DNA of 64,000 nt from Microbacterium sp. SA39. Lineage in GTDB: Bacteria; Actinomycetota; Actinomycetes; Actinomycetales; Microbacteriaceae. Location: the NCBI RefSeq assembly GCF_000967865.1, contig NZ_JXRU01000035.1:62001-126000 (forward strand), read 5' to 3'. Position numbers and translations under genes: made by a program. Position 1 is the first letter of the stretch, and every line of letters starts with the position of its first letter. Below are positions 1 to 64,000 of the stretch, in pieces. A model generated the notes under the pieces. The model worked only from the letters and a program-made list of their open reading frames with translations. It was not told the origin of the DNA and searched no databases.

Positions 1-1
1 G

Positions 2-760
2 CGCGATCGCATCCGCGTGAACGCCACCGTCCCCGCGATCGATGCCGCGCGCGTCTCCGAAGTCCTCGCTCGCTTCGCCGGATGCCGGACGACCAAAGTG
101 AAGGTCGCCGAGCCCGGTCAGACGCTCGCCGATGACATCGCCCGGGTGCGCGCCGTGCGCGAAGCGATGGGACCGGAGGGCCGCATCCGGGTCGACGCGA
201 ACGGCATGTGGAACGTGGATGAGGCCGAGCATGCCGTGCACGCGCTGAACGAGTTCGATCTCGAGTACGTCGAACAGCCCTGCGCGACGGTGGAGGAGCT
301 CGCCGATCTGCGCAAGCGCGTGAAGTACATGGGCATCCCTGTCGCTGCGGACGAGAGCATCCGCAAGTCCTCTGACCCGCTCGCGGTCGCCCGTGCCCGC
401 GCCGCCGACGTCCTGGTCATCAAGGCACAGCCCCTGGGGGGCATCACGCACGCACTGCAGATCGTGACGGCGGCGGGGCTCCCAGCCGTGGTCTCGAGCG
501 CCCTCGACACCGCGATCGGTCTGTCGCAGGGTGCCGCGCTCGCTGCGGCGCTTCCTGATCTCGACTTCGACAGCGGCCTGGGCACCTCATCGCTGTTCCT
601 CGACGATGTCGCGGACCTGCGGCCCGTGGACGGGTCGATCCCCGTCGGCCGGGTGACGCCGGATGCCGATGCGCTCCGCCGTCTCGCCGCCTCCGACGAC
701 CGTCGCGACTGGTGGCTCGCGCGCCTCGAGCGCTGCCACGCGGTGCTGGCCGCGCGCTGA
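2..760 (+). CDS. menC: o-succinylbenzoate synthase, C-terminal part
   Basis: An enolase-superfamily enzyme of menaquinone synthesis that dehydrates SHCHC to o-succinylbenzoate. The frame is open from base 2, so the gene begins before the window. The 252 residues present lack roughly the first 70-80 of a usual MenC. The barrel motifs appear in order: the K-x-K pair (KVK), the metal ligands in DANG, VEQP and ADES, and the second catalytic lysine in VIKAQPLGG. The GTG at 17 lies inside the barrel and is not the true start. The gene ends 6 bp before the convergent TetR gene. The family is assigned from motif order and spacing; a related acyl-amino-acid racemase is possible but less likely. Confidence 0.85.
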   Translation, partial: RDRIRVNATVPAIDAARVSEVLARFAGCRTTKVKVAEPGQTLADDIARVRAVREAMGPEGRIRVDANGMWNVDEAEHAVHALNEFDLEYVEQPCATVEELADLRKRVKYMGIPVAADESIRKSSDPLAVARARAADVLVIKAQPLGGITHALQIVTAAGLPAVVSSALDTAIGLSQGAALAAALPDLDFDSGLGTSSLFLDDVADLRPVDGSIPVGRVTPDADALRRLAASDDRRDWWLARLERCHAVLAAR

Positions 761-766
761 GCAGGC

Positions 767-1405
767 TCAGCCGATCGCGGGCTCGTCCACGACGAGAAGC
801 TGCACCAGGCGGGCGAGCTCCTCGCTGCTGGAGTGTCGCAGCCGCGCGTCGTCCTGGCCAGCCATCGCGCCCCGCACCGTCATGCCTTCCCAGACGATCA
901 TGAGCATGCGGGCGGCGACGTCAGCCGGAAGCCGCAGCTTCAAGAGCCCTGCGGAGACGATGTCCTCGACGATCTGGGCGATGCTCGCAACCATCTCGCG
1001 TTCCTGCGCCAGATAGGCGATGCCGAACTGCTCGTCGCGGAGCGCGCGGATGCGGATCTCGCTCATCAGCATCACGCCGAGACGATCGTCGCCGCCGAGC
1101 TCCATCACCTGCTGCACAAGATCGATGGGATCGCAGCCCTCGGCGAGCGCACCCTCGGCGGTCATTTCCTCGACGCGGGTCCGCACGGCGTTCACACGCA
1201 CCTCGGCGACGCTGGCCGTGAGCATCAGGAAGAGCTCATCCTTCGACTCGAAGTTCGAGTAGAACGCTCCCCGGGTGAATCCGGCGCGCTCGCACACGGC
1301 TTCGACGGATGCGCCGTCGAGCCCGACCTCGGCGAAGACCTGTGCCGCGGCCTCGAGCAGACGGGCTCGCGTGTTCTCGCGACTGCGGGTTGCGGGTGTC
1401 GTCAT
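767..1405 (-). CDS. TetR/AcrR family transcriptional regulator
   Basis: A 212-residue one-component repressor. An N-terminal TetR helix-turn-helix (about residues 10-55, with GASVEAVCERAGFTRGAFYSNF) precedes a helical ligand-binding domain without recognisable detail. The ATG at 1405 was chosen over one 45 bp upstream because a GGAGG lies 5 bp before it. It is divergent from the MMPL-YhgE export operon, and the intergenic region has a dense set of palindromes of the AcrR/TetR type. It therefore most likely represses itself and the export genes and is released by a substrate or a membrane-active compound. The inducer is unknown. Confidence 0.9.
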   Translation of the reverse strand: MTTPATRSRENTRARLLEAAAQVFAEVGLDGASVEAVCERAGFTRGAFYSNFESKDELFLMLTASVAEVRVNAVRTRVEEMTAEGALAEGCDPIDLVQQVMELGGDDRLGVMLMSEIRIRALRDEQFGIAYLAQEREMVASIAQIVEDIVSAGLLKLRLPADVAARMLMIVWEGMTVRGAMAGQDDARLRHSSSEELARLVQLLVVDEPAIG

Positions 1406-1479
1406 CGAAACCTCCTGACCCTTCACTCTCGCATGATTCACACCCCGCACACAGGCTCCGGCGCGCGGGTCACTTTACG

Positions 1480-1510
1480 ATACATCTATGTATTGAATAC
1501 ACCTGTGTAT
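1480..1510. promoter_or_regulatory. Tandem/overlapping TetR-type operators
   Basis: Two perfect 6+2+6 palindromes lie side by side: ATACATCTATGTAT (1480-1493) and ATACACCTGTGTAT (1497-1510), with centres 17 bp apart. A third dyad, TGTATTGAATACA (1489-1501), bridges them. This AT-rich block stands out in very GC-rich DNA between a divergent tetR and its presumed target. The TACAT/ATGTA half-sites resemble known AcrR-type operators. TTTACG at 1474-1479 could be a -35 element, so bound repressor would cover the promoter. Binding is inferred. Confidence 0.75.
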
Positions 1511-1536
1511 CCAATCGGCATCTCTCGGAGGAACGC

Positions 1537-4308
1537 GTGTCCACTCTCCTGTCCTCGCTCGGTCGCTGGTCGTTCCGGCACCCCTGGCGAGTCCTCGTCT
1601 CCTGGCTCCTCGCGCTCGGCATCGCCGGAGCAGGCGCTCTCGTGCTCGGCGCCGGCACGGACAACTCGTTCTCGATCCCCGGCACCGAGTCGCAGGCCGG
1701 ACTCGAGCAGCTCTCGCGTTCCTTCCCGCAGGTGAGCGGGACCAGCGCGCAGATCATCGTCGTCGCGGCTGAGGGCGACAAGGTGACCGACGAGCCGTAT
1801 CAGGACGACATCGAGCAGGCCGTCGATGCGATGGGCGACCTCGACGGCGTACTCGCCGCGAACTCGCCGTACGACGAGACGGTCAGCGGCATGATCAACG
1901 ACGACGAGACGGCCGCGATCGTGCGTCTGCAGTTCGAGGGCGAATCGACCTCCGTCTCGGCGGAGACCAAGGATGCGCTGCGCGCAGCGTCTGACGACCT
2001 CGCAGCCGAACTCCCCGACGGCGCGCAGACCGCACTGGGCGGCGACCTGTTCGCCACCTCGATCCCCGGACTCACGCTCACCGAGGCCGTCGGCCTTCTG
2101 ATCGCCCTCCTGGTCCTGATCGTGACGTTCCGCTCCTTCGTCGTCGCGGGTCTTCCGCTGCTCACCGCCGTGCTCGGGGTCGGCATCTCCATGGCGGGCA
2201 TATTCGCGGCGACCGCGTTCGCCACGGTGTCGTCGACCACTCCCCTTCTGGCGCTCATGCTCGGACTCGCCGTCGGCATCGACTACGCCCTGTTCATCAT
2301 GGCCAGGCACCAGGATCAGGTGCGCGAGGGCGTCGACCCGGAGGAGTCGGCCGCTCGAGCCGTCGGCACCGCAGGGTCCGCTGTCGTGTTCGCCGGCGTC
2401 ACGGTTCTCATCGCGCTGATCGGCCTGGGCTTCGCCGGCATCCCGTTCCTCACGACCATGGGCATCGCGGCATCCGTCGCCGTCGCCATCGCCGTGGCCA
2501 TCGCCGTGACCCTCACTCCCGCCATGCTCGGCTTCCTGAAGGGCAAGGTCGTCGGCCGCCCTCTCAAGGAGCGGAAGGCGAAAAAGGGGGAGGACGCGCC
2601 TGCGCCGCGTCGCCCGTTCGGCGACCGCTGGGTCGGCGGCGTCACGCGGCACCCCGTCCTGGTCTCGATCGCGGTCGTGCTCGGCCTCGGGGTCGTGGCC
2701 GTGCCGGCACTCAGCCTGAACCTCGCCCTGCCGAACGCCGGCGTCCTGCCCGAGAGCTCGGAGGCACGCCAGAGCTACGACCTCGTCGGCGAGGAGTTCG
2801 GTCCCGGGTTCAACGGTCCCCTGATCCTGACCGGCACGATCGTCACGTCCACCGACCCGCTGACCCTCATGGAAGACCTCGGCGACGCGGTCGCCGACAT
2901 CCCCGGCGTCAAGGAGGTCGCCCTCGCGACCCCGAACGAGACCGCCGACACCGGCATCGTCCAGATCGTCCCCGAGACGGCACCGGACGACCCGGCCACC
3001 GCCGACCTCGTGCGCGAACTTCGCTCGCACCACGACGAGTGGCTCGACGAGTTCGGCATCGACCTGAAGGTCACCGGCTTCACCGCCGTGGGCATCGACA
3101 TCTCCGATCAGCTCGGCAACGCACTGCTGCCCTTCGGCATCTTCGTGATCGGGCTCTCGCTCATCCTCCTGACGATCGTCTTCCGCTCGCTGTGGGTGCC
3201 GATCACGGCCGCTCTCGGCTACCTGCTGTCGATCGTGGCCGCCTTCGGCGTCGTCGGCGCAGTGTTCGAGTGGGGCTGGTTCGCCGATGCCCTGCACGTC
3301 GCCAAGGTCGGGCCGATCATCAGCTTCATGCCGATCATCCTGATGGGTGTGCTGTTCGGTCTCGCGATGGACTACCAGGTGTTCCTGGTCTCTCGCATGC
3401 GCGAGGACTTCGTGCACGATCCCGCCTCGAAGAGCCCGGACCGCGCGACCCGTCGCGCCGCCGCTCTGAGGGCCGCGCGCAGCGGCTTCACCGGCTCGGC
3501 GAAGGTCGTCACCGCCGCGGGGCTCATCATGTTCGCGGTCTTCGTCGCGTTCGTCCCCGAAGGCGACTCGTCGCTCAAGCCGATCGCCCTCGGCCTCGCG
3601 GCCGGCATCGCGATCGACGCCTTCCTCGTGCGCATGACGCTGATCCCGGCTCTGATGGCGATCCTCGGCGAGCGCGCCTGGGAGATCCCGTCGTGGCTGG
3701 AGAAGATCCTCCCCCGCGTCGACATCGAGGGCGAGGCGGTCGAGCGCGAGCGGCACCTGGCCGAATGGCCGGGCGACGACTCCGTCATCGCCGCAGACGA
3801 CCTCGAGATCAGCGCCGATGCTCCCGTCATCCAGAGCCTGTCGCTGCGCCTCGCAGCCGGCGGAGCGATCATCGCGGTCGGCGGAGACTCCCGCACGCGC
3901 CGCGCGCTCGCGCTCTCGATCGCCGGGCGCATCGCGCCGAGCGACGGAAAGCTGCGCGTCGTGGGTCACCTGCTCCCCGGCCGGGCACCCTGGGTCCGCG
4001 CGCACGTCGGCTGCGTGCTCGTCGACGATGCGGATGCTGCGCTCGCAGACCTCGCGGAAGCCCTGCGCGGCACGTCCGAGGTGGTCGTCATCGAAGGCCT
4101 CGATCGCCTGAGCGGCGGACAGCGCGACCAGGCAGCGGCGATGCTGCGGGATGCCGCGGCCTCCCGGACCCTCGCCGTGTTCACCACCGCATCCGACGCC
4201 GCCTCCGCACGCACCACTCTCGCGGAGGCCGGATGGCCGGACGCACAGACACTCGACACGCGCGCTCCGCGCCGCACCGCCGCTGAATCCACTGAGGTGA
4301 CCGCATGA
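1537..4308 (+). CDS. MMPL/RND-type transporter with degenerate ABC-ATPase-like C-terminus
   Basis: A 923-residue inner-membrane transporter of the MMPL family, which exports lipids, drugs or fatty acids by proton coupling. It starts at GTG 1537, with CGGAGGA 5 bp upstream. Two RND halves are seen, each with an extracellular loop and about six membrane segments. The family Asp-Tyr pairs occur in VGIDYALFIMARH (about residue 248) and GLAMDYQVFLVSR (about 611). From about residue 754 a cytosolic region reads like an ABC ATPase in outline: a strand, a decayed P-loop GGDSRTRRALAL with no GK, the hydrophobic VVVIEGLDRL at the Walker B position, then a strand ending in TTASDA. It is probably not catalytic. 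Its stop overlaps the start of the YhgE gene (ATGA), suggesting a joint function. Confidence 0.88.
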   Translation: MSTLLSSLGRWSFRHPWRVLVSWLLALGIAGAGALVLGAGTDNSFSIPGTESQAGLEQLSRSFPQVSGTSAQIIVVAAEGDKVTDEPYQDDIEQAVDAMGDLDGVLAANSPYDETVSGMINDDETAAIVRLQFEGESTSVSAETKDALRAASDDLAAELPDGAQTALGGDLFATSIPGLTLTEAVGLLIALLVLIVTFRSFVVAGLPLLTAVLGVGISMAGIFAATAFATVSSTTPLLALMLGLAVGIDYALFIMARHQDQVREGVDPEESAARAVGTAGSAVVFAGVTVLIALIGLGFAGIPFLTTMGIAASVAVAIAVAIAVTLTPAMLGFLKGKVVGRPLKERKAKKGEDAPAPRRPFGDRWVGGVTRHPVLVSIAVVLGLGVVAVPALSLNLALPNAGVLPESSEARQSYDLVGEEFGPGFNGPLILTGTIVTSTDPLTLMEDLGDAVADIPGVKEVALATPNETADTGIVQIVPETAPDDPATADLVRELRSHHDEWLDEFGIDLKVTGFTAVGIDISDQLGNALLPFGIFVIGLSLILLTIVFRSLWVPITAALGYLLSIVAAFGVVGAVFEWGWFADALHVAKVGPIISFMPIILMGVLFGLAMDYQVFLVSRMREDFVHDPASKSPDRATRRAAALRAARSGFTGSAKVVTAAGLIMFAVFVAFVPEGDSSLKPIALGLAAGIAIDAFLVRMTLIPALMAILGERAWEIPSWLEKILPRVDIEGEAVERERHLAEWPGDDSVIAADDLEISADAPVIQSLSLRLAAGGAIIAVGGDSRTRRALALSIAGRIAPSDGKLRVVGHLLPGRAPWVRAHVGCVLVDDADAALADLAEALRGTSEVVVIEGLDRLSGGQRDQAAAMLRDAAASRTLAVFTTASDAASARTTLAEAGWPDAQTLDTRAPRRTAAESTEVTA

Positions 4309-6275
4309 CTCTCCCCATCGAGCGCGCCCGCTCCCGCAAGCCCGTCACGTGGCTGACGATCCTCGGCATCCTGCTGCTGCCGGCCGCGGTCGGCGGCATC
4401 CTCGTCTCGGCGCTCTACAACCCGACCGAGCGCCTCGACTCGATGACCGCGGCGATCGTGAACCTCGATGAGCCGGTGACGATCGACGATCAGGTGACGC
4501 CACTCGGGCGCCAGCTGGCCTCAGGCCTCGTCGAGGGCTCGGACGAGCTCGACTCGAACCTCACCTGGGTGATCTCCAACGAGGAGGACGCGAAGGAGGG
4601 TCTCGCCGACGGCGAGTACCAGGCCGTCATCACCATCCCGGAGAACTTCTCCGCCGCGGCCACCTCGGCCGGTCAGGCGATCTCCGACGGCGAAGGCAAG
4701 GCGGAGAAGGCGACGATCTCGGTCACGACCCCCGACGACGGTCTCGTCGCCGACGACCTCATCACCGGCCAGATCGCGAACGTCGCCGCGTCGACCCTGG
4801 GCACGATGCTCACCGAAGCGACGACCGAGAACGTGCTCGTCGGCTTCACCACGATCGGCGACCAGATCGGCGAGGCGGCCGACGGGGCCCTCGAGCTGGC
4901 GAACGGCGCCAGGAGCGCCGCCGACGGCGCGGCTGCGATCCCGGACGGCGCCACGCAGCTCGCGTCGGGTGCGGGCGAGCTGAGCACGGGTGCGTCGTCG
5001 CTGGCATCGGGTCTCGACACGATCGCGGACAAGACGCGCGAAGCCGCCGCGGGTGCGGGCCAGATCGGTGCGGGGCTCACGGGTGGAGCGGCGACTCTCC
5101 AGCAGAACATCGGCGGCACTCAGCAGCTGGTCGGAGCCATCCAGTCCGGATCCGCCTCGGCGGAGACCGCCGCTGACCAGTCGGCGGCCCTCGCGCAGAC
5201 GCTCGGCGCCATGGCCGCCTCGTGCGGCACCGCCACGACGGATCCGGCGCTCTGCGATCAGGTCACCGCCGCAGCGACGGATGCCGGTGTCGTGTCAAAA
5301 TCCGCCGGTACCGCATCCGGTGTGCTCAACAGCCCGGACGTGGCGAACGGTGTCGCCGCCATTCCCGGCACCTTCAGCACGCTCGCCTCGAGTATGTCTC
5401 AGGCCGGTGCCGGCGCATCCCAGCTCTCCGGAGGCCTCTCTCAGCTCGCGGGCGAGGGCATCGATCAGTCCGCGACGGGCGCGCGAGCCCTCGCCACCGG
5501 TGCGACCCAGCTGTCCGGCGGCGCGACCGAGCTCGCCACCGGCACCACCGAACTCGCCACAGGTCTCGACACCCTCGCGACCGGCACCGGTGACCTGGCG
5601 GGAGGCCTGCGCACGGCATCCGATTCGCTTCCCTCGTTCAGCGAAGACGAGTCGACCTCGCTCGCCTCCGTGATCGCCGACCCGGTGTCGACGAACTCGT
5701 CGATGAACAACATCTTCGGTCCGACCGCGGTCCCGCTGCTCGCAGCCGTCGTGCTGTGGTTCGGCGGTCTCGCGTCGTTCATCGTGATGCGCGCGCACAC
5801 TGTCCGCACGCTGACGTCACGACGCTCGTCGGCTGCCCTGACCCTGCGGGCGTTCGCCCCGGCGGCCCTCATCGGCGCGGGCCAGGGGCTGCTCGTCTCC
5901 TTGGTCGTGCAGATCATCGCGAGCTACGACGCCGCGGCATGGTGGGCGTTCGCCGGCACGGCGGTGCTCGCCGGTGTGGTGTTCGCCGCCGTGAACCAGG
6001 CGCTGGTCGCCCTGTTCGGCGGCGTAGGCCGCTGGGTGGCTGCGCTGGTCGGCGTCCTCGCCGTGGCGACGGGGCTCATCTCGACGGTGCCCGATTGGCT
6101 CGCGAGCCTGGGCGCGGCGCTGCCGACGGCTCCGGCCTTCGCCGGGTTGATCGCGGGGAACGGGTCCGCGGTCGCGGCGCTCGTGGTCTGGGGCGTGCTC
6201 TCGATCGTCGCGACGACTCTTGCGGTGGCGCTGCGTCGCACGACATCCGCGAAGGCCGTGCTCGCGACCGCCTGA
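4305..6275 (+). CDS. YhgE/Pip family membrane protein
   Basis: A 656-residue protein of the YhgE/Pip (phage infection protein) branch of ABC-2-type membrane proteins. One N-terminal membrane segment (about residues 15-37) is followed by the typical YNPTERLDSMTAAIVNLDEP start of a large outside domain. A long alanine/glycine-rich stretch (about 190-430) repeats GA-x-x-LA-x-G every 7-14 residues and probably forms an elongated coiled coil. Five or so membrane segments close the protein (about 470-650). It overlaps the MMPL gene by four bases and shares its TetR-controlled promoter. Other actinobacterial YhgE genes often neighbour ABC ATPases; here the only ATPase-like part is the decayed tail of the MMPL protein. 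The substrate is unknown. Confidence 0.88.
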   Translation: MTLPIERARSRKPVTWLTILGILLLPAAVGGILVSALYNPTERLDSMTAAIVNLDEPVTIDDQVTPLGRQLASGLVEGSDELDSNLTWVISNEEDAKEGLADGEYQAVITIPENFSAAATSAGQAISDGEGKAEKATISVTTPDDGLVADDLITGQIANVAASTLGTMLTEATTENVLVGFTTIGDQIGEAADGALELANGARSAADGAAAIPDGATQLASGAGELSTGASSLASGLDTIADKTREAAAGAGQIGAGLTGGAATLQQNIGGTQQLVGAIQSGSASAETAADQSAALAQTLGAMAASCGTATTDPALCDQVTAAATDAGVVSKSAGTASGVLNSPDVANGVAAIPGTFSTLASSMSQAGAGASQLSGGLSQLAGEGIDQSATGARALATGATQLSGGATELATGTTELATGLDTLATGTGDLAGGLRTASDSLPSFSEDESTSLASVIADPVSTNSSMNNIFGPTAVPLLAAVVLWFGGLASFIVMRAHTVRTLTSRRSSAALTLRAFAPAALIGAGQGLLVSLVVQIIASYDAAAWWAFAGTAVLAGVVFAAVNQALVALFGGVGRWVAALVGVLAVATGLISTVPDWLASLGAALPTAPAFAGLIAGNGSAVAALVVWGVLSIVATTLAVALRRTTSAKAVLATA

Positions 6276-6280
6276 CGATC

Positions 6281-6338
6281 AGGCTGGATCAGAAACGCCG
6301 CCCGACCTCCGCCGGAAGCTGCGTTTTCGATCCAGCCT
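6281..6338. terminator. Long stem-loop after the export operon
   Basis: The arms 6281-6298 and 6321-6338 (starting AGGCTGGATC and ending GATCCAGCCT) pair over 18 positions with two mismatches around a 22-nt loop. No U-run follows. It lies between the YhgE gene and the 2H phosphoesterase gene and is probably a terminator or a dispersed palindromic element. Confidence 0.5.
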
Positions 6339-6371
6339 GCGCCTGCGCGGGCGTGGGCGTACGCTCACGTC

Positions 6372-6962
6372 ATGCGCCGACCGTTCATGGACACGCCGGA
6401 TCACCTCGCCTCATTCGAGGGGCAGCAGTATCTCGTGCTGCGTCCGACGATCGCGGTCTCGTCGCTGTATCGCGAGGTGCAGGATGCCGCGCTCGCGCGC
6501 CTCGGCGCCGACACGCGGCATCCGCACACCGAGCACGTCACTCTCCGTGCGTTCCACGAACCGGATCGCCTCAGCGAGCTCGCGGCGCTGATCCGCGGCT
6601 GGGCGGCGGATCAGCGTCCGATCGAGGTGACGGCCGAGGCGATCGACACGTTCCCCGCGCCCTGGCAGATCCTGATCGTGCGTCTCGCACGCACGGCATC
6701 CCTCGTCGCGGCCCACGCGAGCCTGAGCGACGCGCTCGTGGCGACCGACATCCGTCGACTCGATGAGCTGAGCGTCGATGAGTGGACGTTCCACCTCTCC
6801 GTCGTCTACGGCAAGACGCTCGCGTGGGACGCCTGGCAGGAGTTCGCGGAAACGTCGTCGGGCGACCTGTCCGCGAAGCCGAGCGAGACGATCTCCGAGG
6901 TCGAACTGGTCTGGTACGCAGACGGGGCGGAGCATGCCGCGATCTTTCCCCTCGGCGGGTAG
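6372..6962 (+). CDS. 2H phosphoesterase superfamily protein (2'-5' RNA ligase-like)
   Basis: A 196-residue protein with the two signature H-x-T/S motifs of the 2H phosphoesterase fold: H55-V-T57 in EHVTLRAF and H141-L-S143 in TFHLSVVYG. They are spaced as in LigT/YjcG-type proteins. Such enzymes open 2',3'-cyclic phosphates or act on 2'-5' linked RNA ends or ADP-ribose cyclic phosphate; the natural substrate here cannot be told. ATG 6372 is used, but ATG 6387 (MDTPDHLAS) is an equally good start because neither has a clear ribosome binding site. The gene stands alone between the export locus and an alpha/beta hydrolase. Confidence 0.75.
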   Translation: MRRPFMDTPDHLASFEGQQYLVLRPTIAVSSLYREVQDAALARLGADTRHPHTEHVTLRAFHEPDRLSELAALIRGWAADQRPIEVTAEAIDTFPAPWQILIVRLARTASLVAAHASLSDALVATDIRRLDELSVDEWTFHLSVVYGKTLAWDAWQEFAETSSGDLSAKPSETISEVELVWYADGAEHAAIFPLGG

Positions 6963-7019
6963 CGAACTGCGCGTCGCGCGCCGTAGCATCCGAGAGACCG
7001 TCGATCGAAGGAGACCGCC

Positions 7020-7886
7020 ATGGCGCAGCACACTCTCGACCTCCCCGAGGTCGACCTCGTCTACGACGTCCACGGAACGCTGCCGACCGCAGACGGTCGC
7101 CCTCCACTCGTCATGGTCGGCCAGCCGATGGACGCGAGCGGCTTCCAGGCCCAGGTCGCGCTCTTCGCAGACCGCACGGTCGTGACCTACGACCCTCGCG
7201 GCCTGGGCCGGAGCACGCGCAAGGACGGTGGCGTCACGAACGAGCCGGAGACACAGGCCGAAGACCTGCACGCCCTCATCGAGGCGCTCGGCGCGGCCCC
7301 GGTCGACATGCTCGCCAGCAGCGGCGGCGCGGTGAGCGCACTCGCTCTCATCACGGCGCACCCGCACGACGTCGCGACCCTGGTCGCGCACGAACCGCCG
7401 ATCGACAGCGTCCTACCCGATGCCGAAGCCGTGCAGCGCGCCCGGGTGGCCTATACGCGGGTGTACCAGGAGAAAGGCTGGGGCGCCGGTATGGCGGCGT
7501 TCATCGCGATGACCTCATGGGAGGGCGAGATCACCGACGACTTCCTCGCGCAGCCGTCACCCGATCCTGCCGCATTCGGGATGCCGACCGAGGACGACGG
7601 CTCGCGCGACGACCCCCTGCTGTCGGAGCGTTCCTGGGCGGTCTGCCTGTACGAGCCCGACCTCGAAGCGCTGAAGGCAGCCCCGACACGAATCGTCATC
7701 GCCGTCGGCGAGGAGTCGATGAAGGTCTACACGGGTCGGACCGCGATCGCACTCGCCGAGCAGCTCGGCCAGCAGCCGACCGTCTTCCCCAGCCACCACG
7801 GAGGCTTCATGGGTGGCGAGTTCGGCTATGCGGGTCAGCCCGAGGCGTTCGCCGCCAAGCTCCGCGAGGTGCTGGACCAGGCCTGA
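7020..7886 (+). CDS. Alpha/beta hydrolase
   Basis: A 288-residue cytosolic hydrolase of the alpha/beta fold. The oxyanion-side strand VMVGQPMDASGF, the YDPRGLGRST loop, the nucleophile elbow LASSGGA (serine 101 in place of the usual G-x-S-x-G) and the C-terminal catalytic histidine in SHHGGF are all present in order. An acid in the strand before the histidine (VGEES) is plausible. AAGGAG about 8 bp before ATG 7020 supports the start. The substrate is not predictable; esterase, lactonase and haloperoxidase-like relatives share this pattern. It faces the cytochrome c maturation genes. Confidence 0.82.
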   Translation: MAQHTLDLPEVDLVYDVHGTLPTADGRPPLVMVGQPMDASGFQAQVALFADRTVVTYDPRGLGRSTRKDGGVTNEPETQAEDLHALIEALGAAPVDMLASSGGAVSALALITAHPHDVATLVAHEPPIDSVLPDAEAVQRARVAYTRVYQEKGWGAGMAAFIAMTSWEGEITDDFLAQPSPDPAAFGMPTEDDGSRDDPLLSERSWAVCLYEPDLEALKAAPTRIVIAVGEESMKVYTGRTAIALAEQLGQQPTVFPSHHGGFMGGEFGYAGQPEAFAAKLREVLDQA

Positions 7887-7905
7887 GCCGGCCGGTTCTC
7901 TATCG

Positions 7906-7928
7906 GTCCGGCGCGGAGCGTGCCGGAC
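7906..7928. terminator. Convergent-gene hairpin
   Basis: GTCCGGC (7906-7912) and GCCGGAC (7922-7928) form a 7-bp stem between the stop of the hydrolase gene and the stop of ccsB, which is transcribed from the other side. It may stop transcription from both directions, although no U-run is present. Confidence 0.45.
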
Positions 7929-8906
7929 TCAGCTCAGGCCGGAGTAGGCGTGCAGCCCCTTGAAGAACACGTTGACGATGGTGAAGTTGAAGATCACGGC
8001 GGAGAAGCCGACGATCGCGAGCCACGCCGAGGGGTTGCCGCGCCAGCCGCGCGTCGCGCGGGCGTGGATGTACCCGGCGTAGATGACCCAGATCACGAAC
8101 GTCCAGGTCTCCTTGACGTCGAAGCCCCAGAAGCGGCTCCAGGCGTAGTACGCCCAGATCGAGCCGGCGATCAGGGTGAACGTCCACAGGATGAACCCGA
8201 TGATCGTGAACCGGTACGCCATGCTCTCGAGGCGCTCGGCGGTCGGGAAGGTGCGGAGGAATCCGGGGCCCGTCTTCTCGGCCCCCTCGCCGACGAGACG
8301 CTCCCGGCGGGACTGCATGAGCTGGATGACGGAGAGTGCGAAGGCGAGCGCGAAGAACGCGGTAGCCAGCGACGCCACGAACACGTGGATGATCAGCCAC
8401 ACGCTCTTGAGCGGGTCCATCAGCGGAGAGACCTCGACGTAGAAGTTCGTCGCAGCGAGGCCCAGCAGCACCACGACGAGCCCGGTGATGAACGTGCCGA
8501 GGAATCGGAGGTCGATACGGGTGAGCACCACGAGGAACACCACGACGATGAGGAGCGTCCCGATCATGGCGAACTCGTAGAGGTTCGCCCACGGCACGCG
8601 TCCGGCGGCGATGCCGCGGGTGAGGGTCGCCCCGAGGTGGAACAGGAATGCGAGCACGGTCATCGACGTGCCGATCCGCGCCATGAGGAACCGCTGAGGG
8701 TTCGCCGTCTCCCCGGAGACGCGGCCGGTAGCGGCGAGTCTGGAAGACCCGCCGGCCCCGACCAGCGCCGACTCGCGGACGGTCTGCGCATCGGCCGATG
8801 CCTCCGAGCGGCGCGCGAGGTCGAAGGCGTAGGCCACGAAGGCCGCCGCATAGATCGCGATCGCCGTCCACAGCAGGATCGGCGAGATCACGTTGAGCTC
8901 GAGCAT
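7929..8906 (-). CDS. ccsB: Cytochrome c biogenesis protein CcsB/ResC (CcsA family)
   Basis: A 325-residue membrane protein of system II cytochrome c maturation. It carries heme across the membrane and, with ResB, attaches it to CXXCH of apocytochromes. About eight hydrophobic segments are visible. The tryptophan-rich heme-handling motif of the CcsA family appears as WSRFWGFDVKETW near residue 265, and histidines flank it. The start lies 4 bp after the resB stop, so the two are translated together as the last genes of the leftward tlpA-ccdA-resB-ccsB operon. The sequence gives no hint of own regulation. Confidence 0.92.
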   Translation of the reverse strand: MLELNVISPILLWTAIAIYAAAFVAYAFDLARRSEASADAQTVRESALVGAGGSSRLAATGRVSGETANPQRFLMARIGTSMTVLAFLFHLGATLTRGIAAGRVPWANLYEFAMIGTLLIVVVFLVVLTRIDLRFLGTFITGLVVVLLGLAATNFYVEVSPLMDPLKSVWLIIHVFVASLATAFFALAFALSVIQLMQSRRERLVGEGAEKTGPGFLRTFPTAERLESMAYRFTIIGFILWTFTLIAGSIWAYYAWSRFWGFDVKETWTFVIWVIYAGYIHARATRGWRGNPSAWLAIVGFSAVIFNFTIVNVFFKGLHAYSGLS

Positions 8907-8910
8907 GTTG

Positions 8911-10671
8911 TCAGTCTACTTTCGGGGAATCGGATGCCGGCGGCTGCGGCTCATCGGACGGCGCGGGTTCACCCTCGGCCTCGCGCTCGGTGTCGCGGGC
9001 CTTCGTGCCGCCCGCCGCGTCGAGCAGACGGGTGTGGCCGGCGACGAGGTCGTCGACCGCGGCGGCGAGCGTCGGGTCCTCTCCGCGGGCGAGCGCGGCG
9101 TACTCCAGGTTCACGGCTCCCGCCTCGGCCGTGGCCTTGACCCACACACGGCGACGCGGCACGAAGAGGGCGAGCATGAGGCCGGCGAGAGCGAGAAGGG
9201 CGAAGCCGAGCACGAGGGGACCGGAGTCGTCGCGATGGATCTGCAGTGACGCGAACCGCTTGACGGACTGCGAGACGTCGGTGGCCCCCTCCGGAGAATC
9301 GTCCTCGAAGGTGATCGTCCCGAGCCCGTTCGGCAGGTCGGCCGTCTTGCCGGGGCTCAGCTCGATCGACTTTTCGCCGATCGCGCGACCGGTGAGCTGC
9401 GTGAGCTCGGTGGTGTCGAGGACGTAGACGGAGCGCGGCACGCCCTCGTTGACACCGAGGTCGCCCTCGAACACGTCCAGCGTGAGGAGCGGGTTCACGA
9501 GGTCGCCGTACGCGGAGGCGATCGTGCCGTCGGCGCCGGTGGCCGCCGTGGGGTAGAACAGGGCGCGGATTCCGAGCTGCTCCGGCATCCCGTCGGTGAC
9601 CTTCACGATGCCGAGCGAGAACATGTTGTTGTCCTGCGGGAGGAAGGGGACGCTGCCGGTGAACACGACCTCGTCAGCGGCGTTGCGCACAGTGATGGTG
9701 GGAGCGTACCCGTTGCCGAGCAGGAAGACGTCGTCGTCGGCGACCGCGAGGGGCTCGTTGACCTTCACGGCCCCGGTGCGCTCCTCGCCGTTCTCCTGCA
9801 CCGTGACGTTCGCGGAGAAGTCGCCCGCCTGACCGGAACCCGGCTCGCCGTAGGGCTGGTAGGTCACGTCGAACGAGTCGAGGCGCATCGAATACGGCGC
9901 GAGCGCGTCGTCGCCGACGAAGCGTCCGCGGTTCATCGAGTCATAGTCGATGAGGGTGTTCGCGAAGGTCTCGCCCTCGACGATCACGCGCTGGCCCGTG
10001 TAGGAGAAGCCGCCGCCGATGCCGACGGTCACGAGCACGCCGACCAGCGCCAGGTGGAAGAGCAGGTTGCCGGTCTCGCGCCAGTATCCGCGCTCGGCCG
10101 ACACCGAGAACGTGCGGCCGCGGTCATACCGCTCGACCCGATACCCGAGCGCCTTCAGCTGCTTCGTCGCGACATCGACGGAGGCGGATGCCGCGGCCTC
10201 GGCATCCGCGTCTCCTGCAGGGTCCCGCATCACCGCGCGGTAGTCCTCGAGACGTTGGAGACGCGCGGGGGTGCGCGGCGGCCGGGCGCGCAGTGCCTTC
10301 GCGTGATGCCGGATGCGCGGGATCACGCAGCCGACCAGCGAGGCGAACAGCAGCAGGTAGATCGCCGAGAACCACGGCGACAGGTAGACGTCGAACAGCT
10401 TCAGTGCGTCGAGCACCGGGAAGAGGTCGGGGTTGTCGCGCTCCCACTGCGTGACGCCGTTCGGATCGGCCATCCGCTGCGGGAAGATCGAGCCCGGGAT
10501 CGCGGCGATTGCGAGCACGAGCAGCAGGATGAGCGCGGTGCGCATCGAGGTGAGCTGGCGCCATCCCCAGCGCAGCCAGCCGACGAATCCGAGCCGCGGC
10601 TGCGTGATCGAGTCGTCGCCGTCGACGTGGTCCGACGGGCGGAGCGGATCGCTGGTGGTGTCGCTGTTCAC
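8911..10671 (-). CDS. resB: Cytochrome c biogenesis protein ResB
   Basis: The ResB half of the system II heme ligation complex, 586 residues. Three N-terminal membrane segments (with TSMRTALILLLVLAIAAIPG first) are followed by a large extracytoplasmic domain. A last membrane segment, LVLGFALLALAGLMLALFVP, precedes a charged cytosolic tail. I place the start at GTG 10671 because AAGGA lies just upstream and the gene then begins 16 bp after the ccdA stop. A GTG at 10707 would overlap ccdA by 20 bp and has no ribosome binding site. The protein acts with CcsB directly downstream and receives reductant through CcdA and the thioredoxin-like protein upstream. Confidence 0.9.
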   Translation of the reverse strand: MNSDTTSDPLRPSDHVDGDDSITQPRLGFVGWLRWGWRQLTSMRTALILLLVLAIAAIPGSIFPQRMADPNGVTQWERDNPDLFPVLDALKLFDVYLSPWFSAIYLLLFASLVGCVIPRIRHHAKALRARPPRTPARLQRLEDYRAVMRDPAGDADAEAAASASVDVATKQLKALGYRVERYDRGRTFSVSAERGYWRETGNLLFHLALVGVLVTVGIGGGFSYTGQRVIVEGETFANTLIDYDSMNRGRFVGDDALAPYSMRLDSFDVTYQPYGEPGSGQAGDFSANVTVQENGEERTGAVKVNEPLAVADDDVFLLGNGYAPTITVRNAADEVVFTGSVPFLPQDNNMFSLGIVKVTDGMPEQLGIRALFYPTAATGADGTIASAYGDLVNPLLTLDVFEGDLGVNEGVPRSVYVLDTTELTQLTGRAIGEKSIELSPGKTADLPNGLGTITFEDDSPEGATDVSQSVKRFASLQIHRDDSGPLVLGFALLALAGLMLALFVPRRRVWVKATAEAGAVNLEYAALARGEDPTLAAAVDDLVAGHTRLLDAAGGTKARDTEREAEGEPAPSDEPQPPASDSPKVD

Positions 10672-10687
10672 GGCATCCTTGATGTTG

Positions 10688-11482
10688 TCAGAGCGGGAGG
10701 ATGACACTGCCCATCACCGCCGTCAGACGGGACATGATTTCCGTCCAGAGTCCCGACACCATCAGGATGCCGAGCACGATGAGCAGCACGCCCCCGATGA
10801 TGTTCACGACGCGGATGTGACGGCGGAGGAACCCGATGGTCTTCGTCGCCCAGCCGAACCCGAGGGCGACGAGCAGGAACGGGATGCCGAGCCCCAGGGA
10901 GTATGCGAGGCCGAGCGCACCTGCGCGAACAGGATCGCCGGCATTGAAGGACAGGGCGAAGATCGCCGTCAGCGTCGGTCCGAGGCATGGCGCCCAGCCG
11001 ATACCCAGCGCGATGCCGAGGAGTGGGGCGCCGACGATGCCGAACTTCGAGTCGACGTGGAAGCGGAACTCGCGCTGCGCGAAACCGAAGAGGCCGAGGA
11101 ACACGAGTCCCATCAGGATGATGATCGCGCCCAGGATCCGGGTGATCAGGTCGCCCCACTGCGTGAGGAAGACGCTCGCTGCCCCACCGAGCGCGGTGAT
11201 CGCGACGAAGACCATGCTGAACCCGAGGATGAACAGCAGCACCCCGAGCACGAGCTGCCCGCGCGTCGCCCCGGTCGTTGAGCGAACGGAGCTGCCACCG
11301 GTCGTTGAGCGAGCGGAGCGAGACGAAACGCCCCGCGGCTGCACCGCTCCCCCGAGGAAGCCGAGGTACCCCGGCACCAGCGGCAGCACGCACGGCGACA
11401 GGAACGACACGAGCCCGGCGAGCATCGCGACCGGGATGGCGATCCAGAGCGCGCCGGTCCCGATGATCGATTCGGTGTTCAC
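10688..11482 (-). CDS. ccdA: CcdA-type thiol-disulfide membrane transporter with in-frame repeat insertion
   Basis: A 264-residue CcdA/DsbD-beta-like protein that passes electrons from cytosolic thioredoxin across the membrane to keep apocytochrome c cysteines reduced. About six membrane segments are present. The two conserved redox cysteines are in LSPCVLPLVPGYLGFLGG (C31) and GWAPCLGPTLTAI (about residue 165). The loop between the first two segments is unusual. Where relatives have a short linker, it reads PRGVSSRSARSTTGGSSVRS followed by TTGATRGQ, which is encoded by two copies of a dispersed chromosomal repeat (11271-11330). Frame is kept, so the protein is probably still made. It starts at GTG 11482. 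Confidence 0.9.
   Translation of the reverse strand: MNTESIIGTGALWIAIPVAMLAGLVSFLSPCVLPLVPGYLGFLGGAVQPRGVSSRSARSTTGGSSVRSTTGATRGQLVLGVLLFILGFSMVFVAITALGGAASVFLTQWGDLITRILGAIIILMGLVFLGLFGFAQREFRFHVDSKFGIVGAPLLGIALGIGWAPCLGPTLTAIFALSFNAGDPVRAGALGLAYSLGLGIPFLLVALGFGWATKTIGFLRRHIRVVNIIGGVLLIVLGILMVSGLWTEIMSRLTAVMGSVILPL
11271..11330. repeat. Two repeat units inside ccdA
   Basis: CCGGTCGTTGAGCGAACGGA begins a partial copy at 11271-11292. A fuller copy (11298-11330) runs CCGGTCGTTGAGCGAGCGGA and then GCGAGACGAAACG. The same element occurs at 15248-15280, differing by a base or so, and inverted at about 15201-15240. Inside ccdA it is read in the minus direction and yields the doubled RSTTG peptide. 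Confidence 0.85.
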
Positions 11483-11498
11483 AGGGTGGCCGAGTCGC

Positions 11499-12149
11499 TC
11501 ATGACGACTCCGCGAGCGCGTCCTTGACGAGCGTGGAGAGGATCGAGGTGCCGTCGATCGGACCGATGATGCGGGCGGCGACGCGGCCCTGCTTGTCGAG
11601 CACGAGCGTGGTCGGCGTGGCGGCGATGGGAGTGGCCTCGGCGAACGCGAGCTTGGCCTGCGCGGTGTCGACGTCGATCAGGCTCGGGTACGTGATGCCG
11701 TACTCCTCGGCGAAGGCGATCGCGGTGTCGGCCTGGTCGCGTGTGTTGACGCCGACGAAGGAGACCCCGTCGCCCTCGTACTCCTGCCAGACGCTCTCGA
11801 GGTCTTCTGCTTCCACACGGCACGGGGCGCAGCCGGCGTACCAGAAGTTGACGACCGTGACCTGGCCTGCGAGGTCGGCGCTGTCAAGCTCGTCGCCGGT
11901 CTCGGTGACGCCGCCGAAATCGACAGGCTCGCCGCGTTCGGCGACCGTGATCTCGACGATCGCGCCGTCTGCGGCGACGTAGCCGGTGTTGTCACCGCTG
12001 AGGAAGCTCTCGCTCACCGGGTCCGGCGCGCACGCGCTCAGGCCGATGGCGAGCACCGCGGCGAGCGCCGCTCCGACCCCACGACGAGAACGCCGGATTC
12101 GGGACGGGCGGCCGCTGCGGATCGGACGAACCGTCGGGGCAAGTGGCAC
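11499..12149 (-). CDS. TlpA/ResA-like thiol-disulfide lipoprotein
   Basis: A 216-residue extracytoplasmic thioredoxin-fold protein that reduces the haem-binding cysteines of apocytochrome c. A basic N-terminus and a hydrophobic stretch end in the lipobox GLSAC (C40), so it is probably membrane anchored by lipid. The redox pair is C107-x-x-C110 in NFWYAGCAPC, followed by the usual TPTTLVLDKQGRV cis-proline strand. It is the first gene of the cytochrome c maturation operon, with ccdA starting 16 bp after its stop. It matches the role of ResA in Bacillus. Confidence 0.9.
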   Translation of the reverse strand: MPLAPTVRPIRSGRPSRIRRSRRGVGAALAAVLAIGLSACAPDPVSESFLSGDNTGYVAADGAIVEITVAERGEPVDFGGVTETGDELDSADLAGQVTVVNFWYAGCAPCRVEAEDLESVWQEYEGDGVSFVGVNTRDQADTAIAFAEEYGITYPSLIDVDTAQAKLAFAEATPIAATPTTLVLDKQGRVAARIIGPIDGTSILSTLVKDALAESS

Positions 12150-12211
12150 GATTCCCAGTTTACGGGCGCGTTCCTATGCGTGGACCGGAAGCATCCGCTC
12201 GTCCACTCCCG

Positions 12212-12272
12212 TTTCGAATCGCGCGAATGGTCGATCCCGACCCTGAAAACGCGCCAGTTGCGCGATTCGAAA
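12212..12272. repeat. Perfect inverted repeat with inner hairpin
   Basis: TTTCGAATCGCGC (12212-12224) pairs perfectly with GCGCGATTCGAAA (12260-12272). Inside is a second stem, GGTCG/CGACC (12229-12242). It lies between the phosphatase stop and the start of the cytochrome c maturation operon, so it could end the upstream transcript or bind a regulator. The 130-bp gap holds nothing else recognisable. Confidence 0.6.
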
Positions 12273-12279
12273 GCCTGAG

Positions 12280-12909
12280 TCAGACAGCCCCGACGTCGAC
12301 GGCGCCGTCCGTCGGCGCAGGCGTCGCATACGCGACCTCGCGCCAGACGTCGCCGACGCGCTCGAACGAGGTCACGCTCGACAGCGCGCAGCGACGCGTG
12401 CGCGGATCGTGGCGCAGCGGAAGGCCGGCGACACGGAGGTGGGTGATCCAGATCGGCGCCTGGTGCGAGACCATCACGACATCCCCGCCGTCGACCGCAT
12501 CCCAGGCCTCGTCCATGATGCCCCGCATCCGCTCGGCGACCGACGCGTACGGCTCGCCCCAGCTCGGCGTCGCGGGCTGCCGCAGGTGCCACCAGTTGAG
12601 GGGATTCATCAGCGAGCGGCGCATCTGCGTGCCCTCGAACACATTGGTCGGCTCGATCACCCGCACGTCGATCTCCGGCACGAGGTCGAAGCGCTCCGAG
12701 AACGGCTCCGCCGATTCCTGTGCGCGCTCCAGCGGCGAGGAGTAGAGCGCGGACACGGGCCGGTCGAGGCCGGCGACATGGTCGGCTGCGGCCTGAGCCA
12801 TCTTCCGTCCGGCCCTGCTCAGGTGATAGCCGGGGAGTCTCCCGTAGAGCACACGGCGAGGGTTGTGCACCTCGCCGTGTCGGACGAGGTGGATGCGCGT
12901 CGCCGACAA
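12280..12909 (-). CDS. Histidine phosphatase family protein
   Basis: A 209-residue member of the phosphoglycerate mutase-like histidine phosphatases. The phospho-accepting RHG motif is in IHLVRHGEVHN near the N-terminus. The second catalytic histidine is in VVMVSHQAPIWI, and an arginine follows in the ALYSSPLERAQES helix. The start is TTG 12907-12909, directly after the stop of the small membrane protein gene and about 7 bp behind GAAGG, so the two are translationally linked. Actinobacterial homologues often sit near cytochrome c or haem genes, but the substrate is unknown. Confidence 0.85.
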   Translation of the reverse strand: MSATRIHLVRHGEVHNPRRVLYGRLPGYHLSRAGRKMAQAAADHVAGLDRPVSALYSSPLERAQESAEPFSERFDLVPEIDVRVIEPTNVFEGTQMRRSLMNPLNWWHLRQPATPSWGEPYASVAERMRGIMDEAWDAVDGGDVVMVSHQAPIWITHLRVAGLPLRHDPRTRRCALSSVTSFERVGDVWREVAYATPAPTDGAVDVGAV

Positions 12910-12910
12910 G

Positions 12911-13284
12911 TCAGGCCTTCGTGTAACGAGCGTCCCCGAAGCCGAGGATCAGGTACCCGATGTAGGGGAAGACGAACAGCAGGAAGAACGAGAAGAAGCC
13001 GCCCTTGCCGAATCGTTCGCCCAGCTTGATGGCCACGATGATCCCGAAGACGATGTTGACGATCGGGATGATGTAGAGCAGAGCGAGCCATCCGGACATT
13101 CCGGCGATCTTCACGAGGAACACCACGTTCACGATCGGGATGATCGCGAGGATGCCGGGGTAACCGGCCTCGTGAACACCTTCCACAGGCCGATGACGAC
13201 GAGCACATAGAAGACGAGCGCGATCAATCCGCTGGTGCCGGAGAAGATCTGCGCGTAGAGGTCGGAGATGCCGTTCGAGTCCAT
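12911..13284 (-). pseudogene. DUF5684-like small membrane protein gene with a one-base frameshift
   Basis: Two reading frames together spell one small membrane protein of about 124 residues. The first (from ATG 13284, MDSNGISDLYAQIFSGTSGL) runs to GLWKVFT and then loses sense. The second resumes as EAGYPGILAIIPIVNVVFLV and continues to the stop at 12911. One missing base at about 13168-13172 explains the shift: the plus strand reads GGCCTCGTGAAC where GGCCTCCGTGAAC would restore KVFTEAGYPG. The 374-bp length becomes a multiple of three with one added base. Four membrane segments and the paired IPIVN motifs are typical of the family, whose function is unknown. Either the gene is broken or the assembly has an error here. 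Confidence 0.8.
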
Positions 13285-13359
13285 GGAAGGGCCCTTTCTG
13301 TCGTGGCGATCATACTGAGGAAGCGTGTCGGCGCGAGGAACGACGCCGGGGACGCTCCG

Positions 13360-13382
13360 CCCGCCCACGTAGACTGGGCGGG
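13360..13382. promoter_or_regulatory. Inverted repeat over the probable aspS promoter
   Basis: CCCGCCCA (13360-13367) and TGGGCGGG (13375-13382) enclose CGTAGAC, and TAGACT at 13370-13375 looks like an actinobacterial -10 box. The 130-bp gap between the divergent small membrane protein gene and aspS holds nothing else I recognise. Confidence 0.4.
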
Positions 13383-13414
13383 TTCACCATTTCCCAGATC
13401 AGAAGGAATCCTCC

Positions 13415-15196
13415 GTGCTTCGCACCCACTCGGCAGGCTCGTTGCGAGCCGAGCACATCGGTCAGACCGTCACCCTCACGGGTTGGGTCGATCGCCGTCG
13501 TGACCACGGAGGAGTCGCTTTCATCGATCTGCGGGATGCGTCGGGCATCGCCCAGGTCGTGATCCGCGACGAGGAGATCGCCCACCCCCTGCGCAACGAA
13601 TTCGTGCTCAAGGTGACGGGAGAGGTCTCGCAGCGCCCCGAGGGCAACGCGAACCCCAACCTGCCCACCGGCGACGTCGAGCTCATCGCGACCGACGTCG
13701 AGGTACTGAACGAGTCTGCTCCGCTGCCGTTCCAGGTGTCGACGGCTCTCGCCGACACCGAGACCGTGGGCGAAGAGGCGCGCCTCAAGTACCGCTACCT
13801 CGACCTCCGTCGTCCCGCCCAGGCCGCGAACCTGCGTCTGCGCTCGAACGTGTACAAGGCGGTCCGCGACGTGCTGCACGGCGAGGACTTCACCGAGGTC
13901 GAGACGCCGACCCTCACGCGCTCGACCCCCGAGGGTGCCCGCGACTTCCTCGTACCCGCACGTCTGAGCCCGGGCAGCTGGTACGCCCTGCCGCAGTCGC
14001 CGCAGCTGTTCAAGCAGCTGCTGATGGTGGGCGGTGTCGAGAAGTACTTCCAGATCGCCCGCTGCTACCGCGACGAGGACTTCCGCGCCGACCGTCAGCC
14101 CGAGTTCACGCAGCTCGACATCGAGATGAGCTTCGTCGACCAGGAAGACGTCATCACGCTGATGGAGTCGCTCGTCGTCGCGATGTGGAAGACCATCGGC
14201 GTCGAGGTCGCGACCCCGTTGCCGCGCCTGACCTACGCCGACGCGATGGCGAAGTACGGCTCCGACAAGCCCGACCTGCGCTTCGGACTCGAGCTCGTCG
14301 AAGCCACCAAGTACTTCTCCGACACCACGTTCCGCGTCTTCCAGGCCGAGTACGTCGGCGCCGTGCGGATGCCGGGCGGCGCGAGCCAGCCCCGCAAGCA
14401 GCTCGACGCCTGGCAGGACTGGGCGAAGCAGCGCGGCGCCCGGGGTCTGGCGTACGTGCTCTTCAGCGAGGACGGCTCGCTCGGCGGTCCGGTCGCCAAG
14501 AACCTCTCCGAGACCGAGCAGGCGGGCCTCGCGGCCCTCGTCGGCGCGGAGCCGGGCGACTGCGTGTTCTTCGCCGCCGGTTCGACCAAGGAGAGCCGGG
14601 CACTGCTCGGCGCCGCGCGCGTCGAGATCGGCCGCCGCCTCGGCTACCTGAATCCGGACGAGTTCGCCTTCACCTGGGTGGTCGACGCCCCGATGTTCGA
14701 GCCTGCAGCGGATGCCGTGGCATCCGGCGATGTCGCCGTCGGAGCCGGCGCCTGGACGGCCGTGCACCACGCGTTCACCGGTCCGAAGCCGGAGTTCGCC
14801 GACACGTTCGACACCGACCCCGGCTCGGCCCTTGCCTACGCGTACGACATCGTGTGCAACGGCTCGGAGCTCGGCGGCGGCTCGATCCGCATCCACCGCG
14901 AAGACGTGCAGAAGCGCGTGTTCGAGGTCATGGGCATCAGCGACGAGCAGGCCGACGAGCAGTTCGGCTTCCTCCTCGACGCGTTCAAGTTCGGCGCCCC
15001 GCCGCATGGCGGCATCGCGCTGGGCATGGACCGCGTGCTGCAGCACCTGTCGAAGACCGAGTCCATCCGCGAGGTCATCGCGTTCCCGAAGTCGGGCAAC
15101 GGGTTCGACCCGCTGACCGCCGCTCCCGCACCGATCACCCCGGCGCAGCGCGCCGAGGCCGGCGTGGACTTCGAGCCCGACGACGACGAGGCCTGA
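13415..15196 (+). CDS. aspS: Aspartate--tRNA ligase
   Basis: A 593-residue class IIb aminoacyl-tRNA synthetase that charges tRNA-Asp (and possibly tRNA-Asn). The N-terminal OB fold begins [20 protein letters not shown]. Motif 2 is [15 protein letters not shown] and motif 3 is [11 protein letters not shown]. The bacterial GAD insertion domain lies between them (about residues 290-420), and the length is normal. The start is GTG 13415, with AAGGA 8 bp upstream. Whether it is the discriminating or non-discriminating type cannot be decided by eye. It is transcribed alone and followed by a pair of inverted dispersed repeats. Confidence 0.97.
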
Positions 15197-15200
15197 TCCA

Positions 15201-15280
15201 CGCATTTCGTCTCGTCGCTTCGCTCCTCGCTCAACGGCCGGCGCTCTCCGGTCGTTGAGCGAGCGAAGCGAGACGAAACG
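15201..15280. repeat. Inverted pair of dispersed REP-like elements
   Basis: A copy in reverse (15201-15240, reading TTTCGTCTCGTCGCTTCGCT and then CCTCGCTCAACGG) faces a forward copy (15248-15280, CCGGTCGTTGAGCGAGCGAA and then GCGAGACGAAACG). Together they can form a long hairpin directly behind aspS and may serve as its terminator. The same unit is read as coding sequence in ccdA. Confidence 0.8.
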
Positions 15281-15291
15281 CGCGTGCTCCT

Positions 15292-15362
15292 CGCAAGGCT
15301 TTTTACACCGCGCAAGGACGGATGCCGGGATCCCGGCCTTGCGAACGGCGCAAAGCCTTGCG
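15292..15362. terminator. Three-level nested palindrome between convergent genes
   Basis: The outer arms CGCAAGGCTTT (15292-15302) and AAAGCCTTGCG (15352-15362) are perfect. The middle arms are CGCAAGG (15311-15317) and CCTTGCG (15337-15343). The core GCCGGGATCCCGGC (15324-15337) is itself a 14-nt palindrome. T-runs sit at the inner edges of the outer arms. It lies between aspS and the convergent TSUP gene and probably acts as a bidirectional terminator. Confidence 0.65.
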
Positions 15363-15368
15363 GAACGC

Positions 15369-16196
15369 TCAGTCCAGCAGTGTGAGCGCGGGCACGATGT
15401 TCTCGTTCCACACGTCCAGGCCGAGCTTGCCGATGAGCCCGATCACGACGACGAGGAACACCACGCGGATGAACGTCGTGCCGCGCGAGATCGCCATCCT
15501 CGAGCCGAGGTAGCTGCCGGCGACGTTCGCGACGGCGAGGATGCCGCCCAGCAGCCACAGTACCGATCCGGTGGGGATGAAGAGCAGCAGCGCCCCGACG
15601 TTCGTCGCGAAGTTCACGATCTTGGCCTTGGCGCTCGCCTGCAGGAAGTCGTAGCCGAGCAGCGCGACCAGCGTGATCACGAGGAACGTTCCGGTGCCCG
15701 GTCCGATCATGCCGTCGTAGAAGCCGATCGCGAGCCCGGCGAGACCGGCCATGATGTGGTGCTTGTGGCCGTGGAAGCGCAGCTTCGTCGCCGCTCCCAT
15801 CTGCGGCCGGAATGCGGTGAAGAGCGCGACGGCCAGCAGCGCCACGACGATGATCGGCTTGAAGGCTGCGGGCGGCAGGATCGTCGCCACGGCGGCGCCG
15901 CCGAACGAGCCGACGAGCGCTATGCCCGCCATCGGCAAGGCGGTGCGGATGTCGGGTTTCGCGCGCCGGTAGTAGGTGACGCTGCTGGTCGCGGTGCCGA
16001 AGACCGACGCGAGCTTGTTGGTCGCGAGCGCCTGGATCGGCGCCATCCCGGGAATCAGCAGGAGCGCAGGAAGCTGGAGGAGTCCCCCGCCGCCCACGAC
16101 CGCGTCGATCCACCCGGCGGCGAATGCCGCGACGACGATGAGGATCAGCATCCCCCAGGTGAGCTGCTCGAGCCCGAGGAGCGTGCCGATGTCCAT
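15369..16196 (-). CDS. TSUP (TauE/SafE) family sulfite/organosulfonate exporter-like protein
   Basis: A 275-residue integral membrane protein with about eight segments. The two TauE/SafE repeats show in the family motif GWIDAVVGGGGLLQLPALLL near the N-terminus and in the later GLAIGFYDGMIGPGTGTFLV. Family members move sulfite, sulfoacetate or related anions. No sulfur gene lies next to it, so the substrate is open. Its ATG at 16196 is only 25 bp from the ATG of the divergent GNAT gene, leaving little room for two promoters. Confidence 0.85.
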   Translation of the reverse strand: MDIGTLLGLEQLTWGMLILIVVAAFAAGWIDAVVGGGGLLQLPALLLIPGMAPIQALATNKLASVFGTATSSVTYYRRAKPDIRTALPMAGIALVGSFGGAAVATILPPAAFKPIIVVALLAVALFTAFRPQMGAATKLRFHGHKHHIMAGLAGLAIGFYDGMIGPGTGTFLVITLVALLGYDFLQASAKAKIVNFATNVGALLLFIPTGSVLWLLGGILAVANVAGSYLGSRMAISRGTTFIRVVFLVVVIGLIGKLGLDVWNENIVPALTLLD

Positions 16197-16221
16197 CCCT
16201 TCAGGATGTCAGACTTGGCGC

Positions 16222-16737
16222 ATGCTCGACTCCCTCCCGCTTCCGCACGCTCTCGACTCCCGCGCAGGAACCGCCACGCTGCGCCGGGCGACGCCGGACG
16301 ATGCGGATGCCGTCATCGCGCTGCTCGCGGACGACCCGATCAGCGCGGCGCGGGGCGACGTGGCATCCGATGAGGACCGGCCCGCGTACATCGCCGGTCT
16401 CCGCGATATCCTCGCCGAGCCGTCGAACGACCTGCTCGTCGCCGAGCTCGACGGCCGGGTCGTAGGCACGCTGCAGCTCACGTCGGTCCCCGGCATGGCT
16501 CGCCGCGGAGCCCGACGGCTGCTGGTCGAAGCGGTGCGCGTCCGCAGCGATCTGCGCTCCTCCGGCATCGGCTCGGGGATCATGCGCTGGGTCTCCGACT
16601 CGGCCGCGCCTGCGCTCGGCGCCGCGATGGTCCAGCTCACGTCGGACGCCAGTCGCATCGACGCGCACCGCTTCTACGAGCACCTCGGCTACGTCGGTTC
16701 GCACAAGGGCTTCAAGTACTCCGTCCCGCAGGACTGA
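16222..16737 (+). CDS. GNAT family N-acetyltransferase
   Basis: A 171-residue acetyltransferase. The acetyl-CoA binding signature is VEAVRVRSDLRSSGIGSGIM, with R-x-x-G-I-G in the expected place. It is followed by the family ending RIDAHRFYEHLGYVGSHKGF, the usual pattern of single-domain GNATs of this type. The acceptor substrate is unknown. ATG 16222 begins MLDSLPLPHALDSR. No clear ribosome binding site precedes it and the divergent TSUP start is 25 bp away, so the message may be leaderless. Confidence 0.85.
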   Translation: MLDSLPLPHALDSRAGTATLRRATPDDADAVIALLADDPISAARGDVASDEDRPAYIAGLRDILAEPSNDLLVAELDGRVVGTLQLTSVPGMARRGARRLLVEAVRVRSDLRSSGIGSGIMRWVSDSAAPALGAAMVQLTSDASRIDAHRFYEHLGYVGSHKGFKYSVPQD

Positions 16738-16759
16738 CGCGGAGCACCCAGGCTCGTCG

Positions 16760-16826
16760 GGAGGAGATCCCCGCTTCGGGAGGACGAATCGCCCGAATTC
16801 CTCCTCCCGAGGGGCAGATCTCCTCC
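16760..16826. terminator. Long imperfect hairpin after the GNAT gene
   Basis: The outer arms GGAGGAGATC (16760-16769) and GATCTCCTCC (16817-16826) are perfect. An inner stem CGGGAGGA/TCCTCCCG (about 16777-16784 and 16802-16809) is also perfect. It is probably a terminator of the GNAT gene or a dispersed palindromic element. The region 16827-16910 after it holds nothing recognisable. Confidence 0.5.
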
Positions 16827-16910
16827 GCACGCACTCGCCGGATCGTTTCCGCCACGACCCGGTCACCCACCGTTCACCCCCGCCGCTCCGACCGGTAACG
16901 CGGCGCCCAT

Positions 16911-16963
16911 AGTGTCCTCTCGCAACCCCGTACCGGCGATCGCCGGTCACCCGAGAGGACACT
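16911..16963. promoter_or_regulatory. Nested palindrome covering the Shine-Dalgarno of the binding-protein gene
   Basis: AGTGTCCTCTCG (16911-16922) pairs perfectly with CGAGAGGACACT (16952-16963), which contains the GAGAGGA ribosome binding site of the next gene. Inside is a 16-nt perfect palindrome, ACCGGCGATCGCCGGT (16932-16947). If transcribed, the structure hides the ribosome binding site. If transcription starts inside it (CATAGT at 16908-16913 could be a -10 box), it would be an operator instead. Confidence 0.6.
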
Positions 16964-16964
16964 C

Positions 16965-18107
16965 ATGGCTCGCAACACCCGCCGCGCGCGCATCGGCGCC
17001 GGCATCGCCCTGGCCGCCACGGCCGCGCTCGTACTCACCTCGTGCTCAGGCGCCGCCGACGCCACATCGGACGAGGGCGACTCCGCCGTCGACGCCGCCG
17101 CCGCGACATCGGTCGCCGACTTCGGCTCGTTCGCCGACCTCGAAGCCGCGGCCAAGGCCGAGGGTCAGCTCAACGTCATCGCGCTCCCCCGCGACTGGGC
17201 GAACTACGGCGAGATCCTCGACCTGTTCGCCGAGAAGTACCCCGAGATCACGATCAACGAGGCCTCGCCCGACGTGTCCAGCGCCGAGGAGATCCAGGCC
17301 GCCGAGACGAACGAGGGACTTGACACCGCTCCCGACGTGTTCGACCTCGGCCTCACGGTCGCGCTGCAGAACACCGACGTGTTCGCCCCGTACAAGGTCG
17401 AGACCTGGGACGACATCCCCGATGCGCTCAAGGAGCCGACCGGTCTCTTCGTGGGCGACTACGGCGGGTACATGTCGATCGGCTACGACTCCTCGAAGTT
17501 CGACGCTCCCGAATCGCTCGACGACCTGAAGAGCGCCGACTACAAGGGCGCCGTGGCGATCAACGGCGACCCCACGCAGGCCGGCGCAGCCTTCGCCGCC
17601 GTGGGTCTCGCGACCGTGCAGTCCGACGGCACGCTCGACGATTTCCAGCCCGGCATCGACTTCTTCTCGGAGCTGCAGAAGGCCGGCAACCTGCTCAAGG
17701 TCGACGTGACCACGGCCACGGTCACGAGCGGCGAGACCCCCGTCGTCTTCGACTGGGACTACCTGAACGCCGCTCACATGGCTGACAACGAGAACTGGAA
17801 GGTCGTCGTGCTCGACGGCACCGGCTATGCGGGCTACTACAACCAGGCGATCAACAAGGATGCCCCGAACCCGGCCGCCGCGCGCCTGTGGCAGGAGTTC
17901 CTCTACAGCGACGAGGTGCAGAACCTGTGGCTGAAGGGCGGCGCACGCCCGGCCCGCATGGAGGCCATGACCGAGGCCGGCACGATCGACGCCGACCTCG
18001 CCGATGCCCTCCCCGAGGTCCCCGCCGAGACGGTCGTCCCGACCGAGGAGCAGTCCACGAAGGCCGGCACCCTGCTCGGCGAGAAGTGGGCAGCGGCCGT
18101 CCAGTGA
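16965..18107 (+). CDS. ABC transporter extracellular substrate-binding lipoprotein
   Basis: A 380-residue family 1/PotD-like solute-binding protein. The signal peptide ends in the lipobox LTSC (C27), so it is membrane anchored. The mature part starts with a low-complexity acidic linker and then shows the periplasmic-binding fold (SVADFGSFADLEAAAKAEGQ onward). It is the first gene of a four-gene importer in which each stop overlaps the next start. The binding protein resembles those for polyamines, ferric iron, thiamine or 2-aminoethylphosphonate; the residues visible do not decide among them. An unusual nested palindrome covers its ribosome binding site. Confidence 0.88.
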   Translation: MARNTRRARIGAGIALAATAALVLTSCSGAADATSDEGDSAVDAAAATSVADFGSFADLEAAAKAEGQLNVIALPRDWANYGEILDLFAEKYPEITINEASPDVSSAEEIQAAETNEGLDTAPDVFDLGLTVALQNTDVFAPYKVETWDDIPDALKEPTGLFVGDYGGYMSIGYDSSKFDAPESLDDLKSADYKGAVAINGDPTQAGAAFAAVGLATVQSDGTLDDFQPGIDFFSELQKAGNLLKVDVTTATVTSGETPVVFDWDYLNAAHMADNENWKVVVLDGTGYAGYYNQAINKDAPNPAAARLWQEFLYSDEVQNLWLKGGARPARMEAMTEAGTIDADLADALPEVPAETVVPTEEQSTKAGTLLGEKWAAAVQ

Positions 18108-19057
18108 CGACCCTCACCGCAGCGGGGGCGGATGCCGCGGCATCCGCCCCCGCGATCTCCACACCGGTATCGGGCGCCGGCTCCTCGCATGATGCGAGGG
18201 GCCGGCGGTCCGCGCCTTCGTGGGCCTGGCTGGGGCTCGTGCCCTTCGCGGCCTACGTCGTGCTGTTCCTCGCCGTGCCGACGATCCTCGCGATCGGCTC
18301 GGGCTTCTTCGCGGATGACGGCGCTTTCACCTGGACCAACGTCGCAGCCCTCGGCGACCCCGTCGTGCTGACGACCTTCGCCAACTCCGCGGGGCTGTCG
18401 CTGCTCACCGCCGTCGTCGGCGCCCTCATCGGCGCCCTCGTCTGCTACGCCCTGCTCGGCATGAACCCGGAGGGCGCGGTTCGCTCGACGGTGGATGCCG
18501 CGGCAGGAGTTCTCGCACAGTTCGGCGGGGTCATGCTCGCCTTCGTGTTCATCTCGGCCATCGGCATCCAGGGCGTCATCACCGTCTTCCTCAAGGACTC
18601 GTTCGGTGTGAACATCTACGAGAACGGCACCTGGCTGTACGAGCTTCCCGGTCTCGTGCTGCCGTACATCTACTTCCAGATCCCGCTCATGGTCATCACG
18701 TTCATGCCGGCCCTCGCCGCGCTCAAGCCGCAGTGGTCCGAGGCGAACCTCACTCTCGGCGGCACCCGTGCGAGCTTCTGGCTGCGCATCGGCATCCCGG
18801 TGCTCGCCCCGTCTTTCCTCGCGAGCCTGCTGCTGCTGTTCGCCAACGCGTTCTCCTCCTATGCGACCGCTGCAGCCCTCGCCAGCCAGGGCTCGCAGAT
18901 CGTGCCGCTGCAGATCCGCACCGCTCTCACCAGCGAGACCGTGCTCGGTCGCGAGAACCTCGCCGGTGCTCTCGCGCTCGGCATGATCGTCATCGTCGGA
19001 GTCGTGATGGCCCTGTACTCCATCATCCAGCGGCGGGCCGCGAGGTGGCAGTCATGA
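18104..19057 (+). CDS. ABC transporter permease (PotB-like)
   Basis: A 317-residue permease with a long alanine-rich cytosolic N-terminus and about six membrane segments. The ATPase-docking EAA loop is LTLGGTRASFWLRIGIPVLAPSF with the conserved G-x-x-x-x-x-F-x-x-x-x-x-P pattern. I start it at GTG 18104, which overlaps the binding-protein stop (GTGA) as elsewhere in this operon. It pairs with the next permease to form the membrane pore. Confidence 0.88.
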   Translation: MTTLTAAGADAAASAPAISTPVSGAGSSHDARGRRSAPSWAWLGLVPFAAYVVLFLAVPTILAIGSGFFADDGAFTWTNVAALGDPVVLTTFANSAGLSLLTAVVGALIGALVCYALLGMNPEGAVRSTVDAAAGVLAQFGGVMLAFVFISAIGIQGVITVFLKDSFGVNIYENGTWLYELPGLVLPYIYFQIPLMVITFMPALAALKPQWSEANLTLGGTRASFWLRIGIPVLAPSFLASLLLLFANAFSSYATAAALASQGSQIVPLQIRTALTSETVLGRENLAGALALGMIVIVGVVMALYSIIQRRAARWQS

Positions 19058-19848
19058 ACCGTCTCGGCCCCTCCCTCGCGACCCGCTGGATCATCGGCAT
19101 CCTGGTCGGCGCCTTCTTCGCGATCCCCCTGCTGTCGACGCTGCTCTTCACATTGCGCGACCCGGCCGGTGGCTTCTCGCTCGTGCACTGGTCCGACCTG
19201 TTCGACCCCGCCGCGGCGGCCGGGATCAAACCGATCTGGACCGGACTCGGCAACTCGCTGATCCTCGCGCTCGTCACCGTCGTGCTCGTTCTCTTCCTGC
19301 TCGCGCCGACGATGATCCTGGTCAATCTGCGCTTCCCGAAGCTCAAGCCGGCCTTCGAGTTCGCGGTGCTGCTGCCGATCTCGATCCCGGCGATCGTGCT
19401 CGTCGTCGGCCTCGCGCCGATCTACCTGCAGATCGGTCGAACGCTCGGCACCGGCACCTGGACGCTGGCCTTCGCCTACGGGATCACCGTGCTGCCGTTC
19501 GCGTTCCGCTCGATCCAAGCGTCCATCGACGCGGCCGACCTCCGCACGCTCGCCGAAGCGGCCCGCTCCCTCGGGGCGAGCTGGCCCACGGTCGTCCTGA
19601 CCGTGCTCGCTCCGAACATCCGGCAAGGGCTGCTCGCGGCATCCCTCATCTCGATCGCCGTCGTCCTCGGCGAGTTCACGATCGCCTCGCTCCTGAACCG
19701 CCAGGTGTTCCAGACCGCCATGGTGGTCGTCCAGAAGCAGGACCCCTACGCGCCCGCGATCTTCACCCTGCTGGCGCTCGTCTTCGTCTTCGCTCTGCTC
19801 CTCGTCATCGGCCGCGTCGCGCGCGGCACCGGAAAGGCCCGCTCATGA
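19054..19848 (+). CDS. ABC transporter permease (PotC-like)
   Basis: A 264-residue second permease of the same importer, with six membrane segments. The EAA motif is LAEAARSLGASWPTVVLTVL, matching the canonical E-A-A-x-x-x-G spacing. It overlaps its neighbours on both sides by four bases (ATGA), so all four proteins should be made in a fixed ratio. The substrate is shared with the binding protein and remains open. Confidence 0.9.
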   Translation: MNRLGPSLATRWIIGILVGAFFAIPLLSTLLFTLRDPAGGFSLVHWSDLFDPAAAAGIKPIWTGLGNSLILALVTVVLVLFLLAPTMILVNLRFPKLKPAFEFAVLLPISIPAIVLVVGLAPIYLQIGRTLGTGTWTLAFAYGITVLPFAFRSIQASIDAADLRTLAEAARSLGASWPTVVLTVLAPNIRQGLLAASLISIAVVLGEFTIASLLNRQVFQTAMVVVQKQDPYAPAIFTLLALVFVFALLLVIGRVARGTGKARS

Positions 19849-20936
19849 CCCTCGACCACGCCCTCCCCCGGACCAAGGACAACGTGCTGCTCGCGGAGGC
19901 CGGAGACGGCACCCGCGTCGAGTTGCAGGGCATCGTGAAGAGCTACTCGGGGAACACCGTGCTGCACGGCGTCGATCTCGACATCGCGCCCGGCGAGTTC
20001 GTGTCCCTCCTCGGACCCTCCGGCTGCGGCAAGACGACCCTGCTGCGGGTGCTGGCGGGACTCGAAGGCCTCGACAGCGGCGCCGTGCTCCTCGGCGGCT
20101 CCGACGTGTCGCGCGTCCCGACGAACAAGCGCGACATCGGCATGGTCTTCCAGTCCTACTCGCTGTTCCCGCATCTGCGCGTGCTCGACAACACGGCGTT
20201 CGGCCTGCGGCGGCGCGGGGCAGGCAGGGCGGATGCTGCGAAGCGCGCGCTCGACGCTCTCGCACTGGTGGGGCTGTCGGACTTCGCCGACCGCTTCCCG
20301 CACCAGCTGTCGGGCGGTCAGCAGCAGCGCGTCGCCCTCGCTCGGGCGCTCGTCACCGAGCCGAAGGTGCTGCTGCTCGATGAGCCGCTGTCGGCTCTCG
20401 ACGCGAAGGTGCGCGTGCAGCTGCGCGACGAGATCCGCCGCATCCAGCTGCGCCTCGGCATCACGACCGTCTTCGTGACCCACGATCAGGAGGAGGCGCT
20501 GGCTGTCTCCGACCGGATCGCCGTCATGAACTCGGGCCGCATCGAGCAGATCGGCTCCCCCGAGCAGCTGTACACGACGCCGTCCACGGCGGGCGTCGCC
20601 GCGTTCGTCGGTCTCTCCAGCGTCGTCTCGGGCGTCGCCGACGGGAATCACGTGCTGGTGTGGGGGCAGTCGCTGCCACTCCAGACACCGGCCGACGGTC
20701 CGGTCGACGTGTACCTCCGGCCGGAGAACGTGTACTTCGCCTCGGAAGCGGATGCCGCCACCGACGCGCTCGTCGAGGAGAGCACGTTCCTCGGCAGCAT
20801 GCGACGCACGCTGGTGCGCACCGAGTCGGGTGAACTGGTCCGCGTGCAGCATGCCCCCGGCATCCACCCCGCTTTCGGCGATCGGGTGCGCATCGCTGTC
20901 GCGCCCGAGCCCGTCGCGGTCCATCCCCGCGGCTGA
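19845..20936 (+). CDS. ABC transporter ATP-binding protein (PotA/FbpC-like)
   Basis: A 363-residue ATPase energising the importer. Walker A is GPSGCGKTT, the signature is LSGGQQQR, Walker B is VLLLDEPLSALD and the switch histidine is in VTHDQEEAL. A C-terminal TOBE-like domain (about residues 285-360) with VDVYLRPENVYF is typical for the polyamine/iron/sulfate/phosphonate branch and may sense substrate. It overlaps the second permease by four bases and closes the operon. Confidence 0.92.
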   Translation: MTLDHALPRTKDNVLLAEAGDGTRVELQGIVKSYSGNTVLHGVDLDIAPGEFVSLLGPSGCGKTTLLRVLAGLEGLDSGAVLLGGSDVSRVPTNKRDIGMVFQSYSLFPHLRVLDNTAFGLRRRGAGRADAAKRALDALALVGLSDFADRFPHQLSGGQQQRVALARALVTEPKVLLLDEPLSALDAKVRVQLRDEIRRIQLRLGITTVFVTHDQEEALAVSDRIAVMNSGRIEQIGSPEQLYTTPSTAGVAAFVGLSSVVSGVADGNHVLVWGQSLPLQTPADGPVDVYLRPENVYFASEADAATDALVEESTFLGSMRRTLVRTESGELVRVQHAPGIHPAFGDRVRIAVAPEPVAVHPRG

Positions 20937-20943
20937 TCCCGCC

Positions 20944-21037
20944 CGTTCCGGTCGCAGTTTCTGCCGCTGGCCTGTCTTCCGGTCGCAGTTCCTGCCGCCC
21001 CGCGTCGCTCGAAACGGCGAGAACTGCGACCGGAACG
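20944..21037. repeat. Direct and inverted copies of a 16-bp unit
   Basis: CGTTCCGGTCGCAGTT (20944-20959) pairs perfectly with AACTGCGACCGGAACG (21022-21037). Between them TTCCGGTCGCAGTTCCTGCC (20977-20996) repeats 20946-20965 with one change. It follows the ABC operon and may act as a terminator; the triple arrangement looks like a dispersed element. About 110 bp more separate it from the YegP-like gene, holding only that gene's ribosome binding site and possible promoter. Confidence 0.65.
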
Positions 21038-21148
21038 CGACGAGTTCGACGCAACGGCATCCGCTCCCGCCCTTCCCACCGATATACCGGCTGGAATAGC
21101 GTGAGCGCGGGAGGTCGACCCTCCGACCAGACAGAGAAAGGACACCTC

Positions 21149-21325
21149 ATGGCAGGCACGTTCGAGCTTTACTCCGACAGTTCCGGCGGACACCGGTTCC
21201 GCCTCAAGGCCGGCAATGGAGAGATCATCGCAAGCAGCGAGAGCTACTCCAGCAAGTCCGCAGCTCTCGCCGGAATCGAATCCGTCCGCCGCAACGCCGC
21301 GGATGCCGAGGTCATCGAGTCCTGA
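21149..21325 (+). CDS. YegP/DUF1508 family small protein, single repeat
   Basis: A 58-residue protein made of one DUF1508 repeat (GTFELYSDSSGGHRFRLKAG and then NGEIIASSESYSSK). Enterobacterial YegP has two such repeats in tandem. The family's function is unknown; a nucleic acid or stress role has been suggested from fold only. GAAAGGA lies about 8 bp before ATG 21149. It stands alone and is closed by a strong hairpin terminator. Confidence 0.88.
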   Translation: MAGTFELYSDSSGGHRFRLKAGNGEIIASSESYSSKSAALAGIESVRRNAADAEVIES

Positions 21326-21348
21326 TCCCGAGACCCCCACATATCGTC

Positions 21349-21386
21349 GAGACCCCCTCCTGCAGATGCCTGCAGCAGGGGGTCTC
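21349..21386. terminator. Strong bidirectional hairpin
   Basis: The arms 21349-21365 (starting GAGACCCCCT) and 21370-21386 (ending GGGGGTCTC) pair in 16 of 17 positions around the loop ATGC. It sits between the YegP-like gene and the convergent amino-acid ABC operon. Confidence 0.75.
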
Positions 21387-21424
21387 GGCGCGAGAGCGGG
21401 GTTTCGGCAATCGGAGAGTGCGAG

Positions 21425-22180
21425 CTACAGCACTCGGGACAAGAAGTCCTTCGTGCGCTGGTGCTGCGGGTTGCCGAGCACCTCACGCGGATCGCCCTCT
21501 TCGACGATGTAGCCGCCGTCCATGAAGATCAGGCGCGAGCCGACCTCGCGGGCGAAGCCCATCTCGTGCGTGACCACCAGCATCGTCATCCCCTCGTCCG
21601 CCAGCGAGCGCATGACCTGCAGCACCTCGCCGACGAGTTCCGGGTCGAGCGCCGACGTCGGCTCGTCGAACAGCATCATGTCGGGATTCATGCAGAGCGC
21701 CCGGGCGATCGCCACACGCTGCTGCTGTCCACCGGAGAGGTGCCCCGGATAGGCGTCCGCCTTCTCCACCAGGCCGACGCGCCCGAGCATCTCGAGCGCG
21801 ACCTTCTGCGCCTCGGCCTTCGAGCGCTTCTTCACCCGCTGCTGCGCGACCATGAGGTTACCCATGACGTCGAGGTGCGGGAACAGGTTGAAGCTCTGGA
21901 ACACCATGCCGATGCGCGTGCGCACCCGGTCGATGTCGACGTCCGGGTCGGTGATGTCGATGCCCTCGATGAGCACCTTGCCGCCCGTCGGCTCCTCGAG
22001 CAGGTTCACCGAGCGCAGCAGCGTCGACTTGCCCGACCCCGAGGGACCGATCACGCAGACGACCTCGCCGGCTTGAACGGTGAGGTCGATGCCCTTGAGT
22101 ACCTTGTTGTCGCCGAAGCTCTTCTCGAGCCCCTGAAGATCGATCGCCGGGGCGTGCACATCAATCAGGTCGGTGATCAT
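21425..22180 (-). CDS. Amino-acid ABC transporter ATP-binding protein (GlnQ/HisP family)
   Basis: A 251-residue ATPase of the polar amino acid uptake family. Walker A is GPSGSGKST, the signature is LSGGQQQR, Walker B is [14 protein letters not shown] and the switch is VVTHEMGFA. It closely follows the GlnQ length and layout. The ATG at 22180 overlaps the permease stop (ATGA). It is the last gene of the leftward binding protein-permease-ATPase operon and ends next to a shared terminator. Confidence 0.93.
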
Positions 22181-22980
22181 CGCTGCCTCGCCATCCGACG
22201 CTCGAGCCACGCACTGAAGCGCGTGAGCGGGATCGTCACGATCAGGTACAGGATCGCCGCCATGATCAGCGGCGTCGCATTCGTGTTCTGCGTCGCCGCG
22301 TCGCGGGCGAAGTTTGTGAGTTCCTTCGACCAAATGAACGTGCCGGCGACGAAGAGCAGCGAGGTGTCCTTCAGCAGCAGCACGAACTCATTGGTCAGCG
22401 GCGGGATGATGATGCGGAAGCCCTGCGGCACGATGATCCAGAACGTGGTCTTCATCGGCGACATGCCGAGCGAACGAGCCGCTTCGGTCTGCCCCTTCGG
22501 GACCGCCTGGATGCCGGCACGGATGGTCTCCGCCATGTATGCCGACGCGACCAGGATCAGACCGATCAGCCCCAGCACCACCGGTCCGCCGAGGTCCCTA
22601 CCCGAAACACCCGACGCGACCGGAAGGATGAACGCCACCCCGAAGATCGTGAGGATCGCGGGAAGCCCGCGGAACAGCTCGATCCAGGCCGTCGCGATCC
22701 ACCGGAACGGGCCGATGCTCGACAGCTTCAGCAACGCCAGGATGACGCCGAGCACCAGCCCCGCGGTGAACGCGACCGCGGTGAACCACAGCGTGTTGAC
22801 CAGCGCGGTGGTGATGATCCCGGGGAACATCTTGACCGCGACCTCGGGGTTGAAGAAGAGCGGACCGATCCTCGCCCAGTTCGTCGTCACCGCCGCCCAG
22901 ACGACGATCGCGATCAGCACCGCGTAGACGATGTACCGATAGAGCTTGCTTCGAGTGCTGCGCCTCAACGCCATCGTCAA
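22177..22980 (-). CDS. Amino-acid ABC transporter permease
   Basis: A 267-residue permease of the HisM/GlnP family with about five to six membrane segments. The characteristic EAA loop is [20 protein letters not shown], preceded by ELFRGLPAI as in this family. Only one permease gene is present, so it likely works as a homodimer. An ATG six bases inside (MALRRS) is an alternative start. It lies between the binding protein and the ATPase. Confidence 0.92.
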
Positions 22981-23008
22981 GGTCTCCCTGTCCTGCGCCG
23001 CACGCCGT

Positions 23009-23824
23009 TTACTTAGCGGCGAAGTAGGTGTCGTAGATGGTCTGGTAGTCGCCGCTGTCCTGCAGCTCCTTCAGCGCACCGTTGACAGCCTCGAGCAGCT
23101 CGTCCTTCTCGCCCTTGGCGAAGGCGAAGCCGTAGGACTCGCCGGTCTCGTACTCCTCGACGATCTTGTAGGCACTGTCGGCCTTCTCGTGCTCGATGTT
23201 GACCGGCTGGTCCTGCAGGATCGCGTCGATCAGTCCCGACTGCATCGCCGGCCACAGCTCACCGTCGGAGGGGTACTGCACGATCTCCGCGCCGCTGGCG
23301 TTCTCGTTCGCGTAGGCCTCTCCGGTGGTGCCCTGCTGGACGCCCACGTTCTTGCCCTCGAGGTCATCGATCGACTCGATGCCGGAGTCGGTGCGCACGA
23401 GCAGGGACTGCAGCGACTCGTAGTACGGGTCGGAGAAGTCGATGTTCGCCTTGCGCTCGTCCGTGATGGTCATGGCAGAGGCGCCGATGTCGCAGGTGCC
23501 GGAGGCGAGCGTGGTGCCCGACTGCAGCGCCTCGAAGCCGACGTCCTGCACCGAGAGCTTCAGGTCGAGCTTCTTGGCGATCGCGTCGAGCAGGTCGATG
23601 TCGAAGCCCGTGTAACCCGTGCCGTTGTCGCCACCTTCGAACTCGAACGGTGCGTAGGGGATGTCGGAGCAGATCGTGAGCGTGCCCGCCTCGATCAAGC
23701 CGTACTCGTCGCCCGCGGCGGGCTCGTCCGAACCGGAGTCTCCCGCGCCGGTGGCGCAGCCTGCGAGGGCGAGAGTGGCGGTCGCGGCGAGCGCGAGGCC
23801 GGCGAGGATGTGGCGACGTTGCAT
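23009..23824 (-). CDS. Amino-acid ABC transporter substrate-binding lipoprotein
   Basis: A 271-residue family 3 solute-binding protein. The signal ends in the lipobox LAGC (C23). The mature protein shows PYAPFEFEGGDN, then GYTGFDIDLLDAIAKKL and GTCDIGASAMTITDERKANI. The typical D-x-x-Y-E sequence is FSDPYYESLQSLL. Polar or glutamine/cystine-type amino acids are the likely ligands. It is the first gene of the operon, and its upstream region carries repeated TGTGAC boxes. Confidence 0.92.
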   Translation of the reverse strand: MQRRHILAGLALAATATLALAGCATGAGDSGSDEPAAGDEYGLIEAGTLTICSDIPYAPFEFEGGDNGTGYTGFDIDLLDAIAKKLDLKLSVQDVGFEALQSGTTLASGTCDIGASAMTITDERKANIDFSDPYYESLQSLLVRTDSGIESIDDLEGKNVGVQQGTTGEAYANENASGAEIVQYPSDGELWPAMQSGLIDAILQDQPVNIEHEKADSAYKIVEEYETGESYGFAFAKGEKDELLEAVNGALKELQDSGDYQTIYDTYFAAK

Positions 23825-23927
23825 GTCGGCTCCTGTGAGACGAGGGCAATGACGCCCACGGACGGGTAGGTGTTCATCTAAACATGCGCCCCGAGGCCTC
23901 GACCAACCGGAGGCGACCAGAGCGGAT

Positions 23928-23960
23928 CACATTTGTGTTGCAAGTGTGACGGATTGTGAC
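23928..23960. promoter_or_regulatory. Palindrome and repeated TGTGAC boxes upstream of the amino-acid importer
   Basis: CACATTTGTG (23928-23937) is a 10-nt palindrome. TGTGAC occurs twice, at 23945-23950 and 23955-23960, one helical turn apart. They lie 100-135 bp upstream of the binding-protein start. TTGGTC with TTTAGA 18 bp on (minus strand, about 23880-23910) is a possible promoter. A nitrogen or amino-acid regulator may bind here; this is inference. Confidence 0.35.
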
Positions 23961-23974
23961 GCGCGAGTTGCCGC

Positions 23975-24277
23975 TCAGACCTCGAAGTCGACGGCGACGC
24001 GAGAGGAGACGACGGAGCGCACGTATGCGACGACTTCTTCATGGGCCGGGTGCACCTGGTACTCCTCGAGCGCGGCGATCGACGCGAAGTCGGCGACAAG
24101 CGTGACGTCCCAGTTCGCGTCCGGGTACGCCATGTTCGGGCCTGCTGAGATCGAGAGGAGCTGCGGCACCACGCCGCCGAGGGCGTTCAGGCGACGAGCC
24201 ACCTCGCCTGCCTGGGCGCCGCGCTCGGCGGCGTCTTCGGCGGCGAGCTTCCAGCTGACGACATGGCGAACGGTCAC
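23975..24277 (-). CDS. Dabb (stress-responsive alpha/beta barrel) domain protein
   Basis: A 100-residue dimeric ferredoxin-like barrel protein. The family start TVRHVVSWKL and the later NWDVTLVADFASIAALEEYQ and HPAHEEVVAYV match the Dabb domain throughout. The start is GTG 24277, overlapping the stop of the glutaredoxin-like gene (GTGA). Family members are stress proteins or cyclases; the role here is unknown. It is the last gene of a three-gene chain with a glutaredoxin-like and a rhodanese protein. Confidence 0.88.
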   Translation of the reverse strand: MTVRHVVSWKLAAEDAAERGAQAGEVARRLNALGGVVPQLLSISAGPNMAYPDANWDVTLVADFASIAALEEYQVHPAHEEVVAYVRSVVSSRVAVDFEV

Positions 24278-24570
24278 TTCGACTCCTTCTGGTCGCTCTG
24301 CGCGACGGTTCGGACGGATTCCTCCAGGGCGGCGCGCAACCGGTCGGGCGACACACGCCAGTGGGCGTGCAGCTCGCCGTCGATCAGCACGACCGGGATC
24401 TTCTCCCACCAGAGTTCGTACAGGGCGGGATCATCCTTGATGGACGCCTCGACGATCTCGATCTGCTCCGCCGCGGCATCCGGCAATTCGGCGATGACCG
24501 CGTCGATCACCTCGGATGCGACGTCGCAGAGGTGGCAGTCGGGTTTGCCGATGAGGGTCAGCGTGGTCAC
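24274..24570 (-). CDS. Glutaredoxin-like protein (DUF836 family)
   Basis: A 98-residue thioredoxin-fold protein with the redox pair C12-H-L-C15 in IGKPDCHLCDVA and a cis-proline in KIPVVLIDGEL. This matches the DUF836/NrdH-like group common in actinobacteria. GTG 24570 overlaps the rhodanese stop (GTGA), and its own stop overlaps the Dabb gene. The linkage to a rhodanese suggests sulfur transfer or thiol redox repair, but no partner is proven. Confidence 0.88.
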   Translation of the reverse strand: MTTLTLIGKPDCHLCDVASEVIDAVIAELPDAAAEQIEIVEASIKDDPALYELWWEKIPVVLIDGELHAHWRVSPDRLRAALEESVRTVAQSDQKESK

Positions 24571-24869
24571 GCCGACGGCACCTCGACCTCGCGGCCCTGA
24601 GCGATCCACTCGCCCGTGCCGCCCTCGACGTTCGTCACGTCGTACCCGCGGGCCTCGAGAGCTTCCACGACCCGCGCCGAGCGGCCACCCATCTGGCAGA
24701 TCACGTCGAACGATTCGCTCGGGAGTTCATCCAGGCGGTTGCCGATCTCGGACATCGGGACGTTGACCGCGCCGGGCACGTGGCCCGCGGCGAACTCTCC
24801 GGCTTCGCGCACGTCGATGAGCGGCGTGCCGGATCGCTCGGCGAGTTCGGTGACGGTGATCGACTTCAT
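24567..24869 (-). CDS. Rhodanese-like domain protein
   Basis: A 100-residue single-domain rhodanese. The active cysteine is C58 in VICQMGGRSAR, and LIDVREAGEFAAGHVPGAVN is the CH2A-type N-terminal signature. It may carry persulfide sulfur. GAGAGGA 5-6 bp before ATG 24869 supports the start. It leads a chain of three overlapping genes (rhodanese, glutaredoxin-like, Dabb) just behind the bS22 gene and its terminator. Confidence 0.9.
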   Translation of the reverse strand: MKSITVTELAERSGTPLIDVREAGEFAAGHVPGAVNVPMSEIGNRLDELPSESFDVICQMGGRSARVVEALEARGYDVTNVEGGTGEWIAQGREVEVPSA

Positions 24870-24918
24870 GGCGTCCTCTCGGAGTGCACGAACTGCGGAT
24901 ACGCGGGCAGAGACACAA

Positions 24919-24942
24919 AGCGCCCGTCCGAAGACAGGCGCT
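24919..24942 (-). terminator. Hairpin with UUCG loop after bS22
   Basis: On the minus strand AGCGCCTGTC, loop TTCG, then GACGGGCGCT forms a 10-bp stem with one G-U pair, followed by TTTGTGTCT. It is a convincing intrinsic terminator 13 bp behind the bS22 stop codon. Confidence 0.75.
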
Positions 24943-24955
24943 CGTGTCTGGCCGC

Positions 24956-25054
24956 TTACTTCTTGTTGCGGCGCTGGTGGCGAGTCTTGCGAAGCAGCTT
25001 GCGGTGCTTCTTCTTCGCCATGCGCTTGCGGCGCTTCTTGATGACAGAACCCAC
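24956..25054 (-). CDS. Small ribosomal subunit protein bS22 (AURKAIP1/COX24 domain)
   Basis: A 32-residue, extremely basic protein beginning MGSVIKKRRKRMAKKKHRKL and ending RRNKK. This is the actinobacterial extra small-subunit protein bS22, first seen in mycobacterial ribosome structures. It is too short for most gene finders. The start is GTG 25054, with GAGG 6 bp upstream. It is monocistronic: an extended -10 box TGCTAGACT lies about 82 bp upstream and a UUCG hairpin terminator follows. Confidence 0.95.
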   Translation of the reverse strand: MGSVIKKRRKRMAKKKHRKLLRKTRHQRRNKK

Positions 25055-25135
25055 GGAAACCTCACTAAGTCAGCGGCTGGGCGTCGCGCAAAATCGGACA
25101 CCCGGGTAACGGGCACGGAAAAAATGCCTCGGATC

Positions 25136-25144
25136 AGTCTAGCA
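25136..25144 (-). promoter_or_regulatory. Probable bS22 promoter, extended -10
   Basis: On the minus strand TGCTAGACT gives a TGn extended -10 box (TAGACT at 25136-25141). No convincing -35 box is seen. It lies about 82 bp before the bS22 GTG. Confidence 0.45.
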
Positions 25145-25170
25145 AACCCGAACGAGCACTCTGTGCCGTG

Positions 25171-25656
25171 TCACTCCGCGACGTCGTCCGTGACCAGGAA
25201 CCGCCACACGAGCGCGTGCCCGAGGGCTACCAGCGCGATGAGCAGCAACGCCTCCACCTGGATTCCCGTGAGGCCGAGCGGTGTCACGAGTTGCGGCGCG
25301 AAACCGACGACAGCGAGCGCCACGTAGATGACAACGGTGCCGAGCTGTGCCCACCGGATCGATGCGCGGGTGCCGTCGCCGCGCGCCTGGGCAATCAGGC
25401 GCACCATGGACGCCCCTCCGACGATCGCGATCACGACGAAGGATGAGCGCCAGATCAGCGGGTTCTCAGTCCCGCCGACTTGCGCGAACAGTCCCATGAG
25501 AGCGGGCAGGAGGAAGGAGAGGTAGATGCCGCCGATCGTGCGGCGCATCGCCGGATCCGTCGTCCAGTCACGGCGCGATCGGACGACGTTCCACCACAGA
25601 CCGGTGAGCGTGAAGCATGTCGTGGAGAAGAGGGCGTAGAACGTACTGACATCCAC
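25171..25656 (-). CDS. Unknown membrane protein
   Basis: A 161-residue protein with about five hydrophobic segments: an N-terminal one (YALFSTTCFTLTGLWWNVV), IYLSFLLPALMGLFAQVGG, SSFVVIAIVGGASMVRLIAQ, VVIYVALAVVGFAPQLV and ALLLIALVALGHALVWRF. I do not recognise the family. It lies between the BldC-like gene upstream (18 bp away, same strand) and bS22, and it may be cotranscribed with the regulator. No catalytic residues stand out. Confidence 0.75.
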   Translation of the reverse strand: MDVSTFYALFSTTCFTLTGLWWNVVRSRRDWTTDPAMRRTIGGIYLSFLLPALMGLFAQVGGTENPLIWRSSFVVIAIVGGASMVRLIAQARGDGTRASIRWAQLGTVVIYVALAVVGFAPQLVTPLGLTGIQVEALLLIALVALGHALVWRFLVTDDVAE

Positions 25657-25674
25657 GGCATTCTCCAGGAAGGA

Positions 25675-25866
25675 TCAGCCGACGTCGGCGATGGGGCGCT
25701 GCAGAGCGTCGGCGACTGCGGACTCGGGCACGCGATAGCTGCGGCCGAAGCGGATGGCAGGCAGTTCACCTGCATGGACGAGCCGGTACACGGTCATCTT
25801 CGACACGCGCATGAGCTCTGCGACCTCGGCCACTGTGAGGAACCGGACGTCAGGTACTTCGGGCAT
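25675..25866 (-). CDS. BldC-like MerR-type DNA-binding protein
   Basis: A 63-residue excisionase/BldC-type winged helix protein: FLTVAEVAELMRVSKMTVYR is the helix-turn-helix, and LPAIRFGRSYRVPESAV is the wing. In Streptomyces BldC controls the onset of development; in non-sporulating relatives the role is less clear. I start it at ATG 25866 because the predicted promoter would place the transcript start near 25888, inside the longer reading from 25893. AAGGGG lies upstream. Confidence 0.88.
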   Translation of the reverse strand: MPEVPDVRFLTVAEVAELMRVSKMTVYRLVHAGELPAIRFGRSYRVPESAVADALQRPIADVG

Positions 25867-25893
25867 CCCGCGTACCCCTTTCTCGATGTGCAC

Positions 25894-25923
25894 ACTCTAT
25901 GGGGTAGGTGAGACACCTGTAAA
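25894..25923 (-). promoter_or_regulatory. Probable promoter of the BldC-like gene
   Basis: On the minus strand TTTACA (25918-25923) and TAGAGT (25894-25899) are 18 bp apart. The palindrome AGGTGAGACACCT (25906-25918) lies between them and could be an operator. Confidence 0.5.
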
Positions 25924-26006
25924 CCTATGTGGCTCATGTGATCAGTGGGGCGGACCTCCGGCACAGGAGCGAAGGCATTGCGGCCCTCGCTCTCGAGCCG
26001 ACGCCG

Positions 26007-26423
26007 TCAGCCGCCGAAGCGCTTGAGCGCGCTGGTCACCACATGCTTGGCGGATGCTGCGGCGCGGCCGACCACCTCGGCCGCGTGCGCGGCGCTGTCG
26101 GTCAGCGGCGTGAACGGGTAGTCGATGTCGGGTGCCGCATCACCGTACGCGTCGACGAGGAACGGGACCAGCCAGTCGTCCACGACCTCGAGCGGCTCGA
26201 CCGAGAGGCTGTAGAAGCGGCGTTGGCCGTCTTCGCGCACCGACACGAGCTCGGCGTCGCGCAGTACCTTGAGGTGCTTGGAGACGGTCGGCTGGCTGAT
26301 GCCCAGGTCGGCGACGATGTGACTCACGCTCGTGCCCGACTCGCCTTCGGCCGTGCGTCGCAGCAGGAGTTGGAGGATGTCGCGCCTCGTACCGTCTGCG
26401 ATCACGTCGAAGATGTCCGTCAT
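26007..26423 (-). CDS. ArsR family transcriptional regulator
   Basis: A 138-residue winged-helix regulator. FDVIADGTRRDILQLLLRR opens the ArsR fold, and the recognition helix lies in LGISQPTVSKHLKVLRDAEL, followed by the wing VREDGQRRFYSL. No metal-binding cysteine motif is visible, so it is probably one of the non-metal ArsR proteins. The C-terminal 40 residues are helical and unassigned. It is divergent from the potassium uptake genes with a 104-bp gap, and may regulate them. Confidence 0.85.
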   Translation of the reverse strand: MTDIFDVIADGTRRDILQLLLRRTAEGESGTSVSHIVADLGISQPTVSKHLKVLRDAELVSVREDGQRRFYSLSVEPLEVVDDWLVPFLVDAYGDAAPDIDYPFTPLTDSAAHAAEVVGRAAASAKHVVTSALKRFGG

Positions 26424-26527
26424 GAGATCAGGGTAGTCGTCCCCGTCACGGAGTACCATGACGAAGGCTCGGCGAAAGGCGCCGTGTGACGTGGGGCGCA
26501 GGCGGGCGCAGGACGAAGGGGGACGCG

Positions 26528-27958
26528 ATGTCGGGCATCGCTTCGGCGTCGTCTCCGCGCGAGCGCCTCGAAGGCGCCGTCGACTGGGTCAAGCACATCG
26601 TCACCTCGTCCCCGTCGCGCTTCGCGATCGTCATCTTCGCCCTGCTGATCCTCGTCTTCACGGTGCTGCTGTCGCTGCCGATCGCCTCGGCGAGCGGCAC
26701 CGTCACCCCCTTGAGCGACGCCCTCTTCACCGCAGTCTCCACGATCTGCGTGACGGGTCTGGCTACGGTCGACATGGCGAACTACTGGTCCCCGTTCGGC
26801 CACGTGCTGATCTTCGTCGGCGTCAACATCGGCGCGCTGGGCGTGCTGACGCTCGCGTCGTTGATGGGCATGCTCATCTCGCGGAGGCTCGGACTGCGGG
26901 CCAAGCTGATGGCGGCCGGCGACACCAATCCGCTGCGCGCGCACGGCGGCGTCGTGAACGAGAGCCAGACCGTCCGCCTGGGCGAAGTCGGTCAGCTGCT
27001 CACGACTGTCGCCGTCTCGGCGCTGATCATCGAGGCATCCCTCGCGGTTCTGCTCTACCCGGCGCTCGTGATGGCCGAGGTCGACCCCATCGCCGCGCTC
27101 TGGGAAGCGCCCTACTTCGCGGCCATGGCATTCACGAACACCGGATTCGCGCCGAACGACGGAGGAGTCGCCGTCTTCGCGGACGATTACCTCGTCCTCA
27201 CGCTCCTCATGATCGGCGTGTTCCTCGGCAGCATCGGCTTCCCGGTCATCTACACGCTGGCCAAGCACGTCTGGCACGTGAAGAAGTGGTCGCTGCACAC
27301 CAAGCTCACGCTGGTCACGACCGTGCTGCTGTTCGTGCTCGGTGCCGCCGTCTTCCTCATTCTCGAGTACAACAACCCGAAGACCTTCGGGTCGATGGAT
27401 GCCGCTGACACGACGTTCCAGGCGTTCTTCCTGTCCGCCATGACCAGATCCGGCGGGTTCAACGTCATCGAGATGGATGATCTGAACGGATCGTCACTCC
27501 TCGCCGCCAGCATGCTGATGTTCGTCGGTGGCGGCTCGGCATCGACCGCGGGTGGCATCAAGGTCACGACCCTGGCCGTGCTGGCGATCGCCGTCTGGTC
27601 GGAGGCGAAGGGTCGCTCGTCCGTCGAGGTCTTCGGTCGCCGCATCCCGAGCGACGTGCAGCGCGTGGCGCTCAGCGTCGTCGCCTGGGGTGCGACCATC
27701 GTGGCGCTGTCGACCATCATCATCGCCCAGATCACCAAAGACGACATCAGTCATGTGCTGTTCGACGTGATCTCGGCGTTCGGCACGGTGGGCCTGTCGA
27801 CCGGCCTCACGGCCGAGCTCCCCGATTCGGCGTCGTACGTCATGGCCGCGACCATCTTCATGGGCCGCGTTGGTACAGTGACACTCGCCGCGGCAGTCGC
27901 CGCGACGTCGCGATCGCAGTATTACTCACTGCCCGTGGAAAGGCCGATCGTTGGTTGA
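26528..27958 (+). CDS. TrkH/KtrB-family potassium transporter, membrane subunit
   Basis: A 476-residue potassium uptake protein built from four M1-P-M2 repeats. The four selectivity-filter glycines appear in CVTGLAT, TNTGFAP, TRSGGFN and GTVGLST. A conserved arginine-bearing last segment MGRVGTVTLA is also present. AAGGGGG precedes ATG 26528. Its stop overlaps the start of the TrkA-type gene, which provides the regulatory ring, so this is a two-gene Trk/Ktr system. Confidence 0.93.
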   Translation: MSGIASASSPRERLEGAVDWVKHIVTSSPSRFAIVIFALLILVFTVLLSLPIASASGTVTPLSDALFTAVSTICVTGLATVDMANYWSPFGHVLIFVGVNIGALGVLTLASLMGMLISRRLGLRAKLMAAGDTNPLRAHGGVVNESQTVRLGEVGQLLTTVAVSALIIEASLAVLLYPALVMAEVDPIAALWEAPYFAAMAFTNTGFAPNDGGVAVFADDYLVLTLLMIGVFLGSIGFPVIYTLAKHVWHVKKWSLHTKLTLVTTVLLFVLGAAVFLILEYNNPKTFGSMDAADTTFQAFFLSAMTRSGGFNVIEMDDLNGSSLLAASMLMFVGGGSASTAGGIKVTTLAVLAIAVWSEAKGRSSVEVFGRRIPSDVQRVALSVVAWGATIVALSTIIIAQITKDDISHVLFDVISAFGTVGLSTGLTAELPDSASYVMAATIFMGRVGTVTLAAAVAATSRSQYYSLPVERPIVG

Positions 27959-28622
27959 AGTCCTCCGGGGGGACGCTCCCGTCCTCGTCATCGGTCTCGG
28001 TCGATTCGGCGCTGCGTGCGCCGGTGAGCTCGACCGCCTCGACCGCGAGGTCCTAGCGATCGACGACAACCTCGAGCTCGTGCAGAAGTGGTCCGACCGC
28101 GTCACGCACACGGTGCAGGCCGACGCCAAGAACATCGATGCGCTGCGGCAGATCGGCGCCGGAGATTTCCAGGTCGCCGTCGTCGCGGTCGGCTCGTCGA
28201 TCGAGGCCTCGGTCCTGATCACGGCCAACCTCGTCGACCTCAAGGTGCCGCAGATCTGGGCGAAGGCCGTGTCGCAGTCGCACGGCAAGATCCTCGCCCG
28301 CGTCGGCGCGAACCATGTCATCTACCCGGAGCGAGAGGCCGGCGAGCGCGTCGCGCACCTCGTCAGCGGCCGGATGCTCGACTTCATCCGCTTCGACGAC
28401 GACTTCGTACTGGCCAAGATGTATCCGCCGAAGTTCATCCGCGGCGTCGGACTCAACGAGTCCGGCGTGCGGTCGAAGTACAAGGTGACGGTCGTCGGCG
28501 TGAAGAGTCCCGGGAAGCCTTTCCGCTATGCGGAGGCCGCCACGATCGTGACGAACCACGACCTCATCATCGTGTCGGGAACCAACAGCGACATCGAGCG
28601 GTTCGCGGCGCTCGACCGCTGA
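27951..28622 (+). CDS. TrkA/KtrA-family potassium uptake regulatory protein
   Basis: A 223-residue cytosolic subunit with an N-terminal RCK-N Rossmann domain (VLVIGLGRFGAACAGELDRL, ending with the acidic AIDDN pocket) and a C-terminal RCK-C domain (about residues 140-220). It gates the membrane subunit in response to nucleotide such as ATP/ADP or NAD. The start is TTG 27951, overlapping the transporter stop by 8 bp with AAAGG upstream. It faces a gene on the opposite strand. Confidence 0.92.
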   Translation: MVEVLRGDAPVLVIGLGRFGAACAGELDRLDREVLAIDDNLELVQKWSDRVTHTVQADAKNIDALRQIGAGDFQVAVVAVGSSIEASVLITANLVDLKVPQIWAKAVSQSHGKILARVGANHVIYPEREAGERVAHLVSGRMLDFIRFDDDFVLAKMYPPKFIRGVGLNESGVRSKYKVTVVGVKSPGKPFRYAEAATIVTNHDLIIVSGTNSDIERFAALDR

Positions 28623-28635
28623 CGCGGCATCCGCT

Positions 28636-29151
28636 TCAGTCGTCCGCGTTCCATGGACAGCCGTGGCCAGGCATCTGCCACAGCGTGCGCACCTCCTCCG
28701 TCCGCGCCGTCACCGGCCACAGACGCAACCGCCACTCGTCGCCGGGCTCTGTCGACCCGGGCCAGCCGTAGTTGACGAACCCGCGGCCGCTCACTTCGAC
28801 CCAGTAGTCGCCGGCGGGAACCGTGCACTCCGTGTCCTCGAGTGTAGGACTGCCCAGTCGTACTGTCGCCGTCGCCCCCACGGATAGCCGCTCCACCGAG
28901 ATCTGGTCCCAGCCTGACTCATCATGCGTCGGGCGATCCGACCAGCGCTCGATCGACACAGTCATCGCGAAGTCGTTCTGGTGCGGACTCAGAACGAGCA
29001 CCGATCGACCGTCGCTCGCCGTCGGAGGGCACCGGAGCGCATCGGCCAGCAGCGCGATGTCGTCCATCAGCGCCCCGCCGGTGATCGTGAACTGCCCGTA
29101 GTCCAGCGCGTGGAGCACCGTCTCCGATGTCAGAAGCACGGCACGGTTCAT
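28636..29151 (-). CDS. Hypothetical protein in the proC operon
   Basis: A 171-residue soluble protein I do not recognise. It has an N-terminal segment NRAVLLTSETVLHALDYGQF. Later come a beta-rich part with GDYWVEVSGRGFVNYGWPGS and tryptophan-rich turns, ending LWQMPGHGCPWNADD. No signal peptide or catalytic motif is visible. It starts 13 bp after the DUF1905 gene stop and is probably the third gene of proC-DUF1905-unknown. It may be a ligand-binding or immunity-type protein, but nothing proves this. Confidence 0.7.
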   Translation of the reverse strand: MNRAVLLTSETVLHALDYGQFTITGGALMDDIALLADALRCPPTASDGRSVLVLSPHQNDFAMTVSIERWSDRPTHDESGWDQISVERLSVGATATVRLGSPTLEDTECTVPAGDYWVEVSGRGFVNYGWPGSTEPGDEWRLRLWPVTARTEEVRTLWQMPGHGCPWNADD

Positions 29152-29164
29152 GATCTTCGCGCCG

Positions 29165-29452
29165 TCACGCGTCGATGTCGAGCGTGAGCTCGACGACGTC
29201 ATCCACCGTGACGCCCGCGCGGTCCTGCAGCGCCTTCTTGATGGGCACGATGTAGCCGCCGTCCTTCGGCCACAGTGCGGTGGTGACTGTGGTGGCGCCG
29301 AGGGTGACCTTCGCGGGAATCATCCCCCAGCCGTAGGTGACGACGGACGCGATCTCGTGGATCATCTCGCTCTCGGCGAGCGGCACGGTCACGAAGTGGA
29401 AGGGCGCAGGACCGCGCCAGTACCAGATCTCGCCCTGGACCTGCAGCTGCAT
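29165..29452 (-). CDS. DUF1905 family protein
   Basis: A 95-residue protein matching the DUF1905 pattern over its whole length: IWYWRGPAPFHFVTVPLAES, GWGMIPAKVTLGATTVTTAL and PIKKALQDRAG. The fold is thought to be beta-rich and its role is unknown. It starts 3 bp after the proC stop, so it is cotranscribed and possibly translationally coupled. Confidence 0.88.
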   Translation of the reverse strand: MQLQVQGEIWYWRGPAPFHFVTVPLAESEMIHEIASVVTYGWGMIPAKVTLGATTVTTALWPKDGGYIVPIKKALQDRAGVTVDDVVELTLDIDA

Positions 29453-29455
29453 CGC

Positions 29456-30295
29456 TCAGCCTCCTGCCGCGAGCTCCTGGGAGCGGGCGAGGGCCGCCGC
29501 GGCGGCATCCGAGAACGTGCGATCGAAGTGGGCGTCCTGCAGAACGGCGATCGCGCGCTCGGTCGTTCCCTTGGGGCTGGTGACGCGTCGGCGGAGCTCG
29601 GCCGGCTCCTCCCCGGAGTCCTCGAGAAGGGCCGCCGCACCGATGAAGGTCTGCTCGGCGAGAAGGCGCGCATCCGCGTCGCTGAAGCCCAGACCGACCG
29701 CCGTCTTCGTGAACTCCTCGACGAGGAGATACATGTACGCAGGCCCCGAGCCGGAGATCGTGCCGAGCGCGTCGATCTGCGACTCGGGGACCTCGACGAC
29801 GGCGCCGACCGTCTCGAAGAGGCGTCGTACGAGCGCGACGTCGTCGGCAGTGGCGGCAGGACCGGCGGCAAGACCGGCCACGCCCTTGCGGACCGTGGAG
29901 GGTGTGTTCGGCATGGACCGGATCACGTGCGCGTCGTCGCCGAGCACGTCCGCGAAGGTCTGCAGGGTGACTCCCGCGGCGAGACTCACCACGATCGCAT
30001 CGGCGGAGAGGTGGGGCGCGATCTCGCGGAGCAGATCGGGCACCATCGCCGGCTTGACGCCGACGAGCACGATACGGGCGTCGGCGACCGCTTCCGCATT
30101 GCCGTCCGGCCGCTCGGACAGGGCGATGCTGGTGACGCCGTCGACGTCGGCGAACGCCTGGGCCTTCTCCGCGGTGCGGTTGGTGGCGGTTATCCCACCG
30201 TCGATGCGGATGCCGGAGGCGACAACGCCCCGGAGGATCGCGCCCCCCATGGAACCGGCACCGAGGAACGCGAGCGAGGGAAGCGATTCAGCCAT
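29456..30295 (-). CDS. proC: Pyrroline-5-carboxylate reductase
   Basis: A 279-residue enzyme that makes L-proline from pyrroline-5-carboxylate with NADPH. The Rossmann motif is FLGAGSMGGAI. The C-terminal dimerisation and substrate part has the family signature GSGPAYMYLLVEEFTKTAVG. The ATG at 30295 faces a CDF gene across about 60 bp. It heads a small operon with two proteins of unknown function. Confidence 0.95.
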   Translation of the reverse strand: MAESLPSLAFLGAGSMGGAILRGVVASGIRIDGGITATNRTAEKAQAFADVDGVTSIALSERPDGNAEAVADARIVLVGVKPAMVPDLLREIAPHLSADAIVVSLAAGVTLQTFADVLGDDAHVIRSMPNTPSTVRKGVAGLAAGPAATADDVALVRRLFETVGAVVEVPESQIDALGTISGSGPAYMYLLVEEFTKTAVGLGFSDADARLLAEQTFIGAAALLEDSGEEPAELRRRVTSPKGTTERAIAVLQDAHFDRTFSDAAAAALARSQELAAGG

Positions 30296-30354
30296 GTCGT
30301 CATCCTACGGCGGGCGCTCCGGTATCCATCGGCGCGCAGTTCTAGACTCGTGGC

Positions 30355-31326
30355 ATGAGTGCATCCGGAGGCAGCAAGGCCATCGTCGCGGCGTTCCTGG
30401 CGAACCTGGGTATCGCCCTCGCGAAGTTCGTCGCCTGGGCGCTCTCGGGCTCGGCGTCGATGCTCGCCGAGGCGATCCACTCCGTCGCCGACTCGGGCAA
30501 TCAGCTGCTCCTGATGCTCGGCGGACGCAAGGCGAAACGAGAGGCCGACCGCTCGCACCCCTTCGGCTACGGACGCGAGCGGTACGTGTATGCGTTCGTC
30601 GTGTCGATCATCCTGTTCTCGGTCGGCGGCCTGTTCGCGATCTACGAGGGCGTCGACAAGCTGACCAACCCGCACGAGCTCGACCGCACGTGGTGGTGGC
30701 TGCCGCTCGTGGTCCTGGTCGTCGCGATCGGCCTGGAGTCGTTCTCGCTTCGGACCGCCGTGCGCGAGAGCAACATCGTGCGTGAGAAGGGGCAGTCCTG
30801 GGTCTCGTTCGTGCGCCGTTCGAAGGCGCCCGAGCTCCCGGTCGTGCTGCTGGAGGACGTCGGCGCGCTGACCGGCCTGACCTTCGCCCTGCTCGGAGTC
30901 GGGCTCACCCTGATCACCGGCAACCCCCTCTTCGACGCCCTCGGCACCGTGATGATCGGCGTGCTGCTTGTGCTCATCGCCATCGTGCTCGGCGTCGAGA
31001 CGAAGAGCCTGCTGGTGGGCGAGGGTGCGACGCAAGCGGACTACGACCGGATCGTCGACGCCATCAACGCCGGTGATGAGATCGAGAAGATCATCCACAT
31101 GAAGACGCTGTACCTCGGGCCGGACGAGCTGATGGTCGCCGCGAAGATCGCGCTCAACTCTGACAAGCCCCTGCGCGAGACGGCTGCCGACATCGACGCG
31201 ATCGAGGCCCGCATCCGCGAGGCCGTGCCGGTCGCTCGGGTGGTCTACATCGAGCCGGACGTGTACCGCCCGGCGATCGACCCGCAGCCCTCGACCGACG
31301 TCTTCGTGCTCAAGTCCTCGGACTGA
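30355..31326 (+). CDS. Cation diffusion facilitator (CDF) family metal transporter
   Basis: A 323-residue metal/proton antiporter with six membrane segments. The metal site is in EAIHSVADSGNQ (H-x-x-x-D), followed by the conserved RSHPFGYGRERY loop. The C-terminal cytosolic domain (from about residue 225) has DEIEKIIHMKTLYLGPDELM and the ferredoxin-like fold of the family. Zn, Mn or Co/Fe is the likely cargo. The gene is divergent from proC. Confidence 0.92.
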   Translation: MSASGGSKAIVAAFLANLGIALAKFVAWALSGSASMLAEAIHSVADSGNQLLLMLGGRKAKREADRSHPFGYGRERYVYAFVVSIILFSVGGLFAIYEGVDKLTNPHELDRTWWWLPLVVLVVAIGLESFSLRTAVRESNIVREKGQSWVSFVRRSKAPELPVVLLEDVGALTGLTFALLGVGLTLITGNPLFDALGTVMIGVLLVLIAIVLGVETKSLLVGEGATQADYDRIVDAINAGDEIEKIIHMKTLYLGPDELMVAAKIALNSDKPLRETAADIDAIEARIREAVPVARVVYIEPDVYRPAIDPQPSTDVFVLKSSD

Positions 31327-31423
31327 GAGCGTCGGCGGGCCAGGTTTTTCGGCCATTACCATGTTCTGCGGCCGATGCGCGCCGTCCGATCCGCAGGAGT
31401 TCGGAGTCACCGAAGAACGTGGG

Positions 31424-31879
31424 TCAACGACGCTGCTCGAAGAAGGCGCGCAGCAGCGCCGTGGCGGCATCCGCCTGTACGCCGCCGATGACCTCTGCAC
31501 GGTAGGGCAGTCGACGATCGCGGAGCACGTCGTACATCGATCCCGCCGCCCCCGCCTTGTCGTCCCATGCACCGAACACGACCCGGCCGATACGTGCCTG
31601 CAAGATCGCCCCGGCGCACATCAGGCAGGGTTCCAGGGTGACCACGAGCGTGTGGCCCTCGAGATTCCAGGACCCGGCGGATGCCGCCGCGCGGCGCAAC
31701 GCCTCGACCTCGGCGTGACCGGTGGGGTCGTGAGTCGCCTCGCGGGTGTTGCGCCCCTCGGCGACGATCTGGCCGTCGCGGTCGAGGACGACTGCACCGA
31801 CAGGGATCTCCGAGGCGCTCGCAGCCTCTGCCGCCAGCGCCAGAGCGCGCTGCATAGCGAGGTCGTCGGCAGCGGTCAT
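31424..31879 (-). CDS. tadA: tRNA-specific adenosine deaminase TadA
   Basis: A 151-residue zinc enzyme that converts A34 to inosine in tRNA-Arg(ACG). The zinc ligands and catalytic glutamate are H55-A-E57 in GHAEVEAL and C85-x-x-C88 in TLEPCLMC. The length and the conserved EPVGAV/TGAAGSxYDV-type sequence (here AGAAGSMYDVL) fit TadA rather than a guanine deaminase. About 100 bp without a gene (31327-31423) follow; I see nothing there. Confidence 0.95.
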   Translation of the reverse strand: MTAADDLAMQRALALAAEAASASEIPVGAVVLDRDGQIVAEGRNTREATHDPTGHAEVEALRRAAASAGSWNLEGHTLVVTLEPCLMCAGAILQARIGRVVFGAWDDKAGAAGSMYDVLRDRRLPYRAEVIGGVQADAATALLRAFFEQRR

Positions 31880-31960
31880 GCGTCGAGCCTACGACAGCCG
31901 GTCCTGGCCCCGACGGGTCTCGATGTCGTGCGCGGGGGTGCCGCGCATTAGCCTGTACCC

Positions 31961-32593
31961 ATGCGTGTTCACGTCGCCGACCACCCCCTCATCACTCACA
32001 AGCTTTCGGTGCTGCGCGATCAGCGCACGTCGTCGCCGGTCTTCCGGCAGCTCACCGAAGAGCTCGTGACCCTGCTCGCCTACGAGGCGACGCGCAACGT
32101 GAAGGTCAGCCCGATCGAGATCACCACCCCGGTCACGACGACCATGGGCGTCAAGATCTCCGAGCCTCGCCCGATCGTCGTGCCGATCCTGAGAGCCGGT
32201 CTCGGCATGCTCGAGGGTCTGGTGAAGCTGCTCCCGACAGCTGAGGTCGGCTTCCTCGGCATGGTGCGCGATGAGAAGACCTTCGAGCCGACGACCTACG
32301 CCGAGCGGCTTCCCGACGATCTCAGCGACCGCCAGTGCTTTGCCATCGACCCGATGCTCGCGACGGGCGGCTCGCTCGCCGCTGCGATCCAGTTCCTGTT
32401 CAACCGCGGCGCGAAGGACGTCACCGCGATCTGCCTGCTCGGCACTCCTGAGGGTGTCGCTGCGATCGAGGCGATGGCGGGCGACCGCGACGTCACTCTC
32501 GTGCTCGGTGCGCTCGACGAACGTCTGAACGAGAAGGGCTACATCGTGCCGGGTCTCGGCGATGCGGGCGACAGGCTCTACGGCACGGTCTGA
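31961..32593 (+). CDS. upp: Uracil phosphoribosyltransferase
   Basis: A 210-residue type I phosphoribosyltransferase that salvages uracil to UMP with PRPP. The PRPP loop is [17 protein letters not shown] and the uracil-binding end is [16 protein letters not shown]. The length is normal. It is divergent from tadA by about 80 bp, the usual actinobacterial arrangement. Confidence 0.97.
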
Positions 32594-32619
32594 TCCGGCT
32601 CGCGGTTCGCGGGCGCGGT

Positions 32620-33396
32620 CTAGCCGAGATCCAGCAGGTACGCCCGTTCGTCGCCGTGGTGGCGGAAGCCGACGCGCGCGAGGATCGGCGCCGACGTGGA
32701 GACTCGCCCCTTGACCAGCGCCGTGGTCGCTCCGAGTTCGACGCCGGCCCGCAGGCGCTCAGCGAGAACGGCACGATAGGCACCTCGGCCTCGGGCCTCG
32801 GGCAGAGTCGCCGCGCCCCACAGGCGGACGAAGCCGTCCACGATGGTGCAGCCGCCGGTGCCCACCGGGCGACCGTCGAGGCGTCCGAGGACGCGCACGC
32901 CTTCCCCTGCCTCCAGGCCCGTGGTGATCTCGGCCAGCTCGGCACGGAGGCCTCCTTCGTCGAGCGGTGACTGCTCCCACACCGGGACGTTGATGGCATC
33001 GACCTCGCGCACCTGATCGAGCGTTCGGACCACCTCGGCCGTCGCTCCCTCTGGGACATAGACGTCGAGCTCATCGATGGGACGGGCGAGAACGGCGACC
33101 GTGTCGATGTGCGCCGCTCCGCGCCGCTGCAGTTCCGCCTCGAGATCGGGCTCATCCGCGGGGCTGGTCTAGAAGGTCAGCCGCGACTCGCCCCAGGCGC
33201 GGGTGCACTCGAGGGCGTGGTCGAGCACCGTCGCGGCATCCGACGAGGAGCGCACCTGCGACGCCCTGACCCCACCGCCGAGACGCGGCGGATAGCGCAC
33301 CAATTGAAGGTGTTCGTCTTGCTGGTCGCCGTCTCGCGGGAACCATACCCAGGCGGCCGATGCCCGGAGGATGTCTGCCTCGGTGTGCACGCTCAT
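32620..33396 (-). pseudogene. GNAT acetyltransferase gene with an in-frame amber codon
   Basis: One frame runs from ATG 33396 to the stop at 32620 but is cut by a single TAG at 33169-33171. Before it the protein reads MSVHTEADILRASAAWVWFP to ESRLTF. After it, in the same frame, it continues TSPADEPDLEAELQRRGAAH to a full GNAT domain with LPEARGRGAYRAVL as the acetyl-CoA loop. A TGG to TAG change (Trp to stop) explains the break. The intact protein would have 258 residues, as in two-part GNAT relatives. The start overlaps the nuclease-helicase stop by four bases. The second part could still be made alone from an internal start such as GTG 33033. Confidence 0.85.
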
Positions 33397-36300
33397 CCGG
33401 CGACCCCGACCAGCCGCGCGAAGGCGCTGAGACGCGCGACGCCCTCGGGCGTGTACGGCAGATCATCGAGCAGCGCGGGCGAGTGGATCAGGTAGGCCAC
33501 GACCTGCGCGCGGGAGATCGCGACATTGAGCCGGTTCTGCAGCAGCAGGAACTCCGGCCCACGCGGAGCGTCGCGTCCACTGGATGCGGCGAGGGAAGTG
33601 ATCGAGACGGCCGCTTCCTTGCCCTGGAAGTTGTCGACGGTGCCCACGGGAACGTCGGGGAACCCCGCGTCCGTGAGCGCGTCGAGCACGAGCTGGCGTT
33701 GCGCGTTGTAGGGCGTGACCACGATGATGTCGGACTGCGCGAGCGGCCGGGCCGTGGTCTGCTCGTCGTTGTCGGTGAACATGCGTCCGACGAGGTCGGC
33801 GACCAGGCGGACGACTTCCGCTGCTTCCTCTGGTGACTGGGTGGCGTTCCCGCGATGGCGGAGCGGGAGCACGTGGAGGCCGGGTTCGACCCCCGCGATG
33901 GATCGGCGCTCGGTGCCCGGAGCCGACGCGAGTTGACCGGCGTATGCGAGTTTCGACACGGGCGCGGCCACGGACGGATGCATCCGCCAGGACCGGGCCA
34001 GGAAGTAGCCGTACTCCGGGCGCACGACAGGGTCGCCGTCCATGACCCAGCCGAGGGCCGATGTGTCCACCGGCTCAGGGTGGGCACCCTGGCTGACCTG
34101 CGGGAGCTGCTGCGGGTCTCCGAGGAGGAGCAGCCGTTTCGCTCCGGCTGCGACCGCGATCGTCGACGCCAGGGAGAACTGCCCCGCCTCGTCGATGACC
34201 AGCAGGTCGAGGCCGGCACGATCGACCCGCTGCGTGTTGCTGAAGTCCCAGGCCGTGCCGCCGACGACGGCGCCCTCGTCGGCATGCTCGGCGAGGAAGG
34301 TCGCCATACCGTTCTTCGGAATGGCCGTGTACGGGGCATCGGCCTCGGCGTCCTTCGGCGCCTTCGCCACCTGGCTCGGCGCGACGCCGTCGCCGACCAC
34401 GCGGCCGAGAAGCGTCTCGATGATGGCGTGCGACTGCGCGACGACACCGACCTTGAACCCGTGCTCGTTCACCAGACGCGCGATCACCTGCGAACCGGTG
34501 TACGTCTTGCCGGTTCCGGGAGGCCCTTGCACCGCGAGATAGCTGCGGTCGAGGTCGAGGACCGCCCGGACGATCGCATCGATCACCTCACCGTCGGCCG
34601 GCGGGATCGGCGAGCCCGACACCGTGCGCGGGGCGATGCGCCGCAGGATGTCCGTCGCCGCGTCGTCAGGGAACCCCGGCGCCGCGGAGTGCACGGCATC
34701 AGCCCATTCGTCGATCGCGGCCTGCAGCGAGACCACCCGCGGCGGAGCGGCGGGAGTGAGCGCGAGCGGCAGCTCGTCCCACGTCTGCCCCTGCACGGCC
34801 GACTCGGTCACGAGGTAGCCGTCGTCGAGCACCTCGGTCACGGTCACCGAATGCGGAACGTGCACCGCCCGCGAGGGCACCTCGGTGTCGAACGGCGCCG
34901 GCACCTCGTACAGCGCGAACGGCTGGGATCCCGCGCCCAGAGTCGTGCCGGGCGACACCTCGCCGCGGATCTCGATGTCGCGGGACATCACACGGCGCCC
35001 CTCGCCGATGCTCCAGTCCCGACGGACGACGGACGACAGCCGATCGACACGCACGACATCGCGCGTACCGTCCCACATCGTCACGGGCTCGCGCAGCCGC
35101 TGGAAGTGCGACACCCAGAAGCTCTTCGCCTCACGCGGGAAGTAGTCGATCGCGGCGGCGGCGAGCCGGTGGACGAGGCCGTCGCCACCGGCATCCTTGG
35201 CGCGTTCCGCATCGGCGAGCAGGGCCACGGACCGCGGCGAGGGCTCGTAGATCACCTCGTCGATCTCGTCCGGCGGGGCCGGGGTCACCCCCTCCTTCCG
35301 CGCGATGTCGATCAGCCAGTTGCGCAGCCGACGCGTCGACACGCAGTCGTAGCGGTTGTAGTCGGCGAGATCCGCCAGGACGGCATCCGCCTCGGCCTTC
35401 TCTCCCGCGGCGGCGAGCTCACGCGCAGCGACGTACTGCACGATCGAGTCGTCGCCCTTCTGCACGTCGCTCGTGCGCACGTCTTCGCCCATGTACAGCG
35501 GCTCGAGCTTCTTGATCGAGTACGAGCGCGAGCCGACGCGGACCGTGCGCAGCACGAGCGGATACAGATCGACGAACACGCCTTCCCGCAGCAGACGGTC
35601 GACCTCGCCCTCGCGCACCCCGTGCCTCGCGGCCATCGCGACGAGATGCGAGGTCTCGTAGGGCGCGTAGTGATAGATGTGCATTGCGGGATGGGCCGCG
35701 CGCCGGACCTTCACGAAGTCGAGGAAGTTCTCCAACGCGCGACGCTCGGCATCGAACGTGTGCGCCCAGAGCGCCGAGTACTGGTCGGTGTTGTCGACCC
35801 AGCCGAACAGGTAGTCGATACCCCAGTGCGCCTCGCCGTCGGGAGCAGGCTCGGTGTACAGCGGATCGCCCTCGAAGTCGAAGAAGATGTCGCCGTGGCT
35901 CGGAAGAGGAAGGGTGTGAATGGCCGCCGCGTAGTGCACATCGAAGGTCGGCGCGCCCTCGGCATCGGCGCGGATCTGCAGGCGGGCCTGGGCACGGAGC
36001 GTCTCGAAGGAGTCCGGGTTCATGCCGACGGGAGGCTCGATCGCCGCGGCGAGGGCGTCGATCGTCTGGATGCCGGAGGCCCGCAGACGCGCACGCTGCA
36101 CCGGTCGCATACGAGCGACCATCAGCAGGTCGCGATGCGCCGTCACCTGCTCTTCGCAGGTCGCGCATCGGCCGCACGCGACCACATGGAGGTCGTCGCG
36201 GTCGTCACCCCAGGCCAGCGGGACGCCGTCCGAACCGTCGCCGGCGCTGCGGTCGGCGATGAGCGCCCGCAGACGGGCTCGCCGCACATGGAAGAGCGGG

Positions 36301-36863
36301 AGGAGATCGTCGACGGCGTGGGTGCTGAGGGTGCTGTCACCGAGAATCAGGTCGACCTCGTCAGATCGGGGGATGCCGAGATGGTCGAGCTGATCGACAT
36401 ATGCCGCCAGCTGCATGAGGGCGGTGACGCGGGCTTTGCGCGCGAGCTTGGAGTCCTGCACCCGCCAGCGACCGTCGTCGTCCTTGCGCAGGAAGTCGGC
36501 GAACCCGACGAACTCCTCGGTGGCGAAGGCGGCCTGGAAGACGATGAGGGCGTCGGACCGCAGGGCAGCCACCGTCTCCTCGGTCGCGGCACGCAGAGCC
36601 TCGGCATCGACGGATGACACCTTCTCGATCTGGTGCACCTGATCATCGCCGAGTTCCTCGACGTACCGTGCGAGCACGTTCCGCTCGTGCACGTCGCCGA
36701 GGAGTGCCGCCCGCATCAGCGTGGCGTCTTCGGGCTCTACGACCGCGGGCACCCGGCCGAGCTTCGCATCGATCGCGCGGCACCAGGCGAACTCGCACTC
36801 GGCGGCCGCCTTGAGGTCGCTGGCGCTCCAGATGACGCGCTGCGCCTCAGTGTCGATCCGCAC
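33393..36863 (-). CDS. TM0106-family RecB-like nuclease fused to a superfamily 1 helicase
   Basis: An 1156-residue DNA-processing protein. The N-terminal part has the RecB-like family layout, with cysteines in AAECEFAWC and CGRCATC (a possible Fe-S or zinc cluster). IFFDFEGDPL (about residue 324) starts an RNase H-like exonuclease domain. The C-terminal third is a DNA2/NAM7-type helicase: Walker A VQGPPGTGKTYTGS (about 778), Walker B VIDEAGQFSLA (about 886), GDPQQLPQVSQG, and the final FQGKEAAVSI and NRLNVAISRA motifs. It probably helps recombination or repair. It is transcribed just before the GNAT gene (4-bp overlap). The family function is not well established. Confidence 0.88.
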   Translation of the reverse strand: MRIDTEAQRVIWSASDLKAAAECEFAWCRAIDAKLGRVPAVVEPEDATLMRAALLGDVHERNVLARYVEELGDDQVHQIEKVSSVDAEALRAATEETVAALRSDALIVFQAAFATEEFVGFADFLRKDDDGRWRVQDSKLARKARVTALMQLAAYVDQLDHLGIPRSDEVDLILGDSTLSTHAVDDLLPLFHVRRARLRALIADRSAGDGSDGVPLAWGDDRDDLHVVACGRCATCEEQVTAHRDLLMVARMRPVQRARLRASGIQTIDALAAAIEPPVGMNPDSFETLRAQARLQIRADAEGAPTFDVHYAAAIHTLPLPSHGDIFFDFEGDPLYTEPAPDGEAHWGIDYLFGWVDNTDQYSALWAHTFDAERRALENFLDFVKVRRAAHPAMHIYHYAPYETSHLVAMAARHGVREGEVDRLLREGVFVDLYPLVLRTVRVGSRSYSIKKLEPLYMGEDVRTSDVQKGDDSIVQYVAARELAAAGEKAEADAVLADLADYNRYDCVSTRRLRNWLIDIARKEGVTPAPPDEIDEVIYEPSPRSVALLADAERAKDAGGDGLVHRLAAAAIDYFPREAKSFWVSHFQRLREPVTMWDGTRDVVRVDRLSSVVRRDWSIGEGRRVMSRDIEIRGEVSPGTTLGAGSQPFALYEVPAPFDTEVPSRAVHVPHSVTVTEVLDDGYLVTESAVQGQTWDELPLALTPAAPPRVVSLQAAIDEWADAVHSAAPGFPDDAATDILRRIAPRTVSGSPIPPADGEVIDAIVRAVLDLDRSYLAVQGPPGTGKTYTGSQVIARLVNEHGFKVGVVAQSHAIIETLLGRVVGDGVAPSQVAKAPKDAEADAPYTAIPKNGMATFLAEHADEGAVVGGTAWDFSNTQRVDRAGLDLLVIDEAGQFSLASTIAVAAGAKRLLLLGDPQQLPQVSQGAHPEPVDTSALGWVMDGDPVVRPEYGYFLARSWRMHPSVAAPVSKLAYAGQLASAPGTERRSIAGVEPGLHVLPLRHRGNATQSPEEAAEVVRLVADLVGRMFTDNDEQTTARPLAQSDIIVVTPYNAQRQLVLDALTDAGFPDVPVGTVDNFQGKEAAVSITSLAASSGRDAPRGPEFLLLQNRLNVAISRAQVVAYLIHSPALLDDLPYTPEGVARLSAFARLVGVAG

Positions 36864-36937
36864 GATGCTCCTGTTCTGTCGGATGCTTCGACACTATCCT
36901 CGGCATCCGACACGAGACGCGCGGTCGTCTCTCCGGC

Positions 36938-37756
36938 TCAGCGCCACCAGTCGTCGTCGGGCGTCACCGGAAGATGGCGCTTGTGCTGCGTGGCCAGGTA
37001 CTTCGCCTCGATGCGGCCCGCGACCTCGGGGTCGACGGGGCGGCCCTCGAGGAAGTCATCGATCTGCTCGTAGGTGAGTCCGAGTTCGTCCTCGTCGGCA
37101 CGGCCCGGCTGGCCGTCCAGGAGATCGGCCGTCGGCACCTTGAAGGCGAGCCGCTCGGGTGCGTCGAGGAACTGCAGCAGGGAGCGGCCCTGACGTTTCG
37201 TCAGTCCCGAGAGCGGCAGGATGTCGGCCGCACCGTCACCGAACTTCGTGTAGAAGCCGGTCACAGCCTCTGCAGCGTGATCCGTGCCGATGACCAGCAG
37301 ACCGTCGTGTCCGGCGAGGGCATACTGCGTGACCATGCGCACACGAGCCTTGATGTTGCCCCGGTTGAAGTCACTGATGTCACTGGTGACAGCGAACTCG
37401 ATGTCTTCCTCGACGCCGTCCACGCCGTTCTGGATGTTCACCTCGACCGACGCATCCGGTGCGATGTAGGCCAGCGCCGCCTCGGCATCCGCCGCGTCTC
37501 CCTGCACCCGGTAGGGCAGACGGACCGCCAGGAACTTCGCGTCCCCGCCCTCCGCGCGCACGCGTTCGACGGCGAGCTGCGCGAGTCGGCCGGCGAGAGT
37601 CGAGTCCTGCCCGCCGGAGATGCCGAGGACGAAGCCGCGGGCTCCGGTCGTCCGGAGGTAGTCCGCGAGGAATCCGATCCGGCGCTCCACCTCGGTTTCG
37701 GGATCGATGTCGGGCTGGACGCCGAGGTCTTCAGAGATCTGCTGCTGCAACGACAC
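36938..37756 (-). CDS. nadE: NH3-dependent NAD+ synthetase
   Basis: A 272-residue enzyme that amidates deamido-NAD to NAD with ammonia. The PP-loop is [33 protein letters not shown] and [10 protein letters not shown] are the family substrate motifs. I start it at GTG 37756, 4-5 bp behind GGAGGA; an in-frame GTG at 37768 would add four residues upstream of that ribosome binding site. No glutaminase domain is present. Confidence 0.95.
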
Positions 37757-37862
37757 GTGGTCCTCCACTCTTCTTCGAACCAGTATCGCCCCATTGTGTT
37801 ACGCGGGGGTGACGGATCGGGCTCCGACGCTCCTGCCAGGCACGACCTGAAAGAATGGGGAA

Positions 37863-38420
37863 GTGAAACTCCTCGTCGCCGCCCTCGCATCCGAACTGTC
37901 CGCCTTCCCGGAGACGCTCGACGGCTTCGACCGACTGGTCACCGGGCCGGGCAAGCTCCAGGCGACGTATGCATTGACGCGCGCCCTCGACGCCCGCAGC
38001 TACGACGAGATCGTGGTCGTCGGCACCGCCGGCGCGATCGACCCCGACCTGGAGGCGACGGTCCACGAGGTGGGCACGGCGTTCCAGCACGACGTCACCG
38101 ATCTCGACGGGATCGCCGGCCAACATGTCTCGCTGCCGGCGAAGGTCTCGACCGGCCGCGACGGCGTGCTGATCGCCACCGGCGATCACTTCGTCGACGA
38201 CGCCGAGGTCACCGCGGTGATCCGCCCGTCGGGCGCCGCACTGGTCGACATGGAGACCTACGCGTACATCTGGGTCGCCGAGCAGTTCGATGTGCCGATC
38301 CGCGTGTTCCGTGCCGTCTCCGATCAGGCCGAGGACGGGGCTCTCACCGATTGGCGCGAGGCCGTCGCGCGCTGCAGCGTGCAGCTGCGGGACTTCATCG
38401 GGGCCGAGTACGGCGTCTGA
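37863..38420 (+). CDS. 5'-methylthioadenosine/S-adenosylhomocysteine nucleosidase-like protein
   Basis: A 185-residue member of the PNP/UDP phosphorylase fold, shorter than usual MTAN (about 230). LVDMETYAYIWVAE corresponds to the VEME nucleoside-binding motif, and VSDQAEDG carries the acid that protonates the base. Substrate choice (MTA, SAH, futalosine or another nucleoside) cannot be read from the sequence. The start is GTG 37863. It is convergent with sbcC and divergent from nadE. Confidence 0.8.
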   Translation: MKLLVAALASELSAFPETLDGFDRLVTGPGKLQATYALTRALDARSYDEIVVVGTAGAIDPDLEATVHEVGTAFQHDVTDLDGIAGQHVSLPAKVSTGRDGVLIATGDHFVDDAEVTAVIRPSGAALVDMETYAYIWVAEQFDVPIRVFRAVSDQAEDGALTDWREAVARCSVQLRDFIGAEYGV

Positions 38421-38443
38421 CTCCTGGTCGCAGGTATCGAGCC

Positions 38444-41443
38444 TCAGCGGGTCTCGATGATGCTCGGGCCGTTCGACAGCGCACGCACGGTGAGTTGGGC
38501 GGGGATCTGCTCCTGCATCGCCTCGACGTGGCTGATCACGCCGACGGTGCGGCCGCCCTGGCGCAGTTCGTCGAGAGTGCGCATCGCCACGTCGAGCGTG
38601 TCGCCGTCGAGTGATCCGAACCCCTCGTCGATGAAGAGCGTGTCCAGACGGATGCCGCCGGCACGCGCCGTGACCACCTCCGCGAGCCCCAGTGCGAGGG
38701 CGAGCGAGGTGAGGAACGTCTCTCCGCCGGACAGCGACTGGGGCGGACGGGTCTGGCCGGTGAATGCGTCCGACACCACGATGCCGAGGCCGGAGGCGGC
38801 GCCCCGCGCGGCCAGCGCGTCGGAGTGCTGCAGCTGGTAGCGGCCGGTGGACATGTCGTAGAGGCGACGGTTCGCCGCCTCTACGATCTCTTCCAGCTCT
38901 GCGGCGAGGACGAAGGTCTCCAGCGTCATCTTGCGGGTGTTCGCACCGCGCCCCGCGATCGTGTCGGCCAGCCCCTGCAGCACCTCGAACTCGGCCGCGT
39001 CCTCGGCGGTCCTCGCGTGCTCCGACGCGGCCGAGGCGATGAGTCCTTCGAGGCGCTCCGCGGTACCGGCGGCACGACTCGCCTCGTCGACCGCACGCAT
39101 CCACACCGCGCGCGCAGTCGCTGCGGCCTCTTCGACGGGCGAGAGGTCGATGGGCTCTTCCGGGAGGGTCCGCAGTTCGAGATCGAACAGCGTCGCCCGC
39201 TCCTTCTCCCGCTGCCCCGCGTGCCGGGTGATCCGCAGGTCGAGAGCGTCCTGGGCGGCCGTCGTCCGCAACGCGCTCTCGACGGCGGCGACGTCTTCGA
39301 AAGCCGAATCCGACAGCGCCGCATCGCGCTCGTTCTCGGCCTCGTCGAGTGTCCGAGCACGCCGCGTGCGCTCGGCGACGGCCTCGGCGAAGCGGCGTGC
39401 GGCCGAGACCTTGGCGGCGCCGTCTGCGAGGCGCTCGGCGACGGTGTCGAAGGATCCGCGGGCCTCCGCGACCAGGGCGCGGTTCTCGGCGACACGTTGC
39501 GCCAGTACGACGAGGTGTTCCCGCGCCGCCGAGAGCGCCGCATCGTCTTCAGCCCGTCGCTGGTCGAGCTTCTCTGCCCGACCGGCGAGGTCCTGCAGCC
39601 GGGAGTCGAGTTCCGTCTGGCGCTCCGCGGCCGCGACCGCCTGCGCGTGCGTCTCGACGGCGCCCGCGAGCGCCGCCTCGGCCTGCGCGACCGTGCGGCC
39701 GTCGGCGCGCGTCTCAGCCGCCGCGAGTTCGGCTCGGAGCGCCGACGCGGTCGCTGCGGCGTCGCGTTCGCGCTCGGCGGCGGAGTCGCGGGTCGCCTCT
39801 GCGGCGGCGATGTCGTCGGCGGAGACCGGGTCGGCATGCGTCGCCGGTGTCGGATGCTCGTGCGCACCGCACACCGGGCAGGGCTCGTCGTCGACGAGCC
39901 CTGCCGCGAGCTCGCCGGCCATCCCGTCGAAGCGTCGTTGTCTCAAGCGGGCCAAGGCGCTCTGCGCGGTGGCGTGCTCTGACGTGGCCGCCGCGAGCCG
40001 CTGCTCCGCGAGCGTATGCTCCGCGCGCAGGCGCTCCGACTCTCGGGCGGCGTGCAGTCGGGATTCGGCCGTCGCCTGCGCCGTGAGCAGATCGGCCGTG
40101 CGGTCGGCGCTGCGCCGCGCGTCGTCGCGTTCGACGGTCAGCGCGACGATCTGCGCGGGCAGGTCGGCGCGCTCCGCATCGACGGCGTCGATGCTCGCAG
40201 CGGCCACCTCCACGGCGACTTCCGCGGAGCGCAGCTCGGCGGAAAGCTCCGATTCGCCCGCTTCGAGGCGGGCGGCGCGCTCCCAGCCACCGCTCTCCTT
40301 GAGCTGCGCTTCGGCCCACGCCTCCAGGTCTTCCTCCACGACGAGACCGAACGACTCCCAGGATTCTCTGGCCTCCTGCTCGGCTCCGCTCGCGCTGTCG
40401 AAGGCCACCCGGGCCCGCAGAACGGCGGCGATGGTCGATCGCAACGCCTCAGCCGATCGCGCGTCCGAGAGCTCCGCACGGGCGGCCGCGATGGACGGCT
40501 CCTCGGCGTCGAGGCGGTCGAGCGCCGCTCGGGCACGATCGCGCTCGATCTGGGCGCGCTGCTCCTCGCGTATCGTCGCGAGGGCCGCGTCGGACGCCGT
40601 CGCCCGTTTCTCGGCGTCAGCTCGCTCGGACGCGCGACGCTCTGCACGGTAGTCGGCGCGTGCCTTCGCCCGTTGCAGATCGTCGAGACGCTCCGCGGTC
40701 GTGCCGGTCAAGATCGGACCTGGAGAGGCCTCCGGCCCAGCCCCCTCTTCGGCGCTGTCGCCCCAGAGCTCTGCCGAGGAGACGAGCCGTTCTGCTTCCT
40801 CGAGGCGCGCGCCGACGGAAGCGAGGCGCGCACCGAGAGCTTGCTCGGCCGCACGGCGCCGCTCGTCGAAGCGCGATTGCACGTCTTCGAAGCGCTGGGT
40901 GCCGAACAGCCTCCGCAGCAGCGACTGGCGATCTTTGCTGCCGGCGAGCAAGAACTCCGAGAAACGATTCTGCGCCAGCAGGATGACCTGCAGGAACTGC
41001 TCGCGGCTCAGCTGCAGGATGTCGTCGAGCTCGGTGGCGACGTCGACCGCCCTGGCTGCACGACCGACCCAACCGGCATCCGTCCACTCTTCGAGCGACA
41101 CCGCCGACGCCTGCTTCGTCATTCCGCCACCGCGCTTGGCGGGACGCACGTACTCGGGTGAGCGCGTGACGCGGAACCGACCGGCGGATGCGCTGAACTC
41201 GACGACGACCTCGGACACGTCGTCTGGTTCGCAGTGGTCGCTGCGTAGACGCTTCTCGCCGCCGTCATAGCGCGGCACACCGCCGTAGAGTCCGAAGCAG
41301 ACAGCGTCCAGGATGCTGGACTTGCCGGCGCCCGTGCGACCTGCGATCAGGAAGATGCCGTCGTCGGCGAACGCGTCGAAGTCGACGGTCTGGCGCGACC
41401 GGAACGGGCCGAATCCCTCGACCTCGAGACGGTGAAGGCGCAT
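38444..41443 (-). CDS. sbcC: Nuclease SbcC (SMC-like ATPase)
   Basis: A 999-residue Rad50-type ATPase that partners SbcD to open DNA hairpins and clean double-strand ends. The N-terminal Walker A is GRTGAGKSSILDA. Two long alanine/arginine-rich coiled coils flank the zinc hook CPVCGAHEHP near residue 520. The C-terminal signature LSGGETFLTSLALALGLAE and Walker B TLFIDEGFGSLDGD are intact. Its ATG follows directly on the sbcD stop (TAGATG), so the two are coupled. Confidence 0.95.
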   Translation of the reverse strand: MRLHRLEVEGFGPFRSRQTVDFDAFADDGIFLIAGRTGAGKSSILDAVCFGLYGGVPRYDGGEKRLRSDHCEPDDVSEVVVEFSASAGRFRVTRSPEYVRPAKRGGGMTKQASAVSLEEWTDAGWVGRAARAVDVATELDDILQLSREQFLQVILLAQNRFSEFLLAGSKDRQSLLRRLFGTQRFEDVQSRFDERRRAAEQALGARLASVGARLEEAERLVSSAELWGDSAEEGAGPEASPGPILTGTTAERLDDLQRAKARADYRAERRASERADAEKRATASDAALATIREEQRAQIERDRARAALDRLDAEEPSIAAARAELSDARSAEALRSTIAAVLRARVAFDSASGAEQEARESWESFGLVVEEDLEAWAEAQLKESGGWERAARLEAGESELSAELRSAEVAVEVAAASIDAVDAERADLPAQIVALTVERDDARRSADRTADLLTAQATAESRLHAARESERLRAEHTLAEQRLAAATSEHATAQSALARLRQRRFDGMAGELAAGLVDDEPCPVCGAHEHPTPATHADPVSADDIAAAEATRDSAAERERDAAATASALRAELAAAETRADGRTVAQAEAALAGAVETHAQAVAAAERQTELDSRLQDLAGRAEKLDQRRAEDDAALSAAREHLVVLAQRVAENRALVAEARGSFDTVAERLADGAAKVSAARRFAEAVAERTRRARTLDEAENERDAALSDSAFEDVAAVESALRTTAAQDALDLRITRHAGQREKERATLFDLELRTLPEEPIDLSPVEEAAATARAVWMRAVDEASRAAGTAERLEGLIASAASEHARTAEDAAEFEVLQGLADTIAGRGANTRKMTLETFVLAAELEEIVEAANRRLYDMSTGRYQLQHSDALAARGAASGLGIVVSDAFTGQTRPPQSLSGGETFLTSLALALGLAEVVTARAGGIRLDTLFIDEGFGSLDGDTLDVAMRTLDELRQGGRTVGVISHVEAMQEQIPAQLTVRALSNGPSIIETR

Positions 41444-42613
41444 CTAGACGAGCGCCTCCGCGCGCACCCGCTCATCGAGCACGTCACGGATCAGCTGGCT
41501 CTCCGTCTCGGTCGCTCCGTGTCCTGCCCTGACGTGCTCGAGGAAGGCCTCGATGCGCTCGGCATCGGTCACGGCGGCGTGCAGCCGCTGCGAGTAGGTG
41601 CGTTCTCGCTCCTCGGCGACGACCGCGGGCTGATGCTGCACCATCGCGCAGAACGGGAAGCTCTCGCGCAGTCGACGCATGGGCTCGGCCTGCGGCACGG
41701 CGTCGGTGTAGATCGCGCACACCCAGTCGTCGGCATGTGCCGAGACGCTGGCTTCCGAGAGGACTTGCTCGAGGGGTCCGGTGAGCGTGACGAGTCGGCG
41801 CGGCACCGGCAACTCGAGCCATTCGACCGAGGCGAGTCCGGAGGCATCGAGGTCGACGAGCCACGACCCGCGCGGCTTGTCCTGCTCACCGAAGCTGTAG
41901 TGCAGCGGAGCGCCTGCGTAGCGCACGCGGTCGCTGACCTGCTGCCGACCGTGGATGTGTCCGAGAGCGACGTAGTCCGGCCCGTCGAAGACGGCGAGAG
42001 GGACGACATCGAGGCCGCCCTGCCGCACCTCGCGCTCGAGCCCGACCGTCGCATCGACACCGGCGGCGAAGCAGTGCGCGATCGCGACCGAACGCCCGGG
42101 ATTCTTCTGCATGCCCGCTCTCACGAGGTGCATCGCGTGCCCCATCGTCTGCGCCTGGGTGCGGAGCTGACGGCCTTCGGCATCGCCATCGGGCCAGTGC
42201 TGACGCACGATGGCGGGTTCGAGATACGGGATGCCGTAGAAGTGCACCGGGCCGTCGGCATCGGCGAGGGTCACCGGCGTGCCGACCGCGAGAGGATCGG
42301 TCAGCACGTGGATGCCGTCGCGCAGCAACCGCGCCTGGAAGCCGAGGCGCGCCGCCGAGTCGTGATTGCCGCTCGTGACGATCACGCGGGCACCCGTCTC
42401 GTGCAGCGCGACCAGCGCGTCGCCGAGCAGGGTGTACGCCGGCCCGGAGGGAGTCGCCGAGTCGAACACGTCTCCGGCGAGCAGGACGACGTCGACCTCG
42501 TTCTCCTGCACCTGCGCGGTGAGCGCCGCGAGCACCTCGGCCAGCGCGTCCATGGTCGAGTGACCGTGGAACGTGCGACCGATGTGCCAGTCGGAGGTGT
42601 GCAGGATGCGCAT
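41444..42613 (-). CDS. sbcD: Exonuclease SbcD
   Basis: A 389-residue metallophosphoesterase (Mre11 type). The metal ligands occur in RILHTSDWHIGRTF, VVLLAGDVFDSATP, VTSGNHDSAAR and later HCFAAG and GHIHGRQ. ATG 42613 (MRILHTSDWHIG) is preferred; a GTG 6 bp upstream is an alternative. With SbcC it forms the hairpin endonuclease complex. sbcC begins at the very next base. Confidence 0.95.
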   Translation of the reverse strand: MRILHTSDWHIGRTFHGHSTMDALAEVLAALTAQVQENEVDVVLLAGDVFDSATPSGPAYTLLGDALVALHETGARVIVTSGNHDSAARLGFQARLLRDGIHVLTDPLAVGTPVTLADADGPVHFYGIPYLEPAIVRQHWPDGDAEGRQLRTQAQTMGHAMHLVRAGMQKNPGRSVAIAHCFAAGVDATVGLEREVRQGGLDVVPLAVFDGPDYVALGHIHGRQQVSDRVRYAGAPLHYSFGEQDKPRGSWLVDLDASGLASVEWLELPVPRRLVTLTGPLEQVLSEASVSAHADDWVCAIYTDAVPQAEPMRRLRESFPFCAMVQHQPAVVAEERERTYSQRLHAAVTDAERIEAFLEHVRAGHGATETESQLIRDVLDERVRAEALV

Positions 42614-42656
42614 GTTCACAGGCTACGAACCCCATCCGACATTCGGTCCGAGGCGT

Positions 42657-42716
42657 GCCGCGGCATCCGCTTCTGGCAGGTGGATCGCAGGGTCCACCCG
42701 GCGCGGATGCCGCGGC
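42657..42716. repeat. 14-bp perfect inverted repeat with inner stem
   Basis: GCCGCGGCATCCGC (42657-42670) and GCGGATGCCGCGGC (42703-42716) are perfect. Inside, GGTGGA and TCCACC (42679-42684, 42693-42698) form a second stem. It lies 44 bp upstream of sbcD and could terminate the upstream GNAT-like gene on the same strand. The rest of the 180-bp gap holds nothing recognisable. Confidence 0.6.
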
Positions 42717-42798
42717 GCGCTCCAACGCATGGTCTTCAGTGCACGGCGACGCGCCGTCATCCGGCGCGCTCGTAACAGAGCGTCACAATCGGCTCGCC

Positions 42799-43107
42799 TC
42801 AGCGCGAGCGCAGCAGCCGGGCGTGCTCGGGGTGGGCCGCGAACCACTCCGCGACGTACCAGCAGACGGCATCGACCTTGCGATCTCCGCGCGCCTCGAT
42901 GTCGGTCACCGCCCCCTCGACGACCTTGCCCGCGTACCCGTGGCCGCGGAAAGTCGGGATCGTGAACGCTCTGGTCAGCGCGACGGTATGGCCGTCATCG
43001 CGATAGTCGAGCACGCTCACCAGCCGTCCATCACGCATGAGGGTGTAGCGCGATTCATCCTTCTCGTCGGTCAGGATGAACCCGCCGACAGTCGTCGAGA
43101 TCGTCAT
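42799..43107 (-). CDS. GNAT-like N-acetyltransferase (COG2388/YjdJ type)
   Basis: A 102-residue short acetyltransferase. The acetyl-CoA loop is TIPTFRGHGYAGKVVEGAV, with the R-G-x-G-x-A pattern. The C-terminal C-W-Y-V-A-E-W-F sequence followed by HPEHARLL is typical of this group. Relatives include human NATD1; the substrate is unknown. The start at ATG 43107 is taken because upstream residues do not look coding. It is divergent from the leader peptide promoter. Confidence 0.85.
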   Translation of the reverse strand: MTISTTVGGFILTDEKDESRYTLMRDGRLVSVLDYRDDGHTVALTRAFTIPTFRGHGYAGKVVEGAVTDIEARGDRKVDAVCWYVAEWFAAHPEHARLLRSR

Positions 43108-43147
43108 CCGAGCAACGTTACGCCCGCTTCCCCGGCCGGGGCACGTT

Positions 43148-43177
43148 TTGACACGGGGTGACACGATCGGACATAAT
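43148..43177 (+). promoter_or_regulatory. Consensus-like sigma-70 promoter giving a leaderless transcript
   Basis: TTGACA (43148-43153), a perfect -35, and CATAAT (43172-43177) are separated by 18 bp. The expected transcript start, about 7 nt on, falls on the ATG at 43184. A message beginning with its start codon is common in actinobacteria. Confidence 0.75.
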
Positions 43178-43183
43178 CCCCCC

Positions 43184-43285
43184 ATGACCACCAACGCGCG
43201 CCCTTTGTCCGCCCAGGAGGCGAACAGGACTGCCGGGATGATGATGCCCGGTCGCGTTGGCATGTGTTGCCGAATGTGTCGCTGA
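43184..43285 (+). CDS. Probable leaderless Met/Cys-rich leader peptide
   Basis: A 33-residue open frame starting at the predicted transcript start: MTTNARPLSAQEANR then TAGMMMPGRVGMCCRMCR and stop. Five of the last 15 residues are methionine and three are cysteine. No ribosome binding site precedes it, as expected for a leaderless start. Polycysteine leader peptides that tune sulfur genes by ribosome stalling are known from mycobacteria. This one has mixed Met and Cys codons and precedes a structured untranslated region and an orphan winged-helix regulator. Translation and function are inferred. Confidence 0.6.
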   Translation: MTTNARPLSAQEANRTAGMMMPGRVGMCCRMCR

Positions 43286-43304
43286 ACGAACAGCTACCCC
43301 GCCT

Positions 43305-43414
43305 GACTCGAACTTCTCGCCATCTGCGAGACCAGAGTCACCGAGCATCCACCCTTGCTCGCCTCCCGGCTCCGCCGGTCATTCATGCAACGCATCAGAG
43401 CCGTTCGCCGGCTC
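43305..43414 (+). promoter_or_regulatory. Row of hairpins between the leader peptide and the regulator gene
   Basis: Four stems can form: a nested one GACTC/GAGTC (43305-43309, 43335-43339) with TCTCG/CGAGA inside; CGAGC/GCTCG (43342-43361); CCGGC/GCCGG (43366-43378); and GAGCCG/CGGCTC (43398-43414). The last ends 7 bp before the GAGGA ribosome binding site (43422-43426). GCCGG at 43374-43378 can also pair with CCGGC at 43408-43412, giving an alternative fold. This is what an attenuator would look like. Confidence 0.5.
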
Positions 43415-43436
43415 ACGTCCTGAGGACTTCATCATC

Positions 43437-44156
43437 ATGTCGAACATCGCACTTCTCGAGCGTCCCGCCACCGCCGCCCAGACCCGCACCGCCCGTTCGT
43501 CGCAGCCCGAGGCCGCCGCTCCTCTGAGCGCCGGCGCCGCCGACCTGCCCGCCGTCCGCTCGCCGCGCGGCTTCGCCCTCTACGTCGGACTCGACGAGAT
43601 CAAGGCGGCCGAGGCCGGAGTGAGCCTCCCCCTCCTCGTCGACGCCCTCCGCCGCACCCTCGCCGAGCTCGCACCCGGCGCCGAGACCCACGCCACCGTC
43701 GCCCTCGCCCCGCACGGATCCGGAGGCCGCGACCTCGACGTCGTCCGCCTCGCCCTGCAGGAGCCCGGTGCCATCGCCCGCACCAAGGCCGCTGCCGAAG
43801 AGGACACCGTCGAGGAGGAGACCGGCGTCACCGTCGACATCTCCCGCAAGCGCGTGCTGATCGACGGCGAGTCCGCCGCCTTCACCTACAAGGAGTTCGA
43901 GCTGCTGCAGTACCTCGTCCTCCGCGAGGGACGCACGATCGAGCGCTCCGAGCTCGTCTCCGCCCTCTGGCAGGCGCAGGATGACGAGACCCCCGGCGAG
44001 CGCACGATCGACGTGCACGTGCGTCGCCTTCGCGCCAAGCTCGGCCGCTACGAGGACATCGTCCGCACGGTGCGCGGCATCGGCTACCGTTTCGACCGGC
44101 ACGCCGACGTCGTCATCCGCTACGGCCACGGCACGCCTTCGCCCGACCGCTTCTGA
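43437..44156 (+). CDS. Winged-helix transcriptional regulator without receiver domain
   Basis: A 239-residue orphan regulator. A disordered N-terminus (residues 1-40) leads to a small alpha/beta domain (about 40-115, with FALYVGLDEIKAAEAGVSLP). After an acidic linker, a Trans_reg_C (OmpR/PhoB-type) winged helix occupies about 130-225: FTYKEFELLQYLVLREGRTI and RTIDVHVRRLRAKLG and VRGIGYRF. There is no phosphorylatable receiver, so a different signal must be sensed. GAGGA lies 10 bp before ATG 43437. It is probably controlled by the upstream leader peptide. The downstream glycosylase gene starts 46 bp later. Confidence 0.82.
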   Translation: MSNIALLERPATAAQTRTARSSQPEAAAPLSAGAADLPAVRSPRGFALYVGLDEIKAAEAGVSLPLLVDALRRTLAELAPGAETHATVALAPHGSGGRDLDVVRLALQEPGAIARTKAAAEEDTVEEETGVTVDISRKRVLIDGESAAFTYKEFELLQYLVLREGRTIERSELVSALWQAQDDETPGERTIDVHVRRLRAKLGRYEDIVRTVRGIGYRFDRHADVVIRYGHGTPSPDRF

Positions 44157-44202
44157 GAGTCTCCGCTCCGTCTCTGTCGGCGCCGCCGCGTAGGGTGGGC
44201 GC

Positions 44203-45162
44203 ATGACCCTGACAGCGGATGCCGGAGCGGCAGCGACCGCTCTCGACGCACCGCCGAGAGACGCGACGTATCGGCCTCGTCACCCTCTGAACCTCATGGC
44301 CACGGTGGCAGTGATGCGCCGCGGAGGAGCCGATCCGACGACCGTGGTCGACGGCGGAAGGTTCTGGCGGGCGATGCGAACGGAGGCAGGTCCGGCCACT
44401 CTCCTGCTTCGCGCCGCCGGCGATGAGGTCAGGGCTTCCGCATGGGGCCCCGGAGCCGACGAGGCGCTCGATCGGGTCCCCGACCTGTGCGGCGCACGCG
44501 ACGACGCCACGGGCTTCGACGCGTCGCGGCATCCGCTCATCGCCGAGGTCGCGCGCCGCAATCCCGGCCTGCGCCTCGCACGGACCGACGAGGTCTTCAA
44601 CGCCCTCGCCGGCTCGATCCTCGAGCAGAAGGTCACCACCATGCAGGCATTCGGAGCCTGGCGGTTCCTCGTGACGCGTTTCGGCGAGCGCGCCCCCGGG
44701 CCCACACCCCGACCGATGTTCACCGCGCCCCCGGCATCCGTCTGGCGCACGATCCCGTCCTGGTCCTGGCACCGCGCCGCCGTGGAACCGCCGCAGTCGA
44801 AGACGCTCGTCCAGGCGGCCGCGCGCGGCGACAGCATCGAACGGGCGATGCGCACGGCCCTCACCGGAGCCGATCGCGACCGCGTGCTCACGAGCCTCCC
44901 GGGGATCGGCGTGTGGACCTCGGCCGAGACCCGCATCCGCGCCCTCGGTGATCCGGATGCCGTGAGCGTGGGCGACTTCCACCTGGCGCATGAGGTAGGC
45001 CATGCGCTCGCCGGGAAGCGCACCGACGACGACGGGATGCTCGAGCTCCTCGCGCCGTGGGAGGGGCAGCGTCAGCGGGTCATCCGCCTCATCTTCGCCA
45101 GCGGTGTGAAAGAGCCGCGGCGCGGGCCGCGTCTCGCGCCCGAGAACCATCGCGACCGCTGA
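44203..45162 (+). CDS. AlkA-like DNA-3-methyladenine glycosylase
   Basis: A 319-residue HhH-GPD superfamily base-excision enzyme. The helix-hairpin-helix is LTSLPGIGVWTSAETRIRAL, followed by AVSVGDFHLAHEVG with the catalytic aspartate. An ILEQKVTTMQAF helix upstream matches AlkA-type enzymes. The N-terminal 90 residues form the extra beta domain of that group. It removes alkylated bases. No iron-sulfur cysteines follow, unlike in MutY/EndoIII. Confidence 0.88.
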   Translation: MTLTADAGAAATALDAPPRDATYRPRHPLNLMATVAVMRRGGADPTTVVDGGRFWRAMRTEAGPATLLLRAAGDEVRASAWGPGADEALDRVPDLCGARDDATGFDASRHPLIAEVARRNPGLRLARTDEVFNALAGSILEQKVTTMQAFGAWRFLVTRFGERAPGPTPRPMFTAPPASVWRTIPSWSWHRAAVEPPQSKTLVQAAARGDSIERAMRTALTGADRDRVLTSLPGIGVWTSAETRIRALGDPDAVSVGDFHLAHEVGHALAGKRTDDDGMLELLAPWEGQRQRVIRLIFASGVKEPRRGPRLAPENHRDR

Positions 45163-45185
45163 ACGCGCGCCCCTAGGCTGAGGTC

Positions 45186-45383
45186 ATGTCCCGCAGAGCG
45201 CTCCGAATCTCCGTCACCGCCGGCCTGCTGATCGTCGGCGTGGTGGTCGGGCTGATCTTCCAGAACGTATGGCTCGGCATCCTGCTCGCGGCCATCGTGT
45301 GGCTCGGCTGGTTCCTCGGCTACGAGTCGCGCCGCGGCAACAACGCCGGCGTCAACGACGAGGACCACGGCGTCGAGCTCTGA
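45186..45383 (+). CDS. Small two-segment membrane protein
   Basis: A 65-residue protein with a basic start (MSRRALR), two hydrophobic segments (about residues 9-27 and 29-46) and an acidic tail ending NNAGVNDEDHGVEL. I do not recognise the family. It starts 23 bp after the glycosylase stop and may be cotranscribed. It is convergent with the siderophore ABC operon. Confidence 0.7.
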   Translation: MSRRALRISVTAGLLIVGVVVGLIFQNVWLGILLAAIVWLGWFLGYESRRGNNAGVNDEDHGVEL

Positions 45384-45401
45384 GGACTCGCGGCGGCGGC
45401 C

Positions 45402-46157
45402 TCAGTAGTAGACCGCGAGCGGACCGGACGGCCCGTCGACGACCCGCACCTCGGTGTCGAAGACTCGCGTGAGGACGGCATCCGTCATGATCTCCGACGG
45501 CGGTCCGAACTCCACGACGGCGCCGTCCTTCATGGCGCAGATGTGGTCCGCGTAGTGGCCGGCGAAGTTCACGTCGTGCAGGACGATCACGATCGTGCGC
45601 CCGAGCTCCTCCGCGGCCCGCCGCAGGTGCTTCATCATCTGCACCGCGTGCCGCATGTCGAGGTTGTTCAACGGTTCGTCCAGCAGCACGAACTCGGTGT
45701 CCTGCGCGAGCACCATCGCGACGTATGCGCGCTGCCGCTGACCCCCGGAGAGTTCATCGAGGTACCGGCCCTCCAGCGCGCCCAGGTCGAGGAAGTCGAT
45801 GGAACGGCTGATGACCTCCTCGTCGGCGCGGTTCAGCCGACCCTTCGAATGCGGGAACCGGCCGAAGCCCACGAGCTGCCGCACGGTCAGCCGGGTCACG
45901 AAGTGGTTCTCCTGGCGGAGGATCGACACGATCTTCGCGAGGTCGGCCGAGCGCGTCGAGGCGACGTCGTATCCAGCGATCTCGATCGAACCGGCATCCA
46001 TCCCGTTCAACCGTCCAATCATCGTCAGGAGCGTCGACTTGCCGGCGCCGTTGGGTCCGATGAGCGCGGTGATCCCGCCGGCAGGGATCTCGAGATCGAC
46101 CGGGCCGATCGCGACCTCGCTGCTGTAGTCACGGCGCACGCCGTCGAGTGAGATCAC
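45402..46157 (-). CDS. Iron-siderophore ABC transporter ATP-binding protein
   Basis: A 251-residue FepC/YclP-type ATPase. Walker A is GPNGAGKST, the signature is LSGGQRQRAY, Walker B is FVLLDEPLNNLD and the switch is VLHDVNFA. The start is GTG 46157, overlapping the permease stop (GTGA). It closes the leftward binding protein-permease-permease-ATPase operon. The VLHDVNFAGHYADHI end is typical of the siderophore branch. Confidence 0.93.
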   Translation of the reverse strand: MISLDGVRRDYSSEVAIGPVDLEIPAGGITALIGPNGAGKSTLLTMIGRLNGMDAGSIEIAGYDVASTRSADLAKIVSILRQENHFVTRLTVRQLVGFGRFPHSKGRLNRADEEVISRSIDFLDLGALEGRYLDELSGGQRQRAYVAMVLAQDTEFVLLDEPLNNLDMRHAVQMMKHLRRAAEELGRTIVIVLHDVNFAGHYADHICAMKDGAVVEFGPPSEIMTDAVLTRVFDTEVRVVDGPSGPLAVYY

Positions 46158-47203
46158 AGTCGCCCCTTTCTGAGGATGACGATGAGGAACACGACACCGC
46201 CGACGAGCTCGATGAGGATCGAGACCATCCCCTGCGCGTAGAACACGTTCTTCATCACGAAGTACGCGCCGGCGAGCACCGCGAACGCCGTGAGCACCGC
46301 GACCGGGAAGATGAGCCGGTGGTCGTGGGTGTCGGCGAACTGGTATGCCAGCGTCGCGACGAGGAACCCGAGGAACGTCATGGGTCCGACCAGCGCGGTC
46401 GACGTCGCCATCAGGACCGCGACCAGGAACAGCACGATCAGCAGCTCTCGCCGGTGGTCGAGCCCGAGCGACCGCGCGGCATCCGGACCGAGCGACATGA
46501 GGTTCAGCCGTCGCGACCGCATCCACAGCAGCGCGGCGGCGCCGATGCACAGCGGGATCGCGAGGGGCAGATACGAGGCGTCGGCATTCGACACGTTGCC
46601 GAACATCCGCGCCGCCAGCACGTCGAACTCGCTCGGCGTGAGCAGACGCTGCATGAACGTCGAGATCGCGGCGAGACCTCCGCCGATGATGATGCCGATC
46701 AGCAGCATGATCTGCAGGTTCCCGTACCGGCCGGAGAGCAGCCAGCCGTACAGCGCCATCGCGAGACCCACCATGATCACGATCTGCAGTCCGAACTGCC
46801 ACAGGCCCTGGATCGCCACCAGGCCCGCGACGCCGAACAGGTACACGGTCGTCGTCTGCACCACCCGGTACAACGACTCGAAGCCCATGATCGAGGGGGT
46901 GATGATGCGGTTGTTCGCAATGGTCTGGAACGACACGGTCGCCACGGCCTGTGCGACCGCGACGATCGCCATGACGGTGACGTTGGTCAGGCGGTACTGC
47001 GCGATGCGCCAGAAGCCCTCCGAGCCGAACGGCATCGGGTTGTCCCAGGCGAGCACTCCGGCGCCGAAGACGAGGGAGGCGACCACGAGGATGCCGAGCA
47101 CGACGACGTAGCGACGACGCGCGCGGATACTCACGAACGCGCCGGACGACCGGTCTACGACCCCGGCCCCACGCACGTCAGCCACTTCTCGGACCTCAGC
47201 CAC
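46154..47203 (-). CDS. Iron-siderophore ABC transporter permease (YclO-like)
   Basis: A 349-residue FecCD-family permease with about nine to ten membrane segments. The family pattern includes ARMFGNVSNADASYLP and GPMTFLGFLVATLAYQFADT. The start GTG 47203 overlaps the other permease gene by 8 bp. The two permeases form a heterodimer, as in YclNO of Bacillus. Confidence 0.92.
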   Translation of the reverse strand: MAEVREVADVRGAGVVDRSSGAFVSIRARRRYVVVLGILVVASLVFGAGVLAWDNPMPFGSEGFWRIAQYRLTNVTVMAIVAVAQAVATVSFQTIANNRIITPSIMGFESLYRVVQTTTVYLFGVAGLVAIQGLWQFGLQIVIMVGLAMALYGWLLSGRYGNLQIMLLIGIIIGGGLAAISTFMQRLLTPSEFDVLAARMFGNVSNADASYLPLAIPLCIGAAALLWMRSRRLNLMSLGPDAARSLGLDHRRELLIVLFLVAVLMATSTALVGPMTFLGFLVATLAYQFADTHDHRLIFPVAVLTAFAVLAGAYFVMKNVFYAQGMVSILIELVGGVVFLIVILRKGRL

Positions 47204-48182
47204 GGCGGCGCTGCCGGAGGAGGAGCAGGATGAACACGACCGCGCCGACGATGCCGAGGATGAGCGACACGGGCACTTCGAAGGGCATGATGATCGTCCG
47301 ACCGATGATGTCGCAGACCGTGACGATCGCGATCCCCAGCAGGCACACCCACGGCAGGTTGCTGCGCAGGTCGTCGCCGCGCACCATGGCGACGATGTTC
47401 GGCACGATCAGACCGAGGAACGGGAGGTTGCCGACGACCACCGTGACGACCCCCGTCGCGATCGCGATCAGGACCGTGCCGAGCAGGATGATGCGGTTGT
47501 AGTTCACACCGACGTTCGTCGCGACCTCTTCGCCGAGGCCGGCGATGGTCAGCCGATCGGCGACGAGGAACACGACCACGCCGACGAGGGCGACGATCCA
47601 CAGCATCTCGTACTGCCCGCGGAGCACCGAGGTGAAGCTGCCCGCGAACCAGATGCCGAGGTTCTGCAGCGAGTCGGTCGCGAGCGCGAAGTAGGTCGAC
47701 ACGGCACCCACCACCGCGCCGAGCATGATGCCGACGATCGGCACGATCAGCGAGGACTTCAGCGAGACGCGTCGAAGGAAGGCGAAGAAGACCATCGTGC
47801 CGATGAAGGCCGCGATCACCGCGCCGGCCATCCGTAACGGGATCGACGGCTGCGGTACGAGGACCATCACCGTGAGGAGTCCGAGACCCGCCCACTCCGT
47901 GGTGCCGGTCGTGGTCGGCTCGACGAAGCGGTTCTGGGTGAGCAGCTGCATCACGAGGCCCGACATCGCCATCGCGGCGCCGGCGAGCACGAGGGCGATC
48001 GTGCGTGGCACGCGTGTGATCTGGAACATCTCGGAGCCGTCGGCGGCGCCCGCGATGTCGTAGACGCCGGTGAACAGCGACACCGCGAGGAGCGCGACGA
48101 CGACGAGGACCCCGATCAGCAGCTTGGGGTCGAACAGCCGCGTCGCGGCACGGGGCGGCGAGGCGATGTCAGCAGAGGTCAT
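47196..48182 (-). CDS. Iron-siderophore ABC transporter permease (YclN-like)
   Basis: A 328-residue FecCD-family permease with nine or more segments. It shows RVPRTIALVLAGAAMAMSGL (the conserved RLPR-type start of the family) and LGTVLIAIATGVVTVVVGNLPFLGLIVPNI-like sequence with G-x-x-x-F-L-G-L-I-V-P-N. Its ribosome binding region contains a tandem 12-bp duplication (48183-48206). It follows the binding-protein gene across an 80-bp gap that holds a perfect hairpin. Confidence 0.92.
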   Translation of the reverse strand: MTSADIASPPRAATRLFDPKLLIGVLVVVALLAVSLFTGVYDIAGAADGSEMFQITRVPRTIALVLAGAAMAMSGLVMQLLTQNRFVEPTTTGTTEWAGLGLLTVMVLVPQPSIPLRMAGAVIAAFIGTMVFFAFLRRVSLKSSLIVPIVGIMLGAVVGAVSTYFALATDSLQNLGIWFAGSFTSVLRGQYEMLWIVALVGVVVFLVADRLTIAGLGEEVATNVGVNYNRIILLGTVLIAIATGVVTVVVGNLPFLGLIVPNIVAMVRGDDLRSNLPWVCLLGIAIVTVCDIIGRTIIMPFEVPVSLILGIVGAVVFILLLLRQRRRG

Positions 48183-48253
48183 GAGGAGAGTCCTGAGGAG
48201 AGTCCTGAGGCGTCGAGCGAGCGAAACGGATGACCCGCCCCGCTCGCTCGACG
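48183..48253. repeat. Tandem 12-mer at a ribosome binding region, and a hairpin
   Basis: GAGGAGAGTCCT is repeated head to tail at 48183-48194 and 48195-48206, doubling the AGGA ribosome binding site of the permease gene on the minus strand. Then CGTCGAGCGAGCG (48211-48223) pairs perfectly with CGCTCGCTCGACG (48241-48253). The hairpin shares GAGCGAGCGAA with the dispersed repeat and could lower expression of the permeases relative to the binding protein. Confidence 0.6.
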
Positions 48254-48266
48254 ACCCGTGTGATGG

Positions 48267-49256
48267 TTACTTCGCGCCTTCGAGCGCGTCAGCCAGATCG
48301 TTGAAGAACGTCGTGTACGTCTGGATGCCCTCGTTCAGGTAGGTGTCGGTGGGCATGTAGACGATCTGGTCGTCGGCGACCGCGGTCACCGCGGCCAGCG
48401 CCTCGGAGCTCTCGAGGATCTCCGATGCCTGCACGTAGTCGGGAGTCTCGGCGGCGAAGACCGCATCGCGGTCGAGCACCAGCATCCAGTCGGGGTTCGA
48501 TGCCGCGATCGCCTCGACCGAGATCTCGTCGCCCTGGTCGTCGTCGCTCGCCTCGTCGACCTCGAGCGCGGGGGTCAGGCCGAGGATGTCGTACACCGGT
48601 CCGAGCGAGCGCCCGACGGTCGGGGCCAGGTAGCCGATGGCGCCGCCGGAGGTGTTGACGGCCATCACGGTGTCAGCGTCGTCGTACGCGGCCTTCGCAC
48701 GCTCGACGGCGGCATCGAACTCGTCGACGAGCTTCTGCGCCTCGTCCTGCTTGCCGAAGATCTCGCCGAGCGCGAGCGTCTGCCGGGTGAGCTCGGCGTC
48801 GAACGCCTCCCCCTCGCGCGGCTCGAGGTCGATGATCGTGGCATCCGGCACCAGGTCGGCGATGGCCTCGTTGTGCTGCGTGAAGCGCTGACCGCTGATG
48901 ATGAGGTCGGGCTCGACGGCCACGATCGCCTCGAGATCCGGCTCGCTGTGCAGACCGATGTCGACGATCGCGTCGTCGTCCAGGTACGAGACCGTGTCGG
49001 GCATCAGTGCGACGGCACCGGCGGAGAGCTCGACACCCCAGTCGGACAGGGTCTGGAAGGTGCGGTTGTCGAGCGCAACGACGGATGCCGGCGGGGTCGC
49101 GATCTCGTGCTCGCCGGTGTTGTCCTCGATCGTGACGGATGCCGGCGCCGCCTCGGTCTCCTCCGGCTCTGCGGCACTGCCGGATGCGCATCCGGCGAGC
49201 GCCAGGAGGCCGACGAGGCCGATGCTCGTGGCGGTGAGAGTTCTGGGCATGGACAT
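48267..49256 (-). CDS. Siderophore-binding lipoprotein (YclQ/FatB-like)
   Basis: A 329-residue class III solute-binding protein. The signal ends in LAGC (C23). VVALDNRTFQTLSDWGV and EPDLEAIVAVEPDLIISGQR match the two-lobed siderophore binders of the YclQ/CeuE group. An acidic linker follows the lipidated cysteine. ATG 49256 has CAGGAG 7 bp upstream. It is the first gene of the importer and is divergent from the siderophore-interacting reductase, sharing an iron-box region with it. Confidence 0.92.
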   Translation of the reverse strand: MSMPRTLTATSIGLVGLLALAGCASGSAAEPEETEAAPASVTIEDNTGEHEIATPPASVVALDNRTFQTLSDWGVELSAGAVALMPDTVSYLDDDAIVDIGLHSEPDLEAIVAVEPDLIISGQRFTQHNEAIADLVPDATIIDLEPREGEAFDAELTRQTLALGEIFGKQDEAQKLVDEFDAAVERAKAAYDDADTVMAVNTSGGAIGYLAPTVGRSLGPVYDILGLTPALEVDEASDDDQGDEISVEAIAASNPDWMLVLDRDAVFAAETPDYVQASEILESSEALAAVTAVADDQIVYMPTDTYLNEGIQTYTTFFNDLADALEGAK

Positions 49257-49310
49257 GGAGGGACTCCTGTTCTGCGGGGGTTGTCGCGCTCGATCGGCGC
49301 CGGCTCGGAG

Positions 49311-49359
49311 AGGTAAGGGCATGCTTACCCGACTCCCTACATAGGTTAGCCTTACTTTA
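49311..49359. promoter_or_regulatory. Iron-responsive (DtxR/IdeR-like) operator region
   Basis: ATAGGTTAGCCTTACTTTA (49341-49359) agrees with the DtxR/IdeR consensus TTAGGTTAGSCTAACCTAA in 15 of 19 positions. Its last base is the first base of the reductase ATG. A second palindrome AGGTAAGGGCATGCTTACCC (49311-49330) lies 10 bp away. Both sit between two divergent iron-uptake units, so iron repression of both is the natural reading. Confidence 0.8.
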
Positions 49360-50126
49360 TGAGCCAGACGCAAATCGGATTCTCCCTCGAACGTCGCGGC
49401 CTCGACCTGCGCTTCCGTACGGTCTCGCTGACCGCGCGGGAATGGCTTGCTCCCGACTACGTCCGGGTCCGCCTCTCGGGCTCGGATCTCGCGGGCTTCG
49501 ACTCCCTCGGCTCCGACGATCACATGCGGTTGTTCTTCCCCGCCGGCCCCGTCGAATCGGTTGAGGAGATGCGTGCCGCACCCAGCCGCGAGTACACGCC
49601 ACTGGCGTGGGACGACGACTGGCTCGACGTCGAGTTCGCCGTGCACGGAGACACGGGAGTCGCCGCTCCCTGGGCGGCCACCGCTCCGCTGGGGTCCTCG
49701 ATCGGCGTCGGCGGCCCGCGAGGCTCCGCCGTGATCGTGGGCGCACCCGGATCGTGGCTCCTCGTCGGCGACGAGACCGCGATCCCCGCCATCCGCCGCT
49801 TCTCCGCCCTCATCCCCGACGGCACCCCTGCGCGCATCGTGATCGAGACGGTCTCCGAAGGCCGAAAGATCGAGCTCGACAGCCCGGTCGACGTCGAATG
49901 GCTGCATCGCGGCGATGGCCCCTCGGGCTCGGCGCTGATCGCCTTCCTCGAGTCGCTGACGGCGGACGACGTCGTCGGCGATGACCCGTTCGTCTTCATC
50001 GCGGCCGAGCAGTCCATCGTCAAGCCGGGTCGGGCGCTGCTGGATCGCTGGGGCGTGGACACGTCGAAGGCTGTGGTGAAGGGCTACTGGAAGCGCGGCG
50101 AAGCCGAGTACCACGCTCCGCACTAG
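49359..50126 (+). CDS. Siderophore-interacting protein (ferric-siderophore reductase)
   Basis: A 255-residue FAD-binding flavoreductase of the SIP family. DHMRLFFPAG and REYTPLAWD form the flavin-binding part, followed by EFAVHGDTGVAAPWAATAPL and SWLLVGDETAIPAIRRF. The C-terminal WKRGEAEYH sequence is conserved. It would release iron from imported siderophores. The ATG overlaps the iron box. Confidence 0.93.
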   Translation: MSQTQIGFSLERRGLDLRFRTVSLTAREWLAPDYVRVRLSGSDLAGFDSLGSDDHMRLFFPAGPVESVEEMRAAPSREYTPLAWDDDWLDVEFAVHGDTGVAAPWAATAPLGSSIGVGGPRGSAVIVGAPGSWLLVGDETAIPAIRRFSALIPDGTPARIVIETVSEGRKIELDSPVDVEWLHRGDGPSGSALIAFLESLTADDVVGDDPFVFIAAEQSIVKPGRALLDRWGVDTSKAVVKGYWKRGEAEYHAPH

Positions 50127-50158
50127 TGCGGCATCCGCTCGTTCGGCAGACTGGTCGC

Positions 50159-50563
50159 ATGGCTCTTCTGGATCACCTGGGCATCACCGTCGACGACCTC
50201 GAGCGCGGCCGGGCGCAGTTCCATCCGGTGCTGACAGCACTCGGATATCAGAGCGGCGGCGAGGACGATCATTCGATCTCGTGGAACAACGGCGACGAGA
50301 CCGAGATCATCCTCTACACGTGGCACGAGGACAGCGGTCCGCATCGACACGGGCGGGTCGGCTGGCAGCACCTGGCCTGGTCCGTGGACTCCCGCGACGA
50401 TGTCGATCGCCTGCACGCCATCGCGCTCGATGCCGGGTGGACGGCGGTCCGTGACCCCAAGGAGTATCCGCGCTACTCCGACCGGTACTACGCGTCGTTC
50501 GTCGAGGACGCCGACGGCATCCGCATCGAGTTCATGCACAACCCGCCGCGCGCCGAGGCTTGA
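50159..50563 (+). CDS. VOC (glyoxalase/dioxygenase) superfamily protein
   Basis: A 134-residue VOC protein. It opens LLDHLGITVDDLERGRAQFH with a metal-ligand histidine, and continues with QHLAWSVDSRDDVDRLH and FVEDADGIRIEFMH with the final glutamate. The substrate is unknown. A start at ATG 50159 gives a normal length. It lies 32 bp behind the siderophore reductase but is probably not part of iron uptake. Confidence 0.85.
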   Translation: MALLDHLGITVDDLERGRAQFHPVLTALGYQSGGEDDHSISWNNGDETEIILYTWHEDSGPHRHGRVGWQHLAWSVDSRDDVDRLHAIALDAGWTAVRDPKEYPRYSDRYYASFVEDADGIRIEFMHNPPRAEA

Positions 50564-50638
50564 CTCCCGGGCGTGTCGCGCCTTATTCTCGGAAAGCTGT
50601 GCCGACCGGCGCAGCACGCCAGCCGAGGAGACGACCGG

Positions 50639-50737
50639 ATGACCGCCCTGCGGAATCAGCCCTTCGCCGCGGTCGACGCGCTTCAGCAGAAGCACGACGA
50701 CCGCTACGAGTCGTACCCTCCGGCGCGCGCCGTGTGA
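50639..50737 (+). CDS. Short open frame, possible small protein or gene remnant
   Basis: A 32-residue frame (MTALRNQPFAAVDALQQKHD and then DRYESYPPARAV) with GAGGAG 8 bp before the ATG. Its composition and codon use look coding. I do not recognise it. It may be a real small protein, a leader upstream of rtcB (98 bp away) or the start of a decayed longer gene. The 97 bp between it and rtcB hold nothing else clear. Confidence 0.35.
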   Translation: MTALRNQPFAAVDALQQKHDDRYESYPPARAV

Positions 50738-50834
50738 CAGCATCCGCAGTTCTCACGCCTCGTACCGTCAGGTCCGGGGCGTTTTCTCTTGAATCCCCCG
50801 ACCTGTGCCTGGCACCCACAGAAGGAAAGGAATC

Positions 50835-52004
50835 ATGGAGAGGCTCTCCGCACGGCTGCTGTCGTGGGCGTCGCTGATCGACGAGAAGACACTCGCGCAG
50901 GCGCACACCACGGCACGCATGCCGTTCATCCATCCGCACCTGGCGCTGATGCCGGATACGCACCTCGGCAAGGGGGCGACCGTCGGCTCGGTCATCCCGA
51001 CGCTCGGCGCGATCATCCCCGCCGCCGTCGGTGTCGACATCGGCTGCGGCATGATCGCCGTCCGCACTCAGTTCTCGAAGGGCGACCTGGACGGTCGCGA
51101 GCTCTCGGAGCTCCGGGAGCAGATCGAGCGCGCCATCCCGCTGTCGGCCGGACGCTACAACAACAAGGTCGTCGCGACGGCCGAGCCCCGTATCGCCGAG
51201 CTCGAGGCGCTCGCCGAGAAGAACGAGTTCGACCCGGAGAAGTACGCGAAGAACTGGCGCCTGCAGCTGGGCACGCTCGGCTCGGGGAACCATTTCATCG
51301 AGGTGTCGGTCGATGAGCTCGACAGGGTGTGGCTGTTCCTGCACTCGGGCTCGCGGGGCGTCGGCAACAAGATCGCCATGAAGCACATCTCGGTCGCGCA
51401 GCGGCTGGCGAAGCGCTGGTGGATCGACCTCCCGGACCCCGACCTGGCCTACCTCGTCGAGGGCACGCCGGAGTTCACGTCGTACATCCGGGAGCTGCGG
51501 TGGGCACAGCACTTCGCTCTGCTGAACCGGGAGGAGATGATGGACCGGGTCGTGCGGCAGGTGTCGGAGTTCCTCGGAACCCCGATCGAGGACCAGGAGC
51601 GGATCAACTGCCACCACAACTTCACCGAGTCGGAGATGCACTACGGCAAGCGGGTGTGGGTGTCGCGGAAGGGTGCGATCCAGGCGGATGCCGGTCGGCC
51701 CGGGCTCATCCCCGGTTCGATGGGCACCGCGTCGTACGTGGTCGAGGGGCTCGGCGACCCGCAGTCGCTGAACTCGTCGCCGCACGGCGCCGGCCGGAAC
51801 TTCTCCCGGTCGACGGCCCGGAAGACGTTCACGCACGAGCAGCTGCGGGAGGCGATGGTCGGGATCGAGTTCCGTGACACGAGCGCCTTCATCGACGAGA
51901 TCCCGCAGGCGTACAAGCCGATCGATCAGGTGATGGCGGATGCCGCCAGCCTCGTGTCGATCCGCCACACGCTGCGGCAGCTCGTCAATGTGAAGGGCGA
52001 CTGA
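50835..52004 (+). CDS. rtcB: RtcB-family RNA ligase
   Basis: A 389-residue GTP-dependent 3'-phosphate RNA ligase. The metal and guanylate residues are visible: GVDIGCGM (C71), GSGNHFIE, HSGSRG, CHHNFTE, IPGSMGTASYV, and the guanylylated histidine in SPHGAGR (about residue 317). It is shorter than archaeal RtcB and belongs to the bacterial RtcB2-like group. No archease gene is adjacent. ATG 50835 with AAAGGA upstream is used. A 15-bp hairpin follows. Confidence 0.93.
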   Translation: MERLSARLLSWASLIDEKTLAQAHTTARMPFIHPHLALMPDTHLGKGATVGSVIPTLGAIIPAAVGVDIGCGMIAVRTQFSKGDLDGRELSELREQIERAIPLSAGRYNNKVVATAEPRIAELEALAEKNEFDPEKYAKNWRLQLGTLGSGNHFIEVSVDELDRVWLFLHSGSRGVGNKIAMKHISVAQRLAKRWWIDLPDPDLAYLVEGTPEFTSYIRELRWAQHFALLNREEMMDRVVRQVSEFLGTPIEDQERINCHHNFTESEMHYGKRVWVSRKGAIQADAGRPGLIPGSMGTASYVVEGLGDPQSLNSSPHGAGRNFSRSTARKTFTHEQLREAMVGIEFRDTSAFIDEIPQAYKPIDQVMADAASLVSIRHTLRQLVNVKGD

Positions 52005-52009
52005 GCGTA

Positions 52010-52042
52010 GGGGTCGGGTGGAGAAGATCTCCGCCCGACCCC
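52010..52042 (+). terminator. Hairpin terminator after rtcB
   Basis: The arms 52010-52024 (GGGGTCGGGTGGAGA) and 52028-52042 (TCTCCGCCCGACCCC) pair in 15 positions, one of them G-U, around a 3-nt loop. No U-run is obvious. The stem starts 6 bp behind the stop codon. Confidence 0.7.
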
Positions 52043-52083
52043 TCATGCGGCAGAGTGGAGGAACCCCGGGTGAAGGAGGTCAC

Positions 52084-52524
52084 ATGAATGGCGAGGAGCT
52101 GCAGGAGCGCGCTCGAGCACGAGTCGAGGAGCTCCCCGGTGCCGTTCTGGAGTATCCGTTCGGACCCGAGTGGGAGGTGTTCAAGGTGCGGGGCAAGGTG
52201 TTCCTGTTGATGACGGATGTCGCCGGTGACCCGATGGTGACCCTGAAGGCCGACCCGGAGGACAGCAAGGCGCTCCGGGAGCAGTATGACGCGGTCACTC
52301 CCGGGTACCACATGAACAAGAAGCACTGGATCACGGTGCACCCCTCCGAGGACCTGGAGTCACAGCTGATCGACGACCTGGTCACGGATTCATATCTGCT
52401 CGTCGTGGCGAACCTCCCACGCGCGAAGCGGCCCGTCGACCCTGCCACGTTCGGACAGGACGACCGACGCGGTGCCGCCGGGATGCCACCCGAAGACACC
52501 GAGCGATCGATCCGGCAGGGCTGA
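52084..52524 (+). CDS. MmcQ/YjbR family DNA-binding protein
   Basis: A 146-residue protein of the YjbR/MmcQ fold. EYPFGPEWEVFKVRGKVFLL, the later VTLKADPEDSKALREQYDAV and GYHMNKKHWITV match the family, which is structurally similar to DNA-binding proteins but has no proven function. A strong ribosome binding site GAAGGAGG precedes ATG 52084. It is transcribed alone behind the rtcB terminator. Confidence 0.88.
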   Translation: MNGEELQERARARVEELPGAVLEYPFGPEWEVFKVRGKVFLLMTDVAGDPMVTLKADPEDSKALREQYDAVTPGYHMNKKHWITVHPSEDLESQLIDDLVTDSYLLVVANLPRAKRPVDPATFGQDDRRGAAGMPPEDTERSIRQG

Positions 52525-52526
52525 TC

Positions 52527-53990
52527 TCAGACGACCGGCGCAGCTTCCGCCTCGACGGACCGGTCGGTGAAGGCCTCCTTGGGCACGAACAGCAGCAGCA
52601 CGGCCGCGGCGAGCGCCGTCACGCCGCACACGACCCAGACGGTGAAATACCCCGCGAGCGTCCCCGCCGTGCCCTCGGCCGCTCCGGCGGCCGTGCTCGC
52701 GAACCCGTTGAGCAGCGCGATGCCGAACACGCACGACGCGATCGCACCGCCGACGGTCTTCACCGAGTTCGTGAGACCAGTCGCAACGCCCGTCTGCGAA
52801 GCAGGAGCAGCGGATGCCGCGGCCGCCGGCAGAGCCGCGACGAGGGCACCCGACCCCAGGCCGACGATGACCATGTTGATGATGACCTGGGCGTAGGTGT
52901 CATGGAACGGCAGGAACAGCAGGAAGCCGACTCCGACCAGCACAGATGCGCCCATCAGCGTCAGGCGTGGCGACAGTCGTCGCGCGATGATCGGGAACAG
53001 CAGGGCACCCGCGATCATGGCGATCAGGTAGACGCCGATGATCAGCGAGGTGGCGAACCCGGTCGTGCCGAGGCCGTAGCCGTAGACGTCCGGGTCGGTG
53101 CGCGCGAAGGTCGACAGCGGCGCCTGGGCGCCCAACACGCTCACCCCGAACAGGCCGGCGGTCAGGAAGACCGGCCCCAGCGCGGGTGAGCGGAACATGC
53201 GCACGTCGATGAGCGGGTCATCGCAGCGGAGCTCCCACAGCACGAACGGAATCACGAGCAGCAATCCCGCGATGACGACCGCCCACGACCAGGGGTTCAC
53301 GAGCCCGCCCTCGAGGCGCAGCAGGCTCAGGCCTCCGGTGAAGCAGACCAGCGCGAGTGAGATCAGCATCAGGCCGACCGTGTCGAACAGGCCGCCGGTC
53401 GGATCCGGAGACTCCTTCACCCCGAACAGGATCACGAAGAAGCAGATCACGATGAGCACGGCCGGTACGAGCAGCACGACGGTCAATGGAAGCACGTCGA
53501 TCAGTGCGCCGCCGACCAGGGCGCCGATGATCGCGCCGCCTTCGAGTGCGGCGACGAGGAGTCCTGCCGCCTTGGCCGTGATCGAGGAGCGTCCTTCCAT
53601 CCGCCGCGAGCGCGACCAGATGAGTGCGATCTCGAGCGGAAGCCAGACGACGTAGAAGCCCATCAGCGCCCAGGCTGCGAGGAAGACGCCGAAGGAGTCC
53701 GTGAAGGGGAGCACGAGAGCGGCTGCCGCGGTAAGGGCGGTCGAGATCATCAGCATCCGCTTGTGGCCCACCATGTCGCCGAGCTTCGCGAACGCCGGCA
53801 CGACGAGCGCCGACAGCATGAGTTGAGCGCCTTCGAGCCAGTTCACGTCGGCGTCGTGGATGCCGAGATGCCGGGCGATGTCGGTGAGCATCGGCGTGTA
53901 ATAGCCCTGCAGCACACCGCTGGTGAACTCGACGAAGGCGAGGAAGCCGACGACGACGGCAAGGGTGCCCAGTGTGCGGTTGCGCGTCAT
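52527..53990 (-). CDS. MFS transporter (DHA2-like, about 14 segments)
   Basis: A 487-residue drug-type major facilitator. Fourteen hydrophobic segments are apparent. The conserved LGDMVGHKRMLM motif A lies in the loop after segment 2, and the later IIARRLSPRLTLMGASVLVG repeats its pattern. AAGGAG precedes ATG 53990. The M20 peptidase gene lies on the same strand 28 bp downstream, so they may share a transcript. The substrate is unknown. Confidence 0.88.
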   Translation of the reverse strand: MTRNRTLGTLAVVVGFLAFVEFTSGVLQGYYTPMLTDIARHLGIHDADVNWLEGAQLMLSALVVPAFAKLGDMVGHKRMLMISTALTAAAALVLPFTDSFGVFLAAWALMGFYVVWLPLEIALIWSRSRRMEGRSSITAKAAGLLVAALEGGAIIGALVGGALIDVLPLTVVLLVPAVLIVICFFVILFGVKESPDPTGGLFDTVGLMLISLALVCFTGGLSLLRLEGGLVNPWSWAVVIAGLLLVIPFVLWELRCDDPLIDVRMFRSPALGPVFLTAGLFGVSVLGAQAPLSTFARTDPDVYGYGLGTTGFATSLIIGVYLIAMIAGALLFPIIARRLSPRLTLMGASVLVGVGFLLFLPFHDTYAQVIINMVIVGLGSGALVAALPAAAASAAPASQTGVATGLTNSVKTVGGAIASCVFGIALLNGFASTAAGAAEGTAGTLAGYFTVWVVCGVTALAAAVLLLFVPKEAFTDRSVEAEAAPVV

Positions 53991-54018
53991 CGCGTCTCCT
54001 TCGGGTGCCTGGGTGACA

Positions 54019-55368
54019 TCAGACTAGCTGTTCGAGGAGCGCACGATGGAAGCGCTCCCCGCGCTCCAGGGCGGCGATCTCGACGCTCTCGTCGACCCCG
54101 TGGATCGACGAGCGCTGGGCATTCGACATCTCCAGCGGCGCGAACCGGTAGACCGCGGGAGAGAACCGGTGGAAGTGCCGCGAGTCGGTGGCCGCCATCA
54201 TCACGTAGGGCACGGCGGGGATGCCGGGATGGGAGACCTCGAGGGCTGCCGCGAGCAGCGCGAACTGCACGTTGTCGGTCGGCGACTCCGGCGACGGCTC
54301 GCTCGCCTCGAGCACCTCGACCTTCACGAGCGGATCGCGGATGCGGCGACGCACCCGGAACACGGTCTGCTGCGTCGTCTCTCCGAGCGCGAGGCGCAGG
54401 TTCACCGTCGCCGACGCCTGAGAGGGCAGCACGTTCGCCGCGGTCCCGCCGGACTGCATGGTCGGAGCGACCGTCGTGCGGATGAGCGCAGCGGGTTCGC
54501 CGCCGAGCACAGCGAACACCCGGGCGGTGAGGAGAGGTGCTGCGCCGAGCAGCCGCAAGAGAGGGCGGGCCGGGCCGGGCGTCCGCGTGGCCAGCTGCGA
54601 CAGCATCCGTCCGATCGCCGCCGGTGTGCGCGGCCGGAACGTCGCAGGTCCCAGGCGGTCGACAGCCCGGGCGATGCGCCGCACGGCGGTGAGCGACGGG
54701 GGTGCGGAGGCGTGACCGCCAGCACCTCGAGCCGTCAGCTGCACGGTCATCACCCCCTTCTCCCCCACGCCGATCATCGCGGCCCGCCCCGGAACGAAGG
54801 GCAGCGGCGCGTCGACCACGGCACCGCCCTCGTCGACGACGAGCCACGGGACGATGTCGCGATCACGGAGCACCCGCGCGATCTCTTCGGCCGCGTGCCC
54901 GTAGGTCTCCTCGTTGCCGCCGAAGGAGAGATACACATCGCGCGCCGGCACGAAGCCGTCGGCGAGAAGGTTCTCGACCGCCTCCAGCACCACGATCAGC
55001 GGCCCCTTGTCGTCGAGGGCACCGCGACCGTACACCGAGCCGTCGGCGATCACCCCCGCGAAAGGAGGGTGCGTCCAGGCATCGCTCTCGTCGACCGGCA
55101 CGACGTCGTAGTGGGCCATCAGCACGACAGGGCCATCGGATGCCGTGTCACGCCCCGTCCAGTGGAGGAGCAGCCCGAAGTCGGTGTGCCTCTCGAGCCG
55201 GAGGTGCTCATGCGTGAGCGGGTAGAGCTCGGCGAGAAGGGCGACGAAGTCCTCGAACGGTGCCGGACCGCGCTGCTCGAGCTCGGCCGAGACGGTCGGG
55301 ATCCTGATCATCTGCGAGAGCCGCTCGGCGATGCCCGGGCGCACGGTGGCTGTGGTCACAGTCGTCAT
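54019..55368 (-). CDS. M20 family metallopeptidase
   Basis: A 449-residue carboxypeptidase/aminoacylase-type hydrolase. The two-metal site residues are in VLMAHYDVVPV, GRGALDDKGP, FGGNEETYGH and VDEGG, and a final histidine is in SIHGVDESV. The dimerisation lid domain lies about residues 195-320. The long form resembles CPS1-type M20 peptidases with a hydrophobic stretch. ATG 55368 starts MTTVTTATVRP. The substrate is unknown. Confidence 0.9.
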   Translation of the reverse strand: MTTVTTATVRPGIAERLSQMIRIPTVSAELEQRGPAPFEDFVALLAELYPLTHEHLRLERHTDFGLLLHWTGRDTASDGPVVLMAHYDVVPVDESDAWTHPPFAGVIADGSVYGRGALDDKGPLIVVLEAVENLLADGFVPARDVYLSFGGNEETYGHAAEEIARVLRDRDIVPWLVVDEGGAVVDAPLPFVPGRAAMIGVGEKGVMTVQLTARGAGGHASAPPSLTAVRRIARAVDRLGPATFRPRTPAAIGRMLSQLATRTPGPARPLLRLLGAAPLLTARVFAVLGGEPAALIRTTVAPTMQSGGTAANVLPSQASATVNLRLALGETTQQTVFRVRRRIRDPLVKVEVLEASEPSPESPTDNVQFALLAAALEVSHPGIPAVPYVMMAATDSRHFHRFSPAVYRFAPLEMSNAQRSSIHGVDESVEIAALERGERFHRALLEQLV

Positions 55369-55433
55369 CGTAGCGAGCGTGGGCGCGTCCGCGCGGGGCG
55401 AGCTGGCCGTCGGTCGTCTCATATCCTGACCGA

Positions 55434-55601
55434 ATGAGGATCGCCGTCGCAGGAGGAACCGGTGTCGGCCGGCGCACCGTCGAGCGGGTTCGAGCCGCCG
55501 GCCACACGCGGATGGCGGGCATGCGCGCCGGAGACGCCTTGCCCGGTCCGGATGCCGACCTCGGGTCGGAGACGTTCGACCAGTGGCTCGCCGCGCGCTG
55601 A
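55434..55601 (+). pseudogene. Remnant of an NAD(P)-binding (NmrA-like) reductase, middle deleted
   Basis: A 55-residue frame reads MRIAVAGGTGVGRRTVERVR and AAGHTRMAGMRAGDA, then LPGPDADLGSETFDQWLAAR. The start is the Rossmann beginning of an SDR/NmrA-like reductase, although the usual G-G-T-G-x-V-G has lost a residue. The end matches the C-terminal tail of the same family. About 200 residues between are missing, yet the frame is kept. It looks like an in-frame internal deletion and is unlikely to be functional. Confidence 0.65.
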
Positions 55602-55632
55602 ACCGCGGGCGAGCCGGGAGGACAATGGAGCG

Positions 55633-56643
55633 GTGAGCCTCTTCGCCTTCGCCCCGTCGCGAGGCCCGCGGTGGCCCCTGGCGCTGCAGGCCGCGGCGGG
55701 CATCGGCGTTCCGATCGCTCTGATGACGCTTCTCGGCCAGCCCGCGCTCGGCTACATCGCCGCGAGCGGAGCTTTCACCGTGCTGTTCGTCGGATCTGCG
55801 CCGGTCGTCGACCGCGCGCGCGTTCTTCCGCTGGTCGCCGCCGGCCTCGTGCTCAGCGCCACTCTCGGCGTGCTGGTCGCGCCGAACCCGTGGCTGGTGA
55901 GCGCGGGCGTCGTGATCGTGGCGATCGTCTCGGCCGCTCTCGCCTTCGGCTTCCGCCTCGGACCGCCCGGACCGTTGTTCTTCATCCTCGTCTTCGGCCT
56001 CTCCGCGCACGTGATCGTCGTCTCTTCGATCACGCCCGTGGTCTACATCGCCGCCCTCGCCGCGGGGTGCGTGTTCTCGTACCTCGTCGCGCTGACTCCT
56101 CTGTTCCTCCCCCGCGCCCGGGCGACGGCCCCGAGGTCGTTGCCGGAGCTGCTGCCGGGGCCGTCGTTCGACGGCGGGACCCGAGTGCTGATCCTGCGGG
56201 TGGCGCTCGTCGCGGTGCTCGGCGTGCTTCTCGGCCTCGTGATCGACCCTGCGCGCACGTATTGGATCGTCGGCTCGGCGGTGGCGGTCATCGGTGTCGC
56301 CGCCGCGCGGAGAGCCGCCTTCGAGCGCGGACTGCATCGGATGCTCGGCACTGTCGTCGGCGCCGGGTTGTACGCACTGCTCGCGCTCCTGCATCCGTCG
56401 GGGCTCTGGCTCGCCCTGCTCCTCGCCGCTCTGCAGTTCGCGATCGAACTGGTCGTGGTGCGTCACTACGCGCTCGCGCTGGTGTTCATCACCCCGTTGG
56501 TTCTGCTGCTCACGGGTGCGGCGACAGGGGAGATCGGCGCGATGGACGTGGCCTGGGAACGGATCGTCGACACCGTCGTCGGGGCGGTGCTCGGCGCGGC
56601 ATCCGGTGTGCTGCACCCGCGGGCGGAGCCGAGGGCCGGCTGA
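55633..56643 (+). CDS. FUSC-like integral membrane protein
   Basis: A 336-residue membrane protein with two halves of about five to six segments each, in the layout of the FUSC/aromatic acid exporter superfamily. The second half opens RVALVAVLGVLLGLVIDPAR and continues TYWIVGSAVAVIGVAAARRA. No soluble domain is attached. The start GTG 55633 is tentative. The transported substance is unknown. Confidence 0.8.
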   Translation: MSLFAFAPSRGPRWPLALQAAAGIGVPIALMTLLGQPALGYIAASGAFTVLFVGSAPVVDRARVLPLVAAGLVLSATLGVLVAPNPWLVSAGVVIVAIVSAALAFGFRLGPPGPLFFILVFGLSAHVIVVSSITPVVYIAALAAGCVFSYLVALTPLFLPRARATAPRSLPELLPGPSFDGGTRVLILRVALVAVLGVLLGLVIDPARTYWIVGSAVAVIGVAAARRAAFERGLHRMLGTVVGAGLYALLALLHPSGLWLALLLAALQFAIELVVVRHYALALVFITPLVLLLTGAATGEIGAMDVAWERIVDTVVGAVLGAASGVLHPRAEPRAG

Positions 56644-56753
56644 CTCCCTCCGCACCGCTTCTGCACAACGGCGTCACAGATCGAGTTATCGCGATCCGCC
56701 GCCGCGGCCACAGGCCCCTTGGCAGGATGGGGTGATCCGCAGAGAATGAGAGG

Positions 56754-57128
56754 GTGCCCGCCTTGACCGAACCGCAGACCTGGACCGTGATCGGTGCCGT
56801 CATCGCCCTGATGTTCGGCATGCTCACGATCGTGTCGACCCTCTTCATCCGCGTGCTCCGTGCCGAGATCAGCGGCGTGAGAGGGGAGATCGGCGGGCTG
56901 CGCGGGGAGCTCCGCGGGGAGATCGGCGGGCTGCGCCGGGAGATGATCGGCCGGTTCGACGCCGTCGACGAGAAATTCGTCGCGGTCGACGCGCGCTTCG
57001 ACGCGGTCAACTCGCGATTCGATGCGGTCAACATGCGCTTCGACTCCGTCAATACGAAGATCGAAGGACTCGATCGCGATGTGCGCGCTCTCGTGAAGCG
57101 CACGTTCGGTCTGGACAGAGGCGAGTGA
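56754..57128 (+). CDS. Membrane-anchored coiled-coil protein
   Basis: A 124-residue protein with one N-terminal membrane segment (VIGAVIALMFGMLTIVSTLF). Then come two glycine-rich repeats, GVRGEIGGLRGELRGEIGG, and a heptad series RFDAVDEKFVAVDARFDAVN-SRFDAVN-MRFDSVN-TKIEGLD. It resembles widespread actinobacterial coiled-coil proteins of unknown role. The start is GTG 56754 and the stop overlaps the next small gene (GTGA). Confidence 0.78.
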   Translation: MPALTEPQTWTVIGAVIALMFGMLTIVSTLFIRVLRAEISGVRGEIGGLRGELRGEIGGLRREMIGRFDAVDEKFVAVDARFDAVNSRFDAVNMRFDSVNTKIEGLDRDVRALVKRTFGLDRGE

Positions 57129-57301
57129 CCGTCGGCCTCGCGCCGTCCGGCTCTTTCGAGGCTGCGGAGGTGCGCTTCACCGACGCCGACGAGATCGACA
57201 CCGACGGCCTGGCGGGATGGCTCTCCGCGGCTCGGCAGATCCTATGGGACTACGACCACATCCGCACGAACCGCGGTCTCGTCAAGCGCACCGACTTCTG
57301 A
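57125..57301 (+). CDS. Small unknown protein coupled to the coiled-coil protein
   Basis: A 58-residue frame from GTG 57125 overlapping the previous stop (GTGA). It starts VTVGLAPSGSFEAAEVRFTD and ends DYDHIRTNRGLVKRTDF. I do not recognise it. It has no signal or membrane segment. The 4-bp overlap and coding-like composition favour a real gene, but a C-terminal fragment of a lost gene cannot be excluded. Confidence 0.55.
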   Translation: MTVGLAPSGSFEAAEVRFTDADEIDTDGLAGWLSAARQILWDYDHIRTNRGLVKRTDF

Positions 57302-57383
57302 GCGCGTCCGCCGAGCCGGGAACAGCGGACGGCATCCCGCGGTTGCATCCGTAGAGCCGCGGCGTTACGGAGAAGAGGTGCAC

Positions 57384-57650
57384 ATGGAGCTCACCCTCGT
57401 GTCATCTTCGTTCTGCGGCGCCTGCGCACGCACCCGGTCGGTGCTCGCCGACGCGGTGCGCTTCCTTCCCGACGCCACGGTCACCGAGATCGATGTCGCC
57501 CGGGAGCCTGATGCGGCCGAGGCGCTCGACATCCGCTTCACGCCCACGGTCATCATCCGCGACGAGGACGGGGCCGAGGTGTTCCGCGCCGAGGGCGTGC
57601 CGACGGTCCCCCAGGTGCTGACCGCCGCGGTCAAGGCGTTACCCGCCTGA
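57384..57650 (+). CDS. Thioredoxin-like protein
   Basis: An 88-residue thioredoxin-fold protein with the redox pair C11-G-A-C14 in SSSFCGACARTR. DIRFTPTVIIRDEDGAEVF follows with the cis-proline. It is shorter than thioredoxin and resembles actinobacterial Trx-like proteins. ATG 57384 has AGAGG 9 bp upstream; a GTG 6 bp before is possible. It is monocistronic. Confidence 0.85.
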   Translation: MELTLVSSSFCGACARTRSVLADAVRFLPDATVTEIDVAREPDAAEALDIRFTPTVIIRDEDGAEVFRAEGVPTVPQVLTAAVKALPA

Positions 57651-57740
57651 GGCAGAACCCCTTGCAGCCGCTCCGTTCGCGGCGAAGAATGACGTGCACC
57701 GCCGTCCGGCGGCCACGCCCTTCACCTCCCGGAGTCGTTC

Positions 57741-58151
57741 ATGCCAGATCTCAACCCGTATCTGTCCTTCCGCACCGACGCCCGTCCGGCCCTGGAGTTC
57801 TATCAGAGCGTCCTGGGCGGCGAACTCGGCATCAGCGTCTTCGGAGATTTCCCTGACATGGTCCAGGATCCGAGTCAGCAGGACCTCGTGATGCACGGTC
57901 AGCTGAACACGCCGGACGGCCTCGTGCTGATGGCCTCCGACACGCCGGACGGCATGACGTATGAGAAGCCGCAGGGCATCTCGGTATCGCTCAGCGGCAA
58001 CACGCAAGAGGTCACTCAGCAGGTCTGGGACAAGCTCTCCGAAGGCGCGACCCTCACGATGCCGCTCGATGTCCCGCCGTGGGGCGGAACGTTCGGGATG
58101 CTCGTCGACCGCTTCGGCATCGCCTGGAGGCTGCACGGCGATCCGGAGTAG
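57741..58151 (+). CDS. VOC family protein (PhnB/YdhR-like)
   Basis: A 136-residue VOC protein of the PhnB-like group. It opens LNPYLSFRTDARPALEFYQS and continues VLGGELGISVFGDFPDM. VMHGQLNTPDGLVLMASDTP and the final WGGTFGMLVDRFGIAWRL are typical. No metal ligands of true dioxygenases are complete, as usual for this group. It is convergent with thrC, across a 28-bp gap with a short palindrome. Confidence 0.85.
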   Translation: MPDLNPYLSFRTDARPALEFYQSVLGGELGISVFGDFPDMVQDPSQQDLVMHGQLNTPDGLVLMASDTPDGMTYEKPQGISVSLSGNTQEVTQQVWDKLSEGATLTMPLDVPPWGGTFGMLVDRFGIAWRLHGDPE

Positions 58152-58179
58152 AGCGAAGGCGGCGCCGGCCGACGTCGGC

Positions 58180-59583
58180 TCAGTGCAGCGCGTTCTTCTC
58201 GATGAACGCCCGGAGCGCATGCTCGTCGTCGGCCATCTCCGTCACGTGCTGCGGGGCGCCGAGCATCTCGCGCAGCTCCGGCGCATAGGCCAGCTCGACG
58301 CCGATCGCCTCGCGAATCGTCTCGGCGAACTTCTCGGGCTTGGCGGTCTCGAGCACGAGCATCGGCACGCCGGGCTCCAGGTACTCGCGCGCGATCCGGA
58401 CGCCGTCGGCCGTGTGCGGGTCGATGACCTCGCCGGTCGTCTCGTAGACCGAGCGGATCGTGGCAAGACGGTCGTCGTGGGTCGACGTGCCGCTCACGAT
58501 GCCGAACTCGTCGACGAAGCGCTCGAGGTCGGCCGAGAAGTCGAAGAAGCCCTGCTCCTCGAGATCGTGCCAGGCACCCACGACCCGCGAGGCGTCGCGT
58601 CCGACCAGCTCGAAGATGAAGCGCTCGAGGTTCGAGGCCTTCGAGATGTCCATGGAGGGGCTGGAGGTCGCCAGCGTCTGCGCCGCGCTGCGCGGGCGGT
58701 AGATCCCGGTGCGGAAGAACTCGTCCAGCACGTTGTTCTCGTTGGCGGCGAGCACCAGGCGACGGATCGGCAGGCCCATCTGGCGGGCGTAGAAGCCGGA
58801 GAGGATGTTCCCGAAGTTGCCGGACGGCACCGTGAAGGAGAGCTCGGTCCAGCCCCCGGCATCCGTCGCCCGCAGCCAGGCCCAGAAGTAGTAGACGACC
58901 TGCGCGGCGATACGGCCGAGGTTGATGGAGTTGACCGCGCCGAGGTTCTGCGAGCGCTTGAAGACGAGGTCGCCGGCGAGGTGCTTGACGAGGTTCTGGC
59001 AGTCATCGAAGACTCCCTCGACCGCGATGTTGTGCACGTTCTCGTCATCGATCGAGAACATCTGTGCGCGTTGGAACGCGCTCATGCGCCCCTGCGGAGA
59101 CAGCATGAACACGGCGACACGCTCCTTGCCGCGCAGGGCGTGCTCGGCGGCGGAGCCGGTGTCGCCCGACGTCGCCCCGAGGATGTTGAGCACGGCATCC
59201 TGACGCTCCAGCGTGTACTCGAGCACCTGGCCGAGGAACTGCATGGCCATGTCCTTGAACGCCAGCGTCGGGCCCTCGGAGAGCCCGACGAGCGTGAGAT
59301 CGTCGTCGATCGCCCGCAGCGGGACGACGCTCGCCGGGAAGTCCTCATAGGCAGCCGCCGTCATCCGCGCGAGATCTGCGCGCGGGATGTCGGTCGCGAA
59401 GAGACCCAGCACCTCGGTCGCCAGCTGCGGGTACGTCAGTGCGCGCCACCGCTCGAGCGTCTCACCGTCGACCGTCGGCAGGACCTCGGGAACGGCGAGT
59501 CCTCCGTCGGGCGCGAGGCCCTCCAGCAGCGTCTCGCTGAACGACTGCGGCTGCATGCCGCCGCGGGTGGAGATGAACTGCAC
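58180..59583 (-). CDS. thrC: Threonine synthase
   Basis: A 467-residue PLP enzyme that makes threonine from O-phosphohomoserine. The PLP lysine is in LAFKDMAMQFLG. GATSGDTGSAAEHAL is the phosphate loop, and NFGNILSGFYARQMGLP is the middle motif. It belongs to the longer (fungal/E. coli-type) class. The start is GTG 59583, with GAGGAG about 6 bp upstream. It is the last gene before the two-component system on this strand. Confidence 0.95.
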   Translation of the reverse strand: MQFISTRGGMQPQSFSETLLEGLAPDGGLAVPEVLPTVDGETLERWRALTYPQLATEVLGLFATDIPRADLARMTAAAYEDFPASVVPLRAIDDDLTLVGLSEGPTLAFKDMAMQFLGQVLEYTLERQDAVLNILGATSGDTGSAAEHALRGKERVAVFMLSPQGRMSAFQRAQMFSIDDENVHNIAVEGVFDDCQNLVKHLAGDLVFKRSQNLGAVNSINLGRIAAQVVYYFWAWLRATDAGGWTELSFTVPSGNFGNILSGFYARQMGLPIRRLVLAANENNVLDEFFRTGIYRPRSAAQTLATSSPSMDISKASNLERFIFELVGRDASRVVGAWHDLEEQGFFDFSADLERFVDEFGIVSGTSTHDDRLATIRSVYETTGEVIDPHTADGVRIAREYLEPGVPMLVLETAKPEKFAETIREAIGVELAYAPELREMLGAPQHVTEMADDEHALRAFIEKNALH

Positions 59584-59669
59584 GTGGGCTCCTCAGATCG
59601 GGACTCGGCGCCTCCATTCTCTCAGGCGGCGAAGACCGTCGACGACGCGATGACGGATGCCGCGGCCGA

Positions 59670-59810
59670 TCAGAACAGCGACGTCGGCAGCGCCCCTTCG
59701 AGTTCGAGGAGCCGTCGTTCCGTGGCGAGCCCCTCGCCCTGATCGCCGCCGGAGCAGCCATCGGCAGATCCAAGCTCGTCAGCACGCCGCCGAAGTAGGC
59801 GCGCGCTCCG
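59670..59810 (-). pseudogene. Possible decayed coding remnant
   Basis: Between thrC and the response regulator, 227 bp lack a gene. The minus strand reads YFGGVLTSLDLPMAAPAAIR in one frame and, one frame over, GLATERRLLELEGALPTSLF with a stop at 59670. Joined by a frameshift it looks like the C-terminal end of a protein that I cannot name. The thrC promoter probably lies in 59584-59669. Confidence 0.25.
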
Positions 59811-60413
59811 TCAGATCCAACCGCGCTCCTCGGCGATGAGCACGGCCTGCTGCCGGGTGCCGACATGCAGCTTGCCGAGGATCACAGAGATGTGATTGCG
59901 CACCGTTCCCGGTGCCAGCGCGAGAGTGCGGGCGATCTGCCCGGTCGTCTCACCACGTCGTCCGGCCCGCAGCACATCGAGCTCACGGTCGGTGAGCGGC
60001 GAGCGCTCGTCGCTGAGGGCGTCGGCGGCGATCTCCGGATCGACATAGCGCGCTCCGGCAGCGACCCGGCGGATCACCGCCGCGACCTCGTCGGCACCGC
60101 GCGACTTCGGCAGGAATCCCGCGACTCCGGATGCCAGCGCCCGGCGCAGCACTCCCGGCCGCGCGTGACGCGTGACCACCACGCACCGCGTCGCGATCGC
60201 CTTGTTCAGCCGCTCCGCGACCTGCACGCCGTCGAGCCCCGGCATCTCGAGATCGAGCAGGCACACGTCGGGCTGCAGGCGCAGAGCTTCGGCGACGGCC
60301 TGCTCCCCGTCCGCGCACTCCGCGACGACGTCGATGTCGTCCTCCAGCCGCAGCAGGGCGGCGAGCGCGGACCGGATCATGCCCTCGTCGTCCGCGAGCA
60401 ACACCCTGATCAT
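59811..60413 (-). CDS. NarL/LuxR family response regulator
   Basis: A 200-residue regulator. The receiver domain has ADDE, the phosphoacceptor aspartate 54 in VCLLDLEMPG and the lysine in GFLPKSRG. The C-terminal LuxR helix-turn-helix is LTDRELDVLRAGRRGETTGQ followed by IARTLALAPGTVRNHISVIL. The ATG at 60413 overlaps the kinase stop (ATGA), so the pair is coupled. Targets are unknown; the neighbouring export-type gene is a guess. Confidence 0.93.
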   Translation of the reverse strand: MIRVLLADDEGMIRSALAALLRLEDDIDVVAECADGEQAVAEALRLQPDVCLLDLEMPGLDGVQVAERLNKAIATRCVVVTRHARPGVLRRALASGVAGFLPKSRGADEVAAVIRRVAAGARYVDPEIAADALSDERSPLTDRELDVLRAGRRGETTGQIARTLALAPGTVRNHISVILGKLHVGTRQQAVLIAEERGWI

Positions 60414-61624
60414 TGCATCTCCTCCCCGGTCGAGGGCACCGTGACGATCACCACGAACTCGTCCGCCTCCGCGCGCACGTCGAGAGTGCCCTGCGCCTCC
60501 TCGATCCTCCGGCGGATGCCGGCGAGGCCCGAGCCGTCGTCTCCGACATCGAGGCCCGGCACCGCGTCGTTGGCGATCTCGTAGCGCCAGGCATCCGCTG
60601 TCCTGGTGAGGGCGAGGTGAGCGCGGCGCCCTCCCCCGTGCCGCAGCACGTTGGTCGTCGTCTCGCGGATCACCGGACCGAGAGCGGATGCCGGTGCGGC
60701 GGCGGCCCCGGGATCGATGACGGCCTCCACCTCGAGGCCAGCGGCGCGCAGGAGGTCCCTCGCATTGGCGAGCTCATCGCTCAAGGGGACGGAACGGTAG
60801 CGCGTCGCCAGGTCTCTCGTCCCCTGGCGCGCCTCGTCCACGCTGACCCGCGCGGCACGGAGCTGCTCCATGCCGGCATCCGGATCGCGTGGCAGCAGCC
60901 GCTCCGCGAGTTCCAACTGCAAAGCGATGACCTGGAGATGGTGCCCCTGCAGGTCGTGCACATCGGTCGCGACGCGCAATCGTTCCTGCGTCGCCGCGAG
61001 CCGGGCTTCCGACGCCCGGGCGCGATCGAGGGTCACCATCACGTCCCAGAACCACAGCGAACTGACGGTCATCGACGGCAGCAGGGCCCCCATCGCGAAA
61101 GGCACCAGCCAGGGAGTCCCCGCACCGAGCACATCGGCGGATGCGTCGACGAAAGCGAGCACCCCCAGGAGCACGGTCGCGGCGATGACCACCCGGAAAC
61201 GAACCCCGCGGGGCCAGTTCAGCAGCACCAACGACTGCACGAGAGGCATCGCGGCCAGCTGCCAGCTGTCGGCCAGTGGCCCGGCGACCGCGCCGAACGC
61301 GGCGGCGACGAGCAGGGGGAAGGCGAGTCGCCTCCACGGAACTCCCGGTCCCGCATCGATACGGTGGCGATAGTCGAGCAGCAGCAGGAGGGTCGACGCG
61401 CACCAGATCACTCCCCCGACCGCGATGAAGAGCACGAGAGCCCCGCGCGTATCGGTGGCTCCGACAGTGAGCACCCAGAAGCTCATGACCATGAGCTCGA
61501 TGAACAGGACTGCGGATGCCGTGTACCACCACGTGGCGTTGACTCCGCGGGTCAGGTACAGGGCTCCCGGGTACGGTTCCTCGGGGGCGACGGGCTCGGT
61601 GCTGCTGGTCACGCTCAACACCAT
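60410..61624 (-). CDS. NarL-type sensor histidine kinase (DesK-like)
   Basis: A 404-residue kinase. Five or so membrane segments at the N-terminus (about residues 28-200) are followed by a HisKA_3 dimerisation helix with the phosphoacceptor histidine in ATDVHDLQGHHLQVI. The ATPase domain has ETTTNVLRHGGGRRA and DDGSGLAGIRRRIEEAQG. The signal is probably sensed in the membrane. ATG 61624 is tentative; no clear ribosome binding site is visible. A perfect palindrome lies 6 bp upstream. Confidence 0.92.
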   Translation of the reverse strand: MVLSVTSSTEPVAPEEPYPGALYLTRGVNATWWYTASAVLFIELMVMSFWVLTVGATDTRGALVLFIAVGGVIWCASTLLLLLDYRHRIDAGPGVPWRRLAFPLLVAAAFGAVAGPLADSWQLAAMPLVQSLVLLNWPRGVRFRVVIAATVLLGVLAFVDASADVLGAGTPWLVPFAMGALLPSMTVSSLWFWDVMVTLDRARASEARLAATQERLRVATDVHDLQGHHLQVIALQLELAERLLPRDPDAGMEQLRAARVSVDEARQGTRDLATRYRSVPLSDELANARDLLRAAGLEVEAVIDPGAAAAPASALGPVIRETTTNVLRHGGGRRAHLALTRTADAWRYEIANDAVPGLDVGDDGSGLAGIRRRIEEAQGTLDVRAEADEFVVIVTVPSTGEEMQ

Positions 61625-61630
61625 ACGGGT

Positions 61631-61644
61631 GTGACAGATGTCAC
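61631..61644. promoter_or_regulatory. Perfect palindrome upstream of the kinase gene
   Basis: GTGACAGATGTCAC (61631-61644) is a 6+2+6 palindrome 6 bp upstream of the kinase start codon and about 80 bp before the divergent export gene. It could be the binding site of the response regulator (autoregulation). Confidence 0.45.
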
Positions 61645-61724
61645 GGTCGCGGCGGGCGATCCACCCGGGAAGCGGTGACGCTCCGGCACTGTCACCCGAG
61701 GCGCCGGAGCGATGGACTGTTCTC

Positions 61725-62279
61725 ATGAACCTCATCGAGATCTTCCAGAACTGGGTCGCTCAGGTCCCCGACCTCGTGCAGCCGCTCATCGTCGCCCTCG
61801 CCGGCGCGATCCCCTTCATCGAAGGAGAGGGGGCAGCGAGCATCGGCATCATCGGCGGCATCCACCCTGTCGTCGCCGCCATCTCCGCGATGGTCGGCAA
61901 CTTCCTCTGCGTCGCAGTGCTCGTCCTGGCGAGTTCGGGTGCGCGCAGCGCCATCAAGAATCGCTCACGCGTCACCGAGCCCGCCCTCGTGAACGGCGGG
62001 TCCGGCACGGATGCACCGGCTGTGACGGACGGCGCGGCCCCGGAACCGGACCGCAAAGCCGCACGCCGCGAGAAGTTCCAGCGGGCCTTCGAGCGCTACG
62101 GCGTTCCGGGTGTGAGCCTGCTCGGTCCGCTGCTGCTCCCGACCCAGTTCACCGCGACCATGCTCGCCGCGGCCGGAGTCGGCAAGGCGCGGGTGCTGTT
62201 CTGGCAGGCCCTCGCCATCATCGGCTGGACCACCGCCGTGGCCGTCATCGTCGGCGGCGCGGTCTACGCCGTCCGCTGA
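61725..62279 (+). CDS. Small multidrug export protein-like membrane protein (COG2426)
   Basis: A 184-residue membrane protein of the Sm_multidrug_ex/DedA-like group. LIVALAGAIPFIEGEGAASI is the re-entrant acidic motif, and a second GVPGVSLLGPLLLPTQFTAT is typical. A charged cytosolic loop (about residues 75-120) separates the two halves. It is divergent from the two-component pair. Whether it really exports drugs is not shown. Confidence 0.85.
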   Translation: MNLIEIFQNWVAQVPDLVQPLIVALAGAIPFIEGEGAASIGIIGGIHPVVAAISAMVGNFLCVAVLVLASSGARSAIKNRSRVTEPALVNGGSGTDAPAVTDGAAPEPDRKAARREKFQRAFERYGVPGVSLLGPLLLPTQFTATMLAAAGVGKARVLFWQALAIIGWTTAVAVIVGGAVYAVR

Positions 62280-62422
62280 GTCGGACCTGCCGACGACGGA
62301 TTTCGTGGACTCGCGTCATGATCTCGCGATACCGGGGTCTTGCTTATGACGGAAGGCGGGCCTTTGGGGATATCGGTCCCGCACCGTCAACCGGCCGCCC
62401 ACCCCTCACATCGAGCGGCCAT

Positions 62423-62452
62423 CGGGTGGGGTCCTCCCCAGGACCCCACCCG
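62423..62452 (+). terminator. Strong intrinsic terminator
   Basis: CGGGTGGGGTCCT (62423-62435), loop CCCC, then AGGACCCCACCCG (62440-62452) form a perfect 13-bp stem, followed by CTTCTCGTTCTT. The 140 bp between the export gene stop and this hairpin hold nothing recognisable. Confidence 0.8.
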
Positions 62453-62516
62453 CTTCTCGTTCTTCGTCGTCATGATTCCGTCGTGACAGCCGGATCGATA
62501 TACAGTGTTCGGCATC

Positions 62517-64000
62517 GTGCGGGAAGCCGGACGAGCACGGCAGGAAGCGCGAGGACCGATCATCAGCATCGACGAGGACGCTGCCGCCCCCACGGATGCC
62601 GAGCTGCTCCACCGCAGTCGCCAGGGTGATCGACGCGCCTATTCCGAACTCTGGCGCCGGTACTCGCCCATCGCCGTCGCCTATGCGCGCAGCCTCGGTG
62701 CGGCGCCGCCGGATCCGGAGGATGTGGTCTCGGACGCATTCCTGAGCATCCTGCAGCTGCTGCGTGCGGGCAGAGGCCCCGAGGAGAGATTCCGGCCGTA
62801 TCTGCTCACCACCGTGCGGAACACCTGGATGACCGCCGCCCGCCGCACGCCGACGACCGTGCCGCTCGAGGACGTGGAACCCCCGCATTCGCTCATCGGG
62901 ACGATCGAGCCCGAAGCGATGGTGGACTCAGCGGCACTCGCCGAGGCCTTCTGCGCTCTGCCGGAACGCTGGCAGCATGCGCTGTGGCTGAGTCAGGTGG
63001 AGCGCCTCCCGCCGCGGGAGATCGCCGAGGCACTGGGTCTGCGGGCGAACGCGGTGTCGGCCCTGACGTACCGCGCGCGGGACGGGCTGCGCAAGGCCTG
63101 GATCAGTGCGCATCTCCGTCGCGCGCCGGCCGGCTCCGTCCATGCGCGCGTGATCGAACTGCTCGGCGCCTATGCGCAGGGCGACCTGGGGCCACGTCCG
63201 CAGAAATTCGTGACCGAACATCTCGCCTCCTGCGCCGACTGCCGCGAGGCAGCAGGAGAGGCTCGGCGCCTGGCGCGTGCCATCACCCTCGGTCCGCTTC
63301 TCGTGGGCGGCGCAGGGCTGGTCATCGCCCCGGGGCTCTTCTCCGTCGGCGAGGCGTCCGCGGCGGTCGCCGTCGCTGCACCGGTGCTCTGGCCCGCCGC
63401 TGCGGCCGTCGCCGTGGCCCTCGCCGTCGGGGGCGGCCTGCTCGTGCGCACTCCCCCGGCGCCGGATGCCGCGGGGGCCGGTGTCCCCGCGGTCGCGCTG
63501 CCTGCACGGGAGGCGCCGAAAGCATCCTCCGACGACGTGCTGCCGGCTCCGGCGTCGTTCACCCTGCCGGACAGAGCATCGGTTGTTCCTGGCCCGCCGA
63601 CGGCGACTCCGCCGCCGGGAAGGGCCCCCGCGATCCCTCCGATCGTTCCCGCTCCTGCGGCCCCCTCCGACCCCCCACCGGTCGACGGCGGAGGCGAGCG
63701 GGTCGACCACGCCGTGCCGGACGCGCCCGCGGCGGAGTCGTCGAGGTCAGTCGCTCCCTCGCCCACGTCCGCGAGAACGGTCGCCTCCACCTGGTACCTG
63801 TCCGTCACGGTCGAGCAGGTCACCGCGGATCCGGCATGCCAGCCGATCGCACGGATCTCGGTCTCGGGATCCCCCGGCGCCCTCGTCGCCGTCCTCATCG
63901 ATGGCGACGTCGTCGGCACGCCTGGGGAACTCGCCCCGGACGGCGCCTGGTACGGCGAAGTCACTCTCCCCGCGGGCGTCCGACACCACACGGTGTCACT
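62517..64000 (+). CDS. ECF sigma factor with C-terminal zinc finger, membrane and extracellular part (incomplete)
   Basis: An ECF sigma factor read from GTG 62517 and open to the window end (494 codons). Region 2 is AELLHRSRQGDRRAYSELWR to DPEDVVSDAFLSIL. Region 4 is ALPERWQHALWLSQVERLPP and REIAEALGLRANAVSALTYR. Then come a zinc-finger like that of anti-sigma factors (EHLASCADC), two hydrophobic segments (VGGAGLVIAPGLF and AVAVAAPVLWPAAAAVAVAL), a proline-rich linker and an outside beta-rich region (YLSVTVEQVTADPACQPIAR onward). Sigma and membrane sensor are thus in one chain, as in some actinobacterial ECF groups. GTG 62505 is another start; TATACA (62499-62504) may be the -10 box. Confidence 0.88.
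   Translation, partial: MREAGRARQEARGPIISIDEDAAAPTDAELLHRSRQGDRRAYSELWRRYSPIAVAYARSLGAAPPDPEDVVSDAFLSILQLLRAGRGPEERFRPYLLTTVRNTWMTAARRTPTTVPLEDVEPPHSLIGTIEPEAMVDSAALAEAFCALPERWQHALWLSQVERLPPREIAEALGLRANAVSALTYRARDGLRKAWISAHLRRAPAGSVHARVIELLGAYAQGDLGPRPQKFVTEHLASCADCREAAGEARRLARAITLGPLLVGGAGLVIAPGLFSVGEASAAVAVAAPVLWPAAAAVAVALAVGGGLLVRTPPAPDAAGAGVPAVALPAREAPKASSDDVLPAPASFTLPDRASVVPGPPTATPPPGRAPAIPPIVPAPAAPSDPPPVDGGGERVDHAVPDAPAAESSRSVAPSPTSARTVASTWYLSVTVEQVTADPACQPIARISVSGSPGALVAVLIDGDVVGTPGELAPDGAWYGEVTLPAGVRHHTVS

Follow-up and report, generated by a model that had tools for sequence, protein, structure and literature searches.

Within a 64,000-nucleotide stretch of the Microbacterium sp. SA39 genome (the window), a promoter, a short open reading frame with Met and Cys codons, and the gene of an orphan winged-helix regulator follow one another on the plus strand. 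The features are given below by window position, with the basis of each assignment in brackets.

43148 to 43177, plus strand: sigma-70-type promoter, TTGACA (43148-43153), 18 bp, CATAAT (43172-43177) (promoter scan, locus comparison)
43184 to 43285, plus strand: leader open reading frame of 33 codons, MTTNARPLSAQEANRTAGMMMPGRVGMCCRMCR, then a stop (sequence; family-wide conservation)
43191 to 43260, plus strand: helix P1, formed by 43191-43198 and 43253-43260, enclosing the structured portion of the frame (window fold, covariation)
43204 to 43228, plus strand: hairpin P2 (window fold; re-dealing mixed, against it in Microbacterium and for it in other genera)
43232 to 43252, plus strand: hairpin P3, three Met codons in its loop (minimum-energy fold of the window, covariation)
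43238 to 43246, plus strand: ATGATGATG (Met19-21), exactly complementary to CATCATCAT at the start of the regulator (complement counts, sub-clade alignment)
43265 to 43282, plus strand: Cys-Cys-Arg(CGA)-Met-Cys-Arg codons, CGA-ATG invariant (alignment of 132 loci)
43380 to 43395, plus strand: P4, CATTC-AT-GCAACGCAT, predicted to pair with the Cys-Arg-Met codons (window fold; small matched-arm difference)
43422 to 43426, plus strand: Shine-Dalgarno sequence GAGGA of the regulator (sequence; similar run before the start in other loci)
43430 to 43439, plus strand: CATCATCATG, complement of the Met codons that includes the regulator start codon (invariant in 15 of 15 sub-clade rows)
43437 to 44156, plus strand: orphan winged-helix regulator of 239 amino acids, Trans_reg_C at residues 145-219 (Pfam)

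The initial annotation had described a near-perfect promoter placed for a leaderless start, and our scan agreed. The TTGACA/CATAAT pair was the sole sigma-70-like site between 43000 and 43500, where shuffled sequences gave a mean of 0.0, and six C residues lie between CATAAT and the leader ATG at 43184. Among 132 distinct leader loci, TTGAC or a variant (TTGCC, TTGTC, or TTGAT) sat at −38 to −36 in 129, the base at −1 was C or T in 131, and the ATG itself was invariant. Because the TTGAC-like box keeps this position in 129/132 loci, transcripts should start on the leader ATG, as judged from the DNA sequence. An intrinsic terminator (a GC stem followed by a T run) was looked for between 43000 and 43500, and none was found. 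Rfam gave no match in 40000-48000 up to an E value of 1, and comparisons with PADLOC and plasmid DNA likewise gave no match. The intergenic region holding the leader promoter is common to a divergent gene for a small GNAT-type acetyltransferase (Acetyltransf_CG; 42799-43107, minus strand).

The 33-codon mixed Met/Cys frame had been proposed from this one locus, and its conservation in Microbacteriaceae was to be looked for; both the frame and its Met/Cys codons were found to be conserved there. A strong orthologue of the regulator was present in 56 of 59 Microbacterium genomes. One of these loci lies at a contig edge and has no upstream sequence, and in the 55 usable loci the leader was upstream of the regulator in every case. 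A leader profile matched 272 of 398 Microbacteriaceae genomes in 68 of 85 genera, with one match per listed genome; of the 272 matches, the part that was read comprises the profile-search loci and 40 further regions. Over a sample of the order, 22 of 297 genomes matched, all of them Microbacteriaceae. Among 81 loci chosen through their leader (L064-L085 and L089-L147), 80 had the regulator downstream in the same orientation, and the remaining one ends at a contig edge. The order sample lists 23 family genomes, each with the regulator; 22 of them had the leader by profile, and the 23rd (G304) has a diverged leader that ends MRRMCA and scores 37.4 bits with the RNA model. One family member, at a locus (L249) outside the 132-locus set, has a leader that ends MRRMCA and lacks Cys-Cys.

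The codons of the frame are conserved to different degrees. Counted by alignment column over 132 loci, C31 and M33 were present in 132, M21 in 131, M20 and C34 in 129, C30 in 128, and M19 in 106. Thus, the adjacent Cys pair has its first member in 128 and its second in all 132 loci, and the Cys-Arg-Met-Cys run near the stop has CGA-ATG in 132/132 and the Cys after Met in 129/132. CGA is a rare codon, making up 3.4 per cent of the Arg codons in the regulator genes (115/3399). The strictest signal of the leader is this rare CGA followed by ATG, not the Cys run. Indels were codon-sized and kept the frame, the stop varied among TGA, TAA, and TAG, and Cys codons switched between TGT and TGC, the sole change seen at the second Cys. 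With its invariant ATG, the frame appears to have been selected as if translated. The first half is also constrained in Microbacterium, where the codons TCC GCC and GAG GCG AAC were fixed in 64/64.

The downstream gene had been called a winged-helix regulator without a receiver domain, and Pfam agreed with this call. Trans_reg_C was the sole domain found, and a receiver was absent, so this is not the architecture of an OmpR/PhoB response regulator; the N-terminal part had no Pfam match. Among solved structures, the DNA-binding part was best matched by 8hml, 8hig, and 8hih, which are listed as OmpR-family or transcriptional regulatory protein and which we take to be GlnR. The protein is like GlnR-type orphan OmpR-family regulators in its DNA-binding part and differs from them in an N-terminal part without a Pfam match. 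An AlphaFold model of the regulator (40 rows from the Microbacterium set) had a mean pLDDT of 66.4, with residues 1-43 and 89-126 below 50.

A row of stems with competing structures had been noted between the promoter and the regulator, and P1 to P4 were indeed present in the window fold. Over the family, P1 and P3 show covariation, P2 is mixed, and P4 is weak. We compared real helix arms with arms re-dealt among sequences; re-dealing and shuffling ignore relatedness, so that these counts are optimistic and are not probabilities. For P3, the real arms gave −13.45 kcal/mol versus −11.82 kcal/mol for re-dealt arms (0/200; 66 distinct arm pairs whose Met run is intact), and the real arms of P1 also fit better than re-dealt ones, with 0/300 in Microbacterium and 0/300 in other genera. 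P2 divided the family: re-dealt arms exceeded the real ones in stability in 297/300 trials in Microbacterium, and the reverse held in other genera (1/300).

Distinct leaders numbered 120 and were 99, 102, or 105 bases long; a gapless alignment was made from 78 leaders, all of 102 bases. In the structure tested on it, P1 and P3 came from the window fold and from our reading of the sequences, and P2 came from RNAalifold. This structure paired 78.8 per cent of cells, versus 35 to 47 per cent when slid, had 59 cells changed on both sides versus 28 in shuffles (0/500), and reached a covariation score of 0.204 versus at most 0.109 when slid, although one control of this test favors the tested structure somewhat because P1 to P3 were drawn from the fold, the reading, and RNAalifold on the same data. 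Shifting the P3 register by one base weakened it. Unconstrained, RNAalifold gave a weak and partly different fold of the 78 leaders (−3.3 kcal/mol), we think because the P3 register shifts between clades. Against synonymous randomization, P3 was slightly more stable (mean z of −0.5 and −0.9; individually below 0.05 in 2/61 and 6/68), and the 3′ end of the leader was less structured than its synonymous alternatives (mean z of +1.2 and +0.9).

In the window, the Met codons in the P3 loop are complementary to the region where ribosomes bind the regulator message. In the sub-clade of the window (15 rows), CATCATCATG was invariant and much of the spacer was variable. We searched for the exact complement of every 7-base leader window in the stretch from the leader stop to the regulator start, using the 124 of 132 loci in which a scripted regulator start was found at a gap of 80 to 300 bases; in a few of these 124, the scripted start is doubtful. 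The duplex scores and the ribosome-position folds of the regulator leader given below were computed on the same 124 loci. Complements peaked at the Met codons, with counts of 34 of 61 for Microbacterium (3.2 expected) and 23 of 63 for other genera (2.5 expected). A smaller second peak fell on the Cys-Arg-Met codons in other genera (13/63 versus 1.2). CATCATC was found in 32/61 Microbacterium sequences, 31 of these at −7, and in 28/63 sequences outside the genus, mostly at −18 to −29, just 5′ of the Shine-Dalgarno sequence. When complements of at least 7 bases were counted from −32 to +3 of the regulator start, 61/124 sequences were of the Met type, 10 had the Cys-Arg-Met match only (AAGGATTCGACACCATG and the like), and 53/124 had neither. 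Taken together, the sequences indicate that potential pairing between the leader and the ribosome-binding region is common, not universal.

Several controls bear on how general this pairing would be. In Microbacterium, an intact Met run goes with CATCATC (30/42 versus 2/19); outside the genus, there was no such association (23/55 versus 4/8), and re-dealing Met codons against ribosome-binding regions gave no signal (87/100). Among no-match sequences with an intact Met run, a complement of the loop downstream was no commoner than in shuffles (1/11 versus 1.2; 5/22 versus 6.4). Extending the leader segment gave a positive duplex z in the Cys-Arg-Met class (+0.63, n = 10) and in the no-match classes. 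Pairing would explain the invariance of CGA in the Cys-Arg-Met-type matches only; elsewhere, our guess is that CGA serves as a slowly decoded codon.

We next consider folds calculated with a ribosome placed at different leader positions, in which site opening was found chiefly in Met-type Microbacterium sequences. There, unpaired bases made up 37 per cent of the ribosome-binding region when the leader was free and 55 to 59 per cent when a ribosome covered the Met codons (25 to 27 of 33 open), versus 32 to 37 per cent when it was on the Cys-Arg codons; these values come from nested folding, which cannot show a loop-to-site pseudoknot that would shut the site even with P3 formed. Met-type sites stay shut when the ribosome is on the Cys codons, and since a ribosome there does not open them, the Cys codons need another role. 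Met-type sequences from other genera opened in 3 to 6 of 28 cases with the ribosome over the Met codons and in 10/28 with the whole leader covered; a ribosome at −12 or −9 closed the site in 7 to 8 of 28. For the Cys-Arg-Met type, a P site anywhere from −18 to +9 of CGA opened the site in 3 to 5 of 10. The no-match class showed no general opening, and a ribosome at −9 closed 8/28 sites in Microbacterium.

Outside Microbacteriaceae, similar frames occur before the regulator. In family f6, probably Micrococcaceae, a short CGA-ATG frame was upstream of the regulator in 11 of 18 loci, with none in the other 7, and at least two Cys codons came just before it in 9 of the 11 (CCCRMQP, CCRMHA, CCRRMQA, etc.). 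The leader of one f6 locus, L270, ends VRRMCGRRMPR and has CGA-ATG twice without a Cys pair. By eye, two loci of family f7 (L257 and L262) have other leaderless-looking short frames before the regulator, ending AMMRCVRGLR and QRMLCVRD, a different sort of Met/Cys/Arg ending. None of the f6 and f7 leaders matched RNA model R1 above chance (best E of 0.14), so the fold is shown for Microbacteriaceae only. In f6 loci L253, L256, and L263, two TTGTTAC-like words about 20 bases apart, again seen by eye, lie 5′ of the leader and overlap the promoter region; these words could be a candidate autoregulation site for the OmpR-type regulator. Loci L262, L265, and L273 (f7, f6, and f9) have another neighborhood than Microbacterium, with a different gene just upstream of the regulator, presumably for a uracil phosphoribosyltransferase, given how its end looks.

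When R1 was run over 197 genomes of the class, weak matches appeared in four large genomes of genus g191, and eight further genomes outside the family matched at E values of 3.1e-4 to 0.01. The four g191 matches were leaders, MTTTSSRTLATEAMMTPGARCMCRMCAF among them, that precede an ABC transporter gene. The pattern Met-Cys-Arg(CGA)-Met-Cys was sought in 325 class genomes and matched 20, of which 16 belong to g191, probably Streptomyces. In 16/16 of these g191 loci, the leader stood 163 to 243 bases before metN, with the CGA-ATG of these 16 leaders being required by the search pattern; the other four matches were not before metN. The MetN call rests on TIGR02314 as best match (below its cut-off) together with ABC_tran and NIL domains. 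The metN ribosome-binding region contained CTCGACA in 16/16 loci, which pairs with the Cys-Arg-Met-Cys codons; the duplex had a mean z of −2.55, with p below 0.05 in 13/16. A ribosome on these codons opened the metN site in 4 to 5 of 16 loci, a modest effect. In the window's own genome, no such leader stood upstream of the best MetN match. The metN link lends outside support to a sulfur amino-acid reading of the regulator leader.

The initial annotation had proposed a sulfur amino-acid switch of a new kind. The sulfur link gains from the 16/16 metN leaders and from the MetL leader as described in PMC8079986; the novelty of the kind does not stand, as MetL and the mycobacterial polycysteine leaders are published. 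In that paper, MetL of S. lividans is reported as a leaderless leader before metNIQ and a methionine attenuator whose termination is unclear and which has no typical Rho-independent terminator. The Microbacterium leader is like it in the leaderless message (predicted here from the promoter), in Cys-Arg-Met-Cys near the stop (..CMCRRMCAF in MetL versus ..MCCRMCR here), and in the missing Rho-independent terminator. MetL precedes a methionine importer and has no MMM run, whereas the Microbacterium leader precedes an orphan regulator and has one; because the target differs, we do not class it as MetL. The two may share descent.

Polycysteine leaders that control sulfur genes in mycobacteria, which the initial annotation had mentioned, are in print: they are described as leaderless short frames with contiguous Cys codons that control the next gene through attenuation tied to cysteine supply (Canestrari 2020, cited in PMC9031893 and PMC9094748). 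The leader studied here is likewise a short frame with adjacent Cys codons, leaderless by promoter position, but it has both a Met run and two Cys codons alongside Arg(CGA)-Met, has an orphan regulator as its target, and carries covarying helices in its coding RNA. Earlier, short frames with Cys codons near the stop were described in Actinobacteria before cys and cbs operons, with no conserved terminator hairpins being reported (Seliverstov 2005, PMC1262725). Those leaders share the short frame and the position of the Cys codons with ours; they precede biosynthetic operons, and ours precedes a regulator. By analogy, the Microbacterium leader would work like MetL and the mycobacterial polycysteine leaders. 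A literature search at the level of listings found no publication on this leader before this regulator. The kind of leader is already known; the orphan-regulator target, the structured RNA within the frame, and the complementarity of leader codons to the ribosome-binding region are new here.

We propose that the leader is a cis-acting translational attenuator that responds to Met/Cys supply, and we put the probability of this at about one half. The proposal draws on the computed conservation, promoter position, covarying fold, complementarity (71/124 loci), and site opening (mainly in Met-type Microbacterium); stalling, its signal, the sign of control, and a sulfur-related role of the regulator are what we infer. 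Transcription would start on the ATG, as the promoter suggests, so that every message would open with the leader frame, to be translated without a ribosome-binding site. The leader RNA would fold through P1, P3, and perhaps P2 and expose the Met or the Cys-Arg-Met codons, which would base-pair with the site where ribosomes load on the regulator message and reduce translation of the regulator. When Met or Cys is scarce, the ribosome would be held on those codons, with the rare CGA perhaps slowing it further. The held ribosome would cover the complementary strand and free the site, and the regulator would be made when sulfur amino acids are short. A wider version is tentative, and we think it rather doubtful: the sulfur codons would do two jobs, as hungry codons and as the blocking strand, and Cys-Arg(CGA)-Met-Cys would control the metN importer in Streptomyces as well as the orphan found in Microbacteriaceae and in Micrococcaceae-like relatives, which would then be the sulfur amino-acid regulator of these organisms.

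Other explanations start from the same features. The peptide itself, with MMM about 12 residues before the Cys-Cys-Arg-Met end near the stop, might stall its ribosome with a small molecule or a metal. We presume a likeness here to TnaC and to copper-sensing leaders, the Met/Cys-rich peptide ends could bind copper, and the distance from Arg-Met to the stop is short and nearly fixed. Such nascent-chain arrest is unlikely in our view, as the MMM to Cys-Cys spacing varies by one codon, many codons do not vary even in their nucleotides, the RNA helices covary, and finding this ending in front of a methionine importer speaks for Met/Cys. The constraint at the nucleotide level, together with complementarity to the adjoining gene, weighs against a functional microprotein acting in trans, for instance with the regulator protein as its target. 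A peptide conserved beside one gene across the family would suit such a role; a similar ending precedes metN, which encodes a different protein, and we consider this explanation very improbable.

The covarying P1 and P3 and the invariant loop and tail sequence would equally fit an RNA-only element, a riboswitch-like ligand-binding RNA that is readable as a peptide by accident. There was no Rfam match for such an element, and the ATG that coincides with the expected transcript start in 132/132 loci, the frame-keeping indels, the second Cys changing only between TGT and TGC, and the changing stops make it improbable. Attenuation could also act on transcription, Rho-dependent or otherwise, with the leader ribosome deciding whether polymerase reaches the regulator gene. 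The lack of an intrinsic terminator between 43000 and 43500 is compatible with this, Rho has been proposed for the Cys leaders of Mycobacterium (PMC1262725), and termination at MetL is called unclear (PMC8079986). However, a mechanism of this sort has no need of the complementarity, which is centered on the ribosome-binding region, and we regard it as about as unlikely as nascent-chain arrest.

If translational attenuation by the leader is correct, a family-wide regulator of unknown function gains a testable input signal, and a link is drawn from its leader to that of the Streptomyces methionine importer. The pairing would offer a concrete mechanism for leaders without terminators, including the published MetL. 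A coding leader that folds and complements the downstream ribosome-binding region would also be a clean case of codon choice set by RNA pairing and decoding together.

Further copies of the leader were considered in the window's genome, where a single profile match reached 1.2e-20 and three others had E values of 0.7 to 2.3. Matches to TGYTGYCGAATG were rejected as further copies, as they fell in three related genes in another frame. Two more matches, to TGYCGAATGTGY, were also rejected, their frames extending for 41 and 52 codons. The same genome (G000) holds a repeated gene family of three closely similar genes that start MMLPNELVWVMEKLG (L276, L277, and L278), located on one strand within 12 kb of contig C37 at about 126.5, 136.3, and 138.5 kb.
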